Shown here: piece after piece, positions 1 through 64,000 of the stretch
Position numbering within the stretch: the first letter of the stretch is position 1
How the letters are laid out: each line of letters opens with the position of its first letter
Assembly (NCBI RefSeq): GCF_022867865.1
Contig: NZ_JALIEC010000005.1
Location: forward strand, 62,001-126,000
Length of the DNA stretch: 64,000 nucleotides
DNA from: Phaeobacter sp. J2-8
GTDB taxonomy: Bacteria > Pseudomonadota > Alphaproteobacteria > Rhodobacterales > Rhodobacteraceae
Direction of reading: 5' to 3'
Made by a program: the position numbers and the translations under genes
Notes under the pieces: model-generated
What the model was told of the DNA's origin: nothing
Databases searched by the model: none
Seen by the model: the letters and a program-made list of their open reading frames with translations, nothing else

Positions 1-2
1 GC

Positions 3-320
3 CTGCTGATCGTCTGTATTCTTGCGGTGTCCAGCGTGACATCCGCCGGTCTGCTGGCGCCTGACCGCAATGATGCGGCATTGGCCGAGGCGGCGGCGAT
101 CTTTGGCGCGCTGCCGGGGGATTACTGCGGCACAGAGGGCCATCACGAGCACAATTGCCCCTATTGCAACCTGGTGCCGACGGCACCAACCACGGATTTG
201 CCGCCGCTCACGGCGGTTCTGACACCGCATTCTGCGTGGCAAATGCTTGCGGATTTGACCCGCAACGCCCAGGCCCGAAATCCCCACCATTCCGCAAGAG
301 CGCCACCGCATTGGATTTGA
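3..320 (+). CDS. Cys/His-rich secreted or membrane protein (DUF2946-like), 5' end outside the window
   Basis: The frame is open from the first bases, so the true start lies upstream. The visible part begins with a hydrophobic run (LLIVCILAVSSVTSA) that looks like the end of a signal peptide or membrane helix. A short Cys/His cluster follows (YCGTEGHHEHNCPYC), with two CxxC-like pairs suited to metal binding. This resembles the small DUF2946 proteins often found beside metal or haem uptake genes, which would fit the PepSY membrane protein downstream. The C-terminus is low-complexity (HSARAPPHWI). The family call is an inference from the Cys pattern; the function is unknown. Confidence 0.5.
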   Translation: MLIVCILAVSSVTSAGLLAPDRNDAALAEAAAIFGALPGDYCGTEGHHEHNCPYCNLVPTAPTTDLPPLTAVLTPHSAWQMLADLTRNAQARNPHHSARAPPHWI

Positions 321-373
321 CCCGCTGACGGTCTGAGACTTTCTGAGACCAACAGCGAAATCAAATCTCATCG

Positions 374-420
374 ACCACGGGCGGCGGGCGCATGTCGTGC
401 CGCGTGGTTTGCGCTTTTTT
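374..420 (+). terminator. probable intrinsic terminator after the first gene
   Basis: A GC-rich stem pairs ACCAC (374-378) with GTGGT (404-408) and continues inward through GCGGC/GCCGC with a two-base bulge. It is followed by a T-rich tail with six Ts at 415-420. It lies about 55 bp past the stop of the preceding gene and before the PepSY gene. Confidence 0.5.
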
Positions 421-461
421 AACCCGACCGGCGAACCGGCGGGACTTTCCGGGATATTTTC

Positions 462-1820
462 ATGTCTGAAACCACCAAACGCACAGCGTCATCTGCGCTT
501 TACCGCGCCATTTGGCGCTGGCACTTCATTGCGGGATTGCTGATCCTGCCCTTTGTTCTGATCCTTGCGGTCACCGGCGGCATTTACCTCTTCAAGGATG
601 AAATCAACGACGCGGCTTATGCCAAGCTGCGGTTTGTCACGCCCACCGGCGCAGCGATGTTGGCGCCCTCGGCCCTCACCGCTGCGGCCCTGAGCGAATT
701 CCCCGGCACGATCAAAGCCTATGCGCCCCCCGCCGCAGAAGACCGGGCGGCACAGGTCAAGGTTCAGGCGGAAAACGGCATCACCGACACCATTTTTGTG
801 AACCCTTATGATGCCAGCGTGAGCGGCAGCCTGTGGGATGCGGGGGCGGCAGGCAGCACGCCAATGTATGTGGTGCGCAAGCTGCACTCGCTGGAATATG
901 TCGGCTGGTTCGGCAATCGCCTGATCGAAGGCGCGGCTGGATGGATGATCCTATTGGTGGGCAGCGGGGTCTTCCTGTGGTGGCCACGGGGCCGCAAGCT
1001 GGGCACCACGACGATCAAGGCGACGCGCGGGCGCCCCTGGTGGCGCGATCTTCATGCGGTGACCGGGATCTATACCGGTGCCTTCATTGTCTTTCTCGCG
1101 ATGACCGGATTGCCGTGGTCTACGGTCTGGGGCGGCAAATTCTATGATTATGCCTATTCCCTTGGGCTTGGGATGCCGGATGGCTATTGGTCCCATGTGC
1201 CGAAATCCACCGTGCCCACCGGCGACGTGGTCGATCACGCGCCGTGGATCATGGAAAAACAACCCCTGCCGCTGTCTTCGGCGCGCTCTGGCGTTCCGGT
1301 CGGATTGGATCAGATCATAGAAACGGTCGAAGATCGCGGCATTGTGCCGGGATATGCCGTGGCGATGCCACGTGGCGATCAGGGGGTTTTCACCGCCTCG
1401 GTCTATCCTGATGACATTACATATGAGCGGGTGATCCACCTCGATCAATATACCGGCGCGGTGCTTTATGATGCGGGTTTGGCCGATCTTGGCACCCTTG
1501 GGCGCTGGGTCGAATGGGGGATCAGCGTGCACATGGGACAGGAATTCGGGCGGATCAATCAGATTGTTTTATTGCTGGCCTGCCTTGCCATGGTGGCGCT
1601 TTGCGTCTCGGCGGCGGTGATGTGGTGGAAACGCCGCCCCGTGGGCAAGATCGGCGCGCCGTCCCTGCCGTTGGATTGGCGTATCCCGCGCACCCTGTTG
1701 CTGATGGCCGTGGTGGCGGGCGTGTTCTTTCCGCTGGTTGGTCTGTCGATGCTGGTGATTGTCGCGGTTGAACTGGTGATCCATTTCACCGGGCGAGGCC
1801 GGCGCATGCAAAGCGCCTGA
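462..1820 (+). CDS. PepSY-associated transmembrane protein (PiuB-type)
   Basis: This is a 452-residue inner-membrane protein with four or five hydrophobic helices: around residues 18-42, 160-175, 195-220, 365-390 and 415-445. The first helix opens with WRWHFIAGLLILPF, the usual start of PepSY-TM (COG3182) proteins, and the loops are long and periplasmic. Family members are commonly iron-regulated and sit beside siderophore uptake genes; several are thought to be ferric-siderophore reductases. No receptor gene is present here, so that role is inference. Length and topology match the family. The start ATG at 462 lacks a strong ribosome-binding site but begins the conserved N-terminus. Confidence 0.85.
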   Translation: MSETTKRTASSALYRAIWRWHFIAGLLILPFVLILAVTGGIYLFKDEINDAAYAKLRFVTPTGAAMLAPSALTAAALSEFPGTIKAYAPPAAEDRAAQVKVQAENGITDTIFVNPYDASVSGSLWDAGAAGSTPMYVVRKLHSLEYVGWFGNRLIEGAAGWMILLVGSGVFLWWPRGRKLGTTTIKATRGRPWWRDLHAVTGIYTGAFIVFLAMTGLPWSTVWGGKFYDYAYSLGLGMPDGYWSHVPKSTVPTGDVVDHAPWIMEKQPLPLSSARSGVPVGLDQIIETVEDRGIVPGYAVAMPRGDQGVFTASVYPDDITYERVIHLDQYTGAVLYDAGLADLGTLGRWVEWGISVHMGQEFGRINQIVLLLACLAMVALCVSAAVMWWKRRPVGKIGAPSLPLDWRIPRTLLLMAVVAGVFFPLVGLSMLVIVAVELVIHFTGRGRRMQSA

Positions 1821-1838
1821 GCAAGTCCCCGAAACCGG

Positions 1839-1870
1839 GGCGATGTCCGGGAATTGCGCCGGGCATCGCC
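1839..1870. terminator. hairpin between convergent genes (shared terminator)
   Basis: A perfect 7-bp stem, GGCGATG (1839-1845) with CATCGCC (1864-1870), lies in the 62-bp gap between the convergent PepSY and HNH genes. A smaller CCCCG/CGGGG hairpin precedes it. There is no U-tract, so termination is inferred from position and symmetry. Confidence 0.5.
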
Positions 1871-1882
1871 ATATTGGCGCAA

Positions 1883-2467
1883 TTACGCCTCCAGCTCTGC
1901 ATCCCAATACAGGAAATCAACCCAGCTTTCATGCAGGTGATTGGGCGGAAACCGGCGTCCCATATTGCGCAGCTCTTCGGCGCCGGGCTGGCGCGGCGGT
2001 TTGCGCAGGGCCATTCCCGCCCGTGTCAGTGATTTCGACCCTTTGCGCAGGTTGCATGGCGCACAGGCCGCAACCACATTCTGCCAGCTTGTGACCCCGC
2101 CTGCCGCGCGCGGCACCACATGGTCAAAGGTCAATTCGCTCTTGGCGCCGCAGTATTGGCAGCGAAATTCGTCCCGTAAAAAAAGATTAAAGCGCGTGAA
2201 GGCCACGCGCTTTTGAGGTTTTACGTAATCTTTCAGAACAACCACACTGGGAATTCTGATGATGGTAGAGGGGCTTCGGACCTCGTGGTCATATTCGGCC
2301 ACGATATCCACCCGGTCCAGCCAGGCCGCCTTGACCGCATCCTGCCAGGGCCATAGCGACAGCGGATAGTAAGACAAAGGCCGATAATCGGCATTGAGCA
2401 CCAGAGCCGGGTATTGTTTCAGCGCCGAGGGCTCTCTGACAAAGTCCGTTCTGAATTCACCGTCCAT
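1883..2467 (-). CDS. HNH endonuclease family protein
   Basis: This 194-residue protein carries a canonical zinc-bound HNH motif near residues 105-145: CQYCG, then TFDHVVPRAAGG, then W-N-VAACAPCN. It starts MDGEFRTDF, with purine-rich GGAAGG about 15 nt upstream on the minus strand. Stand-alone HNH proteins of this size are widespread in alphaproteobacteria and are chromosomal single genes, not parts of introns or restriction systems; their substrate is not established. No neighbouring methylase is seen. The strand runs away from the caspase relic and converges on the PepSY gene. Confidence 0.85.
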   Translation of the reverse strand: MDGEFRTDFVREPSALKQYPALVLNADYRPLSYYPLSLWPWQDAVKAAWLDRVDIVAEYDHEVRSPSTIIRIPSVVVLKDYVKPQKRVAFTRFNLFLRDEFRCQYCGAKSELTFDHVVPRAAGGVTSWQNVVAACAPCNLRKGSKSLTRAGMALRKPPRQPGAEELRNMGRRFPPNHLHESWVDFLYWDAELEA

Positions 2468-2718
2468 CTTATCTCACGTCCTTCCACTCACCTCAAAAAC
2501 GTGCCGGCCGCACTCCTGCGGGTGCCCATGGTCATCGCCACTATATATCGCGTTCCCAATCAGGCAAGCCTCTAGAATTGGCCCCATACAGGCAGGCCTA
2601 AGACAATTTCGTAACGGCCACATGACGTCTGCAAGATTGGTCATTTTCCGGCGGTCAACTGACCCTGATCGTCCACAGCAATACACAGAAGTTGAGTGTC
2701 GTTTTCCAGGAATTCAAG

Positions 2719-3021
2719 TTATATCGCACCGCTTTTGCCCCGATTGGCAAAGCTGGGGTTCAAAGTGCTGAAATTCGTGCCAAATTTGCGCGCCCACAGC
2801 GGCCGGTATGTCGGCAACCGTGCCGAACCATCGCGGGACGCATCCGCCGGCAAAAGATAATTGATGCCCTGATAAGACCGGCCATGGCGGGCATAGAAAA
2901 TCGCGCTGTCGTCGCCGGGGCCGATGGACTCGAGGAAATTCGACAGCGCCTGGTCTGTGTCGGCATCATCCAGATCCTGATGATGGCCGACGAGAATAAT
3001 CGGGACAAATCTGACCCTCAT
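2719..3021 (-). pseudogene. degenerate caspase (peptidase C14) domain fragment
   Basis: The 100-codon frame encodes the middle of a caspase p20 fold: a segment like LSNFLESIGPGDD, the catalytic-His region IFYARHGRSYQGINYLLPAD, and ASRDGSA. It aligns by eye with residues 77-113 of the full caspase at 23595-26276 (FLAGLEPGDD, FSGHGWSDGQ, NYLVPTD, QGSDRKL). The N-terminal strand and the catalytic-Cys half are absent. The usual AGHG or SGHG reads ARHG, and the frame is closed by a stop just upstream of the ATG. It is therefore best read as a relic. The rest of the 2468-3134 gap shows no other gene. Confidence 0.55.
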
Positions 3022-3079
3022 AGGGCACGCCTGTCGCGGAATGCCCGGATCATCTCAGATTGCCATGGTCAGGGGCAAG

Positions 3080-3104
3080 CGTTTCGGCGAGTGCCGCCGA
3101 AACG
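3080..3104. terminator. perfect 10-bp stem-loop downstream of the esterase
   Basis: CGTTTCGGCG (3080-3089) pairs fully with CGCCGAAACG (3095-3104) around a 5-nt loop. It lies 30 bp past the esterase stop, between that gene and the caspase relic. There is no U-run on the minus strand, so it may stabilise the 3' end rather than act as a strong terminator. Confidence 0.5.
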
Positions 3105-3134
3105 TGATCTATCTTTCCAGTTATTGCGCGGGGA

Positions 3135-3800
3135 TCAGAACCCGCATTTGTCCCGCAAAAACGCCAGCGACACGCCCAGCCCATCGGGGTCGATGCCATG
3201 CGCCGTGCCCTTCATGATATGGGCAAAAACCTCTTTGAAACCGGCCTGTTGCAGCGCCTCTGCCGCTTCGGGCAGCGATTGCGGCGGCACCACGTCGTCC
3301 TGATCACCATGCACCAGCAGGATCGCAGGAAAGCTCACGGCCTCATCCTCCAGCAGTTCCGGCGCCAGCAACCGCCCGGAAAACCCGACCAGACCGGCCA
3401 CCGCATCTTCGCGGCGTGGGGCCACATGCAGGGCGATCATCGTGCCCTGGGAAAAGCCGAACAGCGCGACCTGTTCCGGCAGCACATCTTCGTCCACCAT
3501 GACGGAATCAAGATAGGCATTCAGATCCTCTGCCGCCCGCGCCATGCCGGATTCAGCTTCTTCTTGCGATGATCCGTCGATCCAGGGGATCGGAAACCAC
3601 TGAAATCCCATCGGGGCCCCGGCGCAATCTTCGGGCGCATCCGGCGCCAGGAACAGCGTGTCCGGCAGATGTTCCGCCAAAGGATCAGCCAGCCCCAAAA
3701 GGTCAGCCCCATTGGCGCCATAGCCATGCAAGAACACCACAATCGAGCGGGTTTCACCCGAGACGGGTTCCTTGCGGCCGGATTTCAAAACACGTGTCAT
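3135..3800 (-). CDS. carboxylesterase / phospholipase (COG0400 family)
   Basis: This 221-residue alpha/beta hydrolase has VVFLHGYGANG (oxyanion region), the nucleophile elbow LFGFSQGTM, an acid in LLVHGDQDDVVP and the catalytic His in GTAHGID. It matches the short cytoplasmic serine esterases of the YpfH / carboxylesterase 2 type; the natural substrate is unknown. The start MTRVLKSGRK at 3800 is preferred over upstream in-frame Met codons because it has GGAAGG just upstream and overlaps the glycosylase stop by an ATGA junction. It is the last gene of the cobK-glycosylase-esterase cluster. Confidence 0.88.
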   Translation of the reverse strand: MTRVLKSGRKEPVSGETRSIVVFLHGYGANGADLLGLADPLAEHLPDTLFLAPDAPEDCAGAPMGFQWFPIPWIDGSSQEEAESGMARAAEDLNAYLDSVMVDEDVLPEQVALFGFSQGTMIALHVAPRREDAVAGLVGFSGRLLAPELLEDEAVSFPAILLVHGDQDDVVPPQSLPEAAEALQQAGFKEVFAHIMKGTAHGIDPDGLGVSLAFLRDKCGF

Positions 3801-4489
3801 CGAATACCTTCCCTGTCCTTGGCATGTCTGTAGTAGGCCCAGAGCGCACGCGCCGCAACCGACCTCCAGGGGGCCCAATCAAGCGACATGTCCCGCAACG
3901 CGCGCTCTTTCGGGCGCTCTGGCAAATCAAACAACAGGCGCGCGGCCTCTTGCAGCGCCAGATCGCCGGGGGCAAAGACATCCGCCCGCCCAAGCGAGAA
4001 CATGGCATAGATTTCCGCCGTCCAGGCGCCAATGCCCTTGACCGCCACCAACCGGGCGATGACATCCTCTGTCGGGGCCACGCGCAGGGCGTCAAAGTCG
4101 ATCCCGGCCGCGGCCAGCGCATGTGCATAGGCGGCCTTTTGTCGGCTGAGGCCAAGGTCACGCAGCACCTGTTCGTCAACAGCGGCGATCGCGGTCGCGC
4201 TGGTCATCCCGGCCTCCTGCAACCGGGTCCAGATCGCATTGGCCGAGGCCACAGATACCTGCTGGCTGACAATTGCGCTCAGCAACTGGGCAAACCCATC
4301 TGGCCTGCGCCGCAATGGCAATGGGCAACAGGCGTCCAGCGCGGGCACAAACCGTGGATCGGCCGCGCGCAGCCAGTCAACACCTTCGGCGACACAGGCA
4401 TCGGTTTCAATGATCCGCCCGACGTCCCCGTTTGATCCAGCCCTGCTTAATCCAGCCGGGTTTAATCCAGCCCGGTTTAATCCAGCCAT
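3797..4489 (-). CDS. DNA-3-methyladenine glycosylase (AlkA-like, HhH-GPD)
   Basis: The 230-residue protein contains the HhH-GPD core: LSAIVSQQVSVASA, the hairpin LVAVKGIGAWTAEIYAMF, and the catalytic Asp in VFAPGDLALQEA. Family members excise alkylated purines in base-excision repair. The start ATG at 4489 overlaps the last 13 nt of cobK and has AAAGGTG upstream, giving translational coupling. Its first 20 residues are a low-complexity AGLN(R/P) repeat encoded by a 15-bp tandem repeat, which is unusual. The 3' end overlaps the esterase start by 4 nt. Confidence 0.88.
   Translation of the reverse strand: MAGLNRAGLNPAGLSRAGSNGDVGRIIETDACVAEGVDWLRAADPRFVPALDACCPLPLRRRPDGFAQLLSAIVSQQVSVASANAIWTRLQEAGMTSATAIAAVDEQVLRDLGLSRQKAAYAHALAAAGIDFDALRVAPTEDVIARLVAVKGIGAWTAEIYAMFSLGRADVFAPGDLALQEAARLLFDLPERPKERALRDMSLDWAPWRSVAARALWAYYRHAKDREGIR
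4431..4488. repeat. 15-bp minisatellite, about four copies
   Basis: Near-identical 15-bp units (plus strand TTTAATCCAGCCCGG and variants) run in tandem from 4431 to 4488. They encode the AGLN(R/P) repeats at the glycosylase N-terminus, and the last copy covers the cobK stop codon. The period is a multiple of three, so copy-number change would keep the glycosylase in frame. Confidence 0.85.
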
Positions 4490-5211
4490 TCCGACACCTT
4501 TTTCATTGCGCTGGCAACATCGCGCACCACCACGGCATCCGGCAGCTTTGGCCGGTCGATCATGCCCACCCGAAGCCCCAGATTGCGCGCGGCCTGAAGC
4601 TTGGGCCAGCCGCCCGGCCCGCCGGCATTGCGCAGGATCACCCAATCAATCCGCAATTGCCGCAGCAGGGCCATTTCCTGTGCCACACCAAAGGGGGCCG
4701 CGCCCTTCAGGAACCGGCCCCGTGGCAGGGGAAAGACATCATTGTGGTCGCTGATCTGGCGGCAATAGATGTAACAGCCGTTGAGGCAGGCAAACCGTTT
4801 GAGCCCCTCGCGCCCGGTGCCCAGAAACACCCGCGCCCCCGGCGCCACATGATGGCGTGCATCCCTGTCGCGCCGCAAAGCCACCCAATGGTCCCGCCGC
4901 CCGGGACGCCAGGGCGCGCGTTCCAGCCGCAGCACCCTGATCCCGGCATCCCTGGCCGCCTCTGCCGCGATCTGCGATGCCCGCCAATCATTGGGATGTG
5001 AGGCATCAATCAAAAGCCGAATGCCGTGACCCAACCGCTCTGCCAGACCTGCGGCTGTGAAGGGCTGCGGTGCAACGGCAATCGGCCAGCTTCGCGGCAT
5101 GCGTTCCGGATCGGGCAAGATGACACTGGCCCGCCCCGTGATCCGCAACGCCATCGCGCGCGCTTCGGCAGCGCCGCCGATCAACAAGATATCTTTGCCA
5201 GCCCCAAACAT
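4477..5211 (-). CDS. cobK: precorrin-6A reductase
   Basis: The 244-residue protein matches CobK/CbiJ, which reduces precorrin-6A to precorrin-6B with NADPH in aerobic cobalamin synthesis. Recognisable segments are ILLIGGAAEARAMA at the N-terminal nucleotide-binding turn, LIDASHPNDW, FPLPRGRFLKGAAPF, and VILRNAGGPGGWPKLQAA near the end. No other corrin-ring gene is in the window, so this gene is separated from the main cob cluster. B12 demand is real here, since the ribonucleotide reductase at 41534 is the B12 type. The start at 5211 has no clear Shine-Dalgarno sequence. Confidence 0.85.
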   Translation of the reverse strand: MFGAGKDILLIGGAAEARAMALRITGRASVILPDPERMPRSWPIAVAPQPFTAAGLAERLGHGIRLLIDASHPNDWRASQIAAEAARDAGIRVLRLERAPWRPGRRDHWVALRRDRDARHHVAPGARVFLGTGREGLKRFACLNGCYIYCRQISDHNDVFPLPRGRFLKGAAPFGVAQEMALLRQLRIDWVILRNAGGPGGWPKLQAARNLGLRVGMIDRPKLPDAVVVRDVASAMKKVSEWLD

Positions 5212-5338
5212 GGCAAAGATCTAGCGCAGACCCGGCCAGCTTGCACCCCACTTATCGCGCCATTGCGACCAGATGCACACTGGGATGTGCAGGAATGTGG
5301 TCTTGCTGTCGCCGCGCGCCGTCTATACCGATTTCGCC

Positions 5339-6571
5339 ATGAGCGATACACTCCCCCACACCCCCGCCGCGCCGGACACCCGCGCCAAACGCAATGTATT
5401 TGTGTTGGTGTTGGCCCAGGCCATTCTTGGCGCACAGATGCCGATGATTTTCACCATTGGCGGCTTGGCGGGGCAATCGCTGGCGTCGAATTTGTGCTTT
5501 GCGACCCTGCCGATTTCGATGATCGTGATCGGATCAATGGTCACCGCGACGCCGATATCGGCCTTCATGCAGCGCCACGGCCGCCGCGCCGGTTTCTTTA
5601 TTGGCGCGCTTGGCGGGGCCCTGGGCGGGGTGATCGGGGCCTATGGTCTTTATCTGCAAAGCTTTCCGGTCTTTTTGATCGGCTCTTTCCTGACCGGGGT
5701 TTACATGTCAGCGCAGGGTTTTTACCGCTTTGCCGCCGCAGATACCGCCACGGATGATTTTCGCCCCAAGGCGATTTCCTATGTCATGGCCGGTGGTCTG
5801 GCCTCGGCGATCATTGGTCCGCAACTGGTGAAGATGACCGCCGATGCCTATGTGATCCCCTTCCTTGGCACCTATGCGGCGGTGATTGCGGTCAACCTTG
5901 TCGGGGCCTTGTTGTTCCTGTTCCTCGACATTCCCAAACCGCCGACACCTGCGGCCGATGCCCCCAAGGGGCGCAGCAAATGGCAGCTGATCACAACGCC
6001 GCGGATCGCCGTCGCGGTGATCTGTGCCATGGTGTCTTATGCGCTGATGAACCTTGTCATGACCTCGACACCGCTGGCGGTGGTTGGCTGTGGCTTTGAC
6101 AAGAATTATGCCGCCGATGTGGTGACCGGGCATGTGCTGGCGATGTTTGCACCGTCGTTTTTCACCGGCCACCTGATTGCCCGTTTCGGCGCGGAACGGA
6201 TTGTCGCCCTGGGATTGATGATATTGGCAGCGGCGGGTGGTGTCGCCCTTTCCGGTGTCGCGCTGGAGAATTTCTTTGTCGCCTTGATCCTGTTGGGACT
6301 TGGCTGGAATTTCGGCTTTATCGGTGCGACCACAATGTTGGCCAGCGCCCATGCCCCCGAAGAACGCGGTCGCATGCAGGGGATGAACGACCTGATCGTG
6401 TTTGGCGGTGTCTCGGTGGCGTCGCTTGCCTCTGGCGGATTGATGAATTGTTCCGGTGGCACGGCCCAGGCTGGCTGGACCGCGGTGAACCTGGCGATGG
6501 CGCCCTTCCTGTTGCTGGCGGGGGCGGCGCTGATCTGGCTGGTGATGCGGCCCAAAGCTGCTCCGGTTTGA
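5339..6571 (+). CDS. MFS transporter
   Basis: A 410-residue major facilitator protein with about twelve hydrophobic helices and a cytoplasmic charged loop in the middle (PPTPAADAPKGRSKW). The A-loop region between helices 2 and 3 reads MQRHGRRAGFFIGALGG. The start MSDTLPHTP at 5339 begins the conserved part; an earlier in-frame ATG at 5273 would add a non-conserved leader. The substrate cannot be read from the sequence. It is divergent from cobK, with a 127-bp gap that must hold both promoters. The closest families include riboflavin or small-acid exporters, but this is not resolved. Confidence 0.85.
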   Translation: MSDTLPHTPAAPDTRAKRNVFVLVLAQAILGAQMPMIFTIGGLAGQSLASNLCFATLPISMIVIGSMVTATPISAFMQRHGRRAGFFIGALGGALGGVIGAYGLYLQSFPVFLIGSFLTGVYMSAQGFYRFAAADTATDDFRPKAISYVMAGGLASAIIGPQLVKMTADAYVIPFLGTYAAVIAVNLVGALLFLFLDIPKPPTPAADAPKGRSKWQLITTPRIAVAVICAMVSYALMNLVMTSTPLAVVGCGFDKNYAADVVTGHVLAMFAPSFFTGHLIARFGAERIVALGLMILAAAGGVALSGVALENFFVALILLGLGWNFGFIGATTMLASAHAPEERGRMQGMNDLIVFGGVSVASLASGGLMNCSGGTAQAGWTAVNLAMAPFLLLAGAALIWLVMRPKAAPV

Positions 6572-6578
6572 TCTTGGG

Positions 6579-6650
6579 TCTGATGTGACTGGGTCTGCTG
6601 TGACTGGACTGATGTCACTGGTTTGATGTCACTGGCCTGATCACACGGCC
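6579..6650. repeat. 14-15-bp tandem repeat after the MFS gene
   Basis: About five imperfect units of the form GATGTGACTGGGTCT / GATGTCACTGGTTT follow the MFS stop codon directly. They are non-coding and unrelated in sequence to the 15-bp repeat at 4431. Confidence 0.7.
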
Positions 6651-6665
6651 AGAGCCGCCAACCTG

Positions 6666-6689
6666 CCAAACCCCGCCGACGGGGTTTGG
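6666..6689. terminator. bidirectional terminator hairpin
   Basis: CCAAACCCCG (6666-6675) pairs perfectly with CGGGGTTTGG (6680-6689) around the loop CCGA, between the convergent MFS and phytoene-synthase-like genes. The stem reads symmetrically, so it can serve both. Confidence 0.65.
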
Positions 6690-6695
6690 CCGCGC

Positions 6696-7463
6696 CTAAA
6701 ATCCCCCGAACCAGGTGCGGCGAAGCAACAGCGCCCGTTTGCCAAAACCGGACAACCCCAACGCACCCTCCGCCACCAGACGCGGGTCGGAAATCGCCTG
6801 TGCCAGGATCGCCTCTGCCTGCCATGTGGCGCGCAGGGGCTCTCGGACTGCGGGCATGAAATACGTGGCCTTGCCCCGCTTCAACCGAACTAGCGCGTCC
6901 TGCGCCAGCGCCTGCACCGCCTCTGGCCGACCATCCACCAGGGGCACCCGGCCCCGCGCCTCCAGCTCTGGCACCGCAGACAGATATTGCGCCACCCCGG
7001 CACCATAGGCGATATCGCGCACCGGTGTTTCCTGGGTACAGCCAAACCACTCTGCCGCCACCCAAAGCAGATTGCCGGCAGTGGCGTCGATATAGCTGTC
7101 GAAATCGGCGCGATCCTCAAACGGATCACGCCCGATATCCCATCTGCGGGCGTCAATCAGCGCATCCAGCGGCCCGACCTGAGCGCGCCGCAGCACCGTG
7201 GCCAGCGGCGTGACCACCTCATGGCGCCGCACCTTGTCACCGCCTGCAATCTCTTCCAGCGCATCGCGCCACCATTGCAGCCGCATTTCGGCAATCATCG
7301 GCTCTTCGGTCACCCAAGGCGCACGCGAGACCTCGACGTTGAAGGCATAAAGCGGAAACAGCCTTTGCCGCGCCACGACACGGGTCGACATCGTCGCCAT
7401 GAACCGGTCCGGGTCGCCCTTTTCGACAATCGCCGCGCAGGCCTGCCAACCGTCGACTGTCAT
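6696..7463 (-). CDS. squalene/phytoene synthase family protein (NDUFAF6-like)
   Basis: The 255-residue protein has the isoprenoid-synthase fold signature of the SQS_PSY family (MIAEMRLQWWRDALEEI; DFDSYIDATAGNLLWVAA; GVAQYLSAVPELEARGRVPL). The first Asp-rich DxxxD of true synthases is missing: the position reads YAFNVEVSRAPWVTEEP. This resembles the alphaproteobacterial and mitochondrial NDUFAF6 group, which helps complex I assembly instead of making carotenoids. No crt genes are nearby. Its start overlaps the cimA stop by 4 nt (ATGA), so the two are translated together. Confidence 0.75.
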   Translation of the reverse strand: MTVDGWQACAAIVEKGDPDRFMATMSTRVVARQRLFPLYAFNVEVSRAPWVTEEPMIAEMRLQWWRDALEEIAGGDKVRRHEVVTPLATVLRRAQVGPLDALIDARRWDIGRDPFEDRADFDSYIDATAGNLLWVAAEWFGCTQETPVRDIAYGAGVAQYLSAVPELEARGRVPLVDGRPEAVQALAQDALVRLKRGKATYFMPAVREPLRATWQAEAILAQAISDPRLVAEGALGLSGFGKRALLLRRTWFGGF

Positions 7464-9073
7464 GCGCCGGTATCGCGGATCAGCTTCCAGCGGATCGCAT
7501 CCAATAGCGCCTCCATCGACGCATCAACGATGTTGGGCGACACACCCACCGTGGACCAACGCCGCCCCTTGCCATCCTCGCTGTCGATGATGACGCGGGT
7601 CACCGCCTCGGTGCCGCCCTGGGTGATGCGCACCTTGAAATCCACCAGATGCATATCGTCGATCGAGGTCTGATACTTGCCCAGATCCCGCTTCAACGCC
7701 TGTGACAAGGCGTTGACCGGCCCGCGATCATTGCCTTCGTCATCATGGCTTTCACTGACCGACAGGATCTGTTCATCGCCAATCGTCACGGCGACCACGG
7801 CCTCAGAGGCACTGACAATCTGGCCCAGCGCATTGCGCCGCCGCTCCACCGTGACCCGGTAACGATCCAATTCGAAAAACCGATGGCTTTTCCCCAATTC
7901 GTCCCGCGCCAGCAATTCGAAACTCGCCTGCGCCCCGTCATAGGCATAGCCGTCGGTTTCGCGTGCCTTGACCCGTTCAAGGATACGACCCAGCGCCGGA
8001 TCGCCCTTTTCCACCGCCAGCCCGGCATCGGCCAAACGCTGGCGCAGGTTCGACTGCCCCGCCTGGTTCGACATCGGAATGACCCGTTCATTGCCCACCA
8101 GCGACGGCTCGATATGTTCATAGGTCGCCGGATCTTTCAGGATCGCACTGGCGTGCAAACCGGCCTTATGCGCAAAGGCCGACGCCCCGACATAGGCCGC
8201 CTGCCGCATCGGCACCCGGTTCAGGATCTCGTCCAGCATCCGGCTGATCCGCAACAACCCGGACAACGCCTCGCGCTTCACCCCGATCTCGTAATCGCTG
8301 GCAAAAGGTTCCTTCAACAGCAAGGTCGGGATCAGGGTCGTCAGATTGGCATTGCCACAACGTTCGCCCAATCCGTTCAACGTGCCCTGCACCTGACGCG
8401 CACCGGCCTCGATCGCCGCCAAGGTGCCCGCCACTGCATTTTCGGTGTCGTTATGGGTGTGAATACCCAATGCGCCGCCGGGAATACCCGAAGCAATCAC
8501 CTCGCGCACAATTCCGCCAATCTCACCCGGCAACGTGCCCCCATTGGTGTCACACAGCACAACCCAACGCGCGCCCGCATCCAGCGCCGCGCGCAGGGTC
8601 TCCAGCGCATATTCCGGGTCGGACTTGTAACCGTCAAAGAAATGTTCGGCATCAAACAATGCTTCACGTCCATTCGCAGTGATATGCGCAATCGACCGCG
8701 AGATATTCTCGGTGTTCTCGGCATTGCTGATCCCCAGCGCCGCCTTCACATGATAGACATGCGCCTTGCCCACCAGACACACCGCACTGGTGCCGGCATT
8801 CATCACCGCCGCCAGCACATCGTCATTCTCGGCGCTGATACCTGCGCGCTTGGTCATGCCAAAGGCCGTCACCTTCGCCCGCGTCTTGGGGGCCGTATCA
8901 AAAAACGCGCTGTCTGTCGGGTTCGCACCGGGCCAGCCGCCTTCGATGTAATCAATCCCCAAACCGTCCAGCGCCTCGGCAATCCGCACCTTTTCAGCGG
9001 TGGAAAACTGCACGCCCTGGGTCTGCTGCCCATCGCGCAAGGTGGTGTCATAAAGATAAAGCCGCTCAGCCAT
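7460..9073 (-). CDS. cimA: (R)-citramalate synthase
   Basis: A 537-residue HMGL-like aldolase of the CimA/LeuA family: YDTTLRDGQQTQGVQFS at the N-terminus, the metal-binding GIHTHNDTENAVA, and a C-terminal LeuA dimer domain (LVDFKVRI; VTRVIIDSEDGKGRRWSTVG). CimA condenses pyruvate and acetyl-CoA to citramalate, the thiolase-independent route to 2-oxobutyrate and isoleucine. The length and the GQQTQG motif favour citramalate synthase over 2-isopropylmalate synthase. It is first in a two-gene unit with the phytoene-synthase-like gene. Confidence 0.92.
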   Translation of the reverse strand: MAERLYLYDTTLRDGQQTQGVQFSTAEKVRIAEALDGLGIDYIEGGWPGANPTDSAFFDTAPKTRAKVTAFGMTKRAGISAENDDVLAAVMNAGTSAVCLVGKAHVYHVKAALGISNAENTENISRSIAHITANGREALFDAEHFFDGYKSDPEYALETLRAALDAGARWVVLCDTNGGTLPGEIGGIVREVIASGIPGGALGIHTHNDTENAVAGTLAAIEAGARQVQGTLNGLGERCGNANLTTLIPTLLLKEPFASDYEIGVKREALSGLLRISRMLDEILNRVPMRQAAYVGASAFAHKAGLHASAILKDPATYEHIEPSLVGNERVIPMSNQAGQSNLRQRLADAGLAVEKGDPALGRILERVKARETDGYAYDGAQASFELLARDELGKSHRFFELDRYRVTVERRRNALGQIVSASEAVVAVTIGDEQILSVSESHDDEGNDRGPVNALSQALKRDLGKYQTSIDDMHLVDFKVRITQGGTEAVTRVIIDSEDGKGRRWSTVGVSPNIVDASMEALLDAIRWKLIRDTGA

Positions 9074-9095
9074 GACTGTGCCCCTTGCTTCTTCT

Positions 9096-9155
9096 GTTCA
9101 AAAATATCCTCGGGGGGAGTCTGCATCCGCAGACGGGGGGCCGACAGCCCCCCAT
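9096..9155. repeat. GC-rich interspersed hairpin repeat (copy 1)
   Basis: Begins AAAATATCCTCGGGGGG and holds two hairpins: GTCTGC/GCAGAC at 9119-9134, then a G-rich arm and GCCCCCC ending near 9153. The same elements (ATATCC-CGGGGG followed by a G/C hairpin) recur at 14438-14484 and around 53568-53667. It lies between cimA and cysS. Confidence 0.65.
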
Positions 9156-9172
9156 GCAACATCCGCCAGACA

Positions 9173-10534
9173 TCACAATGCCTCCAACTTGGCGGCGTCA
9201 AACCCCGGACCGGGCACCAATTCGACCCCAGCCTTGCTCATCCGCACTTCGACACCGGCGGCAATCAGCGCCTGTTTCATCGCATCCACACCGGAAAAAT
9301 CTTTATTTTCCATTGCCTTGGCCCGCGTTTCATTGAACCGCGTCACATAATCCGACAGATCCACCGCAACACGGTCCCAACCGCCCAGATCCTCGCCCAA
9401 CAGCCCGAGCAGCGCCGCCCCGGCCTTTAGCGCCGGGGCCTCTCCGGCCGTGGCAAGCCGGTGCAATTCGGCAATCGCACCCGCCGTGTTCAGATCATTG
9501 GCCACCGACGCCAAGACCGCCGCAGGCACATCAGAGGCCTCGACGCCCGCAACCATGCCCCGCCATTTGCGCAAGACCGCTTCGGCCTCTGCGGCCTTCT
9601 TCTCGGTCCAGTCCATCGGCTTGCGGTAATGCGTCGACAGGAAGACAAACCGGATCACCTCGCCCGGAACGCCCTGTTCCAGCAGATCACGCACAGTAAA
9701 GAAATTGCCCAAGCTTTTGGACATCTTCTTGCCTTCGACCTGCAACATCTCGTTGTGCATCCAGACCTGGGCAAAATCCCCCTCAGGGTGGGCGCAGCAG
9801 CTCTGGGCAATCTCGTTTTCATGATGGGGAAACATCAGATCGTTGCCGCCGCCGTGAATGTCGAACGACGCGCCCAACAGCGCAAAGGACATCGCCGAGC
9901 ATTCGATATGCCAACCGGGACGTCCCCGACCCCAGGGGCTGTCCCACCCCGGCAGATCATCGCTGGACGGTTTCCACAACACGAAATCCATCGGATTGCG
10001 TTTATAGGGCGCAACCTCGACCCGCGCGCCGGCGATCATATCATCAACCGACCGCCCCGACAGCGCGCCGTACTCTTTGTAGCTTTCGACCGAAAACAGC
10101 ACATGACCTTCTGCCGCATAGGCATGGCCGCGCGCGATCAGATCGGCAATCATCTCGACCATCTGGGGGATATACGCCGTGGCGCGCGGCATATGTGTCG
10201 GCTCTAACGTGCCAAGCGCGGCCATGTCATCAAGATACCATTGGCTGGTCTCTGCGGTGATTTCGGCAATCGACCGCCCGCTTTCGGCGGCACGGGCGTT
10301 GATCTTGTCATCCACGTCGGTGAAATTGCGCACATAGGTCACGTGACCCGCACCATATTCATGCCGCAACAGCCGGAACAGCACGTCGAACATGATCACA
10401 TTGCGTGCATTTCCCAGATGGGCCCGGTCGTAAACCGTTGGCCCGCAAAGATAAATGCGCACGTTGTCGGGGTCGATCGGGGTGAACAGCTGCTCCCCCC
10501 GAATCTTGGTATTATGCAGTTTGATCTCGGCCAT
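9173..10534 (-). CDS. cysS: cysteinyl-tRNA synthetase
   Basis: A 453-residue class I synthetase that charges tRNA-Cys. It shows the N-terminal [19 protein letters not shown] (zinc Cys and HIGH-type motif), HIECSAMS and [15 protein letters not shown] (zinc ligands), and the KMSKS loop as [12 protein letters not shown] near residue 275. The length is normal for the family. Start ATG at 10534 (MAEIKLHN). It is read in the same direction as cimA but separated by about 100 bp holding the interspersed repeat. Confidence 0.95.
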
Positions 10535-10673
10535 GGTCTCTCCTCGACACGCGCTGTGATGGGCGCACGAACGCTCGCGGCGGGCATAGCAAGATCAGTT
10601 CACAAAGGAAAGAAAGAGCAGGCCCGCCGAAAAATTCAGCGGGTAATGCAGCAAATGAGGGTTGCAAGCGTGC

Positions 10674-11586
10674 TCATGCGATCCGTTTAACACGGGTTGG
10701 CGCCCGCGCCAAGCGCGGTTTGCGCTGATCCAGCAAAGTAAGTGCCACGCCAACCGCAATCAGCCCGGCACCGCCCCATGTCAGCGGCCCGTATCGTTCC
10801 CCCAGCAGCAGCACCGCCGCCGCCATGCCGGTCGCCGCCGCGACATAGCCGATCTGGCTCAGCATCACCGGCCCACCCAACCGTTGCAGCCGGAAAAAGG
10901 CCGGGAATGTTGCGCCGGCCACCAGAAATTGCGCCAGCGACACGCCGGGAATCTCGGCCAGGGTTTCCAGCGGGATACGCCCGAGATTGACGGTCAACAC
11001 CACAGCAAAGACCACGGCGGCGGTCAGATGGCTCCAGAATGCCAACACCACCGGTTCGCCGCCTTCGGGCCAATCCAGCGTGCGATAGACATTGCCGATC
11101 GCCAGGATCACCGGAATGCCAAGCGCCGCCAGCGCCCAGGGCGACAGCCCCGCCAATTCACCCCGCCCAAGGGCCACCAGAATGGCCCCCGACATGCCAA
11201 ATGCGATGCCTGGCCAGGCCGAACGCCTTGGGCGCGCGCAGGCCGAACACCAGCGAAAACCCCAAGGTGAACACCGGCGACAATGCAAACATCATCCCCA
11301 CCTGCCCGGCCCCGACATGGGGAATGGCGGCGAACACCAACAGGTTGGCACCCACAAAGGTGATCAACCCGGCCAGCACCACATAGCGCAGCATTGGCCC
11401 GCGCGGCACCACCAGCGCCCCCCGCGCCAAAAGCCCCGGCACCAGTGCCACCGACGCCCCGACCGAAATCACCAAGGCCCAAAGCGCAGGCGGCACATGT
11501 GCCGCCCCCGCAAGCTTGCCCAAAGGAAAGTTCAACCCGGTCATCACGCCGGTGTAGATCAACAGAAACGGGATCGCATTAGGCAT
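10674..11586 (-). CDS. EamA (DMT) family exporter, frameshifted in this sequence
   Basis: Two frames together make one 303-residue, ten-helix DMT transporter. The N-terminal half starts MPNAIPFLLIYTGVMTGL at 11586; the C-terminal half runs from IAFGMSGAILVALG to the stop at 10674. The switch is at about 11209-11211, where the minus strand reads CTGGCCAGGCATC with one base too many. EamA proteins export small metabolites or drugs. The start overlaps the end of the VOC gene by 8 nt, and both lie behind a SoxR-like promoter, which suggests export of redox-active compounds (inference). Confidence 0.8.
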
Positions 11587-11959
11587 AGCTGACCACCTCG
11601 TATTCCACGCCATCCGGCCCTTCGAAGTAAAACCGCCGCCCCGGTTCGTAATCGGCGTGGTTGATCGGCACATAGCCTGCGGATGTCACCCTGGCTTCGA
11701 TCGCGTCAAGGTCATCCACCACGATGCCGATATGGTTGAGCGCCCCAAGATGGGTATAGCGCGTGGTCTGGCCTTCCATCCGATCCTTGGGGGCATAAAG
11801 CGCCAGATAGCTGCCATCGGTGCCGACATGCACCGTATAGCCTTTGCCGCCCAGGCCCTCGCCCTCCCAGCGGATGTGCCAGCCGAACAGATCGTGCAGA
11901 ACGGCCGCGGTGGCGCGCGGGTCGTTGACGGTGATATTTGCGTGTTCCAGATAGGCCAT
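11579..11959 (-). CDS. VOC (glyoxalase/dioxygenase fold) protein
   Basis: A 126-residue single VOC domain: LEHANITVNDP at the start, ALNHIGIVVDDLDAIEARV in the middle and FYFEGPDGVEYEVVSY at the end, with the His and Glu residues expected at the metal site. Such proteins include glyoxalase-like lyases and antibiotic-binding proteins; the substrate is unknown. AAGGGAG lies a few bases before the ATG at 11959. It is first in a unit with the overlapping EamA exporter and divergent from soxR. Confidence 0.85.
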   Translation of the reverse strand: MAYLEHANITVNDPRATAAVLHDLFGWHIRWEGEGLGGKGYTVHVGTDGSYLALYAPKDRMEGQTTRYTHLGALNHIGIVVDDLDAIEARVTSAGYVPINHADYEPGRRFYFEGPDGVEYEVVSYA

Positions 11960-11989
11960 GATTGGCTCCCTTTCAATTTATCTGGACGC

Positions 11990-12020
11990 AGGCTAATCCC
12001 TCAACTATGGTTCAGCTCAA
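11990..12020 (-). promoter_or_regulatory. SoxR-type promoter/operator for the VOC-EamA unit
   Basis: On the minus strand a -35 TTGAGC (12020-12015) and a weak -10 TAGCCT (11995-11990) are separated by 19 bp, the long spacer typical of MerR/SoxR-activated promoters. An imperfect dyad, CTGAACCA / TAGTTGAG (12015-12000), lies in the spacer. It resembles the SoxR consensus CCTCAAG-TTAACTTGAGG. The soxR gene starts 36-40 bp away on the other strand. Confidence 0.55.
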
Positions 12021-12055
12021 CCTTAAAGTTTCGTTTGTTTTCAATGGATACGAAT

Positions 12056-12514
12056 ATGGCAACACGTGGATTGGGCATCGGGGTCGTGGCCGAACGCACC
12101 GGATTGGCGGTGTCGGCGGTACGGTATTACGAAGATCAGGGGCTGGTGCATCCCGGGCGCAATGCCGGCGGCCAGCGGGCCTTTGAACGGTCCGACATTC
12201 GCCGACTGAGCTTTGTGCGCATCGCTCAGGGCCTCGGGTTTTCCATTGCCGAGATTCGCGCCGCCTTGGCCGAATTGCCAGAGGGGCGCACGCCGACGAA
12301 ATCGGATTGGGAGCGGATTTCCAATGATTTTGGCCGCATTCTGGACGCGCGGATTGCCCAGATGCAGGCCCTGCGGCGCAATCTGGATGGCTGTATCGGC
12401 TGTGGCTGTCTGTCGCTGGAACGCTGCAAGCTGTATAATCCAGAGGACCGCGCAGCAAAGCTGGGACAGGGGCCAAGATTTCTGCTGGGGGACACCCCCA
12501 GCGACGCCGAATGA
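12056..12514 (+). CDS. soxR: redox-sensing transcriptional regulator SoxR
   Basis: A 152-residue MerR-family activator: helix-turn-helix IGVVAERTGLAVSAVRYYE (residues 8-26), a dimerisation helix, and the SoxR-specific [2Fe-2S] ligands Cys113, Cys116, Cys118 and Cys124 (CIGCGCLSLERC). SoxR senses redox-cycling compounds or superoxide through the cluster and activates promoters with 19-bp spacers. ATG at 12056 (MATRGLGIG) fits the family; an in-frame ATG at 12044 would add four residues. Divergent transcription from the VOC-EamA unit suggests that unit is a target. Confidence 0.92.
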   Translation: MATRGLGIGVVAERTGLAVSAVRYYEDQGLVHPGRNAGGQRAFERSDIRRLSFVRIAQGLGFSIAEIRAALAELPEGRTPTKSDWERISNDFGRILDARIAQMQALRRNLDGCIGCGCLSLERCKLYNPEDRAAKLGQGPRFLLGDTPSDAE

Positions 12515-12550
12515 CTTGCAGACCCGGCACGCCCCCGGCAAAATTGGCCC

Positions 12551-12904
12551 ATGTCACGTGAATTGGTAAATCGCATTTGCGCCGCCCTGCCCGGTGCCGA
12601 AGTCTCTGACCCCTGGGGCGGTGGCCATGATGCCTGGAAGGTCGGCGGCAAGATGTTTGCCAGCATCGGCGCGGTGGGTGACGGTGTGTCGCTGAAAACG
12701 CCGGATATTGACTCTGCGGCCATGTTGATTGACCTAGGGCGCGCGATCAAAGCGCCGTATTTTCACCGGTCCTGGGTGCATGTGCCGTTCAGCATGATCG
12801 AAAACGGCGAGGTTCCCGAAGACGAGCTGCGCGACCGGCTGGAAAACTCCTATCACTTGATCCGGTCAAAATTACCGAAAAAGATACAGGCATTATTGAA
12901 ATGA
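12551..12904 (+). CDS. MmcQ/YjbR family protein
   Basis: A 117-residue CyaY-like-fold protein: LVNRICAALPGAEVSDPWGG, WKVGGKMFASIG, HRSWVHVPF and a C-terminal LENSYHLIRSKLPKK helix. MmcQ/YjbR proteins are small and often called DNA-binding, but their role is not established. The 37-bp gap after soxR and the 4-nt overlap with the TfoX-C gene (ATGA) suggest one transcript. GC and codon use look like those of the neighbours. Confidence 0.85.
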   Translation: MSRELVNRICAALPGAEVSDPWGGGHDAWKVGGKMFASIGAVGDGVSLKTPDIDSAAMLIDLGRAIKAPYFHRSWVHVPFSMIENGEVPEDELRDRLENSYHLIRSKLPKKIQALLK

Positions 12905-13230
12905 GCGAGCCGGTCAGCACGATCCGCAACCTTGGCCCGGCAATGGACGAGGCCTGTGCCCGGGCGGGGATTCACAGCGCCGAGGCCCTGCGGGAACTGG
13001 GGGCCGATGCGGCCTATGCCAAGCTGCTGGCCAGCGGCACGCGCCCGCATTTCATCGGCTATTACGTTCTGGTCATGGGGTTGCAGGGGCGGCCGTGGAA
13101 TGATTGTCAGGGCGACGAAAAAGCCGCCCTGCGCAAAAGATTTGATGCGCTGAAATCCGCAAATCAGCCCAAGACCCACGCCGGTATCGAAAAGATCCTG
13201 AACGAAATCGGCGTGGTCGAACGGCGCTGA
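12901..13230 (+). CDS. TfoX/Sxy C-terminal domain protein
   Basis: A 109-residue helical protein matching the TfoX C-terminal domain: IRNLGPAMDEACARAGIHSA, ELGADAAYAKLLASG and YYVLVMGLQGRPWNDC. The N-terminal TfoX domain linked to competence control in gammaproteobacteria is absent. Stand-alone C-terminal domains are common in alphaproteobacteria and have a helix-hairpin-helix-like fold of unknown function. It overlaps the MmcQ gene by 4 nt and ends 9 bp before the convergent NUDIX gene. Confidence 0.82.
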   Translation: MSEPVSTIRNLGPAMDEACARAGIHSAEALRELGADAAYAKLLASGTRPHFIGYYVLVMGLQGRPWNDCQGDEKAALRKRFDALKSANQPKTHAGIEKILNEIGVVERR

Positions 13231-13239
13231 TCGCGGAGA

Positions 13240-13782
13240 TCAGAGTTTCATCCGCGCAAAGGCCCAGGCCGCAGCCATATGGGTGATCGCAAAACGCGGC
13301 GTGCCCAAAGCGCCGTCCAGCTCTTCTGGTGTGGCAAAGCTGACTTCCATATCTTCCAGATCACCGGAATCGGCCTCGGTCACTTTTTCACAATCCAGCG
13401 CCAGGAAATAGCTGCCGAAACATCCGCGCTGGTTGCCGTTGTCGACATATTGGCCCAGGGGAATGAATTTCCCGGCACTATATCCGGTTTCTTCGATCAA
13501 TTCGCGCCGACCGGCCTCTTCCGCTTCTTCGCCTTCGTCGACGAAACCACCGGGAAAGGTAATCGAAACCCGGCGCGGCCCGTGTTTGTATTGTTCGAGA
13601 ATCATGATGCGCCCGTCTTTGGTGACCGGAACCACCGAAACGAAGGGCCGCAGATGTACCTGATAGAAATCATTGATTTGCTGACCACTGGGCAATTCAA
13701 CGGTTTCGCAGGCCACGCGCAAATAGGGCAGCGCCTCGAATACAAAATCCTGCTTGATGGTTTTCCATGTTGTGTCTGTCAT
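13240..13782 (-). CDS. NUDIX hydrolase (ADP-sugar pyrophosphatase-like)
   Basis: A 180-residue protein with a complete Nudix box, GG-FVDEGE-7 residues-REL-EETGY, near residues 82-104, which binds Mg and the pyrophosphate. The N-terminal half (VELPSGQQINDFYQVHLRPFV) resembles ADP-ribose/ADP-sugar pyrophosphatases; the exact substrate is not readable. The start MTDTTWKTIK at 13782 is chosen for its AGGTGG six bases upstream. The upstream in-frame Met at 13836 lies in the ndk terminator and is unlikely. A TATAAT sits just before the ribosome site. Confidence 0.87.
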   Translation of the reverse strand: MTDTTWKTIKQDFVFEALPYLRVACETVELPSGQQINDFYQVHLRPFVSVVPVTKDGRIMILEQYKHGPRRVSITFPGGFVDEGEEAEEAGRRELIEETGYSAGKFIPLGQYVDNGNQRGCFGSYFLALDCEKVTEADSGDLEDMEVSFATPEELDGALGTPRFAITHMAAAWAFARMKL

Positions 13783-13807
13783 TTTTGCCACCTCATTATA
13801 CTTGATA

Positions 13808-13836
13808 CGAAAATGCCGCCCCTTTCGGGACGGCAT
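13808..13836 (-). terminator. intrinsic terminator of ndk
   Basis: On the minus strand ATGCCGTCCC, loop GAAA, GGGGCGGCAT (13836-13813) form a 10-bp stem with one G-T wobble. A TTTT tail follows at 13812-13809. It starts 27 bp past the ndk stop. Confidence 0.8.
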
Positions 13837-13862
13837 ATAGACTTATCGGAAGGTTCCGACAG

Positions 13863-14285
13863 TTAGCCCACCAGTTCGAGACCGGCGAAGAAATATGCGA
13901 TTTCTTCGGCTGCGGTTTCCGGAGCGTCGGACCCGTGAACCGAGTTTTCGCCAACGGATTCGGCGAATTCGGCGCGCACTGTGCCCGGTGCCGCGTCCGC
14001 AGGGTTGGTTGCGCCCATGACTTCGCGGTTTTTGGTGATGGCGTTTTCGCCTTCGAGCACCTGCACGACAACCGGCTCGGACGCCATGAATTCGCACAGT
14101 TCGTCATAGAACGGACGCTCGGCGTGCACCGAATAGAACTGACCTGCCTGCGCTTTGGTCAGGTGGATGCGTTTTTGTGCGACGATGCGCAGACCTGCGT
14201 CTTCGAATTTGGCATTGATCTTGCCGGTCAGGTTGCGGCGGGTGGCGTCGGGTTTGATGATCGACAGCGTGCGTTCGGTTGCCAT
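13863..14285 (-). CDS. ndk: nucleoside diphosphate kinase
   Basis: A 140-residue NDK that passes the gamma-phosphate of ATP to NDPs through a phosphohistidine. It shows [14 protein letters not shown] at the N-terminus, the [18 protein letters not shown] loop and the active-site His in [13 protein letters not shown] (near residue 117). The length is typical. AGGAG sits 9 nt before the ATG. It is a single-gene unit with its own terminator, as is usual for ndk. Confidence 0.95.
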
Positions 14286-14437
14286 TGGGGCTACTCCTAT
14301 TCATGGACCGGAGGAAAGCCCCGGTCAGGCCATGTTAAATCGCGGCTGCGATAGCATGGGTTGCAGCACTTGGAAAGGGCGGGTTTGCTTCGCCAGGCCC
14401 GCCACAGGCCCGCCGCACGCCTGCCACACGCCCAGCA

Positions 14438-14484
14438 TGGGGGCGCTGCCCCCAAACCCCCGGGATATTTCCGAACAGAAGAAG
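14438..14484. repeat. GC-rich interspersed hairpin repeat (copy 2)
   Basis: GGGGGCGCTGCCCCC hairpin, then CCCCCGGGATATTT and GAACAGAAGAAG: the inverted form of the element at 9096-9155, including the flanking purine tract. It lies in the 278-bp non-coding gap between ndk and the ABC-F gene; nothing else is seen in that gap. Confidence 0.65.
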
Positions 14485-14563
14485 TTTGGACATCGCCCCC
14501 TTGGCGCGTTCGGGGTGTTTTCTGGTGCTGGCATGTGGGGCGCAGCTCTGTTAGAGCGCGGCC

Positions 14564-16433
14564 ATGCTGAGAATTGATGACATTTCGTATTCGGTTGAGG
14601 GGCGCCCGTTGTTTGACGGGGCCAGGCGCAACCATTCCTGCCGGCCACAAGGTCGGGCTTGTCGGGCGCAACGGTACGGGCAAAACCACCCTGTTCCGCC
14701 TGATCCGGGGGGAATTGACCCTGGATGGTGGCACGATCTCCTTGCCGCAGCGCGCGCGCATTGGCGGGGTCGCCCAAGAGGTGCCCGCCAACGAGGTGTC
14801 ACTGTTGAATACGGTGCTGGCGGCGGACACTGAACGTGCCGCATTGATGGCCGAGGCAGAGACCGCGACAGATCCCGGTCGCATCGCCGAGGTGCAAACC
14901 CGCCTGGCAGATATTGACGCCTGGTCGGCAGAGGCGCGGGCGGCTTCGATCCTGAAGGGGTTGGGGTTTGACCATGCCGAGCAACAGATGCCCTGTAGCG
15001 ATTTTTCCGGTGGTTGGCGGATGCGGGTTGCGCTGGCGGGGGTGTTGTTTGCCCAGCCGGATTTGTTGTTGCTCGACGAACCGACCAACTATCTCGACCT
15101 TGAGGGCGCGCTGTGGCTGGAAAGCTATCTGGCGAAATATCCCCATACGGTGATCATCATCAGCCACGACCGTGGGCTTTTGAACCGGGCGGTGGGCGCG
15201 ATCCTGCATCTGGAAGAGCGCAAATTGACCTTTTATCAGGGCCCCTATGATCAATTTGCCCGCCAGCGCGCCGAACAACGCGCCGTGCAGGCGGCGATGG
15301 CGCGCAAGCAACAGGCGCGCAAGGATCACATGCAGAGCTTTGTTGATCGGTTCCGCGCCAAAGCCTCGAAGGCGAAACAGGCACAGGCCCGGCTGAAGAT
15401 GATCGAAAAGATGGACATGATCGCCGCGCCGGAGGAAATTGCGCGTCGGGTGTTTTCCTTTCCTCAGCCCGAGGAACTGTCGCCGCCCATCATCGCAATT
15501 GAAAACGGGACAACCGGATACGGCGAGACGGAAATCCTGCGCAAGCTTGACCTGCGGATCGACCATGACGACCGCATTGCCCTGTTGGGCAAGAACGGTC
15601 AGGGCAAATCCACCCTGTCCAAGCTGTTGTCGGATCGTTTGCCGCTGATGTCGGGCAAGATGACCCGGTCCAACAAGCTGCGGATCGGCTATTTTGCCCA
15701 GCACCAGGTGGATGAATTGTTCATCGACGAAACGCCCTTGCAGCATTTGCAAAGCGCGCGCCCCGGTGTGTTGCCGCCGAAACTTCGGGCGCAGTTGGCG
15801 GGTTTCGGGCTTGGCGCCGATCAGGCCGAAACCGAGGTCGGCCGCCTGTCGGGTGGCCAGAAAGCCCGGCTTTCGTTGCTTTTGGCGACGCTGGATGCGC
15901 CGCATTTGTTGATCCTCGATGAACCGACCAACCACCTGGACATCGAAAGCCGCGAGGCGCTGGTCGAGGCCTTGACCGCCTATAGCGGCGCGGTCATCCT
16001 TGTCAGCCATGACATGCATTTGCTGAACATGGTGGCGGATCGCTTGTGGCTTGTGTCTGATGGATCGGTGAAACCGTTTGAGGACGACCTCGAAGCCTAT
16101 CGCAAGGTGTTGTTGTCGGTGGACAAACCGGCGCGCACGCCCAAGGCGGAGAAAGCCGAAAAAGCCAAATCCGAAAAGCCCAAACGCGCGCCGCGTGATC
16201 ACATCCTGGCGCTGCGCGCCGAGGTGCGCAAATGCGAAGAGCGGGTGGAAAAGATCACATCCATGCATGAAATCCTGTCCAAGAAGCTGGCCGATCCATT
16301 GATCTATGAGGCGGGGCGCGCCAGCGAATTGGAACAATGGAACCGCAAATTTGCCGAGGTCGAAAAGGGCATGGCGCGGGCGGAAAAGCTTTGGATGGCG
16401 GCGTTGGAAAAACTTGAGGCGGCCGAGGCCTGA
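14564..16433 (+). CDS. ABC-F family ATPase (Uup/EttA-like), frameshifted near its start
   Basis: A 622-residue ABC-F protein after joining two frames. The first 20 codons (MLRIDDISYSVEGRPLFDGA) are in one frame and the rest, from ATIPAGHKVGLVGRNGTGKT, is in another; the extra base is in GCCAGGC at about 14624. Two ATPase domains are present: Walker A GRNGTGKTT, signature FSGGWRMR, Walker B LLLLDEPTN; then GKNGQGKST, LSGGQKAR, LLILDEPTN. A coiled linker and a Lys-rich C-terminal coiled coil follow (KAEKAEKAKSEKPKR). ABC-F proteins act on ribosomes, not in membranes. No antibiotic-resistance context is seen. Confidence 0.88.
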
Positions 16434-16562
16434 AACTTGGCCTGACGCTTGGTCGCGGGCTTGGCCTGAGGTTTAGCCTGGCGCGTGAATTGACGCTTGG
16501 ATTTTTGACAAATGGCTGGGCTGCCCCTTGCCAAGTCTGCTTTGGCATGGTGCTTGTGATCT

Positions 16563-17196
16563 ATGGATAGTGCATTTCTCTATCTCTGCTTTTGTCACGC
16601 TGTTTGTGGTGGTCGACCCGATTGGGCTGACGCCATTGTTTGTCGCCATGACCCAAGGCATGTCCCCCAGCCTGCGGCGTGCGATCGGGATACGCGCCTG
16701 TTTGGTGGCTGTGGTCCTGTTGGCGTTGTTTGGCGCAATGGGCGAGGCGGTGTTGGGATTTATCGGGATTTCCATGCCGGCGTTCCGCGTGGCGGGCGGC
16801 ATTTTGCTGTTTATCACCGCGCTCGACATGTTGTTCGAGCGCCGGACCAAACGCCGTCAGGATCAGGCGGACAACGACGATGATCATGATGATCCTTCGG
16901 TGTTTCCGCTGGCCATTCCGCTGTTGGCGGGGCCGGGTTCGATTGCCTCGATCATCCTGTTGACCGGGGAAAAACCGGGGATCGAAGGTTATTTTCTGGT
17001 GATGGGCGTGTTGCTGGCGGTGATTGCCATTGCGCTTTTGCTGTTCATGGCGGCCGGGTTTCTGGAGCGGCTTCTGGGAAAGATCGGCATTGTGGTTGTG
17101 ACCCGGTTGCTTGGCATGTTGCTGGCGGCGCTGGCGGTGCAATTCGTGCTGGATGGGTTGCGCGCCTTTGGCTTTGCGGCGGCGTTGACCTCGTAA
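16563..17196 (+). CDS. MarC family membrane protein, probable N-terminal frameshift
   Basis: A 210-residue, six-helix MarC/NAAT protein: ISAFVTLFVVVDPIGLTPLF at the start, VAGGILLFITALDML, an Asp/His-rich loop (QADNDDDHDDP), PLLAGPGSIASIILL and RLLGMLLAALAVQFVLDG. MarC function is not settled. The family start MDSAF-LISAFVTLF is split: ATG GAT AGT GCA TTT at 16563 is one base out of frame with the rest, with the extra base near 16574-16581. Without a frameshift, translation would need the GTG at 16570. No good ribosome site is visible for either. Confidence 0.75.
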
Positions 17197-17238
17197 ACCG
17201 GCCGCCCTGCCCCTATCTTGGCATCAGGAGAGCGCGAA

Positions 17239-17820
17239 ATGAATGCCATGGACACCGGAAACCTGATCTACCTTGTTGTGCTGTTGGGCGCAGTGGTGTT
17301 CTGGTTCGCCATCTCCAACCGAAATTCCCTCGGCAAGATGTTGCAACATGCGATGGTGTGGGGGCTGATTTTCATCGGCGCGATTGCGGCTGTGGGGCTT
17401 TGGGGGGATATTCGCCAGACCGTGATGCCGCAGCAATCGGTGTTTGCCGATCAGGCCCGGATTGAAGTGCCGCGCAGCCCCGATGGCCATTATTACCTGA
17501 CGCTGGAGGTCAACGGCACGCCGACCCGGTTTGTTGTCGACACTGGCGCGACGTCGATTGTGTTGCTGGAACGTGATGCCGCCGCCGCCGGGATTGATCC
17601 GGCGACGCTGAACTTTGCCAGCACGGCGATGACCGCAAATGGCACCGTGCGCACCGCGCGTGTGGTGCTGGACGCGATTGGCCTGCCGGGAATGGAAGAT
17701 CGCGGCGTGACCGCCTTTGTCAATCAGGGCGAGATGGCCGAGAGCCTGTTGGGCATGTCTTATCTGCAACGGTTTGAGCGGCTGGAAATATCAGGCGGGC
17801 AGCTTATCCTGGAGCGATAA
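17239..17820 (+). CDS. membrane-anchored retropepsin-like aspartic protease (TIGR02281 family)
   Basis: A 193-residue protein with two N-terminal hydrophobic helices (LIYLVVLLGAVVFWFA; AMVWGLIFIGAIAAVGLWG) and a clan AA protease domain with the single catalytic motif FVVDTGATSIVL, followed by LLGMSYLQRFERLEI. Such half-size proteases act as dimers, as in retroviral enzymes. Their targets in proteobacteria are unknown; the domain is probably periplasmic. The start at 17239 (MNAMDTGN) has AGGAGAG upstream. It follows marC by 42 bp and may share its transcript. Confidence 0.85.
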   Translation: MNAMDTGNLIYLVVLLGAVVFWFAISNRNSLGKMLQHAMVWGLIFIGAIAAVGLWGDIRQTVMPQQSVFADQARIEVPRSPDGHYYLTLEVNGTPTRFVVDTGATSIVLLERDAAAAGIDPATLNFASTAMTANGTVRTARVVLDAIGLPGMEDRGVTAFVNQGEMAESLLGMSYLQRFERLEISGGQLILER

Positions 17821-17944
17821 TCGCCGAGGGTCCGCTTTTGCCCGCCCCGTGGCGTGCCGCGCACCGTTGAACGGCACAACGTGATACTTTGATTTTCCAG
17901 ATCCTGCGCCATACTCCCCCGACACATCTCAAGGAGGGGTTCCC

Positions 17945-18316
17945 ATGCAACTTGGCGCATTTTCCGTCAGCCTCGCGGTCAAGGATCTGGCTGCATCCAA
18001 GACGTTTTACGAAACGCTCGGGTTTTCCGACATGGCCGGGACGATGGATCACGGCTATCTGATCATGAAAAACGGCGACACGCTGATCGGCCTGTTTCAG
18101 GGCATGTTCGACCGGAATATCCTGACCTTCAATCCCGGTTGGGACCAAAATGCCCAGCCGGTAGAGGGGTTTACCGATGTGCGCCAGATTCAGGCGCGGC
18201 TAAGGGCCGACGGCATGACATTTGAGCAGGAGGCCGACCCAGAAGGCACCGGTCCCGCCAGTTTTGTCGTCATCGACCCGGATGGCAACCCGGTGTTGGT
18301 GGATCAACACGTCTGA
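17945..18316 (+). CDS. VOC family protein
   Basis: A 123-residue single VOC domain: FSVSLAVKDLAASKTFYETLGF, LIMKNGDTLIGLFQGMF and SFVVIDPDGNPVLVDQH. The closing Asp-Pro-Asp-Gly-Asn-Pro motif is typical of glyoxalase/bleomycin-resistance-like proteins. The substrate is unknown. A near-perfect Shine-Dalgarno AAGGAGG lies 7 bases before the ATG. It is monocistronic by position, with 124 bp of upstream gap. Confidence 0.85.
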   Translation: MQLGAFSVSLAVKDLAASKTFYETLGFSDMAGTMDHGYLIMKNGDTLIGLFQGMFDRNILTFNPGWDQNAQPVEGFTDVRQIQARLRADGMTFEQEADPEGTGPASFVVIDPDGNPVLVDQHV

Positions 18317-18471
18317 CAGTCTGGCGCGAAGCTGTCGACCACGATCCAAGCGGTGGTTCACCAGCCAGTCGTCATGTTGTGGGCGTTGACCGTTGCGAGC
18401 CAGTCTTGCCGGTTTTCCGTTTTGCCGCTGGGGGGTTCCTGACGGTCTGTGCTGGGCCATGCGGATTTCAT

Positions 18472-18492
18472 CTGATATGATGACTATATCAG
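18472..18492. promoter_or_regulatory. operator shared with the dehydrogenase promoter (copy A)
   Basis: Perfect 7-bp arms CTGATAT (18472-18478) and ATATCAG (18486-18492) flank GATGACT, 20 bp upstream of the lactonase-like gene. An almost identical 21-bp site lies at 21554-21574 before the dehydrogenase gene; the shared core is TATGAT(G/A)ACTATAT. The style suits a GntR-type repressor, but no regulator gene is nearby. Confidence 0.6.
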
Positions 18493-18512
18493 AATAGAAA
18501 GCGACCCAGACC

Positions 18513-20438
18513 ATGGCACATCCCGACATCCAGACCCGTCTTTATGGCACCCAAGACCCCGCCGATGACCTGCGCCAGATTGCGGTTGGGCCGTTGTCGT
18601 TTCTGTATTCCGGCGATGGTTTGCGGCGGATTTCATGGCAGGGCACGGAATTGGTCCGGGCCATCGCCTGGCCGATCCGGGACGCGAATTGGGGCACCTA
18701 TCCGCCAGAGGTTCTGTCCGAAAGCCTTCAGGAAACGCCGGATGCGGTCACTTGTGCGGTGAGTTTTGCGGTGGCGGGCGGTGGGCTGCGCTGTGATGTG
18801 ACGGTGGTTGCCGGGGCCAATGGCGAGATGCGGGCCGATATGGTGATGACGCCGACCGGCGCGGGGTTTGCCACCAATCGCGCCGGTTTCACCGTGCTGC
18901 ACCCGATCCGCGGCGTCGCTGGCGCGCCCCTGACCGTGACCCATTCCGACGGGCGCCGCGACAATGTCACCTTCCCCGACCTGATTTCACCGGGCCAGCC
19001 GGTGTTTGACATTGCGGGTCTGGCCTATGGCATCGACGGGGCGGCCGTCGACATCCGATTTGAGGGCGAGATGTTCGAAATGGAGGACCAGCGCAATTGG
19101 TCCGATGCCTCGTACAAGACATATTGTGTGCCGCTGGTGCATCCGTTCACCTATGAGATCACCGAACCGGTGACCCAGACGATCCATGTGACAATGACGG
19201 GCGAAGCGGCCAAAGACCGTGCCACCGCTGCGTCGGGGCAGCTGGTGATTGGGGCAAGTCCCGCCCGCGCCCCCGATCTTGGGCTGGCAATCGAGCCGGG
19301 GTGGCTTGGAGACGGAACCGCGCGTGAGGCGATCCTACAGGCCGGGGCAGCACATCTGCTGGTGCGCATACCTTTGGATCCGCCCGCCGGCTATCTTGCC
19401 GAATGTGCCGCGCTGGCGCGGGATCTGGGGGCTGCGGTGGATGTGGAAATCATTCTGGCCGATGCCGCCGATCCGGAAACCGCCCTGCGCGAAATCGCGC
19501 AAGCCATGGCCAAGGCCGGGTTGACGCCAAAACGGGCGCTGGCCCTGCGCGCGGGATATCTGGCCAGCCATCAGCCCTGCGGCCCCTGGCCCAAAGGCCC
19601 CACCCCCGACGATGCAATACGCGCGGCGCGATCCGCCCTGGCCACCCCCCCGGATGGTCCGGAGATTGGCGGCGGCATGATGACAAATTTCACCGAATTC
19701 AACCGCTGCCGCCCCGACACCAGCCTGTGCGATTATGTCACCCACGCAAATACCGCAATCGTGCATGCCGGTGACGACATGTCGGTGCTGGAAACGCTGG
19801 AAACCCTGCCACAGATTTTCGCCAGCGCAGCGGCACTTTCGGCGGGGTTGCCTTACCGGCTGGGGCTGGTGTCCATTGGCATGCGCACCAACCCCTATGG
19901 TGCGGCGGTGGCCGAAAACCCCGATCAAATTCGCCGCACCATGGCCCGGATTGATCCACGCCAGCGCGGTTTGTTCGCGGCGGCCTGGGCCGTCGGTGTT
20001 CTGGCCGCAACCGAAAACAGCAAGGTCGACGCCCTGTGTCTGGCGGCGCCCACCGGGCCCTTCGGCATCGATTACACCGCCCAAGACCATCCGCAGGTCG
20101 GTTATGACGCCACGACGGCGGTCTATCCGCTGTTCCATGTGATACGCATGGCGCACAGCATGGCGGGCGCGACACGGTTGACCATGACCGGGCTGCCCGC
20201 GCCACTGGTGGCCTATGGTGTGCGTGACGCTGCGGCGGACCGGATGATGATTGCCAACCCATCGGCCAAGGGGCAAACCCTGACATTGTCGGCACCGGCC
20301 CGGATCAGGCAGTTGGATGCCAATAGTTTTGACCAGGCGATCCGCGATCCGCTCTGGCTGGACACTGCGCCAACGACCGAGACGGCAGAGATTGATCTGC
20401 CGCCTTTCGCGCTGGCCTTTGTCCACTCAGGCCACTGA
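18513..20438 (+). CDS. probable D-apionate lactonase (ApnL-like)
   Basis: A 641-residue protein, probably cytoplasmic (no signal peptide). It has an N-terminal beta-rich domain with FLYSGDGLRRISWQGTELVR and AIAWPIRDANWGTYPPE, a central TIM-barrel-like region (residues about 245-530, with GGMMTNFTEFNRCRPD) and a small beta C-terminal domain. This order matches the three-domain ApnL family, which hydrolyses D-apionolactone in D-apiose catabolism. The neighbouring Gfo/Idh/MocA dehydrogenase has the expected partner activity, and both share an operator. The assignment rests on recalled family features, not a search; an unrelated glycosidase-like function remains possible. Confidence 0.6.
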   Translation: MAHPDIQTRLYGTQDPADDLRQIAVGPLSFLYSGDGLRRISWQGTELVRAIAWPIRDANWGTYPPEVLSESLQETPDAVTCAVSFAVAGGGLRCDVTVVAGANGEMRADMVMTPTGAGFATNRAGFTVLHPIRGVAGAPLTVTHSDGRRDNVTFPDLISPGQPVFDIAGLAYGIDGAAVDIRFEGEMFEMEDQRNWSDASYKTYCVPLVHPFTYEITEPVTQTIHVTMTGEAAKDRATAASGQLVIGASPARAPDLGLAIEPGWLGDGTAREAILQAGAAHLLVRIPLDPPAGYLAECAALARDLGAAVDVEIILADAADPETALREIAQAMAKAGLTPKRALALRAGYLASHQPCGPWPKGPTPDDAIRAARSALATPPDGPEIGGGMMTNFTEFNRCRPDTSLCDYVTHANTAIVHAGDDMSVLETLETLPQIFASAAALSAGLPYRLGLVSIGMRTNPYGAAVAENPDQIRRTMARIDPRQRGLFAAAWAVGVLAATENSKVDALCLAAPTGPFGIDYTAQDHPQVGYDATTAVYPLFHVIRMAHSMAGATRLTMTGLPAPLVAYGVRDAAADRMMIANPSAKGQTLTLSAPARIRQLDANSFDQAIRDPLWLDTAPTTETAEIDLPPFALAFVHSGH

Positions 20439-20450
20439 CATCAAATGGTT

Positions 20451-21488
20451 TCAGGCGGGATCGCTGAATTCCGCCACATCCACCACCCGGCCCTTGGCGG
20501 CGGACAAATAGGCCGCTTCGACAAGGGTAAAGGTCTTGAGGTTGTCGGCCCCGGATGTTTCCGGCTCTGCCCCAGAGGCGAGGCAATCGACAAAATGCTG
20601 TTGGATGATCGCGACGCTTTCCTGAATGTTGTGCCAGGGCCGTTCAGCCCAATCCAACAGCGGCGGCGCGACATCCTGCACCTCTTCTTCCGCACCAATT
20701 TGCAGCGTCAATTTATAGCCTGCATCCAACCGCAAGGTGCCCCTGTCCCCGTCGATTTCCAACAAGGTTTCAGGAAAGGTTTCGGGCCTGCGCCGCGTGG
20801 CATAAGAGCAATCCACAACGCTGGTCATGCCGCTTTCATGTGTCAGCAACATGGTTGCCACGTCTTCGCCTTTGATCTTTGGGTTGATGCGGGTGGTGGT
20901 CGCGGCCAGCCGGGTGACATCGCCCATCAACGCCCGCGCCACATCCAGAATATGAATGCCCAGGTCCTCGATGATGAAACGGTCGCCCTCTGCCAGATAG
21001 GGCTGGCCCGAAAACACGTCATAACCCGAGCGGAACGAAGCCCGACAGAAAAACGGCGTGCCGATCCGACCGGCGCGCAGGGCATCAATCACCGCGCGAA
21101 TTGCCGACTGCCAGCGGAAATTCTCGTGCACCATCAGTGTTTTGCCCGCCGCTTCTGCGGCCTGTACCATGGCGCGGGCATCGGTGATGTTTTCGGCAAA
21201 AGGTTTCTGACAGATCACATGGACATCCTGCGCCAGCGCCAGTTCAACCAAAGAGCGATGCGACGGCGCGGTTGTGATCACATCGACAAAGTCGAGCCTC
21301 TGTTCGGCCAGCATGGTTGCCATATCGGTATAAAGCGCGTCGATGCCAAAAGCCCCGCCAGTGGATGTGAGCCGGGTCTTGTCGAGGTCGCAAATCGCAA
21401 CAATTTCGGCGCCGTTGACCATCTTCCACGCGTTCAGGTGGTTGCCTGCGAAAAACCCTGTCCCAATCACTCCGCCGCGTAACGTCAT
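20451..21488 (-). CDS. Gfo/Idh/MocA family dehydrogenase (candidate D-apiose dehydrogenase)
   Basis: A 345-residue NAD(P)-dependent sugar dehydrogenase: Rossmann turn GGVIGTGFFAGNHLNAW, the family EKP motif as VICQKPFAEN with Lys conserved and Gln in place of Glu, then HENFRWQSAIR and EDLGIHILDVARAL in the C-terminal domain. Convergent with the ApnL-like gene (12 bp apart) and behind the same operator, it is a good candidate for oxidising D-apiose to D-apionolactone (ApsD role). The substrate is inferred from context. GGGAGAG precedes the ATG at 21488. Confidence 0.8.
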   Translation of the reverse strand: MTLRGGVIGTGFFAGNHLNAWKMVNGAEIVAICDLDKTRLTSTGGAFGIDALYTDMATMLAEQRLDFVDVITTAPSHRSLVELALAQDVHVICQKPFAENITDARAMVQAAEAAGKTLMVHENFRWQSAIRAVIDALRAGRIGTPFFCRASFRSGYDVFSGQPYLAEGDRFIIEDLGIHILDVARALMGDVTRLAATTTRINPKIKGEDVATMLLTHESGMTSVVDCSYATRRRPETFPETLLEIDGDRGTLRLDAGYKLTLQIGAEEEVQDVAPPLLDWAERPWHNIQESVAIIQQHFVDCLASGAEPETSGADNLKTFTLVEAAYLSAAKGRVVDVAEFSDPA

Positions 21489-21553
21489 ATGTCTGTCTCT
21501 CCCATTGGATCTGTATTGCCGCTGATCGCGGGGCAATACCGCAATGCCGCAAA

Positions 21554-21574
21554 CTGGTATGATAACTATATGAT
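21554..21574. promoter_or_regulatory. operator shared with the lactonase promoter (copy B)
   Basis: CTGGTATGATAACTATATGA (from 21554) matches the site at 18472-18492 at 16-17 of 20 positions. It lies about 70 bp upstream of the dehydrogenase start, on the opposite strand from that gene's reading direction. Confidence 0.6.
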
Positions 21575-21710
21575 CGCTATGCTGGCGGTGCAAGTCGCGA
21601 ATGCCACAGGTTGCCCCGCCTTTGCCCGACCGCCGCGTCCGGGTGTTGCGGTGGCAGACGTCGGATGACAAAGTGGTGGCGGAACAAGCCTGTACAGTAG
21701 GAATGGTATT

Positions 21711-21986
21711 TTGAAGACGACAGTGAAATTGAGCGCGGTGGTGATCGCGGCATTCGGCCTTGCTGCCTGTGAACCGGTTGATGGCAGCACCTCTGCCATG
21801 CCCAACACCACCACAGCCCCGGAGTCGGTTCAGGCCATTGCCGCCCCTTATCAGGATCTGACTGCGGTACGCTGGAACCCTGACGATGGCTGCTATTGGT
21901 ATCGTCACGTGGGTCCGGTCGAAACCACGATGCTGCCGCTGCGCACCGTCAACGGCAATCCGATCTGCACAAAACCCGCCGCCTGA
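21711..21986 (+). CDS. small lipoprotein of unknown function
   Basis: A 91-residue protein with a lipoprotein signal: a charged start, a hydrophobic run (LSAVVIAAFG) and the lipobox LAAC with Cys at about residue 20. The mature part is Thr/Pro-rich, then a compact VRWNPDDGCYWYRHVGPVE and LPLRTVNGNPICTKP with two Cys that could form a disulfide. The start is TTG at 21711 with AGGAATGG upstream, or GTG at 21723. The product is recognisable only as a roseobacter hypothetical; the function is unknown. It stands alone and reads toward the L,D-transpeptidase. Confidence 0.65.
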   Translation: MKTTVKLSAVVIAAFGLAACEPVDGSTSAMPNTTTAPESVQAIAAPYQDLTAVRWNPDDGCYWYRHVGPVETTMLPLRTVNGNPICTKPAA

Positions 21987-22094
21987 CCCCGCCGCCGGGG
22001 TCCAGATCAGGATCGGATTCGGTTCGGTTTCGGAATAATAAATACGCCACGGACCCCCGCCAGCCACCGCTGGCCGGGGTCCGTTTGCATTGGA

Positions 22095-22757
22095 TCAGAT
22101 GCTGATCGGGCCCTGCCCGCCGGTCGGGTAAAGATAGGCGGTAACGCCGGTTTCCACCTGATCGTAAAGCGCGTTGATATGCGGCATCACCATGCGCACA
22201 CAGCCAGAGCTTGCCCGCGTGCCAATCGACCGGGGCGCCGGCGTGCCGTAAATCCGCAAATAGGTGTCGCGATTGCCGACATAAAGATAGAGCGCACGCG
22301 ACCCAAGCGCGTTTTCCGGGCCGGGAGGCATGCCATCGGCCCAGCGGGCGTATTTGCCCGGCTCGCGCTCGATCATCGCCGGGGTTGGCGTCCAGCGCGG
22401 CCATTTCGCCTTGCGCTTGATGGTATAGGTGCCCGGCTCGTACAGCCCGTCACGGCCAATGGCGACGCCATAGCGCATCGCGGTGCCGTCGTCCTGAATA
22501 TGATACAGATACCGCGCCACCGCATCGACGTGGATATCACCGGGCGTCAGCCCCGCATTTGCCTGAACCCGGACCGGCAACAACCGCGGGTGCAGCCCCC
22601 AGGGGTTGGTCGACGTCAAATCGAAATCTGCGGGTGTCACACGGGCATCCCAACTGTCCCAGGTGCCGCCCGATGCGGCCTGTGCCAAAAGAGGATTGGC
22701 AAGCGCCGGCGTGCACAGCGCGGCAGCGGTTCCGATAAAGTGTCGTCGTGTCAGCAT
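22095..22757 (-). CDS. L,D-transpeptidase (YkuD) with Tat-like signal; His of the motif replaced by Tyr
   Basis: A 220-residue exported protein. The start MLTRRHFIGTAAALC at 22757 gives a twin-Arg-like signal peptide ending near ANPLLAQA. The YkuD domain follows: AIGRDGLYEPGTYTI, then SIGTRASSGCVRM with the catalytic Cys. The conserved HGT before it reads YGT (LRIYGTPAPR), encoded TAC where CAC would give His. Active members cross-link peptidoglycan 3-3 or attach lipoproteins. The single change may impair activity or be a base error. The reading frame upstream of 22757 runs into the tRNA and is not coding. Confidence 0.85.
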   Translation of the reverse strand: MLTRRHFIGTAAALCTPALANPLLAQAASGGTWDSWDARVTPADFDLTSTNPWGLHPRLLPVRVQANAGLTPGDIHVDAVARYLYHIQDDGTAMRYGVAIGRDGLYEPGTYTIKRKAKWPRWTPTPAMIEREPGKYARWADGMPPGPENALGSRALYLYVGNRDTYLRIYGTPAPRSIGTRASSGCVRMVMPHINALYDQVETGVTAYLYPTGGQGPISI

Positions 22758-22953
22758 TTTACTCTTCCAAACTTGCGGGTGCAATTCGCAGAATGACCGC
22801 AATCCGCCCGTAAACAAAGGGATTCCCCAGAATTCGCCATCGCAGAACGTGATGACCCACCATGTTGTGGCCCAGTGTTGCGCGCCAGTGCAACACGGCG
22901 CAACAATTGACACATGCGCTGTCGCGTTTTTGTGACTGTAAACCTGTAGGGAA

Positions 22954-23029
<76 letters not shown>

Positions 23030-23122
23030 GCTGGCCGTGCTTTTAGTCCGGCATTCGCGGGGCTTCAAGGCTCAAAATGGGGTGATTTCCGATAGATTTG
23101 CAAATTTCTGAAAAAAATTCTT

Positions 23123-23144
23123 GACCTAAAGTATACTTGAGGTC
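23123..23144. promoter_or_regulatory. 22-bp near-perfect palindrome upstream of the DUF1127 gene
   Basis: The site opens GACCTAAAGTA and closes TACTTGAGGTC; the arms are complementary at 10 of 11 positions. It is centred 55 bp before the DUF1127 ATG and includes TATACT, a possible -10, so a repressor bound here would block the promoter. No matching regulator is visible. Confidence 0.5.
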
Positions 23145-23188
23145 GCAATTTCATCCGCGTCACGAAAATCAACCCAAGGAGACGCGAC

Positions 23189-23413
23189 ATGACACAGCTG
23201 ACAGAGACCACATCAACACAGCCCCGCACCATCCTGGCATCCACGGGGCGCGTTCTGTTGCGCGCCTTGATCAGATCGCTGCGCGCCCGGCAGACCCGCA
23301 AGGGGTTAGAGGCCTATCGCGGCAATCCGCATCTGGCCCGCGATATCGGCGTTCCAGCGGCACCAAGCCAGATTACAGCAAAGCTGCCCGCATCGACAAA
23401 GCCACTTTGGTAG
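23189..23413 (+). CDS. DUF1127 (YjiS-like) small protein
   Basis: A 74-residue basic protein with the DUF1127 core LLRALIRSLRARQTRKGLEAY and HLARDIGV. Members are Arg-rich and often induced by stress; some bind RNA or take part in phosphate and carbon control in alphaproteobacteria. AAGGAG lies about 10 nt before the ATG. It sits inside the tRNA-Val-bounded segment, converging on the caspase gene, with a palindrome in its promoter and a 20-bp hairpin after it. The C-terminal 20 residues are not conserved in style. Confidence 0.75.
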   Translation: MTQLTETTSTQPRTILASTGRVLLRALIRSLRARQTRKGLEAYRGNPHLARDIGVPAAPSQITAKLPASTKPLW

Positions 23414-23423
23414 GCCCTTTATC

Positions 23424-23478
23424 CAGCGGCGGGCATTGGGGCACGGGCGCACCCACCCTGCCCCAATGCCCGCCGCTG
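23424..23478. terminator. 20-bp perfect inverted repeat between convergent genes
   Basis: Arms at 23424-23443 and 23459-23478 are exact complements (outer ends CAGCGGCGGG / CCCGCCGCTG) around a 15-nt GC-rich loop. It lies 11 bp after the DUF1127 stop and 117 bp from the caspase-gene stop. There is no U-tract. It may be a terminator for both genes or a small mobile-element remnant. Confidence 0.55.
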
Positions 23479-23594
23479 CACCACGGGCCGATGCACATAT
23501 TTGCCTTACCCAGTCCTGAACAGCGACCGGAGCAGAAAAAAGCGCATTCGAAATACGGTGAAGATTTTGTTGTTTGAACGAACAACTGCCGCCC

Positions 23595-26276
23595 TCAGTC
23601 GAGACGGTGCCAATCAGCGATATTCCAAAGCATGCCAGCATAGGAATTCGCGACAACACCGCCCAGTGTGACAGAACGCGCCGCGACTTCGGCCCGTTGC
23701 ACAAGCGGGATGGAAACATGACCGCCAGCGCTGACCATATTGTCCAGGCGCTTGATAATCTCTTGGCGCTCGGAAAGCCCCCCAGTACGCCCGAGTTCTT
23801 TCAGCAATTTGTCAAATTCCGGGTCGCAATATCGCGTGATATTGTCCCCAAACCAGCCGTTGTCAGGCCGCGGCTCCGAACCACAACGGAAATTGTTCAG
23901 ATAGTCTTCCGGGTCCGCGCCAGCAAAGACGTTAGAATACATCTGCACGTCGGCATAAAACCTTAGATATGTATCTTCCGAATTGGAACCGCCGCCAAAG
24001 AACACCGTTGGCGCAATATTGCGTAGTTCGGTTTCGACGCCGATCTGGCGCCACCATTCCCTTATCAAGGCCTGGAAATCCTGGCGAACAGCATTGGTTG
24101 AGGTCTGAAACAGAATCGACAGGCGAACACCGTTCCTGGTCCGCACACCATCACTCCCCCGTATCCAGCCAGCCGCATCGAGTAGTCGGTTCGCACCATC
24201 GATGTCCTGAACCAGACAGTCAGTGGTGCCAGAGGCATAGACCTTCGGCGCGGGAATGAGATCGCAGGTGCTGCGACCCGAAACACCATAGCCGATTTCG
24301 GTCAGCAACTCGCGGTCGATCGCCATGGAAAGCGCCCTGCGAACGTCCCTTTGTGTCAGGGCGGGATGCGGAGCGTCGCGTGTTGAGCGTATATCAGGCG
24401 CGAGTTTCGGCGACGGATCGGTCAGGTTAAGCATCAACCGTTCCACCAGCGCACGAAACGCCACAACAGGCACGCCGCGCCCGCCTTCGGCCATCTGGTC
24501 CAGAACGTCCGGCGCAAGCTGCAGGTTCCAGGCGAAATCACTCTTGCCGGTCTCGAACACCGCAGTGGCAGCGCTTTGCGCATCACCGCCACCAACCAAG
24601 CTGATTGTCTCGAACGCCGGTTTTCGGGCCTCGCGGTAGTTGCGGTTTGCTTCAAACTCGATCCGGCGGGATGAGTAGTCCCGCACTACAAAAGGCCCTG
24701 TGCCGCGGGGGCGGAAATTCTGTGTGCACGACGGGGCCTTCGCCCCTTTACACGGCGCAAACTGAGATTTTTGAAGCACCGGCGAATTGGTACCGACAAA
24801 GGCGCGATAGGGATAGGCCGTCGGCTGCAAGAACCGAAAGCGCACGGACATTCGGTCGATCAACTCAACACTTTCAATTCCGCTGAACTGGTTGGATTGC
24901 GCACATCCGGTCCGGGCATCCATGCAATATGCGGCGGTAAAGGCCACGTCGTCGGCCGTGAGCGCCGTGCCGTCAGACCAGGTCACTCCATCCCGCAAAC
25001 GCCAGGTTATCGTTCGTAAATCTTCCGAGACCCCGCCATTTTCAAGCGTCGGAACTCTGTTCGCGAGGACCGGCAGGATATTGCCCTCAGGATCGAAGGA
25101 GGCCAGCGGCTCGAGCACAAGCGACGCGGCCTCTATATCCTTCGTCGAGCCAGAGAGATAAGGGTTGAGTATCGACGGCGCTTGCCAATAGGTGAGTGTT
25201 GCGGCCCCATCGGCACCGCGCCTTTGTGCCGTCGCGGGCGGCGATGGGCGGACCTTTTCGGGGTCTGGCTTCGGTGCGGGGGTTGGCGGGTCTGGCTCTG
25301 GCTCTGGCTCTGGCCGGGTCAATGCCACCAACCGTTTCTTGGCAATCCCCGCGGCAGGCGTGTCTGGGAAACCGGCGACGATACGTTCCAGCGCAAGAAT
25401 TTGCAGATCATCGGGCAGTCCAAACCCAAGGATAAGAAGCTTGTCTGCTTCTGCCGCCCGATCGGCGCTGCTGTTTGCCCCCGACACCCCGCATTGTCCG
25501 GCGATGCAGGTGAACCCTAACGCGGCATCATAATACGCAGGCTCTTGCAGATGCCCCCCAGCCCCGCGCGCCAGACGCGCAGTATCGACCTGCGCACGCG
25601 ACACGGCTTCTTCCAAGTGCAGACGTTGTTCGAGATATGGCAAAAAGCTACGGGTGAACACCGAAAGCTTTTGTTCCGGTGGATCGTCGGGTAGACGATC
25701 CAAGGCCTCCTGCCCCTCTCCGGCGGAATAAACGATAAAACTGCCGGTGCGCGGCGACAACGGTGCAAGCCCGCGCGTCATGCAGGCCGAACGCCGCCCT
25801 TCGGGCGGCTTGAACGGATTGTTGCGGCAAGCGTCGATGATCGCCACGGTCAGCCCAGTATTGCGCATCTCGATTTCGTCCAGGATGCCGTTCACCCCGT
25901 TTTTCAACGCAACGGTTTCGCGTTTCAGCTTGCGATCACTGCCTTGTGATGGCGCATCGGTCGGCACGAGGTAATTCACCTGCCCGTCCGACCAGCCATG
26001 ACCAGAAAAGACGACGATCACATCGTCGCCCGGTTCCAATCCGGCCAGAAAAGTATCGAAGGAGTTGAGCATGCCGTCGAGGTCACTGTCTTTCAACCGT
26101 GAAATTTGGTAACCAAACTCCCGAAACAGCGCGGCATATGCATCGGCATCTGAATGGGTGTTCCGCAGATCGGCCAAGGCCAGATACTCGGCGTTGGAGA
26201 CCACCAGCGCATGTTTTTCGGCGGCAGCGGGCACCGCAAAAACAAGCGTCAGAAGGCAGGCTGCGGCCAATCTCAT
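23595..26276 (-). CDS. secreted caspase (peptidase C14) fused to a family 5 ABC solute-binding protein
   Basis: An 893-residue protein in three parts. Residues 1-19 are a signal peptide ending VPAAA. Residues 20-260 are a caspase domain: KHALVVSNAEY, catalytic His93 in VVFSGHGWSDG, NYLVPTDAP and catalytic Cys150 in AIIDACRNNPF. A 260-320 helical segment and a Pro/Glu linker (321-352, RPEPEPEPDPPTPAP) follow. Residues about 355-893 are a peptide/nickel-type solute-binding domain (SBP_bac_5): LTYWQAPSILNPYLSG, WRLRDGVTWSDGTALTADDV, DVRRALSMAIDR and DPEFDKLLKE. The product is periplasmic by its signal. No permease or ATPase gene is adjacent. The ribosome site is weak. The combination is unusual; its role is unknown. 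Confidence 0.85.
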   Translation of the reverse strand: MRLAAACLLTLVFAVPAAAEKHALVVSNAEYLALADLRNTHSDADAYAALFREFGYQISRLKDSDLDGMLNSFDTFLAGLEPGDDVIVVFSGHGWSDGQVNYLVPTDAPSQGSDRKLKRETVALKNGVNGILDEIEMRNTGLTVAIIDACRNNPFKPPEGRRSACMTRGLAPLSPRTGSFIVYSAGEGQEALDRLPDDPPEQKLSVFTRSFLPYLEQRLHLEEAVSRAQVDTARLARGAGGHLQEPAYYDAALGFTCIAGQCGVSGANSSADRAAEADKLLILGFGLPDDLQILALERIVAGFPDTPAAGIAKKRLVALTRPEPEPEPDPPTPAPKPDPEKVRPSPPATAQRRGADGAATLTYWQAPSILNPYLSGSTKDIEAASLVLEPLASFDPEGNILPVLANRVPTLENGGVSEDLRTITWRLRDGVTWSDGTALTADDVAFTAAYCMDARTGCAQSNQFSGIESVELIDRMSVRFRFLQPTAYPYRAFVGTNSPVLQKSQFAPCKGAKAPSCTQNFRPRGTGPFVVRDYSSRRIEFEANRNYREARKPAFETISLVGGGDAQSAATAVFETGKSDFAWNLQLAPDVLDQMAEGGRGVPVVAFRALVERLMLNLTDPSPKLAPDIRSTRDAPHPALTQRDVRRALSMAIDRELLTEIGYGVSGRSTCDLIPAPKVYASGTTDCLVQDIDGANRLLDAAGWIRGSDGVRTRNGVRLSILFQTSTNAVRQDFQALIREWWRQIGVETELRNIAPTVFFGGGSNSEDTYLRFYADVQMYSNVFAGADPEDYLNNFRCGSEPRPDNGWFGDNITRYCDPEFDKLLKELGRTGGLSERQEIIKRLDNMVSAGGHVSIPLVQRAEVAARSVTLGGVVANSYAGMLWNIADWHRLD

Positions 26277-26427
26277 ACGAAAATCAGTCCGGCTTCCTTG
26301 CCGAACTATCCCAAATTACTTTCTCTATAGGTCGATAGTGCAGCCGCATGGCCCGCATTGCAACACTTTAGAAATCAACCTGTGCTTCATCGAGAACGGC
26401 GCATATCAAAACAGAAAAAGAGGGGTA

Positions 26428-26502
26428 TGGTGGGTGATAAGAGATTTGAACTCCTGACATCTTCGATGTGAACGAAGCGCTCTACCACTGAGCTAATCAC
26501 CC
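26428..26502 (-). tRNA. tRNA-Val (anticodon CAC)
   Basis: The minus strand starts GGGTGATTAGCTCAG, with anticodon arm CTTCG-TTCACAT-CGAAG (anticodon CAC), T-loop TTCAAAT, acceptor ATCACCC, then A and an encoded CCA. The D-loop is one base shorter than in the tRNA-Val at 22954, and one T-stem pair is G-U. A T-rich stretch follows the 3' end. Confidence 0.92.
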
Positions 26503-26713
26503 GGTAGCGCGTCTATTAGCCTTCCTTGAAATGACGTGCAAGGGGGGTGTAAAAAATTCCGCACCGGACGTGCATCACCGGATTTTCCATGTCGGTGCTT
26601 GCGCAGAAACCGGCGCAGGAACCGGCGGAATTGCCACAGTTCCCATATTAGCACTGGCCATTTCGCGCCACGGACGCTAGGTGGCGCGCAACTCCTAATA
26701 CAAGGTATCTCCG

Positions 26714-28531
<1,818 letters not shown>

Positions 28532-28552
28532 TCGCGGAACATGGATTAACGA

Positions 28553-28581
28553 AAAAGGCCGGGCAAATTGCCCGGCCTTTT
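28553..28581 (+). terminator. intrinsic terminator of typA
   Basis: AAAGGCCGGGC pairs with GCCCGGCCTTT around a short AT-rich loop, followed by TGCTTTT. It is the clearest terminator in the window, 22 bp past the stop. Confidence 0.88.
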
Positions 28582-28638
28582 GCTTTTCAACGGTTGGGAA
28601 GATGTGTCACCCACCCTGAAGATCAGATACCTTGCCGA

Positions 28639-28923
28639 TCAGGCACCTTCGACGATGATCAGATCGCGTTCCGACGCGCCCTTGGCGTGGCTCAGCGCCT
28701 CTTGATAGGCATCGGAATGGTAACAATCATGCGCCGCCTGAAGGCTGGGGAACTGCGCCAGCACATGGCGTGCGCGATCTGTCCCTTCCAGCGTTTCATA
28801 GGCGCCACCACGGGCCAGAAATTCGCCGCCATGGGCCGCAATCGCCGGTCCCGCCAGTTTCGCATAACGGCCATAGGCCGCTTCATCCGTCACATGCACA
28901 TGGGCGATCCAATATGCGCTCAT
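28639..28923 (-). CDS. DUF1330 family protein
   Basis: A 94-residue ferredoxin-like (dimeric alpha-beta barrel) protein: YWIAHVHVTDEAAYGRYAKLA, FLARGGAYETLEG and FPSLQAAHDCYHSDAYQEAL. The function is unknown; the fold resembles small monooxygenases and EthD-like proteins. It starts three bases after the alaS stop (TGA GAG ATG), so it is translated from the alaS message. Confidence 0.87.
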   Translation of the reverse strand: MSAYWIAHVHVTDEAAYGRYAKLAGPAIAAHGGEFLARGGAYETLEGTDRARHVLAQFPSLQAAHDCYHSDAYQEALSHAKGASERDLIIVEGA

Positions 28924-28926
28924 CTC

Positions 28927-31587
28927 TCAGCCTCCCAATACGGCCTTGGCCGCTTCTATTGCCTTGTCCGCACCGGCCGCATCCGATCCGCCACCCTGGG
29001 CCATGTCAGGGCGACCACCGCCGCCCTTGCCGCCGAGTTCGGCCACCGCCGCGCGCACCAGATCGACCGCCGATACCTTGTCGGTCAGATCCTTGGTCAC
29101 ACCTGCCGCCACGGCGACCTTGCCGCCGGTGTCCGCAATCAAAAGGATCGCGGCAGAGCCCAGTTTTTCCTTCTGCGCATCAATCAACGGCGGAAGATCC
29201 TTACCCGTCACACCGTTCAGCACCTGCGCAACAAAGGGCACGCCATTGATCTCTTCCGCATCGGCCCCCGGCCCCGCAGATCCACCCGACATCGCCAGTT
29301 CACGGCGCAGCTGTGCCACTTCGGATTGCAGCGATTTGCGTTCTTCCAACAGACTGCGCAGCCGTTCCGGGACATCCGCCGCCTGCGCCTTCAGCTCCAA
29401 TGCGGCCTCGGCCAGCAATTGGTCCTGACGGCGCAGAAAATCCATCGCCGCCTTGCCGGTCAGCGCCTCGATCCGGCGCACACCCGCGCTGGAGGCGCTG
29501 TCGCCCAGCATCACGAATGCACCGATGTCGCCGGTCTGGCGCACATGGGTGCCACCGCAAAGTTCCAGCGAATAGGTTTCGCCATTGCTGCCTTTGCCGG
29601 ACCCGGGTTTGCGCCCCATCGACACAACCCGCACTTCGTCGCCGTATTTCTCGCCAAAGAGCGCCTGTGCGCCAATCGCACGGGCATCATCCGGCGTCAT
29701 GATCCGGGTGTCCACCGCGCCGTTCTGGCGGATATAGGCGTTCACATCCTGTTCGACCGCCTGCAATTCACTTTGGCTCAACGCCTTGGCGTGGCTGAAA
29801 TCAAAGCGCAAACGATCCTCGGCATTCAACGACCCCCGCTGCGCCACATGATCGCCAAGCGTTTCGCGCAGCGCCTCGTGCAACAGGTGGGTGGCCGAAT
29901 GGTTGGCGCGAATCGTGCTGCGCCGCGCGTGATCGACCCGCAGTTCCAGCGCATCGCCAACCTTCAACGCGACTTTCTCAGGCGTGACGCGGTGGGCAAA
30001 CAACCCGCCCGCCATCTTGCGCGTGTCAGCGACAACCCCATTGCCGTCGGGTTTCAGATAGCTGCCGCTGTCGCCAACCTGGCCACCGGATTCGGCATAA
30101 AACGGCGTCTGGTTGACCACCATCCAGCCCTCTTGTCCGGGTGCAAGCGTTTCGACCGACACGCCATCGCACACCAGCCCAACCACCTGCCCCTCGGCAA
30201 CCTCGGTATCATAGCCGAGAAAATCCGTCGGGCTGTTGGCCTCTGCCAGATCGAACCAAACCTCGGCATCTGCGGTTTCGCCAGAACCCGACCACGCGGC
30301 GCGGGCCTTGGCCTTTTGCGCGGCCATGGCGGTGTCAAAGCCGTCTGTGTCGACCGCACGGTCCTTTTCGCGCAGCGCATCCTGGGTCAGATCAAGCGGG
30401 AACCCATAGGTGTCGTATAGTTTGAACGCCGTCTCGCCCGGCAGGGGCGCGTCATCCGGCAGGGCCGCCAACTCGTCATCCAGAAGCTTCAGGCCACGAT
30501 CAAGCGTCGCCTTGAACCGGGTTTCTTCCAGCTTCAATGTCTCTTCGATCAGCGCCTGCGCCTGACCCAATTCGGGATAGGCCGCACCCATCTGGCGCAC
30601 CAATGCAGGCACCAAGCGATACATCGTCGGATCTTTGGCCCCCAGCAGATGCGCGTGCCGCATCGCCCGACGCATGATCCGGCGCAGCACATATCCCCGC
30701 CCCTCGTTCGACGGCATCACACCATCGGCCAACAAAAACGATGTCGAGCGCAAATGATCCGCAATCACCCGGTGATGCACATTGCCCGGCCCATCGGGAT
30801 CGGTCGAGGTCACATCGGCGCTGGCCTCGATCAGGTTGCGCATCAGGTCGGTGTCATAATTGTCGTGTTTGCCCTGCAACAGCGCGCCGATCCGCTCCAG
30901 CCCCATGCCGGTGTCGATCGACTGCATCTTCAGGGGCGTCATCGAGCCGTCTTCGAATTGCTCGTTCTGCATGAAGACCACGTTCCAGATTTCGATGAAA
31001 CGGTCACCATCCTCTTCCGCGCTGCCCGGAGGGCCGCCCCAAATGTGGTCGCCGTGATCATAGAAAATTTCGGTACAGGGGCCACAGGGACCGGTCGGCC
31101 CCATCTGCCAGAAATTGTCCGAAGTGGCGATGCGGATGATCCGATCCTCTGGCACGCCAACCTTCTTCCAGATTTCGAAAGCTTCGTCATCCGTATGATA
31201 CACTGTGGCCAGCAACCGCTTGGGATCAATGCCAAATTCGCGTGTGATCAGCTCCCACGCAAAGGGGATCGCATCCTCTTTGAAGTAATCCCCAAAGCTG
31301 AAATTGCCCAACATTTCAAAGAATGTGTGGTGGCGCGCGGTATAGCCCACATTGTCGAGGTCATTGTGTTTCCCGCAGGCGCGCACGCATTTCTGACTTG
31401 TTGTGGCGCGCTGATAATCGCGGGTTTCAACCCCGGTAAACAGGTTCTTGAACTGCACCATGCCGGAATTGACGAACATCAACGTCGGATCGTTGCGCGG
31501 CACCAGCGGGCTGGATGGCACGATCTCATGGCCGTTCTTGGCAAAGTAATCAAGGAATGTGGAGCGGATGTCGTTCAGCGTGGCCAT
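28927..31587 (-). CDS. alaS: alanyl-tRNA synthetase
   Basis: An 886-residue class II synthetase: N-terminal catalytic domain ([53 protein letters not shown]), the editing domain with zinc-binding [11 protein letters not shown] and [17 protein letters not shown], and a C-terminal coiled coil plus Gly-rich C-Ala end ([18 protein letters not shown]). It charges and proofreads tRNA-Ala. The start at 31587 is the family start; an earlier Met at 31665 adds a non-conserved stretch. It is downstream of recA in the same direction, as in other Rhodobacterales. Confidence 0.95.
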
Positions 31588-31753
31588 GGCGTCGGTATCT
31601 TCTTGTATCGGGCGGGTTTTCCCGCGGTCCGAGAAGATGTACCGAACCGCCCCGGTCCTGTCCATGGGGCGATTGCCATTCTGTCAGCGCCCAGTGGCAA
31701 AGCCCTAGGGCTGCGGCATCTGACACCTGGGTCGGCGTTCGGGATTGGCGCGG

Positions 31754-31777
31754 CCCGGCGCAGGCCATCGCGCCGGG
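31754..31777. terminator. GC-rich hairpin between recA and alaS
   Basis: CCCGGCGC (31754-31761) pairs fully with GCGCCGGG (31770-31777) around an 8-nt loop, about 40 bp past the recA stop. It lacks a U-tract on the minus strand. The rest of the 229-bp gap shows no gene. Confidence 0.45.
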
Positions 31778-31816
31778 TTTCATGTATCGGCAATTTGGGC
31801 CGCAGCCCGCAGCGCC

Positions 31817-32893
31817 TTAGGCCTCGACGATATCGTCGTCGCTTTTTTCTTCCGGCGGCATGTCAAAATCCAACCCATGCGCCGCACGGATCTTGTCTTC
31901 GACTTCCAGGGCCATGCGTTTGTTTTCCCGCAGGAAAGTCTTGGCATTTTCACGCCCCTGGCCGATCCGTTCATCGCCATAGCTGTACCAGGCACCGGAT
32001 TTATCAACCACCCCGGCCTTGACCCCAAGATCCAGCAATTCGCCCATCTTGGAAATGCCTTCGCCATACATGATATCGAATTCAACCTGTTTGAACGGCG
32101 GAGCAACCTTGTTTTTCACGACCTTGACGCGTGTGGCATTGCCGACGACCTCGTCACGATCCTTGATCGCGCCAATCCGACGAATGTCCAGACGGACCGA
32201 AGAATAGAATTTCAAAGCATTGCCACCGGTGGTGGTTTCCGGGCTGCCAAACATCACGCCGATTTTCATCCGGATCTGGTTGATGAAGACAACCATGCAT
32301 TTGGATCGGTTGATCGAGCCGGTCAATTTGCGCATTGCTTGGCTCATCAGGCGGGCATGCACGCCAACCGAACTGTCGCCCATGTCGCCTTCCAACTCGG
32401 ATTTCGGGGTCAAGGCCGCAACGGAATCGACAACAACCATGCTGACCGCGCCAGAACGCACCAGCGTGTCGACAATTTCCAGCGCCTGTTCGCCAGTGTC
32501 CGGCTGCGAGATCAGAAGTTCGTCAAGATCGACCCCAAGCTTGCGGGCATATTGTGGGTCCAACGCATGTTCGGCATCCACAAAGGCACAGACCCCACCC
32601 TTTTTCTGTTCTTCCGCGACGCAATGCAGGGTGAGCGTGGTTTTGCCCGAGGATTCCGGGCCATAGATCTCGACAATCCGTCCCTTCGGCAGGCCACCAA
32701 TACCCAACGCGATGTCCAAGCCCAAGGATCCGGTCGAAGTCGATTCGATTTCCTGAATGGGGTTGTCCCCGCCCAGCTTCATGATGGAACCCTTGCCAAA
32801 TTGGCGTTCAATCTGGGCCAAGGCACTGTCGAGCGCCTTTTGCTTGTCGGGATTGCTTTTTTTGCTCATTGAGAGAAGATCTGCCGTTGCCAT
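31817..32893 (-). CDS. recA: recombinase RecA
   Basis: A 358-residue RecA: Walker A as [15 protein letters not shown], Walker B region [12 protein letters not shown], the L2 segment [17 protein letters not shown] and an acidic C-terminus ([13 protein letters not shown]). It catalyses strand exchange and LexA cleavage. Translation may start at 32893 or at the internal Met ([10 protein letters not shown]) nine codons on; the latter is the common alphaproteobacterial start, and the former is kept because it adds only eight residues. An SOS box lies 54 bp upstream. Confidence 0.96.
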
Positions 32894-32946
32894 TGCGTTG
32901 AATCCCTTATTTCACACCACCTGCGGGGCGGCAATGCTGCCGATAT

Positions 32947-32961
32947 GTTCACCACTTGTTC
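32947..32961. promoter_or_regulatory. SOS (LexA) box of recA
   Basis: GTTC-ACCACTT-GTTC is an exact match to the alphaproteobacterial LexA motif GTTC-N7-GTTC. It overlaps a larger GTTCCC/GGGGAAC inverted repeat reaching 32984. Placement 54 bp upstream of recA supports LexA control. Confidence 0.85.
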
Positions 32962-33107
32962 CCTTGTGCGATCAAAGGGGGAACATTTCAAGAAAATTTT
33001 TAATAATTTCAGTTTTCCGCAGAAGTATTAAAGAGTGGTTTACGGATCGAACATCGGCGCTTATGCTTTTCCAAACTGTCGCAAACTGCATTAAAGGTGT
33101 CATACAA

Positions 33108-33701
33108 GTGCTTGTTTTTTGGAAAGAAAGACTTGCCTTTATGGCAGTACCGAAAACCGGCAGCACCGCTTATGAGGCGGCCCTGGCGGGCCGTGCAGAT
33201 ATGGCGATCTTGAATCCACCTGAGCTGAAACATGCGCCGGTGTATCGCTACAATAGATTTTTCCGGCCAATGTTTGAAAAAATGGGGGCCGAGGATATGG
33301 AGACACTGGCGGTGATGCGCGAACCCATCAGCTGGCTGTCCAGCTGGTATCGCTATCGCCAGCGCCCTTTTATGTCGGGGCGGCCAAATTCGACCGAACA
33401 CCTTGATTTTGATACCTTTGTTGAAGGCTACTGCAAAGGCGACCGACCGGGTTATGCCAATGTGGGAAGTCAGGCAAAGTTTTTGGAACCGCGCCCGAAT
33501 GGCACCAAGGTCACCCATCTGTTCCGCTATGAAAATCAGGCGGGTTTGATCGCATTTCTTGAGAATCGTCTTGCCGTGACATTGGATCTGCCACGCGCGA
33601 ATGTATCGCCGACCTCGGATGTCACGTTATCGCCCAAGGTTGAACAGAAGCTGCGGCGCAAATGCGCTGCTGAGTTCGAACTCTACGACTCGATTACCTG
33701 A
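33108..33701 (+). CDS. sulfotransferase family protein (roseobacter type)
   Basis: A 197-residue protein with the PAPS-binding loop AVPKTGSTAYEAAL near the N-terminus and the MREPISWLSSWYRYRQR helix (3'-phosphate site) in the middle. It belongs to a short family common in Rhodobacterales, sometimes mislabelled gamma-glutamyl kinase; the acceptor is unknown. GTG at 33108 is chosen because AAAGGTG precedes it and the family starts (M/V)LVFWK. The upstream open frame back to 32757 overlaps recA and is not coding. It is divergent from recA. Confidence 0.8.
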   Translation: MLVFWKERLAFMAVPKTGSTAYEAALAGRADMAILNPPELKHAPVYRYNRFFRPMFEKMGAEDMETLAVMREPISWLSSWYRYRQRPFMSGRPNSTEHLDFDTFVEGYCKGDRPGYANVGSQAKFLEPRPNGTKVTHLFRYENQAGLIAFLENRLAVTLDLPRANVSPTSDVTLSPKVEQKLRRKCAAEFELYDSIT

Positions 33702-33787
33702 CCCATTTGGTGCCCCGGCAGCACGCTTCAAAACATGCGATTTTCCTGCATTGCCGCGCCGGTTGACGCGACACAGTCGCAGCATGA

Positions 33788-36124
33788 TCAATGCAATTGG
33801 CGTTGCACCGTATCCGTCAGCTCTACCAGTGAAAATGGTTTTGGCAAGAAGGTCGAATTGGGGATATTCGATTGGTCGTCATGAAAGCTTTCCTGGGCAT
33901 AGCCAGAGACAAAGACAACTTTCACGTCCGGGCGATCCTCCAGCGCTTTGCGCACCCAGCTGGGACCGTCGAGGCCCGGCATGACGACATCGGTGACAAA
34001 AACGTTCACCTCCATCTCCGGGTCCTGCAACAACTCCAGCGCTTCTTCGGCGCTGGCCGCCTCCAGCACTTTGAAACCACGCATTCTCAGAGCGCGGCTG
34101 GCGAAGGCCCGTACCGGGGCTTCATCTTCGACCAAAAGGATGACGGCATCATGTCCGGCGGTCCCGTCTGTGGTCTCTTCGGCCGCTGCAATTTGCCCGT
34201 CTACTTCGGCGACTTCGTTGTGCACCGGAAAGAGTAGCGAGAAGCAGCTGCCCTGGCCCACCACCGAATCGACAAATATGAAGCCGCCGGTTTGTTTCAC
34301 AATGCCATAGACCGTCGACAGGCCGAGGCCGGTGCCCTCTCCGGTGCGTTTGGTGGTGTAAAAGGGTTCAAAAACCTTTTGCAGCATATCCGGTGCAATC
34401 CCGACGCCCTGATCCTGTACTTTGACCAAGACGTAATCCCCCGGGGAAACCGCCGCGCGATCCCGCTTTAATGGGGAATTGAGGGTCAGCCCCTCGGTTG
34501 TGACCCGAATTTCGCCGCCCTCGGGCATGGCGTCGCGGGCATTGACCACCAGGTTCATCATCACCTGCTCCAACTGCCGCTTGTCCGCACGGATCGTGCG
34601 CAGCACCGGATCATGTTCCAGCACCAAGCCGACCCGCTCTCCGACGAGACGGTTCAGAAGATGGGTCAAATCCGACAATGTGTCACGTAGATCAAGGATT
34701 TCCGGGCAAAGTGTCTGCTTGCGGGAAAAGGCCAGCAATTGCCCGACCAGCGCCGCGGCGCGGTTGGCATTCTGATTGATTTGAACCAGATCGTTGTAAT
34801 CCGGATCCCCCTGATCGTGACGCAGCAGCAAAAGGTCACAATGGCCGGAAATTGCCGTCAGAAGGTTGTTGAAGTCATGGGCGACACCGCCAGCCAACTG
34901 GCCAATCGCCTGCATTTTCTGGCTTTGAACAAATTGCGCCTCCAGGGTTTTTAACTCTGTTGCGTCATTCAGGACCGCCAGAAGCGACGGCGTGCCGTCT
35001 TCGAACACCCGGTTCAACACCACCTGCACAAAAACCTCGCGGTCGCGGCGTGAGATGCGCAAAAACTCTGATTGGTTCGGGCTGCGCCCGGCGGCTGTAT
35101 CCTGCAGCCAATCGGTGACGGGACGGCCCAGCCCCTCCATCAAATCGGCCAGCTTTACGCCGGAAACATCGTCCCGGTTCAACAATTTCAGCGCTTCCTG
35201 GTTGGCCCGTAAAACCGCACCGTTCTGTGATATTTTCATCAACGGCACATTCAAACCGTCGAAACTGGTGCTGCCGGCGGTATCCGCAGGCGGCGGCAGG
35301 AAGAACACTTCCTTGCGTCCACCATTCAATTCAACTTCGCAAATGAGGCGCGGCAAGGGGCCGGTCGCCGCATCCAATGTGACCACCTGGCCGCTGACCA
35401 AGGGCGAGGCGCTGAGCCGGTCCAGCGCCGATACGCGTTTCCCGATAAGTTTCCGCGCCGCCGCATTCATGAAAAGAATTGTACCGCCGCGCCCAACGGT
35501 CACCCGGGGCAGCAGCCCGTTGTCGGCCTGTTCCGTGGGGGAGGCCCGGCTTTCTTCGATCCGCCAAAGCTGTAATCCGGCGCCGATATCATGCAGCGAC
35601 AGGGCCACATGGCCATTGCGGGTCGTCACCACATCCGCGGCATTCCCATCCACATCGGCCTTTTTCTGTAGCCGGTACATCACACTGGCGGGATTGGCGA
35701 TCATGCCGCGCAGCAGGGTCGCCATCGTCCCGCCCTCAACCTCGCCCGCGGCGCTGTTGCGCATATCTATATCGCGAAACCGGTTTTTCGCCGCCGGGTT
35801 CAGGAAACGCACCGCGCCGTCCTGGCCGGTCAAAATCGAAACCGCTGAATCACATGCCAATAGTGTTGCGGCCTGTTGAATGCGCCGGGTTTCGCCATGT
35901 CGTTGCCGGAGCTGAAACCACTGAAGCACAAGGGCCGCAGCAAACATCCCCGCCCCCATGGCCAAAACCGCCAGCGCAGCTGCCCCGTGTAAAAAGGTGC
36001 CTGCCACCGCAATCAACAGAACAGATACCGCGATCAGATAGGTCGGGCGTCGGTCCCGCTGCACCAACGTGTCGCCCCCTGCAATGTGCCCAACGTTGAT
36101 TTCGGCCAATTCTGCTCTCCGCAC
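33788..36124 (-). CDS. cckA: hybrid sensor kinase CckA
   Basis: A 778-residue hybrid histidine kinase: two N-terminal helices (residues about 29-70), PAS-like domains (about 95-390), dimerisation helix with His416 in [12 protein letters not shown], an ATPase domain ([34 protein letters not shown]) and a C-terminal receiver with Asp712 in [12 protein letters not shown]. CckA passes phosphate through ChpT to CtrA, controlling cell cycle, motility and gene-transfer-agent expression in this order. The position beside recA and alaS is characteristic of the order. Confidence 0.92.
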
Positions 36125-36229
36125 TTCGAGGTATCAAAGCGCATTACACCCATTGGTCGTTAATAGGCGGTTAAGACCCTTTCGCCACCTTACACCCTAT
36201 GCGAGAAAGCATGCAACCCATGCGGAAGT

Positions 36230-37381
36230 CTACGATTGAACCAGCAGCGCGACAAAGAACCCATCACCGCCATCGGCCAGGGTAAATTGATGGGTCCGCT
36301 CCAGTTTCCAATCGGGCGAGCGCGACATAAAGCTTTGAACACGCGCGCTATTTTCCGATTCCAGCACGGAACAGGTGACATAGGCCAAATAGCCGCCCGG
36401 TGCGACACGCGCCGCGCCGGAATCAAGGACCGCATCCTGCATTTCATGCAATTCGTTCAGCCGATCCGGGGTCAAACGCCACTTTGCCTCGGGCGCGCGC
36501 CGCCAACTTCCGCTGCCGGAACAGGGCGCATCACACAGCACCAGATCAAAGCGCCCCTGCGGTGCGGGATCAATGGTGATGTCCGCCCCTGCCCGCGCCG
36601 CGCGCGGGGCAATATCCTGCATCCGGGCAGTGTCGATATCATGTGCGGTCACCGGCCCGCCAAGACGCGCGGCCAACGCCAACGCCTTGCCACCGCCACC
36701 GGCACAGAAATCCAGCACCGATTGACCGGCTTTCAGCGGCAGAAAATCCACCACCGCCTGTGACGCAGCATCCTGAAGCTCGACCATACCGTCACGATAG
36801 GCCGCCCCCAGATGGACCCGCCGCGCGCCTTCGACGACGCGCAGGGCGGTGGGCGACAACGGGTGTGCCTCGGTGACAATCCCCTCGTCCGCCAAGGCGT
36901 TCTTGGCGGTTTCGAGGTCCGTTTTCAGAAGGTTGACGCGCAAGAAGACATCTGCCCGCGCGCGCAGGAATTGCGCCTCGGCCTCGGCCTTGTCGCCCAG
37001 CGACGCCGAAAACTCTGGCCAAAGCCAATCGGGAAGGTCGCGGGCCTCGGCGGCCTCGGGCTCGCGGCTGCCCTGACGTTCCTCATCGGTCAAGGGCGCG
37101 GGCGCATAGCCCTGCCCCGTGAACAGCTGATCGGGTTCGCGCCCTGCGGCGCGCAACGCGCCAATCATCAGACCGCGCCCAGTCAAACTGCCGCCAAGAG
37201 CCGCATAAGACCGCTTGCACCGCAGCGCATCAAACACCAGATCGCGGATCGCAGCCCGGTCCTTGGACCCGGCATAACGATTGCCACGCGCCCAACGGGT
37301 CAGGGCCTGCTCTGCGGCCTGCCCGTCCAATACAGCATCCAGCAACTCTGCGGCTGAGTGAATGCGCGCCTCGGGCGTCAT
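36230..37381 (-). CDS. RsmB/NOP family RNA (cytosine-5) methyltransferase
   Basis: A 383-residue SAM-dependent methylase: N-terminal NusB-like helical region, SAM loop LDFCAGGGGKALALAA, catalytic motif DAPCSGSGSWRRAP and the second Cys motif YVTCSVLESEN. It probably modifies 16S rRNA; orthology to RsmB itself is not certain because the N-terminus is short. Its ATG follows the guaB stop with no gap (TAAATG), so it is coupled to guaB. The 105 bp downstream, before cckA, hold no gene. Confidence 0.88.
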   Translation of the reverse strand: MTPEARIHSAAELLDAVLDGQAAEQALTRWARGNRYAGSKDRAAIRDLVFDALRCKRSYAALGGSLTGRGLMIGALRAAGREPDQLFTGQGYAPAPLTDEERQGSREPEAAEARDLPDWLWPEFSASLGDKAEAEAQFLRARADVFLRVNLLKTDLETAKNALADEGIVTEAHPLSPTALRVVEGARRVHLGAAYRDGMVELQDAASQAVVDFLPLKAGQSVLDFCAGGGGKALALAARLGGPVTAHDIDTARMQDIAPRAARAGADITIDPAPQGRFDLVLCDAPCSGSGSWRRAPEAKWRLTPDRLNELHEMQDAVLDSGAARVAPGGYLAYVTCSVLESENSARVQSFMSRSPDWKLERTHQFTLADGGDGFFVALLVQS

Positions 37382-39886
<2,505 letters not shown>

Positions 39887-39908
39887 CTTTTGATGGCAAG
39901 AGATTGAT

Positions 39909-41351
39909 ATGAAAGCAGCAATCATTGGTGGCGGCGTGATTGGCGGCGGTTGGGCGGCGCGGTTCCTGTTAAATGGCTGGGACGTGGCAGTGCATGATCC
40001 CGCCCCCGGAGCCGCCGCCAAAATCAACGCCGTGCTGGAAAATGCCCGCGCCTCGCTTCCGGCTTTGTATGACGTGGCCCTCCCGGTTGAGGGGCAATTG
40101 ACCTTTGCACCCGATATACAAACCGCAATCCAGGGCGCCCTGTGGATACAGGAGAGTGTGCCGGAGAACATCGACCTAAAGCGACGCGTTTACAACGAGA
40201 TAGAGCAAAGCGCAGATGTGGGCGCCATTGTGGGTTCTTCGACCTCCGGCTTTTGTCCCAGTGACCTGCAACAGGGGGTGCGCCGCCCCGGGCAATTGAT
40301 AGTCGCCCATCCGTTCAACCCGGTCTACCTGTTGCCATTGGTGGAACTGGTGCCCTCTGCCGCCACCGCGCCAGAGGTGACGCAGCGCGCGACCGAGATC
40401 CTGACCAGTCTGGGGATGCATCCCCTGTTGGTGCGCGCGGAAATCGACGCCCATATCGCCGACCGGCTGTTAGAGGCGGTCTGGCGCGAGGCGCTTTGGT
40501 TGGTGCATGATGGAATCGCCACCACGGCGGAAATCGACGATGCGATCCGCTATGGCTTTGGCCTGCGCTGGGGGCAGATGGGGCTGTTTGAAACGTATCG
40601 CATTGCCGGTGGCGCGGCCGGGATGCGCCATTTCATGCAGCAATTCGGACCGGCGTTGGCCTGGCCCTGGTCGAAACTGACCGATGTGCCAGAGTTCACG
40701 CCAGATCTGGTCGATCTGATCGCCAGCCAATCAGATGCGCAATCCGGCCACCTGACGATTCAGGAGCTTGAGCGCCAGCGCGACGGCAATCTGGTGGCGA
40801 TGATCCGGGCGCTGAAACAGGGTGGCACGGCGGCGGGCGGCACGGTAGTGCAACATGAGAAAACCCTGACACGCCAACAGGTTACAGACCCTCCCCAAAC
40901 CGTTGATCGAAGCGTTCCGCCGACCTGGACCGATTATAACGGCCATATGAACGAAACCCATTATCTAGAGGTCGCGGCCCAGGCGACCGACCGTTTCATG
41001 GAAATGGTCGGGGTCGATGCCGCCTATATCGCCGCGGGGCGAAGCTTCTTCACCGTGGAAACCCATATCCGCCATCTGGACGAGGTCACCGCAGGCGACC
41101 GCATAAGGGTCACGACACAAGTCATTGCTGGTAAAGGCAAAAAGATGCATCTCTTTCACCGGCTTTTGGCCGGGACGGATCGACGGCTGGTTGCGACGGT
41201 GGAGACACTGGTGATCCATGTCGACCTGACCACACGGCGCAGCACGCCGCCGCCGCCAGAGATTGCCAGCGCATTGGCGCAATACGCCGCCGATCACGCC
41301 GCGCTGGCCCTGCCGGATGGGGCCGGACGGGCGGTGGGCCAGAAAACCTGA
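39909..41351 (+). CDS. carnitine 3-dehydrogenase fused to betainyl-CoA thioesterase
   Basis: A 480-residue bifunctional protein. Residues 1-315 are a 3-hydroxyacyl-CoA dehydrogenase-like NAD enzyme (AIIGGGVIGGGWAARFLLNG; GSSTSGFCPSDLQ; AHPFNPVYLLPLVEL; GFGLRWGQMGLFE). Residues about 330-465 are a hot-dog thioesterase (VPPTWTDYNGHMNETHYLE, with the catalytic Asp). The first half oxidises L-carnitine to 3-dehydrocarnitine; the second can release glycine betaine from betainyl-CoA made by BKACE. Such fusions are known in rhizobia and relatives. It sits 22 bp after BKACE in one operon; transport and regulator genes are not in view. Confidence 0.88.
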   Translation: MKAAIIGGGVIGGGWAARFLLNGWDVAVHDPAPGAAAKINAVLENARASLPALYDVALPVEGQLTFAPDIQTAIQGALWIQESVPENIDLKRRVYNEIEQSADVGAIVGSSTSGFCPSDLQQGVRRPGQLIVAHPFNPVYLLPLVELVPSAATAPEVTQRATEILTSLGMHPLLVRAEIDAHIADRLLEAVWREALWLVHDGIATTAEIDDAIRYGFGLRWGQMGLFETYRIAGGAAGMRHFMQQFGPALAWPWSKLTDVPEFTPDLVDLIASQSDAQSGHLTIQELERQRDGNLVAMIRALKQGGTAAGGTVVQHEKTLTRQQVTDPPQTVDRSVPPTWTDYNGHMNETHYLEVAAQATDRFMEMVGVDAAYIAAGRSFFTVETHIRHLDEVTAGDRIRVTTQVIAGKGKKMHLFHRLLAGTDRRLVATVETLVIHVDLTTRRSTPPPPEIASALAQYAADHAALALPDGAGRAVGQKT

Positions 41352-41383
41352 TGTGAGGCAAAAGAGCTGTGACGCCAAAGAAA

Positions 41384-41401
41384 GGGGCGCCAAGGCGCCC
41401 C
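41384..41401. terminator. hairpin after the carnitine operon
   Basis: GGGGCGC-CAAG-GCGCCCC, a perfect 7-bp stem, lies 33 bp past the dehydrogenase stop and is followed by AGTTTCAC. The remaining ~130 bp to the nrdJ stop contain no gene. Confidence 0.6.
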
Positions 41402-41533
41402 AGTTTCACAAACCAAGCTCATCGTTACACCGCTCTACTATTTTTGCCTGCGGCCTGGGTTGCGCCGGGGCGAGCGCACCCGCCCCCGAACCTTTTGCAG
41501 ATGCCAGATCCCCGAAAGGATCTGGCGGCGCGC

Positions 41534-44500
41534 TTAGCTACAGCCGCTTGTGCCGCCGCAGGTGTTGCACTTCATGCAAGTCCCGTTGCGCACCAGCGTG
41601 TAGTTGCCGCAATCGCCACAGGCTTCGCCCTCATAGCCCTGCATCTTGGCCTTGGCGCGGGCATCCATCGACATGCCGCCGCTGGCGACCGCCGTTGTTG
41701 TCGTCGTCACCGCGGTGGCAAGGCTGCCATCCTGCGAAAGTTCCGGTACCAGGGTCTGGAGGGCCGTGACCGGATCTTCGGATTGACCGCCACGCAGCAC
41801 AACAAGCTCCTGTGGCAGACGTTTGCGCAGGTATCCGGTCGAGCTGATCTGCTTCAGCACGGCCAGAGATTTGGTGGCGGCAGTTTCGCTCACCTCGGTG
41901 ACGTTGCTTTGCCCCTCTTCGACACCGCGACCCAGATCGTCAAAGCTGTGGCCTTCGGGTTTCACATGCGCGAGGTCGGTGCGGTCCAGATAGCTGACCG
42001 CCAGTTCGCGGAAGATATAGTCGAGGATGGAAGTGGCATTCTTGATTAAATCGTTGCCCTGCACCATGCCGGCGGGTTCGAACTTGGTAAAGGTGAAGGC
42101 GTCGACGAATTCCTCCAGCGGCACACCATATTGCAGGCCCACCGACACGGCGATGGCAAAGTTGTTCATCATGGCGCGGAACCCCGCACCTTCCTTGTGC
42201 ATGTCGATAAAGATTTCGCCAAGGGTGCCGTCGGAATATTCACCGGTGCGCAGATAGACCTTGTGACCGCCAACAATCGCCTTTTGGGTATAGCCCTTGC
42301 GGCGCTCTGGCATCTTTTCGCGTTCGGTTTTGATGATCTCTTTGACGATGATCTTTTCCACGATCTTTTCGGCCAGCACGGTGGCCTTTTCGTGTTGCGA
42401 TCCGCTTTCCAGAACTTCGGCCGCTTCGTCATCATCTTCGACCAGCGCCGCCGCCAGAGGCTGCGACAGTTTCGAACCATCACGATAGAGCGCGTTGGCC
42501 TTGACCCCCATCTGCCAGCTGCGTTCATACGCGGCCTGACAATCTTCGATTGTGGCGTCATTGGCCATGTTGATGGTCTTGGAAATCGCACCCGAGATAA
42601 AGGATTGCGCCGCCGCCATCATGTCGATGTGGCTGTTGACCGACAGGAACCGCTTGCCCTTTTTGCCACAGGGGTTGGCACAGTCGAAAATGCCGTAGTC
42701 CGCTTCTTTCAGGAACGGCGCACCTTCCAGGGTCATGGTGCCACAGACATGGTCATTGGCTGCATCAATGTCGGCCTTGGAATAGCCAAGATGGCGCAGC
42801 AGATCAAAGGTCGGATCGTTCAGCTTCTCTGCCGGAATGCCCAGCACGTTCTGGCAGAACTCTTCGCCCAGCGTCCACTGGTTGAACACAAAGCGGATAT
42901 CAAACGCCGAGGCCAATGCGCCTTCGACTTTTTCAATCTCGTTCGAGCCAAACCCATGGCCGATCAACGAAGTATGGTTGATGCCCGGTGCATTGCCCAA
43001 TGTGCCGTGACCCACAGCATACGAGACAATCTCTTCAATCTGAGACGAGGAATATCCAAGCTTCTCCAACGCGGCCGGAACCGAGCGGTTGATGATCTTG
43101 AAGTATCCGCCACCGGCCAGTTTCTTGAACTTCACCAATGCAAAGTCGGGTTCGATGCCGGTCGTGTCGCAATCCATCACCAGACCAATTGTGCCGGTTG
43201 GCGCAATCACTGTGGTTTGCGCGTTGCGGAACCCGTGTTTTTCACCAAGCTCCAGCGCCTCGTCCCAGGCGGATTTCGCCAGATCGATCAGGGTCGCATC
43301 CGGGCAATTGCCATGATCCAGGGCAACGGGGTTGATCGTCAGTCCCTCATACCCTTTGGTTTTGCCATATGCGGCGGTGCGGTGATTGCGGATCACCCGC
43401 AGCATGTGCTTGGCATTGCGCTTGTAGCCGGAAAACGGCCCCAGCTCTCCGGCAACCTCGGCCGATGTGGCATAGGCCACGCCGGTCATGATCGCGGTCA
43501 AAGCCCCACAAAGCGCCCGGCCCTCTTCGCTGTCATAGCTGAGGCCCATGTTCATCAGCAATCCGCCGATGTTGGCATAGCCCAGACCCAGCGTGCGGAA
43601 ATCATAGGACAGCTGCGCGATTTCCTTGGACGGGAATTGCGCCATGGTGACCGAGATTTCCAGCGTCAGCGTCCACAGACGTGTGGCGTGCATGTATTCA
43701 TCGGCCTGGAACTTGCCATCACGGAAGAAGGTCAACAGGTTCATCGACGCCAGGTTACAGGCGGTATCGTCAAGGAACATATATTCCGAGCACGGGTTCG
43801 ATCCGCGGATCGCGCCGTCTTCGGGGCATGTGTGCCACTGGTTCACGGTGTCATGATACTGAATGCCCGGATCGGCACAGGCCCATGCGGCATGGCCCAC
43901 CTGTTCCCACAGGTCGCGCGCCTTGATGGTCTTGGCAACCTTGCCGTCTGTCCGGTTCAACAGCGCCCAGTCTTCGTCCTTTTTCACCGCTTCAAGGAAG
44001 TCATTGGTGACGCGGATCGAGTTGTTCGAGTTCTGGCCCGAAACACTCGCATAGGCTTCGCTGTCCCAATCGGTGTCATAGGTCGGGAATTCGATGCTGG
44101 CATAGCCCTGACGGGCGTAATCCAGCACGCGTTTGATATAGGTCTCTGGGATCATCGTGCTTTTGGCCGCACGGATCGCGCCCTTCAGCGTGTCGTTTTT
44201 CGCCGGGTCATAGGCATCTTCGACTGTGCCGTCCCATGCGGCAATCGCCTCGAAAATGCCGTTCAGCATTTTCTCGTGCATTTTCGAACCGGCCACGATC
44301 GAGGCGACCTTTTGTTCTTCCTTGACCTTCCAGTTGATGAATTCTTCGACATCCGGGTGGTCGGCGTCACAAATCACCATCTTGGCCGCACGGCGTGTGG
44401 TGCCGCCGGATTTGATGGCCCCCGCAGCGCGATCGCCAATTTTCAGGAAGCCCATAAGCCCAGAGGATTTGCCACCGCCCGAGAGCGCTTCGCCTTCGGC

Positions 44501-45196
44501 GCGCAAGGACGAGAAGTTGGTGCCGGTGCCGGAGCCGTATTTGAACAGACGCGCTTCGCGCACCCAAAGGTCCATGATGCCGCCATCACCCACCAGATCA
44601 TCTGCCACCGACTGGATGAAGCAGGCATGCGGTTGGGGATGTTCATAAGCCGATTTCGATTTGGTCAGCTTGCCGGTCTTGTAATCCACATAGTGGTGGC
44701 CCTGCCCCGGGCCGTCGATGCCATAGGCCCAGTGCAGGCCGGTGTTGAACCACTGCGGGCTGTTCGGCGCGGCGCGTTGCGTCGCCAGCATATGGCGCAT
44801 TTCGTCGAAATAGGCGCGCGCATCTTCTTCGGCGGTGAAATAGCCGCCCTTCCAACCCCAATAGGCCCAGGCCCCAGCAAGGCGGTCAAAAACCTGCTTG
44901 GAGGACGTTTCGCCGGATTTTGTGGTCTCGTCCGAGGCAGGGACAGAGCGCCACAGGAATTCAGGCACACCTTTTTCGCGCACTTTCTTCATTTCCGTTG
45001 GCACGCCGGCCTTGCGGAAATATTTCTGCGCGATGACATCGCTGGCGACCTGGCTCCAGGATGCGGGAACCTCAACATCGTCCAGACGGAATACAATCGT
45101 GCCATCAGGATTGCGGATTTCGGACGCGGTCGTCACGAAATCGATATCTGCATAAGCATCCTGGCCTGCTTTGGTGAACCGTCTTTCGATTTTCAT
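41534..45196 (-). CDS. nrdJ: vitamin B12-dependent (class II) ribonucleotide reductase
   Basis: A 1220-residue class II NrdJ that reduces NDPs with adenosylcobalamin and works with or without oxygen. Visible parts are [16 protein letters not shown] near the start, the substrate and cofactor core ([39 protein letters not shown]), and a C-terminal Cys-rich tail for thioredoxin reduction and zinc ([18 protein letters not shown]). The start [11 protein letters not shown] at 45196 has AAAGAGGC just upstream; the frame further upstream is not conserved. NrdR boxes lie about 210 bp upstream. No B12 riboswitch was recognised. Confidence 0.95.
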
Positions 45197-45406
45197 CTTT
45201 GCCTCTTTGACCTTTTGTGTTCGCGCCCGGACCTGCGTTGGGCCCTTTGTCGATGGCAGCACCGCCGCCCGTTTGTAACGTTCGCATATGACCAGCCGTC
45301 CGAATTCGGCGCCGCAGCAGCGGATACGCCCGGACCATGACCGGATATGTATGAATGAGCGGCAGAACGCCCGAGTGAGTGGTTGTTGTCCCCGAACCGC
45401 CAGCCG

Positions 45407-45453
45407 ACACAACATGTAGTGTATCCGTTAGCAGCAACCACAATTTGACGTAT
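45407..45453. promoter_or_regulatory. tandem NrdR boxes upstream of nrdJ
   Basis: ACACAACATGTAGTGT (45407-45422) matches the 16-bp NrdR consensus ACAC-W-A-W-ATATWGTGT at all but two positions and is a clean ACAC/GTGT dyad. A weaker site, CCACAATTTGACGTAT, starts 31 bp further on at 45438; a 31-32-bp offset is the usual spacing of paired NrdR boxes. They precede nrdJ, a typical NrdR target. Confidence 0.6.
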
Positions 45454-45802
45454 CCGAACATAGACCGCAACAAGGTTTTTTTAGATAAATTCCACAAAAT
45501 TATCTTGACCCGCCCGCCACCGGGGGCCCGGCCAATTCAGCCCCGGAATACCCACAGATTTGCCCACAGGCTGTAGCCGCGAATTTTCTATGTTTCCGGC
45601 ATGTTTAGTGGACTGGCGTCACAAACCACTGTCGCGCGCCCTACATAAATCCGCGCAAATTGGCTGTGGATAACTTGAATGTTGCAGAAATACGACGGAC
45701 GGTATGTCAGAACCACAAACGCCGCAAAAACGACCAAAGCGGCCACAAAATGACCGCTCTGCCCCGGGGGGGGGGGCTACTATATATTGTGTGCTGGTGA
45801 AG
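45454..45802. other. non-coding gap between nrdJ regulatory region and tRNA-Pro
   Basis: No supported gene. An AT-rich stretch (TTTTTTTAGATAAATT near 45476-45490) probably holds the nrdJ promoter. There is a single TGTGGATAA (DnaA-box-like) at 45664-45672 and a run of 11 G at 45766-45776. The 210 bp from 45197 to 45406 form a long nrdJ leader with no riboswitch that I recognise. Confidence 0.6.
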
Positions 45803-45879
45803 TGGTCGGGACGGCAAGATTCGAACTTGCGACCTACGGTACCCAAAACCGTCGCGCTACCAGGCTGCGCTACGCCCCG
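45803..45879 (-). tRNA. tRNA-Pro (anticodon UGG)
   Basis: The minus strand starts CGGGGCGTAGCGCAGCC, anticodon arm ACGGT-TTTGGGT-ACCGT (anticodon TGG), T-loop TTCGAAT, acceptor CGTCCCG, then A and an encoded CCA (45805-45803). One G-U pair is in the acceptor stem. Confidence 0.95.
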
Positions 45880-46054
45880 AAACCGAGGCTGTTCTTAATC
45901 TGGCTTTGCGGTAATGAAAAGCGTTTTATGACGCTTTTTGGAATGTTAATTCACAACATCGAATTTAGTGTCGAAATCGGCGGTGAAATCTATCCACACC
46001 CCCGCTCTTTCCACAATGTCGCGCTGGCGCCATGGCGCGCGACAATGGCAGCCT

Positions 46055-46507
46055 TCAGCAGGGATAGGCCGCCCCGGCCTGTGGCAGTTCGCTGTGACGG
46101 ACCAAAGTGCCGGGTTTGATGCCGATACGTGCCGCCAAGCCGCCATTGATCTCCAGCACGCTCAGCACGGGAAAATCGCTGGAAATGCCGCGCAGATCGC
46201 CGGGCACCGCTTTGGCATGGACCTTTTTGACCACGCCGCGCGCGTCAATGAATATCATGTCCAGGGGAATCAGCGTGTTTTTCATCCAGAAGCTGACTTT
46301 GTGCGGTTCTTGATAGATGAACAGCATTCCGGTGCTATTCGGCATGTCCTCTACGAACATCAGACCGCGGCCTCTTTCGTCAACGTCATCCGCGACGCTG
46401 ACGTCGAATGACACCCTTCCGAAATCCCCGGCCAGCTCGACCTTACCCGGCTCACAGGCGGCAAACGCCGCCCCGGCCCAAAGAATCGCAGCGGCCGCAA
46501 TGGCCAT
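46055..46507 (-). CDS. DUF192 family exported protein
   Basis: A 150-residue protein with a signal peptide (MAIAAAAILWAGAAFA, cleaved before ACEPG) and a DUF192 domain: VADDVDERGRGLMFVEDMP, FWMKNTLIPLDMIFID and VLEINGGLAARIGIKPG. The fold is known but the function is not. The start at 46507 overlaps the stop of the double cold-shock gene (TAATG), so the two are co-translated; an earlier in-frame Met at 46540 lies inside that gene. The pairing of DUF192 with a double cold-shock protein is common in this order. Confidence 0.88.
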   Translation of the reverse strand: MAIAAAAILWAGAAFAACEPGKVELAGDFGRVSFDVSVADDVDERGRGLMFVEDMPNSTGMLFIYQEPHKVSFWMKNTLIPLDMIFIDARGVVKKVHAKAVPGDLRGISSDFPVLSVLEINGGLAARIGIKPGTLVRHSELPQAGAAYPC

Positions 46508-47064
46508 TACTCGGGTTTCAAAGCACTTTCCCATGGACAAACCTCAACCGCCATCAATCCGCGTTTGCCATCTATGGCACGCACGCATAGGGCTTCGCCA
46601 GCCTGAACATCAGCCAGACCGGATCGGCGCAACACTTCGACATGCAGGAAGACATCCGCCGATTTGCCAAACACATTGGCAAACCCGAACCCCTTCCCCT
46701 TGTCGAACCATTTGACCCGTGCGGGTTCCAACGGTGCAGCTGCGATCAATGTTGGATCGAAAGCTTCGAAATCGGCCAGTGGCGGCGTACCGTCGTCCTC
46801 GGGGGGTTCGATGGTCACAACCGTGACCGCCTGAACGCCGCGCGGGGTTTCCTGAACCTCGACAACAATCCCGGCGCCATCCGCAACAGAGCTTTGGCCA
46901 TAGTTGCGCAATACGTTTGAATGCAAAAGGATATCCGGGCCGCCCGTCTCGGCGACGATAAACCCGAACCCCTTCAGAGGATCAAACCATTTCACGCGCC
47001 CTTCGACCCGATCAGGATAGATAATTTCTTGTGTCAAGTCAGACTCTAGCTCGTTCACTTCCAT
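46507..47064 (-). CDS. protein with two cold-shock domains
   Basis: A 185-residue protein with two OB-fold cold-shock domains joined by an acidic linker. The first has GRVKWFDPLKGFGFIVAE and DILLHSNVLR; the second has ARVKWFDKGKGFGFANVFG and DVFLHVEVLRRSG. The RNP1 motif (KGFGF) is intact in both and RNP2 partly (DVFLH; DILLH). Double cold-shock proteins bind single-stranded nucleic acid and include stationary-phase regulators. The start is taken at ATG 47064 (MEVNELES); TTG at 47082 would add six residues, and neither has a clear ribosome site. Confidence 0.87.
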   Translation of the reverse strand: MEVNELESDLTQEIIYPDRVEGRVKWFDPLKGFGFIVAETGGPDILLHSNVLRNYGQSSVADGAGIVVEVQETPRGVQAVTVVTIEPPEDDGTPPLADFEAFDPTLIAAAPLEPARVKWFDKGKGFGFANVFGKSADVFLHVEVLRRSGLADVQAGEALCVRAIDGKRGLMAVEVCPWESALKPE

Positions 47065-47148
47065 GTTAACACTTGCAAGCAAGACCCATGAGATTGCAAG
47101 TGCAAATGCCTGTTTTTTTAGAGAATTGCATTTCGCGTTACGGGAAAT

Positions 47149-47754
47149 CTACGGGCAAAGTCGCTGAATTTCCCAAGCAAACTCGGCATCTTTTCGCCGC
47201 CAGACGAAACGATCGTGTAGCCGAAATGCGCCATCTGCCCAAAATTCAATTTCGACCGGCGTGATTCGCCAACCACCCCAAAATGGCGGCCGATCCGGGT
47301 TCGGACCCTTCTGAACCGTGATCTTGGCAACCTCGGCCATCAATGTGCTGCGCGCATCCAGTGGCCGTGACTGGGCCGATGCCCAGGCGCCCAGCCTGCT
47401 CTTTAATGAGCGTGAGTCATAATAGCGATCCGCCTGCGCCCCGTCTTCGCGGGTGACATGACCGCGAACCCGGATCTGACGGCGCAGAGATTTCCAATGC
47501 ATGACAAAAGCCGCAGTGCCGCTGGCGGCGATCTCATTGCTCTTGGCGCTTTCGTAATTGGTATAGAACACGAACCCTGCATCCTCGATGTCCTTGAGCA
47601 GGACCATGCGCACATTCGGCATCCCCGCCGCATCAACAGTGGCCAGCGCCACCGCGTTGGGATCGTTGATTTCCTGTGCCTCGGCCTCGGCCAGCCAGCG
47701 CCTTGAGATCGCAAATGGATCATCCCCGGCAAAGATCCCGTTTCGTTCCGTCAT
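47149..47754 (-). CDS. pdxH: pyridoxamine 5'-phosphate oxidase
   Basis: A 201-residue FMN enzyme that oxidises PNP/PMP to PLP. Signature parts are MRLATVD-like [34 protein letters not shown], the FMN-site [13 protein letters not shown], and the C-terminal [17 protein letters not shown] and [10 protein letters not shown]. The length is typical. It is divergent from fabI with a 147-bp gap. The 66 bp beyond its stop include an A-run reading as a U-tract on the minus strand. Confidence 0.93.
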
Positions 47755-47901
47755 CTGTCATGCCCTTTTCGCCATGACGGCCAGATCGAAGGTTTCCTGC
47801 ATCCTTCTGTCTGACCGCCCGTTTTGTGCGCTGCGCGCACTTGATGCGCTGTTATGGATGCCATAAAGCCATAGGGAAAGACAGCGGGCGAAGGGTGCAA
47901 C

Positions 47902-48708
47902 ATGTCAAACACTTTGATGGCAGGAAAACGTGGCCTGATCATGGGTCTGGCCAATGACAAATCAATCGCCTGGGGGATTGCACGTGCGCTCTCCGATGCG
48001 GGGGCTGAGCTTGCGTTTTCCTATCAGGGGGATGCGTTGAAAAAACGTGTTGATCCCCTGGCGGCGCAATTGGGCAGCGACATCGTGCTGCCCTGTGATG
48101 TCAATGACGAGGCTTCGATTGATGCTCTGTTTGCAGAGCTGAAAGAGCGCTGGGGCGAGCTTGATTTCCTGGTCCATGCGATCGGGTTTTCGGACAAGAG
48201 CGAACTGCGCGGCCGCTACGTCGATACCACGCGCGGCAATTTCAACATGACAATGGATATCTCGGTCTATTCCTTTACTGCGGTGATGCAGCGGGCCGAA
48301 AAGATGATGAAGCCCGGCGCATCGGCGCTGACCATGACCTATTACGGTGCCGAGCAGGTGATGCCGCATTATAACGTCATGGGTGTGGCCAAGGCCGCGC
48401 TGGAGGCTTCGGTGAAATATCTGGCCGAGGATCTGGGCAAGGACGGCATTCGCGTCAATGCGATCAGCGCCGGCCCGATCAAGACGCTGGCCGCCAGCGG
48501 CATCGGCGATTTCCGCTACATCATGAAGTGGAATGAGTACAATTCACCGCTGCGCCGCAATGTCACCATCGACGATGTCGGCAAATCGGCGCTTTACCTG
48601 CTGTCCGACCTTGGCTCTGGTGTGACCGGTGAAAACCTGCATGTCGACGCCGGCTATCATGTGGTCGGAATGAAGGCGGTTGACGCCCCCGACATTTCCA
48701 AAGGCTGA
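47902..48708 (+). CDS. fabI: enoyl-ACP reductase (NADH)
   Basis: A 268-residue short-chain dehydrogenase-like enzyme for the last step of fatty-acid elongation. It has the FabI cofactor start GKRGLIMGLANDKSIAWGIA, FLVHAIGFSD, and the Tyr-x6-Lys active site (YNVMGVAKAALE) after TYYGAEQVMPHYN. It ends ENLHVDAGYHVVGM. GAAGGGTG lies 5 bases before the ATG. It is followed after 5 bp by the LysE-type gene. Confidence 0.94.
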   Translation: MSNTLMAGKRGLIMGLANDKSIAWGIARALSDAGAELAFSYQGDALKKRVDPLAAQLGSDIVLPCDVNDEASIDALFAELKERWGELDFLVHAIGFSDKSELRGRYVDTTRGNFNMTMDISVYSFTAVMQRAEKMMKPGASALTMTYYGAEQVMPHYNVMGVAKAALEASVKYLAEDLGKDGIRVNAISAGPIKTLAASGIGDFRYIMKWNEYNSPLRRNVTIDDVGKSALYLLSDLGSGVTGENLHVDAGYHVVGMKAVDAPDISKG

Positions 48709-48713
48709 GGACC

Positions 48714-49335
48714 ATGGGCTGGGAACATATCCTTGCCTTTAACCTGACGCTGTTGGCGGCGCTTGCCTCGCCCCGGGCTGGCGCTGCTTTTGTCTTTGCG
48801 CAACTCCTTGTTGTTTGGCACCCGGGTCGGCATCGCCACCGGATTGGGTCTTGGGGCGATGGCGGGGTGCTGGACCGCGCTGGCGCTTTTGGGGCTGGAT
48901 GCGATATTCGTCGCAATTCCATGGGCATATCTCACAATAAAGATCGCGGGGGCGCTGTACCTTCTGTATATTGCCTGGGGGATGTGGCGGGACGCACGCA
49001 AGCCGCTGATCGCCGCCCCCACAGATCAGACCCAGACCCAGACCCAGACCAGAGCGTTTCGCATCGGTTTTCTGGTCAACCTCGGCAATCCGAAATCCGT
49101 GCTTTTTGCCTCGGCTGTTTTGCTGGTGATTTTCCCGGTCGATCTGACTTTGGCGCAAAAGGCGCTGATTGTGGGCAACCATCTGGCGGTGGAATGGCTT
49201 GTCTATTCGGGCTTTGCCCTGATCCTGTCGACCCGCCCGGCGCGCGATGGATACCTGCGCATGAAACATCTGTTTGACCGGGTGGCGGCGCTGGTGTTGA
49301 CGGCCCTTGGCCTGCGCTTGATTTTCGGGCGCTGA
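48714..49335 (+). CDS. LysE/RhtB family exporter, frameshifted near its start
   Basis: A 206-residue, six-helix amino-acid exporter family protein after joining frames. MGWEHILAFNLTLLAALASP (from 48714) is out of frame with LALLLSLRNSLLFGTRVGIA onward; the switch is in CCCCGGG at 48771-48777, where one C too many is read. The family motif ASPGP-LLLSLR is restored by removing one C. The loop after helix 3 is a (TQ)n microsatellite. The exported substrate is unknown. It starts 5 bp after fabI, probably in one transcript. Confidence 0.83.
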
Positions 49336-49452
49336 CCCCGGCACCGCCAGCCCCAAACACATCTGCCAAACGCAGTTGGGCGGCAAATGCGATCTGCCAG
49401 CTTTCTTTTGCCGATCACATCGGCTAAATCCAAAAAAAACGGAGAGACAGCC

Positions 49453-49956
49453 ATGAGCGACCGCCTGCCGCATGAAAAAGGGTTTCACGTCAGCTGGGAT
49501 CAGTTGCACCGCGATGCACGGGCGCTTGCCTGGCGGCTTGACGGGCATGGACCGGACGACGGCGCCTGGCGCGCGGTGGTGGCGATCACCCGTGGCGGCA
49601 TGGCCCCGGCCATGATTGTCGCACGTGAGCTTGACGTCAAAATCGTCGATACAATCTCGGTCAAAAGCTACAACCACCAATCGCAATCCGAACCCAAGGT
49701 GATCAAATCCCCGGATATGGATGTGATTGGCGATGGCACTGGTGTGCTGGTGATCGACGATCTGGTGGATACCGGCAAGACAATCGAAACCGTGCGCGCC
49801 CATATGCCAAAGGCCCATATCGCCACGGTCTATGCCAAACCCATGGGCCGCCCGCAGGTCCAGACCTTTGTGACCGAGGTCAGCCAGGACACCTGGATCT
49901 TTTTCCCCTGGGACATGGCCTTGCAATATGTGGAACCCTACCGCGGCAAGGACTGA
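49453..49956 (+). CDS. gpt: xanthine (guanine) phosphoribosyltransferase
   Basis: A 167-residue type I phosphoribosyltransferase for purine salvage: [20 protein letters not shown] near the N-terminus and the PRPP loop [15 protein letters not shown]. The C-terminal [16 protein letters not shown] is typical of bacterial Gpt. GGAGAG lies 7 bases before the ATG at 49453. The 117-bp gap upstream is non-coding. A short GGCCC/GGGCC hairpin follows in the 140-bp gap before ppiD. Confidence 0.92.
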
Positions 49957-50096
49957 TCGACGCCGATCTTCCAAGGTGACAGCGAAGCGGCCCACAAGGG
50001 CCAAAGAGCGGCCAAAGAGCCGCCCTGCCCCTTGCTCCTGTCGCGGCCTGCGCGTAGATACGTCCGGCAACAGATGCGGTAATTTCGGGGACGATC

Positions 50097-51941
50097 ATGG
50101 CCAAAGGCAAAAGCATTTCCAAGACATTGGTCTGGATTCTCATGGGTCTGCTGTTTGTTGGCCTCGCCGGGTTTGGCGCGACCAATCTGTCCGGCACCAT
50201 CCGCACCGTCGGATCGGTCGGGGATCATCCGATTTCGGTCGATGATTATGCCCGCGCCCTGCAACAGGACATCAACAGCTTTCAGGCCCAGACCGGCCAA
50301 CCGCTCAGCTTTCAACAGGCCCAGGCACTTGGCCTGCCGCAACAGGTCCTCAGCCGCCTGATCACCACCGCGGCCTTTGACAACGAAGCCGAAGATCTGG
50401 GCATTTCCGCCGGTGATGATACCGTCGCACGCGAATTGATGCAGATCACCGCCTTTCAAGGGCCGGGTGGCGCATTTGACCGCGAAACCTATCGCTTTGC
50501 GCTCGACAATGCCGGGTTGAACGAATCCGAATTCGAAGAAGACCTGCGTCGGGAAACCGCGCGTGCCCTGCTTCAGGCCGCCGTCGTTGCCGGCAACAAA
50601 ATGCCAACCACCTACACCGAGACATTGTTGGGATTCGTCGGCGAGACCCGCGATTTCAGCTGGGCGATCCTCGACCCCAGCTTCCTGACCGAAGATCTAC
50701 CCACCGCGACAGACGCCGACCTGGCCGCGTTTCACGAAGAAAACATTGCCGCCTATACGCTGCCGGAAAGCCGCGACATTACCTATGCTTGGCTGACACC
50801 TGCGATGCTGTTCGACACCGTCGAAATCGACGAGGCCAGCCTGCGCAGCGCCTATGACGAACAGACAGAGCGTTTCAATCAGCCCGAACGCCGTCTGGTG
50901 GAACGTCTGGTGATGCCCAATTCCGAAGCCGCCGACGCGGCAATCGCACGGATCACTGCGGGCGAAACCACCTTTGAGGACGAGGTGACCAGCCGTGAAT
51001 TGGCACTGGCAGATGTTGATATGGGTGATGTGACCCGTGGCGATCTTGGCGACGCGGCGGATGCAATTTTTGCCGCCGAGGTCGACGCAGTTGTCGGCCC
51101 CCTGCCCAGCGATTTCGGCCCTGCGCTGTACCGGATCAACGGCATTCTTCCGGCGCAAGAAACCTCTTTCGACGATGCGACACCGATCCTGCGCGAAGAA
51201 TTGGCCCAGGATCGCGCCCGCCGGGTGATTGAGGCGCAGGTGACCGATATTGACGATCTTCTGGCCGGTGGCGCCACGCTAGAGGAGCTGGCCGCAGAAA
51301 CCGACATGCAGCTGGGCCAGATCGACTGGACCGAAAACAGCGATACCGACATCGCGGGCTACGATACATTTCGTGACGCCGCCGCCGCTGTGGCGGACGG
51401 CGATTATCCCGAAGTGGCCGAACTTGGCGATGGCGGCATTTTCGCGCTGCGTCTGAACGCGGTGAAACCGCCGCAGGAACAGCCGCTTGCCGACGTGCAG
51501 GACCAGGTTGAGCAGGATTGGATCAGCGCAGAAACCGAAACCCGCCTCTTGGCGCGCGCAACAGAGCTGGCCGCCGAAATTGGCGAGGGCAAAACCTTTG
51601 CCGCCGTTGGCCTGACCGCGGATCAGCAAACCGGCCAGACCCGCAATGGCTTCCTGCCGGGACTGCCCGCCAATACGCTGACCCAGGTCTTTGCGCTGGA
51701 CGCCCCCGGCACGCTGACGCTGCCGTTCAACGGCAATGCCGTGGTCCTGCGGCTGGATGCAATCCACGCCCCGGATATGACAAGCGCAGAAAACGCCACG
51801 ATCCTCGACGCGCTGGCATCACAAGTGTCCAACGGGATTTCGAACGATCTGTTTCAGGCCCTGTCGCAGGACATTCAATCGCGGGTTGGCATCAATATCG
51901 ACCAGCAGGCGCTCAACGCCGTGCATGCGAATTTCCAATAA
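50097..51941 (+). CDS. PpiD-like periplasmic peptidyl-prolyl isomerase/chaperone
   Basis: A 614-residue membrane-anchored folding factor. One helix at residues 10-29 (TLVWILMGLLFVGLAGFGA) anchors it. A SurA/PpiD N-terminal domain follows (SVDDYARALQQDINSFQAQ; VLSRLITTAAFDNEAEDLG), then a PpiC-type rotamase domain (about 260-350; ERRLVERLVM, DLGDAADAIFAAEV) and a helical C-terminal part. It assists exported proteins. It lies 23 bp upstream of trpE, the usual order in Rhodobacterales. Confidence 0.87.
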   Translation: MAKGKSISKTLVWILMGLLFVGLAGFGATNLSGTIRTVGSVGDHPISVDDYARALQQDINSFQAQTGQPLSFQQAQALGLPQQVLSRLITTAAFDNEAEDLGISAGDDTVARELMQITAFQGPGGAFDRETYRFALDNAGLNESEFEEDLRRETARALLQAAVVAGNKMPTTYTETLLGFVGETRDFSWAILDPSFLTEDLPTATDADLAAFHEENIAAYTLPESRDITYAWLTPAMLFDTVEIDEASLRSAYDEQTERFNQPERRLVERLVMPNSEAADAAIARITAGETTFEDEVTSRELALADVDMGDVTRGDLGDAADAIFAAEVDAVVGPLPSDFGPALYRINGILPAQETSFDDATPILREELAQDRARRVIEAQVTDIDDLLAGGATLEELAAETDMQLGQIDWTENSDTDIAGYDTFRDAAAAVADGDYPEVAELGDGGIFALRLNAVKPPQEQPLADVQDQVEQDWISAETETRLLARATELAAEIGEGKTFAAVGLTADQQTGQTRNGFLPGLPANTLTQVFALDAPGTLTLPFNGNAVVLRLDAIHAPDMTSAENATILDALASQVSNGISNDLFQALSQDIQSRVGINIDQQALNAVHANFQ

Positions 51942-51964
51942 GGCCGAACAAAAGGACCGCGACC

Positions 51965-53475
51965 ATGGCTTTGACGCCCGGATTTGACGATTTTGCGCGT
52001 GGCTATGCGGCGGGCAAGAACCAGGTGGTCTATACCCGTCTGGCTGCTGACCTCGACACGCCAGTGTCCCTGATGCTGAAACTGACCGGCGCGGCCCAGG
52101 ATGCCTTTGTTCTGGAATCGGTCACCGGCGGCGAGGTGCGCGGGCGTTATTCGATCATTGGCATGAAGCCCGATCTGGTCTGGAAATGTCACGGCCCAAC
52201 GGCCCGGCTGAACCGCCAGGCGCGGTTTGACAACGAGGCTTTTGTCGAGGAAAGCGCCGATCCGTTGACCTCATTGCGCAGCCTGATCGAAGAAAGCCAC
52301 ATCGACCTGCCCGATGACCTACCGCAATCTGCCGCCGGGCTGTTTGGCTATCTCGGCTACGACATGATCCGTCTGGTGGAACATCTGCCAAATGTGAACC
52401 CCGACCCGCTGGGTCTGCCGGATGCCGTCTTGCTGCGCCCTTCGGTGGTGGCGGTGCTTGACGGGGTCAAGGGCGAGGTCACGGTCGTTTCGCCGGCTTG
52501 GGTCACTGACGGTCAATCCGCACGCGCCGCCTATGCCCAGGCGGCTGAGCGGGTGATGGATGCGGTCCGCGATCTGGAACGTTCGCTGCCCTCGGAAAGC
52601 CGCGATCTCGGCGATGCCACCGACATTGGCGAGCCGGTGTCGAATTTCGCCAAATCCGATTATCTTGCGGCGGTGGAAAAAGCCCGCGATTACATTCGCG
52701 CCGGCGATATCTTTCAGGTGGTGCCGTCACAACGCTGGAGCCAGAATTTCCCCCTGCCCCCTTTCGCCCTGTATCGGTCGCTGCGCCGGACAAACCCGTC
52801 GCCGTTCATGTTCTACTTCAATTTCGGCGGCTTTCAGGTGGTCGGCGCCTCGCCGGAAATTCTGGTGCGGGTCTTTGGCAAAGAGGTCACGATTCGCCCG
52901 ATCGCCGGCACCCGCCCGCGCGGCGCCACGCCAGAGGCGGACAATGCCCTCGCCGAAGATCTGCTGTCTGACCAAAAGGAACTGGCAGAGCATCTGATGC
53001 TGCTGGATCTGGGCCGCAATGACACTGGCAAAGTGTCAAAAATCGGCACTGTGCGCCCAACAGAAGAATTCATCATCGAACGCTACAGCCATGTGATGCA
53101 TATCGTGTCCAACGTGGTTGGCGAATTGAACGACAATCAGGATGCTCTGTCGGCTCTTTTGGCTGGCCTGCCTGCGGGCACGGTTTCCGGCGCCCCAAAG
53201 GTCCGCGCGATGGAAATCATCGACGAGCTGGAACCGGAAAAACGCGGTGTCTATGGCGGCGGTGTTGGCTATTTCAGCGCCGGGGGCGATATGGATATGT
53301 GCATCGCCCTGCGAACAGCGGTGGTGAAGGACGAAACGCTCTATATCAGGCAGGCGGCGGCGTGGTGTTTGACAGCGACCCGGAAGCTGAATTCCAGGAA
53401 ACGGTCAACAAATCCAAAGCGATCCGCAAAGCCGCAGAAGAAGCCGGCCGTTTCACCGGCTTCACCAACCGCTGA
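51965..53475 (+). CDS. trpE: anthranilate synthase component I, frameshifted near its C-terminus
   Basis: A 503-residue chorismate-using enzyme after correcting a missing base. It starts MALTPGFDDFARGYAAGKNQ and has the N-terminal Trp-binding part (VLESVTGGEVRGRYSIIGM), then IRAGDIFQVVPSQRW, IAGTRPRGATPEADN, LLDLGRNDTGKV and GTVSGAPKVRAMEIIDELE. At about 53347 the sequence reads ATATCAGGCAGG where ATATCCAGGCAGG would continue as QAGGGVVFDSDPEAEF to a stop at 53473-53475. As read, the protein runs off into GC-rich repeats. TrpG/TrpD are not in the window. Confidence 0.92.
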
Positions 53476-53670
53476 TTCCGGCCCTTTGGGGTCAACTTAT
53501 CCCGGCCCTATCGGGACAACTTTTCCCAGCCCTTTCGGGCAAGGCGCCTGTCTTTCATCTGACGATAAATATCCCGGGGGGTTTGGGGGGCTGGCCCCCC
53601 AACTGTCCTGTGGTTTGGGGGCTGCCCCCCCAACTGTCCTGCGGTTTGGGGGGCTGTGCGCCCCCAGTTA
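53476..53670. repeat. clustered tandem repeats and GC hairpins after trpE (interspersed repeat copy 3)
   Basis: First come three copies of a 23-24-bp unit built on CCCGGCCCT-TCGGGACAACTT (53476-53545). Then ATATCCCGGGGGG (from 53569) leads into three tandem ~31-bp hairpin units of the type GGGGGGCTGGCCCCCC-AACTGTCCTG (about 53582-53667). The second block is an expanded form of the element at 9096 and 14438. It lies between convergent trpE and prfB and can act as terminator for both. Confidence 0.75.
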
Positions 53671-53692
53671 ACCTACTAAGGTGCAGATCAAC

Positions 53693-54820
53693 CTAGTCTT
53701 CGCTCTGCGCCTCTGCCCGGCTCTTGCCGGACACATCCATCGCCAATGTCGCCGCCATGAACCCGTCAAGATCACCGTCCAAGACGCCCTTGGTATCGCT
53801 GGTCTCGTAAGAGGTGCGCAGATCCTTGACCATCTGATAGGGCTGCAAGACATAAGACCGGATCTGGTTGCCCCAGCCTGCATCGCCTTTGGCCTCGTGC
53901 GCGGCATTGATGTCGGCGTTGCGGCGGTCCAATTCCAATTGGTACAGCCGCGATTTCAACGCCTTCATCGCAATGTCGCGGTTCTGGTGCTGGGATTTCT
54001 CTGAGGAAGTCACCACAATGCCGGTGGGATTGTGGGTGATACGCACCGCGGAATCGGTGGTGTTGACGTGCTGACCACCGGCGCCCGACGACCGATAGGT
54101 ATCAATGCGAATGTCGGACGGGTTGACCTCGATCTCGATATTGTCATCCACCACCGGATACACCCAGACCGAGGTGAAGGAGGTGTGCCGCTTCGCCGCG
54201 CTGTCAAACGGCGAAATCCGCACCAAGCGGTGCACGCCGCTTTCCGATTTCAGCCAGCCATAGGCATTGGGACCGGAAATCTTGTAGGCGGCGGATTTGA
54301 TGCCCGCCTCTTCGCCGGGGCTTTCCGACTGCAACTCGACCTTGTAGCCATGCGATTCGGCCCAGCGGACATACATCCGCGCCAGCATGTTGGCCCAATC
54401 ACAGCTCTCGGTGCCACCCGCGCCGGCGTTGATTTCCAGAAAGGTATCATTGCCGTCGGCCTCACCGTCCAGCAGCGCCTCCAGCTCTTTCTTGGCGGCG
54501 CGTTCGACCAATGCGGAAATCGTCGCTTCAGCGTCGCTCACCACCTCGGCGTCATCTTCCATTTCGCCCAGTTCGATCAGCTCAAGACTGTCAGACAGCT
54601 CCTGTTTCATCAATTCGTAGGTCTGGACCTTGTCCATCAGGGTCTGACGCTCGCGCATCAGCTTCTGGGCCTTTTCCGGATCATTCCAAAGGTCGGGATT
54701 CTCCGTCATGGCATTGAATTCCTCAAGCCGGTGCGGAGCGGTTTCATAGTCCATCCGCTGGGCCAGCAAAGCCAGCGACTTCTCGATTTCAACAACCTTG
54801 TTCTGGATTTCCGCGCGCAT
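53693..54820 (-). CDS. prfB: peptide chain release factor 2
   Basis: A 375-residue RF2 that recognises UGA/UAA: the tripeptide anticodon SPF in [13 protein letters not shown], the catalytic GGQ in [15 protein letters not shown], and a helical N-terminal domain. The frame is uninterrupted, with no in-frame UGA and so no programmed frameshift of the E. coli kind. It is downstream of mrcA by 183 bp in the same direction. Confidence 0.95.
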
Positions 54821-54952
54821 TTTATGTCTTTCGGATAAGGCACATCAGTCCTGCCTGATACCAAGGCAAGACTGGCTGAGCAAGGCGAGACCGATCAAGC
54901 AGACCGATCAACCGGGCTGGCCAAACGTCGGGATGACGCGCATCCCGCGGCG

Positions 54953-54983
54953 ATCACCGGTCAAACTATGGCTGACCGGTGAT
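54953..54983. terminator. 11-bp hairpin after mrcA
   Basis: ATCACCGGTCA (54953-54963) pairs perfectly with TGACCGGTGAT (54973-54983). It lies 20 bp past the mrcA stop; a second small hairpin (GGGATG/CATCCC) follows. There is no U-tract. The rest of the 183-bp gap to prfB contains short direct repeats (GACCGATCAA twice) and no gene. Confidence 0.5.
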
Positions 54984-55003
54984 ATTGGGGATCATGGCGG
55001 CGA

Positions 55004-57520
55004 TTAATACAGCCCGCCCGCCGACAGGGTGCCAAAGCTGGCTTTGGGTCCGACCACGGCCTTTTTGCCGGTGGATGTGGTGACCTGCTTGGCGGTCTGG
55101 CCGTCAGACGAGATGACCTCAAAATTCGATCCCATGGCAAAGCCACCGTCGAACATGATGCCGAACACCGGCTCTTCGCCGCGACGGAAACATTCATTTA
55201 CCACATTGGCACCGGATGCATCCGATCCCAGCCGCGCCCCGGAGAAGCGGTCAATCTTGATGAATTCGCATTCTTCGGGCACGCGGAATTTGCCGCCGCC
55301 GTATTTCTGGACCGCTTCGGACATGAAACGCTGGAACACCGGGCCACAAAACCCGCCGCCGGACGCCCCACGGCCAAGGCTGCGCGGCTGATCAAAACCG
55401 ATGTAACATCCGGCCACCACGTTAGAGGTAAAGCCGACAAACCACACATCCTTGGCGTCATTGGTGGTGCCGGTTTTGCCTGCGGTGGGCACCGGCAGGT
55501 TGACATATTTCGACGCGGTGCCGCGTTCGACCACGCCCTGCATCATTGAGGTCAGCTGATAGGCCGTCACCGGGTCCATCACCCGCTGGCGGTCCGACAG
55601 GATGCTGGGCCCGCGCGACGCGGAAATGGCGGGGTCGGCACAATCAACGCAATCGCGGGTGTCGTGGCGATAGACGGTCTTGCCGTAACGGTCCTGCACC
55701 CGGTCGACCAATGTCGGCTCGACCCGTTCACCGCCGTTGGCGAACATCGCATAGGCGGCCACCATCTTGAACAATGTGGTTTCCTGCGACCCCAGCGCAT
55801 TGGCCAGAACCGGGCTCAGCCGGTCATAGACGCCGAAACGCTCGGCATATTGGCCAACCACATCCATCCCGACCTCTTGCGCAAGCCGGATCGTCATCAG
55901 GTTCCGCGACCGTTCAATCCCGGTTCGCAGCGGCGTCGGGCCATAAAACTGGTTCGAGGCGTTTTTCGGCCGCCACACACCCTGGGGTGTGTTTATCTCG
56001 ATCGGGGCGTCGACCACGATTGTCGCCGGGGTATAGCCGGAATCAAGCGCCGAGGCATAGACAAAGGGTTTGAATGACGACCCCGGCTGACGCCGCGCCT
56101 GAGTGGCGCGGTTGAAGACCGAATTCTGATAGGAAAACCCACCCTGCATCGCAATGACCCGGCCGGTGTTGACGTCCATCGCCATGAACCCACCCTGGAC
56201 CTGCGGCACCTGGCGCAGGGTCCAGCGGATGAATGCGCCGGTACCATTGTCGCCTTCGGTCATGCGGCGCACATGGACAACATCACCAACCTTGAAGTTG
56301 TCGACAAAGCTGCCCCGGACCCAATCAATATCCTTGCGCGGCACCACATGCGGGGCGTTGACGTTGGCATCCACGCCTTCGATGCCCAGGCGCATCTGCT
56401 GATCGCCGATCTCCAGCACCACCGCCGGGAACCATTGGCTCTCTAGCGTGACGTCGCGCGCGACGCGGACATTGGCCAGTTCCTCGGCCCAATTGTCGAT
56501 CTTGGCGGCGTCGATCTTTTTGCCCGTGCCACGCCAGCGGCCCAATCCACGGTCATATTGCTCCAGCTGCTTTTGCAGCGCATGCGCGGCAATCACCTGC
56601 ATTTCCGGGTCAATCGTGGCGCGAACGGTCAAACCGCCAGAGAAGAATTCGCCCTCGCCAAAATCCTCAGACAGCTGACGGCGAATTTCATCGGTAAAGT
56701 AATCCCGTGGCGGCAGCGTGTTCTTGAAGCTTTCGAAATCGCCGTTCTGCACCGATCGCAGCGGTTGCGCCACTTCCTGGGTGTAGACGGCGTTGCTGAT
56801 ATAGCCATTTTCCTGCATCTCGCGCAGCACGAAATTGCGCCGTTCCATCAACCGCTCCTTGCGGCGCACCGGATGGAAATCAGACGGCGCTTTCGGCAGA
56901 GAGGCCAGAAAGGCGGCCTCATGCGGGGCCAGTTCGCCAAGCGTCTTGTTGAAATAGGTCTGCGCAGCGGCCGCCACGCCATAGGAATTCTGGCCGAGGA
57001 AGATCTCGTTCATGTAGAGTTCGAGAATGCGGTCCTTCGGCAGGGTTTCTTCCAGCCGGGTGGCCAGAATGATTTCCTTGATCTTGCGCTCGATCCGGCG
57101 GTCACCAGAGAGCAGAAAGTTTTTCATCACCTGCTGGGTAATTGTCGACGCCCCGCGCACATTGCGGCCACGCGACTGCACAGCCTGAACCGCAGCGGCC
57201 ACAATGCCGCGCGCGTCATAGCCGCCATGTTCATAGAAATTCTTGTCCTCGGCGGAAATGAACGCCTGTTTGACCAAGTCGGGGATTTCATCCGCCGGGG
57301 CGAACAGCCTGCGTTCCTTGGCAAATTCGTCGATCATCCGCCCCTCGCCGGAATAGATCCGGCTGATGGTCGGCGGGGTATATTGCGCCAATGATTCGTG
57401 GCTCGGCAAATCCCGGCCATAGACCCAGAAGATCGCCCCAACCGACAGCGCCACAACCGCACCGCCCATAGTCACAAGGGTGAATATGCCGCCAAAAAAA
57501 GAAAGGATGAACCTCAGCAC
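55004..57520 (-). CDS. mrcA: penicillin-binding protein 1A
   Basis: An 838-residue bifunctional class A PBP that polymerises and cross-links peptidoglycan. One N-terminal membrane helix (FFGGIFTLVTMGGAVVALSVG) precedes the glycosyltransferase domain (AFISAEDKNFYEHGGYD; GASTITQQVMKNFLL). An OB-like insert leads to the transpeptidase with the SxxK motif in QPGSSFKPFVYAS and KTGTTNDAKD. The GTG at 57520 is preferred, with CAGGAG 8 nt upstream. It is 69 bp after the amidase gene, in a cell-wall unit. Confidence 0.93.
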   Translation of the reverse strand: MLRFILSFFGGIFTLVTMGGAVVALSVGAIFWVYGRDLPSHESLAQYTPPTISRIYSGEGRMIDEFAKERRLFAPADEIPDLVKQAFISAEDKNFYEHGGYDARGIVAAAVQAVQSRGRNVRGASTITQQVMKNFLLSGDRRIERKIKEIILATRLEETLPKDRILELYMNEIFLGQNSYGVAAAAQTYFNKTLGELAPHEAAFLASLPKAPSDFHPVRRKERLMERRNFVLREMQENGYISNAVYTQEVAQPLRSVQNGDFESFKNTLPPRDYFTDEIRRQLSEDFGEGEFFSGGLTVRATIDPEMQVIAAHALQKQLEQYDRGLGRWRGTGKKIDAAKIDNWAEELANVRVARDVTLESQWFPAVVLEIGDQQMRLGIEGVDANVNAPHVVPRKDIDWVRGSFVDNFKVGDVVHVRRMTEGDNGTGAFIRWTLRQVPQVQGGFMAMDVNTGRVIAMQGGFSYQNSVFNRATQARRQPGSSFKPFVYASALDSGYTPATIVVDAPIEINTPQGVWRPKNASNQFYGPTPLRTGIERSRNLMTIRLAQEVGMDVVGQYAERFGVYDRLSPVLANALGSQETTLFKMVAAYAMFANGGERVEPTLVDRVQDRYGKTVYRHDTRDCVDCADPAISASRGPSILSDRQRVMDPVTAYQLTSMMQGVVERGTASKYVNLPVPTAGKTGTTNDAKDVWFVGFTSNVVAGCYIGFDQPRSLGRGASGGGFCGPVFQRFMSEAVQKYGGGKFRVPEECEFIKIDRFSGARLGSDASGANVVNECFRRGEEPVFGIMFDGGFAMGSNFEVISSDGQTAKQVTTSTGKKAVVGPKASFGTLSAGGLY

Positions 57521-57589
57521 CGCGCGCTCCTGCTGTCTGAGGGGGCCTATATAGGCCGCAAGTTCGACCCCGTCAAAACACAACATCCG

Positions 57590-58870
57590 TTATATTAGCT
57601 GCCTGCGGAATTCAGCCCACAGGCGGCAAAACCCCGATTTTCGCCGCAGGGGTTCAATGGTCGCATCCGCCATCGACCAGGCCAGAACACCGTCGCGAAT
57701 GCCCTGGGCCATTTTCGCCCGCCATTCCGGGTCTTGCAGGTTTTGCAGGTCACGGTCGGTCGACAGAAATCCGACTTCGACAAGAACACTGGGAATATCG
57801 GCGGCCTTCAACACCGAAAATCCGGCTTGGCGCAGGGGACGTTTGTGCACCTGACCGACCCGGTTTTCTATCGACTTTATCATCGCCTTGGCCAGCATGG
57901 TGGATCGTGGGCCGTTGTCATGACGGGCAAGATCCATCAGCACCTGCGCCACCGCATCATCCGATCCGATCAAATCGACACCGGCCAGAAGATCCCCCCT
58001 GTCATGGCGTTCTGCCAGCGCGGAACTGGCTTCGTCGGTGGCGGTTTCGGACAGGGTATAGACCGTGGCACCATGGGCCACACCCTCCTCCAGCGCGTCG
58101 GCGTGCAACGAGATGAACAGATCCGCCCCGGCATGGCGCGCAATCGCAACCCGCGCTTCGAGCGAGACAAAGACATCTTCCTCGCGGGTCATGATGACCT
58201 CGATCCCGCCGGCGCGCAGCAGCGCCTCCTTGATGTCCCGCGCCAATTGCAGGACCAGATCAGATTCCCGGAAATTGTTGCGCAGCGCACCGGGATCAAT
58301 GCCGCCGTGACCGGGGTCGAGCACAATTGTGATCGCGCCCGGGCCCTCGCTCGACGTGTCATTTGCAGCAGTGGTCAAACTGGGATTTGGCAGCACCCAA
58401 CGGGCGTCCGGCGTGCTGCCGATGGCGGCATCAAACGCCGCGCGATCCACGGATTTCAGCGTGACGGTCAACTGCGCCCCGGCCTTGTCGTCGGCGATAT
58501 CCAACGCGGCGGTCTGCACCGCAAGCGGCGCAGTCAGCTCGGCAACAAAGCGCGACCAGCCGGGTTGCAACGCGCCGAACCGAACGGTGCGAAACGCATC
58601 AGAGGCAAAGCTGTCCGCCGAGAGTCCGGTCCAATCAACCTCTTGAAAGTCAAGCACAAAGCGGTCCGGGCTGCCCAAGGTATAGGCGCGCCACGGCACC
58701 CCCTGGCTCAGCCCGAGGGACAGCGTAACACCGCCCGCGCGATGGTCGTCAAAACCACTTTGATCCGGCAGAACCCGCGCCAAGGCCCCGAATTCCTGTG
58801 CCATCGCGCCGCCCGGCGCAGCCAGACAGCAAAGCGCGACAATGCAAAGTTTGAAAAATGAACCGCTCAT
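57590..58870 (-). CDS. N-acetylmuramoyl-L-alanine amidase (AMIN + Amidase_3)
   Basis: A 426-residue exported amidase: signal peptide to about residue 24 (AAPGGAMA), an AMIN targeting domain (YTLGSPDRFVLDFQEVDW), and a zinc amidase domain with ITIVLDPGHGGIDPGA, ESDLVLQLA, LFISLHADA and SVLVEVGFLSTDRD. It cleaves the glycan-peptide bond during cell division (AmiC type). The last 15 residues (GFCRLWAEFRRQLI) are unlike the family and could reflect a small 3' change. It is upstream of mrcA. Confidence 0.92.
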   Translation of the reverse strand: MSGSFFKLCIVALCCLAAPGGAMAQEFGALARVLPDQSGFDDHRAGGVTLSLGLSQGVPWRAYTLGSPDRFVLDFQEVDWTGLSADSFASDAFRTVRFGALQPGWSRFVAELTAPLAVQTAALDIADDKAGAQLTVTLKSVDRAAFDAAIGSTPDARWVLPNPSLTTAANDTSSEGPGAITIVLDPGHGGIDPGALRNNFRESDLVLQLARDIKEALLRAGGIEVIMTREEDVFVSLEARVAIARHAGADLFISLHADALEEGVAHGATVYTLSETATDEASSALAERHDRGDLLAGVDLIGSDDAVAQVLMDLARHDNGPRSTMLAKAMIKSIENRVGQVHKRPLRQAGFSVLKAADIPSVLVEVGFLSTDRDLQNLQDPEWRAKMAQGIRDGVLAWSMADATIEPLRRKSGFCRLWAEFRRQLI

Positions 58871-58932
58871 GTGCCAATAACCTTTTGGCCGGGTCTGGTG
58901 CCCGGCTTACGCCCCGAAAGGTATCATTTTCC

Positions 58933-58970
58933 GGCGCGGCCTGCATCCCCAATTGCGGGGGGACCGCGCC
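58933..58970 (-). terminator. hairpin after the TPR gene
   Basis: GGCGCGG (58933-58939) pairs with CCGCGCC (58964-58970), with an inner CCCC/GGGG helix. It starts 10 bp past the TPR-protein stop. The minus-strand tail is GGAAAATG, so no true U-tract. Confidence 0.5.
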
Positions 58971-58979
58971 GAATTCTGC

Positions 58980-59537
58980 TTAATAGGAATAGGTCACGCC
59001 GGTCACAATTGACTGGGCCAGCGCGAATTCGGCCCATGTGCCGGCCCCGCCACGGGCGCGAATTTCCTGCAATTGCGCCTTGGCCCCGGCAAAATCACCC
59101 TGCTCCAACAACCCCTGCCCCATATAAGAGCGCGCCAGAAAACTGTCAGGGTTCTGGTCCAGTGCCATGGCGTAATGCCCCATCGCCGCATCCCAATCGC
59201 CCAATTTTCGCGCCGTGAACCCAAGATAGGTCTGCGCCCGTCCATCGCCCTGCAATTGCATGGCCAAGGCGGCTTTGCGCGCCGCGCCATATTGCCCGGC
59301 ATAGGCAAATTCGCGCGCCGCGGCAAAGCGGTCGTCATCATTCAACAGATGGCTTTCGACTTCGACACAGGCCTCGGTCTCTTTGTCCCAGACCATGCCG
59401 TCGTCACATTCCATGGTGGTTTCGGTGGCTTCGGGCGGCGCGGTCTCTTCAACTTCGGTTTCGGTGGGGGTTTCTGTCCCCGCAGCAAAGGCCGCAAACG
59501 GCAACAAGGCCAAAACAAACACAGCAGACCGCAACAT
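58980..59537 (-). CDS. exported TPR-repeat protein
   Basis: A 185-residue protein with a signal peptide (MLRSAVFVLALLPFAAFA), a Thr/Glu-rich stretch, a small Cys pair (ECDDGMVWDKETEACVE) and about three tetratricopeptide repeats (REFAYAGQYGAARKAALAM; KLGDWDAAMGHYAMALDQN; GQGLLEQGDFAGAKAQL). It is probably a periplasmic protein-interaction module; partners are unknown. The start at 59537 gives a clean signal peptide; the frame 14 codons upstream is not needed. Confidence 0.8.
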   Translation of the reverse strand: MLRSAVFVLALLPFAAFAAGTETPTETEVEETAPPEATETTMECDDGMVWDKETEACVEVESHLLNDDDRFAAAREFAYAGQYGAARKAALAMQLQGDGRAQTYLGFTARKLGDWDAAMGHYAMALDQNPDSFLARSYMGQGLLEQGDFAGAKAQLQEIRARGGAGTWAEFALAQSIVTGVTYSY

Positions 59538-59669
59538 GATCAGAATCCCTTTGTGAGAACGATGATCAAAGCCTAGCACGGGGCAGGCCGGTTTCGGCCA
59601 GCAGATTTGTCAAAACTTCGTCAGCACCGCCGCACAAAACACGGGTCTACCGTGGCAAGGTGCCGTCGG

Positions 59670-60812
59670 CTAGCGACCGGCCATGAACGTCTTGAGCCGC
59701 GCCAGCCCCTCGCGGATGTCGGAAGTCGCCCGCGCATAGGAAAACCGCACCGTGCCCGCGCCGCGCACCGGATCAAAATCCAGCCCCGGTGTCACCGCCA
59801 CCCCCGCCTGATCGAGGATTTCGCGGCAAAAAGCGAGGCTGTCATCGGTCAGGTGGCTGACATCGGCATAGACATAAAACGCCCCATCCGGCGGCGCGAT
59901 CCGATCAAATCCGGCCTCTGGCAACCCTTCAAGCATCAGCCTGCGGTTTTCGGCATAGACCCGCAAATTGGCCTGCAATTCATCCTTGCATTCCATCGCC
60001 GCAAGCGCCGCAACCTGGCTGACATGCGGCGCGCAGATGAACATGTTCTGCGCCAAACGTTCGATTTTGCGCACATGATCCTCGGGCACCACCATCCAGC
60101 CAACCCGCCAGCCCGTCATGCTGAAATACTTGGAAAAGGAATTGATCACATAACATTCATCGGTGATTTCCAGCGCGGTGACCGCCTTGGCCTCATATTC
60201 GATACCGTGGTAAATCTCGTCAGAGATAAAGGCCGCGCCCTTGGCATGGGTGGCCTCGATCAGCGCCGTCATCGCCTTGTGGTTCAGCATCGTGCCGCTG
60301 GGATTGGCGGGTGAGGCCACCAATAGCCCCTGAATATCCAGTGCGGCAAAGTCATCCGGCACCGGCTGCAACCGGTTTTCCGGCCGGGTTTGCAGATCCA
60401 CCGGCGCAAGCGACAGCCCCTTCAGGATCTGGCGATAGCTGGGATAACCCGGCGCGCCAATCGCGACACGGTCCCCAGCGTCAAACAAGGCGGTAAAGGC
60501 CAAAAGGAACGCGCCGGACGAACCCGGTGTGACAATCACCCGCGCCGGATCGAGCGTGATTCCGTACCAATCGGCATAAAGCCGCGCAATGCGGTCGCGC
60601 AATTCCGGCAGCCCCAGCGCCACCGTATACCCCATCGCGTCATCCCGCATGGCCCCGGAAACGGCATCCAATGCACCTTGTGGGGCTGGCGTTCCGGGCT
60701 GGCCGACCTCCATGTGAATGATATGTCGGCCTGCGGCCTCGGCACGGCGCGCGGCCTCCATCACATCCATCACAATGAAGGGATCAACCTCTCCGCGGCT
60801 TGAACCTCGCAT
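59670..60812 (-). CDS. PLP-dependent class I/II aminotransferase
   Basis: A 380-residue fold-type I aminotransferase: MEVGQPGTPAPQGALDA, VTPGSSGAFLLAF, ASPANPSGTMLNH, SDEIYHGIEYEA and the PLP-lysine in INSFSKYFSMTGWRVGW, with the substrate-carboxylate Arg in VRFSYARA. The amino-acid specificity cannot be read from sequence. Start at 60812 (MRGSSRGEVDPF). It is divergent from the M48 protease gene with a 69-bp gap. Confidence 0.9.
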   Translation of the reverse strand: MRGSSRGEVDPFIVMDVMEAARRAEAAGRHIIHMEVGQPGTPAPQGALDAVSGAMRDDAMGYTVALGLPELRDRIARLYADWYGITLDPARVIVTPGSSGAFLLAFTALFDAGDRVAIGAPGYPSYRQILKGLSLAPVDLQTRPENRLQPVPDDFAALDIQGLLVASPANPSGTMLNHKAMTALIEATHAKGAAFISDEIYHGIEYEAKAVTALEITDECYVINSFSKYFSMTGWRVGWMVVPEDHVRKIERLAQNMFICAPHVSQVAALAAMECKDELQANLRVYAENRRLMLEGLPEAGFDRIAPPDGAFYVYADVSHLTDDSLAFCREILDQAGVAVTPGLDFDPVRGAGTVRFSYARATSDIREGLARLKTFMAGR

Positions 60813-60881
60813 CTATCTCTCCCAAACTCTGCGCCATACCGTCGTGTCGTGCGGTTGTCCGGGATCATGACAGGCAGGTCA

Positions 60882-62195
60882 ATGCAGATACTTACGCGCC
60901 TTGTGACAACGATGCTGGTCTGGGCCATGCTGGCCCTGCCCGCCGCCGCGCGTGGGTTGATCCGCGATGCGGATGTGGAATACGCGCTGAAACAGATCGC
61001 CGCGCCGATCCTGCGCGCTGCGGGCCTGCCGTCCTCGACACGAATCATTGTGATCAACGATTCCTCGCTCAATGCCTTTGTGGCGGACAATCAGCATATC
61101 TTTTTGCATTCCGGTCTGATCATGAAGCTGAAAAGCGCCCCGGCCCTGCAATATGTCATTGCCCATGAGGCCAGCCATATCAGCAACGGCCATATCGCCC
61201 GCCGCACCGGCAATGCGCGGGCCGCCAGCACCGCTGCGGGCCTTGGGATCATCATTGCAACCGCTGCCGCCGCCGCTTCGGGCAATGCAGGCGCCGGCGC
61301 CGGTGTGGCGATCGGATTGCAAAGCTCGGCCTTGCGCAATTTTCTGGCCCATTCCCGCGCCGAAGAAAGCTCGGCCGATATCAGCGCCCTGCGGGCCATG
61401 GTGCGCGCCGGCATCGACCCCAAGGCGGCAATCGAAGTGCATGACATCTTTCGCGGGCAAGAGGCCCTGAGCGTCGGGCGGCAAGACCCCTATATGCGGT
61501 CCCATCCGCTGACACGTGACCGGCTGCGCGCCGCTCAGGCCTTTGTCGCGGGCAACAAGGTGAAAACCCAATCCGACCCTGCGGCGCAATATTGGTTTGC
61601 CCGCGCCCAGGGCAAACTCTCTGCGTTTTTGCGCGCCCCCAGCTGGACCCTGCGGCGGGCCAATGCCAGCGCGACCAAGGACATTGCCCTGATGCGTCAA
61701 GCCATTGCCCACCACCGATCTTCGAACCTGAAAAAGGCATTGCAGGCCATGGATGGCGCGCTGTCGCTGCGCCCGCGGGATGCATTTTATATGGAGCTGA
61801 AGGGCCAGATCCTGCTGGAAAACCGCCAGTTTTCAAATGCCGCACAGGTTTACCGCGCCGCGAACCGTCTGGCCCCGAGTGAGCCGCTGATCCTTGGCGG
61901 GTTGGGCCGGGCGGAACTGGCATCGGGCAACCCGCGTGCGGCGCTGAACTCGCTGGAAAAGGCCCGCGCCCGCGATTTCCGCGATCCGCGCATCCTGCGC
62001 GATCTGGCGGTGGCCAATGCCAAACTTGGCAACAATGGCATGGCCTCGCTTCTGACCGCCGAACGCTATGCCCTTTTGGGCAAGGCCAAGGACGCCCGTC
62101 TTCACGCCACCCGCGCCGAAGCGCTTTTGCCGCGGGGTTCCGGCCCTTGGCGGCGGGCGCAGGATGTGCTTTCTGCCACCAAGAACCTGCGCTGA
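60882..62195 (+). CDS. M48 family periplasmic metalloprotease with TPRs (BepA-like)
   Basis: A 437-residue exported protease: signal peptide (LVTTMLVWAMLALPAAARG), the zinc motif HEASHISNGH with the third ligand in SRAEESSADISAL, and a C-terminal TPR-like array (residues about 275-430, ALQAMDGALSLRPRDAFYMEL; AAQVYRAANRLAPSEPLIL). BepA-type enzymes control outer-membrane protein assembly. Of three in-frame Met codons (60849, 60867, 60882) the last is chosen for AGGCAGG just before it. A DsbA-like gene follows after 26 bp, suggesting an envelope quality-control pair. Confidence 0.87.
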   Translation: MQILTRLVTTMLVWAMLALPAAARGLIRDADVEYALKQIAAPILRAAGLPSSTRIIVINDSSLNAFVADNQHIFLHSGLIMKLKSAPALQYVIAHEASHISNGHIARRTGNARAASTAAGLGIIIATAAAAASGNAGAGAGVAIGLQSSALRNFLAHSRAEESSADISALRAMVRAGIDPKAAIEVHDIFRGQEALSVGRQDPYMRSHPLTRDRLRAAQAFVAGNKVKTQSDPAAQYWFARAQGKLSAFLRAPSWTLRRANASATKDIALMRQAIAHHRSSNLKKALQAMDGALSLRPRDAFYMELKGQILLENRQFSNAAQVYRAANRLAPSEPLILGGLGRAELASGNPRAALNSLEKARARDFRDPRILRDLAVANAKLGNNGMASLLTAERYALLGKAKDARLHATRAEALLPRGSGPWRRAQDVLSATKNLR

Positions 62196-62221
62196 GCCGC
62201 CCCATGATAACAGGAACCGCC

Positions 62222-62977
62222 ATGACCCGCCTTTTCAAGACAATCACTTTGACCAGCGCCCTTGCCCTTGCCGGCCGAGCATTGGCCAGCGACCTGACCG
62301 CGATGACCGATCCGGAACGCGATGCGTTTCGCGCCGAGGTCCGCGCATATCTTCTGGACCACCCCGAGGTGATTTTTGAAGCCGTGGACGAGATGAAACG
62401 CCGCGATGCCGCCGCTCAGGACAACATGGATGAAACGCTGGTGCGCAACAACGCCGAGGCGATTTTTGACGATGGTTTCAGCCATGTCGGCGGCAACCTG
62501 GACGGTGACATCACCCTTGTCGAATTCATGGATTACCGCTGTGGCTATTGCCGCAAGGCGCATGACGAAGTGAAGGAATTGATCGCTTCAGACGGCAACA
62601 TCCGCTTCATCACCAAGGAATTCCCGATCCTGGGGCCTGACAGCCTCGAAAGTTCGAAATTCGCCATCGCGGTGCGCCGTGTGGCTGGCGACGATGCCTA
62701 TGTTGCGGCCTCCGACACCTTGATGACCTTTAACGGCAGCGTAAGCGACACCGCGCTGCGCCGCCTGGCTGATGGGCTGGGGCTGGACAGCGACGCCGTG
62801 TTGGCCGAGATGAAAAGCGACGAAGTCGCGCGCATCATCGCCGACACCCGCGCCCTGGCGCAAAAGCTGCAAATCAACGGCACGCCGACCTTTGTGATGG
62901 GTGACACCATGCTGCGCGGCTATCTGCCGTTGGATGCCATGCGCCAGGTCGTCGAACAGACCCGCGCCGACAGCTAA
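62222..62977 (+). CDS. DsbA/Com1-type thiol-disulfide oxidoreductase
   Basis: A 251-residue exported thioredoxin-fold protein: signal peptide ending ALAGRALA, an N-terminal helical extension (YLLDHPEVIFEAVDEM) typical of the Com1/ScsC-like group, the active site VEFMDYRCGYCRKAH (CGYC) and the cis-Pro loop NGTPTFVMG. It probably oxidises or isomerises periplasmic disulfides. The start at 62222 has AGGA about 10 nt upstream. It shares direction with the M48 protease and ends in a terminator. Confidence 0.9.
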   Translation: MTRLFKTITLTSALALAGRALASDLTAMTDPERDAFRAEVRAYLLDHPEVIFEAVDEMKRRDAAAQDNMDETLVRNNAEAIFDDGFSHVGGNLDGDITLVEFMDYRCGYCRKAHDEVKELIASDGNIRFITKEFPILGPDSLESSKFAIAVRRVAGDDAYVAASDTLMTFNGSVSDTALRRLADGLGLDSDAVLAEMKSDEVARIIADTRALAQKLQINGTPTFVMGDTMLRGYLPLDAMRQVVEQTRADS

Positions 62978-62989
62978 AGCCAAAACAAG

Positions 62990-63040
62990 CGGCCTCGCAC
63001 CACGACCCGAAAGCGGTTCAAATGGTGCGGGGCCGTATTT
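62990..63040 (+). terminator. intrinsic terminator after the DsbA-like gene
   Basis: CGGCC-TCGCACCA pairs with TGGTGCG-GGGCCG across a 20-nt loop (62990-63035), and TATTTT follows. It lies 13 bp past the stop and before the convergent ispG end. Confidence 0.75.
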
Positions 63041-63046
63041 TGCGCC

Positions 63047-64000
63047 TTATTCCGCGGCCTTCACTTCGGCGGCGTCGAGTTGCGCTGCCTTCTTCTCGAC
63101 CTCTTCGACGATATGATCAATCATCTGATCGTTGGACATTTTGTGGCTGGCCTTGCCCGCAAGATAGACCATGCCGCTGCCTGCCCCGCCGCCGGTGAAA
63201 CCGACATCGGTCATCAGCGCCTCGCCCGGACCATTCACCACACAGCCGATGATCGACAGGCTCATCGGGGTTTTGATGTGTTCCAGACGCTGCTCCAGCG
63301 TTTCAACCGTCTTGATCACATCGAACCCCTGCCGCGCACAGGACGGGCAGGAAATGATGTTCACACCGCGATGCCGCAGGCCAAGGGATTTCAGAATTTC
63401 AAAACCAACCTTGACCTCTTCCACGGGATCCGCCGACAGGCTGACGCGGATCGTGTCGCCGATCCCCATCCACAACAGATTGCCCATGCCAATGGCGCTT
63501 TTGATGGTGCCGGATGTCAGCCCGCCAGCCTCGGTAATCCCGAGGTGGATCGGCGCATCTGTCGCATCTGCCAGCGCCTGATAGGCAGCGGCAGCCATGA
63601 ACACGTCAGAGGCTTTGCAGGAAATCTTGAACTCGTGAAAATCGTTGTCCTGCAAGACCTTGATATGGTCGAGACCGGATTCGACCATCGCCTCGGGCGT
63701 GGGTTCGCCGTATTTGTCCAACAGGTGTTTTTCCAACGATCCGGCATTGACCCCAATCCGCATCGAACAGCCATGATCGCGGGCTGCCCGGATCACTTCG
63801 CGCACCCGGTCTTCGGAACCGATATTGCCGGGATTGATCCGCAGACAGGCAGCGCCGGCCTCGGCCGCTTCGATCCCGCGTTTGTAGTGGAAATGAATGT
63901 CGGCCACGATCGGCACCGGGCTTTCGCGACAGATTTCCTTCATCGCGCGGGCCGAATCCTCGTCCGGGACCGAAACCCGCACAATATCCGCCCCGGCATC
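63047..64000 (-). CDS. ispG: 4-hydroxy-3-methylbut-2-enyl diphosphate synthase, 5' end outside the window
   Basis: The visible 317 C-terminal codons belong to IspG (GcpE), the [4Fe-4S] enzyme of the MEP isoprenoid pathway. They begin in [20 protein letters not shown], then [31 protein letters not shown], the cluster Cys in [14 protein letters not shown] and [15 protein letters not shown]. The start lies beyond 64000. The C-terminal tail is Ala/Glu-rich ([17 protein letters not shown]). It converges on the DsbA-like gene. Confidence 0.94.

Follow-up and report, generated by a model that had tools for sequence, protein, structure and literature searches.

A predicted secreted caspase joined to an ABC-transporter receptor in Phaeobacter sp. 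J2-8, a candidate solute-responsive protease

Bacterial caspases cleave after Arg/Lys at P1, and their sensed inputs and substrates are mostly open. Transport-type receptors serve as signalling input in the Venus-flytrap histidine kinases and in GlnH/GlnX-PknG, signalling systems that are fed by binding proteins. The ANF_receptor domain also has a periplasmic-binding-type fold. Extracellular-type ligand-binding domains on bacterial caspases have been described for the ANF_receptor-metacaspase of Cyanothece sp. PCC 7424 and the CHASE2-metacaspase of Trichodesmium erythraeum, the latter suggested to be a membrane protein with its caspase in the cytoplasm (Asplund-Samuelsson 2012, PMC3501461). 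As far as that source describes them, these are single cyanobacterial sequences without a transporter solute-binding protein (SBP).

The protein reported here resembles these metacaspases in carrying a ligand-binding domain of extracellular type, and the kinase systems in having a transport-type receptor as the likely input. In the kinase systems, however, the receptor feeds a kinase across the membrane, whereas here it would feed a protease in the same chain. The nearest caspase by sequence and fold, human MALT1, is only about 20% identical by sequence, and it is cytosolic, with Ig/death-domain partners.

The gene lies in a window of 64,000 nucleotides from this marine bacterium. It is a single unbroken minus-strand gene at 23595-26276 with 893 codons from ATG and no internal stops, inside an open frame of 906 codons that is stop-free as well. 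A sequence-only reading had described one 893-residue frame with a signal peptide, a caspase, a Pro/Glu linker and a complete SBP, and all of these parts were recovered, the first as a signal-peptide-like start. Both domains scored above their Pfam cut-offs: Peptidase_C14 at residues 21-233 (E=1.1e-19, 71.6 bits vs cut-off 21.4) and SBP_bac_5 at residues 415-798 (E=1.3e-53, 182.9 bits vs cut-off 32.4, profile positions 11-362 of 368). The features are as follows.

22954..23029, minus strand: tRNA-Val (TAC), downstream of the gene (tRNA annotation of the window)
23595..26276, minus strand: whole gene P0001, 893-aa predicted secreted caspase / SBP_bac_5 fusion (frame, translation, Pfam)
23598..25241, minus strand: residues 346-893, complete SBP_bac_5 domain, orthologue of a free-standing ABC receptor (Pfam, alignment)
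25236..25313, minus strand: residues 322-347, Pro/Glu linker (sequence, SBP alignment)
25314..25487, minus strand: residues 264-321, three-helix connector (model of moderate confidence, comparison with relative L107)
25491..25508, minus strand: Cys257...Cys262 pair (invariant in aligned caspases)
25578..26216, minus strand: residues 21-233, caspase (Peptidase_C14) domain (Pfam, model, fold match)
25827..25829, minus strand: catalytic Cys150 codon (DACRNNP motif, alignments of 11 and 34 rows)
25998..26000, minus strand: catalytic His93 codon (SGHG motif, alignments of 11 and 34 rows)
26217..26276, minus strand: residues 1-20, signal-peptide-like N terminus, cleavage likely after AVPAAA (sequence by eye)
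26428..26502, minus strand: tRNA-Val (CAC), directly upstream of the gene (tRNA annotation of the window)

The N terminus, judged by eye, resembles a type I signal peptide (MRLAAACLLTLVFAVPAAA-EK). The catalytic residues named earlier, His93 and Cys150, are both present, and they are invariant in the caspase alignments of 11 and 34 rows, as is the Cys257/Cys262 pair, for which a disulfide is possible. The structural model of the caspase has mostly pLDDT values of 83-98 over residues 20-260 with a weak stretch at 151-170, followed by connector helices at 270-284, 289-302 and 307-320 of moderate confidence. As modelled, the domain adopts a caspase fold of the paracaspase type, its nearest fold being MALT1 (3v4o, TM 0.79 by target length, rmsd 5.1 over 259 columns), which is also the nearest solved caspase by sequence. 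The match to the EACC1-associated caspase model NF047832 stayed below the curated cut-off (25.2 bits vs 140), and the defence-system caspase models of PADLOC gave weak partial matches (E=0.0018 and 0.00056). In the full-chain model, the SBP half is mostly at pLDDT <50, and its alignment contained no SBP rows. A fixed arrangement of caspase and SBP is unlikely given the Pro/Glu linker, which has the sequence RPEPEPEPDPPTPAPKPDPEKVRPSPPATAQ.

Sequence comparison places the caspase in a mainly Rhodobacterales group of putatively secreted caspases with swappable C-terminal modules, which include Sel1 + PG_binding_1, WD40, beta-helix, PDZ and F5/8-type domains. The caspase half was detected at E<=1e-30 in 33 of 394 family genomes. 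An export signal had been regarded as unusual for a bacterial caspase; in this group it is not, since all 11 aligned caspases have hydrophobic N termini. The closest comparison is L107, which is 71% identical over residues 21-300, shares the connector up to about residue 300 and continues with WD40 repeats in place of the SBP. In the aligned rows, caspases of this group such as the Peptidase_C14 proteins L107, L112, L087 and L093 have the same intact dyad and cysteine pair, but their tails are repeat or binding domains, whereas the tail here is a complete ABC-transporter receptor. The caspase-connector unit is proposed to act as a secreted protease head of general use, onto which domain exchange places different binding modules, two of them being SBPs.

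These tails were inspected by eye for 80 of 187 relatives (77 loci) from a scan of genome contigs, long tails in part. The tails of L126 and L132 were read as L089 and L093, those of L130, L183, L114 and L123 are missing or incomplete, and L121 includes a stretch of N. Pfam searches covered 10 proteins from the first set and 9 of the 77 loci, so that a weak SBP tail could have escaped. Among the tails read, an SBP-like one was seen solely in L120, at the same place as L088, where it is partial and resembles a TRAP DctP receptor. Its phmmer match to 4x04 has E=0.0077, and no Pfam match was obtained; this truncated piece was not counted as a third fusion.

The search for the same domain architecture gave a divided answer. 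A second caspase-linker-SBP fusion is present at another locus of the same genome, with a 49%-identical caspase and an SBP of another family, the polyamine-type SBP_bac_8 (E=2.2e-46). A caspase-SBP_bac_5 fusion in other genomes was not recovered: it was absent from the three genus mates and from the matches listed for 198 family genomes (152 matched), which mainly cover residues ~346-893, and none of 210 matching plasmid records covers 80% of the fusion query. Cross-species conservation therefore gives no support.

Both SBP halves are orthologues of ABC-transporter receptors that are separate genes in complete operons in all three sampled genus mates. The SBP of the first fusion shares 59% of its residues over 550 aa with a free-standing receptor adjoining two permeases and a double ATPase, and the whole mature domain is shared with the receptors of Primorskyibacter aestuariivivens (L044:8905-10680, 55%) and G105 (L045:8852-10621, 59%). 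These have their own signal peptide and a transporter operon, whereas the fused SBP has neither and is joined to the caspase. The junction occupies the place of its signal peptide: the end of the Pro/Glu linker aligns with the final part of the free-standing signal peptide, and in both fusions the junction falls at about the end of the SBP's own signal peptide. The family 5 SBP was thus rightly called complete, whereas "peptide" in its description reflects the customary annotation of the family. The fused domain retains 156 of the 174 positions invariant in sampled free-standing SBP_bac_5 receptors, and the second fusion 143 of 167 for SBP_bac_8. At residue 785, where 26 of 32 free-standing orthologues have Asp, the fused SBP has Ala, which may reflect a change or loss of the ligand.

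The transporter genes that accompany these receptors elsewhere are missing here. In the genus mates, the free-standing SBP_bac_5 copy lies in the block pntB-DUF3422-YeeE-permeases-SBP-ATPase-M20. In this genome, the block reads pntB-DUF3422-YeeE-M20, so that the peptide-type operon is absent from its conserved site; as the flanking genes of the fusion also hold no ABC gene, the earlier remark that an ABC operon is lacking was borne out. For one cognate permease (that of G105), the best match elsewhere in the genome reaches 38%; for the cognate ATPase it reaches 54%, compared with 81-90% for this ATPase among genus mates. No other close copy of the fused SBPs was found in this genome. At the polyamine-type site, ATPase, SBP, two permeases and exoA follow one another in all three genus mates, and this genome has caspase-SBP, DUF1330 and exoA. 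Judged by this gene order, the second fusion occupies the ancestral polyamine-type transporter site with the ATPase and both permeases gone; neither gave a match within 16 kb. Elsewhere, the best permease match reaches 50% and spans roughly half the length, versus 80-81% among genus mates. On contig C12, a distant polyamine-type SBP (36%) and a permease (50%) lie side by side, so some polyamine-type uptake may remain.

The nearest features of the first fusion are the two tRNA-Val genes, typA and then an L,D-transpeptidase-like gene. In 13-kb stretches, the genus mates retain typA, alaS and recA without the fusion gene or tRNA-Val, which indicates that the gene was inserted or moved. A mobile island at the tRNA genes was considered and rejected: no mobile element was found, and the only direct repeats of at least 16 nt at the locus are the two paralogous tRNA-Val copies.

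An assembly error or frameshift that joined two genes has to be considered because the genome is a draft of 17 contigs and 95.5% completeness. This is barely credible, however, as a second fusion of the same layout exists, the junction replaces the SBP signal peptide in both, and the frame has no internal stops. In comparisons with either half of the fusions, third codon positions differ 1.7-3.3 times as often as first and second positions. Together with the second gene, this pattern excludes chance or a missed stop for practical purposes. The fusions could also be chance products of operon decay in which the SBP half drifts and the caspase alone matters. The branches of the fused SBPs are long (1.87 and 0.98 vs a median of 0.16), in trees sampled with a bias towards close relatives (of the 32 free-standing SBP_bac_5 sequences, 29 are best-scoring family-genome loci; the SBP_bac_8 tree has 14 standalone loci from the search). 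The fused SBPs keep 86-90% of invariant positions, and the lowest free-standing sequences 94% and 96%. These long branches and fewer kept positions are compatible with partial relaxation. Charged invariant positions are lost more often (8/36 and 9/39) than aromatic or Cys ones (1/29 and 0/26; Fisher p 0.036 and 0.009), a bias that would fit the loss of a transporter-docking surface. Drift is nevertheless improbable. The SBP halves are stop-free over 548 and 348 codons at 32-45% amino-acid divergence, and all invariant Trp and Cys are retained in both. With dN/dS values of about 0.15 for the caspase half and 0.17 and 0.13 for the SBP halves (NG86, with synonymous sites near saturation), both halves are under purifying selection. 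Vertical descent of the fused SBPs is no more than possible: both form long outside branches in the trees, and the AU test did not reject a placement beside the genus mates (p 0.30 and 0.22).

The reading that we favour, at a probability of roughly 0.55, is that of an exported caspase with a paracaspase-type fold and both catalytic residues in place, in which a receptor taken over from an ABC transporter serves as the C-terminal module. The bound solute would switch or aim its cleavage. Sec export would carry the fusion to the periplasm, where the SBP would bind its solute. Binding, by two-lobe closure or dimerisation, could then switch the caspase, or it could enrich the caspase at the site of the solute or of whatever carries it. 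Either way, whether proteins of the envelope or of neighbouring cells are cleaved would depend on the solute. The domain content fits such gating or targeting by a ligand held in the SBP. Alternatively, the SBP may do no more than localise a secreted caspase that is constitutively active, by attaching it to fragments of the wall, an oligosaccharide or a partner protein, the ligand being no switch. The relatives' Sel1, peptidoglycan-binding and WD40 tails are probably tethers, and beta-helix, PDZ and F5/8-type tails also occur among them. Most known modules of related caspases are repeats or domains that bind the wall, which points to tethering over ligand gating, and the long Pro/Glu linker speaks against tight allosteric coupling. 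Two different small-molecule receptors, with the cognate transporter genes missing both times, would however be an odd route to tethers, and a pure tether appears doubtful to us. Still less probable than a drifting SBP half is a scavenging role, in which fragments of extracytoplasmic proteins released by the caspase would be passed by the SBP to another peptide transporter of the genome. The genome has 24 permease matches of the same class at E<=0.001, but the cognate permeases and ATPase are gone, and the polyamine-type SBP of the second fusion fits no peptide hand-over.

The two fusions suggest that uptake receptors have gained a second use, aiming or switching a protease that works beyond the cell membrane. 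More tentatively, two uptake systems may have been dismantled and only their receptors kept as ligand sensors of secreted caspases, so that a solute, or a toxic mimic that formerly entered through the transporter, would trigger proteolysis instead of uptake. By analogy with plant immune receptors, this could be an integrated-decoy arrangement, a comparison that is part of the same tentative proposal. The two parallel cases, one of them at the old transporter site, show how an uptake receptor may become a signalling module. The route in view is that transporter genes are lost and the mature receptor is joined to an effector, with a longer branch and the fold-determining residues kept. Since the free-standing receptor orthologues suit standard solute screens, the activating signal of the caspase is directly testable. 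If the two receptors were indeed kept as such sensors, ligand gating of a protease beyond the inner membrane would be achieved in one chain and free of any kinase.

The fusion gene, on the minus strand of the window from 26276 to 23595, is an unbroken frame of 893 codons from its ATG. The sequence-only reading had proposed a caspase with both catalytic residues and a family 5 solute-binding protein (SBP) domain. Both domains were confirmed by Pfam with scores well over the curated cut-offs, and both His93 and Cys150 are present. The N terminus, MRLAAACLLTLVFAVPAAA-EK, looks like a type I signal peptide when judged by eye, as had been suggested, and the expected Pro/Glu linker was found. The protein is composed of the following parts:

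Residues 21-233: caspase domain (Peptidase_C14, E=1.1e-19)
Residues ~264-321: three-helix connector, from the predicted structure at moderate confidence
Residues 322-347: Pro/Glu linker between the connector and the SBP half
Residues 415-798: solute-binding domain (SBP_bac_5, E=1.3e-53)

The gene is flanked on either side by tRNA-Val genes, followed by typA and, farther off, an L,D-transpeptidase-like gene. No ABC gene adjoins it among the neighbours within the window, in line with the absence of an ABC operon claimed earlier. Downstream, at window positions 23413-23489, lies a 34 nt inverted repeat (85% complementary), possibly a terminator.

The nearest solved caspases by sequence are MALT1 paracaspases (best E 7e-8). 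In an AlphaFold model built with 33 relatives from the contig scan for caspase-half relatives, residues 20-260 have pLDDT values of mostly 83-98 with a weak stretch at 151-170, and Foldseek matches the model to the caspase domain of MALT1 (3v4o, with a target-length TM of 0.79). His93, Cys150 and the Cys257/Cys262 pair are invariant in alignments of 11 and 34 rows hand-picked from the fetched loci, and a disulfide between the two cysteines would suit an oxidising compartment.

The caspase half was found in 33 of the 394 family genomes at E<=1e-30. Among the best 80 of 187 relatives (77 loci), the closest are mostly Rhodobacterales by title, and the lower-ranking ones include Roseibium, Nevskia and Limnohabitans. 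The closest caspase half of this set (L107), with 71% identity over residues 21-300, comes from a Rhodobacteraceae metagenome genome. C-terminal partners, typed by Pfam on a subset and otherwise by eye, vary between Sel1 repeats with or without PG_binding_1, F5/8-type NADase_transloc, WD40, beta-helix, PDZ and FGE-sulfatase, and some relatives carry a tail without any Pfam-known domain. Since the tails vary and L107 switches to WD40 repeats after residue 300, the caspase and at least part of the connector form a unit that receives other modules. Caspase genes also occur in arrays in genomes G082 (L087) and G307 (L091/L092); these encode secreted-looking caspases with a different C-terminal tail in each, resembling a cassette-exchange locus.

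The genome containing the window has 13 Peptidase_C14 matches in total. Two of these are the halves of a single paralogue split over two frames (~4883-5655 of L039, C11:684882-685654), which probably reflects either a gene that has broken or an error in sequencing. Three further caspase genes form a cluster (L041, C1:990712-995860). In the window itself, a 70-residue caspase fragment at 2770-2973 on the minus strand, within a 111-codon open frame, is 42% identical to fusion residues 61-130 and is apparently a pseudogene remnant.

A second fusion of 693 aa is encoded elsewhere in the same genome (L038:7004-9085, contig C11). Its caspase is 49% identical to that of the first, and it carries SBP_bac_8 at residues 370-644 (E=2.2e-46). 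In the PDB, this SBP half is nearest to the spermidine/putrescine-binding protein 8jv1 (E=2.7e-61) and also near receptors used in GABA-sensor constructs. In G082, the tail of one caspase (L088:3276-3644/L120) is truncated and looks like part of a TRAP DctP receptor. It may be what is left of a third SBP capture that has decayed; the match was too weak for it to be counted as a third fusion.

Both SBP halves have free-standing counterparts in related genomes. Matches to the first fusion protein occur in 152 of 198 family genomes at E<=1e-30, mainly over residues ~346-893 among the matches listed. Its SBP half shares 59% identity across 550 residues with a free-standing receptor in G105 that adjoins two permeases and a double ATPase, and a free-standing orthologue is present in all three genus mates. 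There, it lies in the block pntB, DUF3422, YeeE, permease C, permease B, SBP, ATPase and M20 peptidase. In the genome with the fusions, this block is contiguous (L204), with the permeases, SBP and ATPase absent between YeeE and M20. The best matches in the rest of this genome reach 38% for one cognate permease (that of G105) and 54% for the cognate ATPase, compared to 81-90% for the ATPase among genus mates.

Free-standing receptors of the three genus mates share 65-68% identity with the second SBP half, whose only other match in its own genome reaches 36%. All three genus mates share a row of ATPase, SBP, two permeases and exoA; Pfam verified the domains for G099 and G198, and G099 also has a DUF1330-like ORF after the SBP. 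The same place here holds the caspase-SBP gene, a DUF1330 gene and exoA, and no match to the ATPase or permeases was found in the 16 kb examined around it. From this comparison of gene order, the second fusion therefore occupies the old transporter site. The best permease match elsewhere in the genome, on contig C12, covers roughly half the length at 50% identity, compared to 80-81% among genus mates, and adjoins the 36% SBP paralogue; a distant paralogous polyamine-type system remains. In both fusions, the junction lies near the end of the receptor's own signal peptide, as judged by eye, so that SBP export would now depend on the caspase signal peptide.

Gene structure, domain integrity, transporter absence and selection are established for the fusions. 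The dN/dS values (NG86) are 0.25/1.69 for the caspase half against L107, 0.34/1.96 and 0.41/2.41 for the first SBP half against G105 and G099, and 0.25/1.93 for the second against G099, although all ratios are rough since synonymous sites are near saturation. The first SBP half retains 156 of 174 positions invariant in 32 free-standing orthologues (238/290 at a 90% conservation threshold), and the second 143 of 167 invariant in 14. In a leave-one-out test, each free-standing SBP retains more than the fused ones, the lowest being 94% in the first set and 96% in the second. The terminal branches of the fused SBPs are long (1.87 and 0.98, compared to a median of 0.16). Charged invariant positions have been lost more often than aromatic or Cys ones (p 0.036 and 0.009); free-standing SBPs show no significant bias of this kind. 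Residue 785 of the first fusion is Ala, compared to Asp in 26 of the 32 orthologues. In DppA and OppA, the amino end of the peptide is held by an Asp close to this position, and the ligand may therefore differ. We read this as altered but real constraint, in which the fold and core would be retained and the surface, perhaps also specificity, changed.

Many partner domains of prokaryotic caspases have been catalogued (Asplund-Samuelsson 2012, PMC3501461). In the parts of this source consulted, the nearest precedents are single ANF_receptor and CHASE2 caspase fusions in cyanobacteria, and its main text contains neither 'SBP' nor 'solute'. The word 'solute' is also absent from passages of PMC6426788 and PMC4933709, and titles and abstract openings of the open-licence literature contain no caspase-SBP fusion among the matches listed.

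As a mechanism, the caspase-SBP protein would be exported by Sec, its SBP would bind a solute in the periplasm, and binding would control or place the protease. Given the flexible linker, placement or ligand-driven dimerisation is more likely than rigid allostery; dimerisation is what activates MALT1-type caspases. Gating of the caspase by the SBP ligand is our hypothesis. The observation is real: in this genome two transporter receptors have been converted, in parallel, into modules of secreted-looking caspases. The resulting fusions fall within the known multidomain bacterial caspases.
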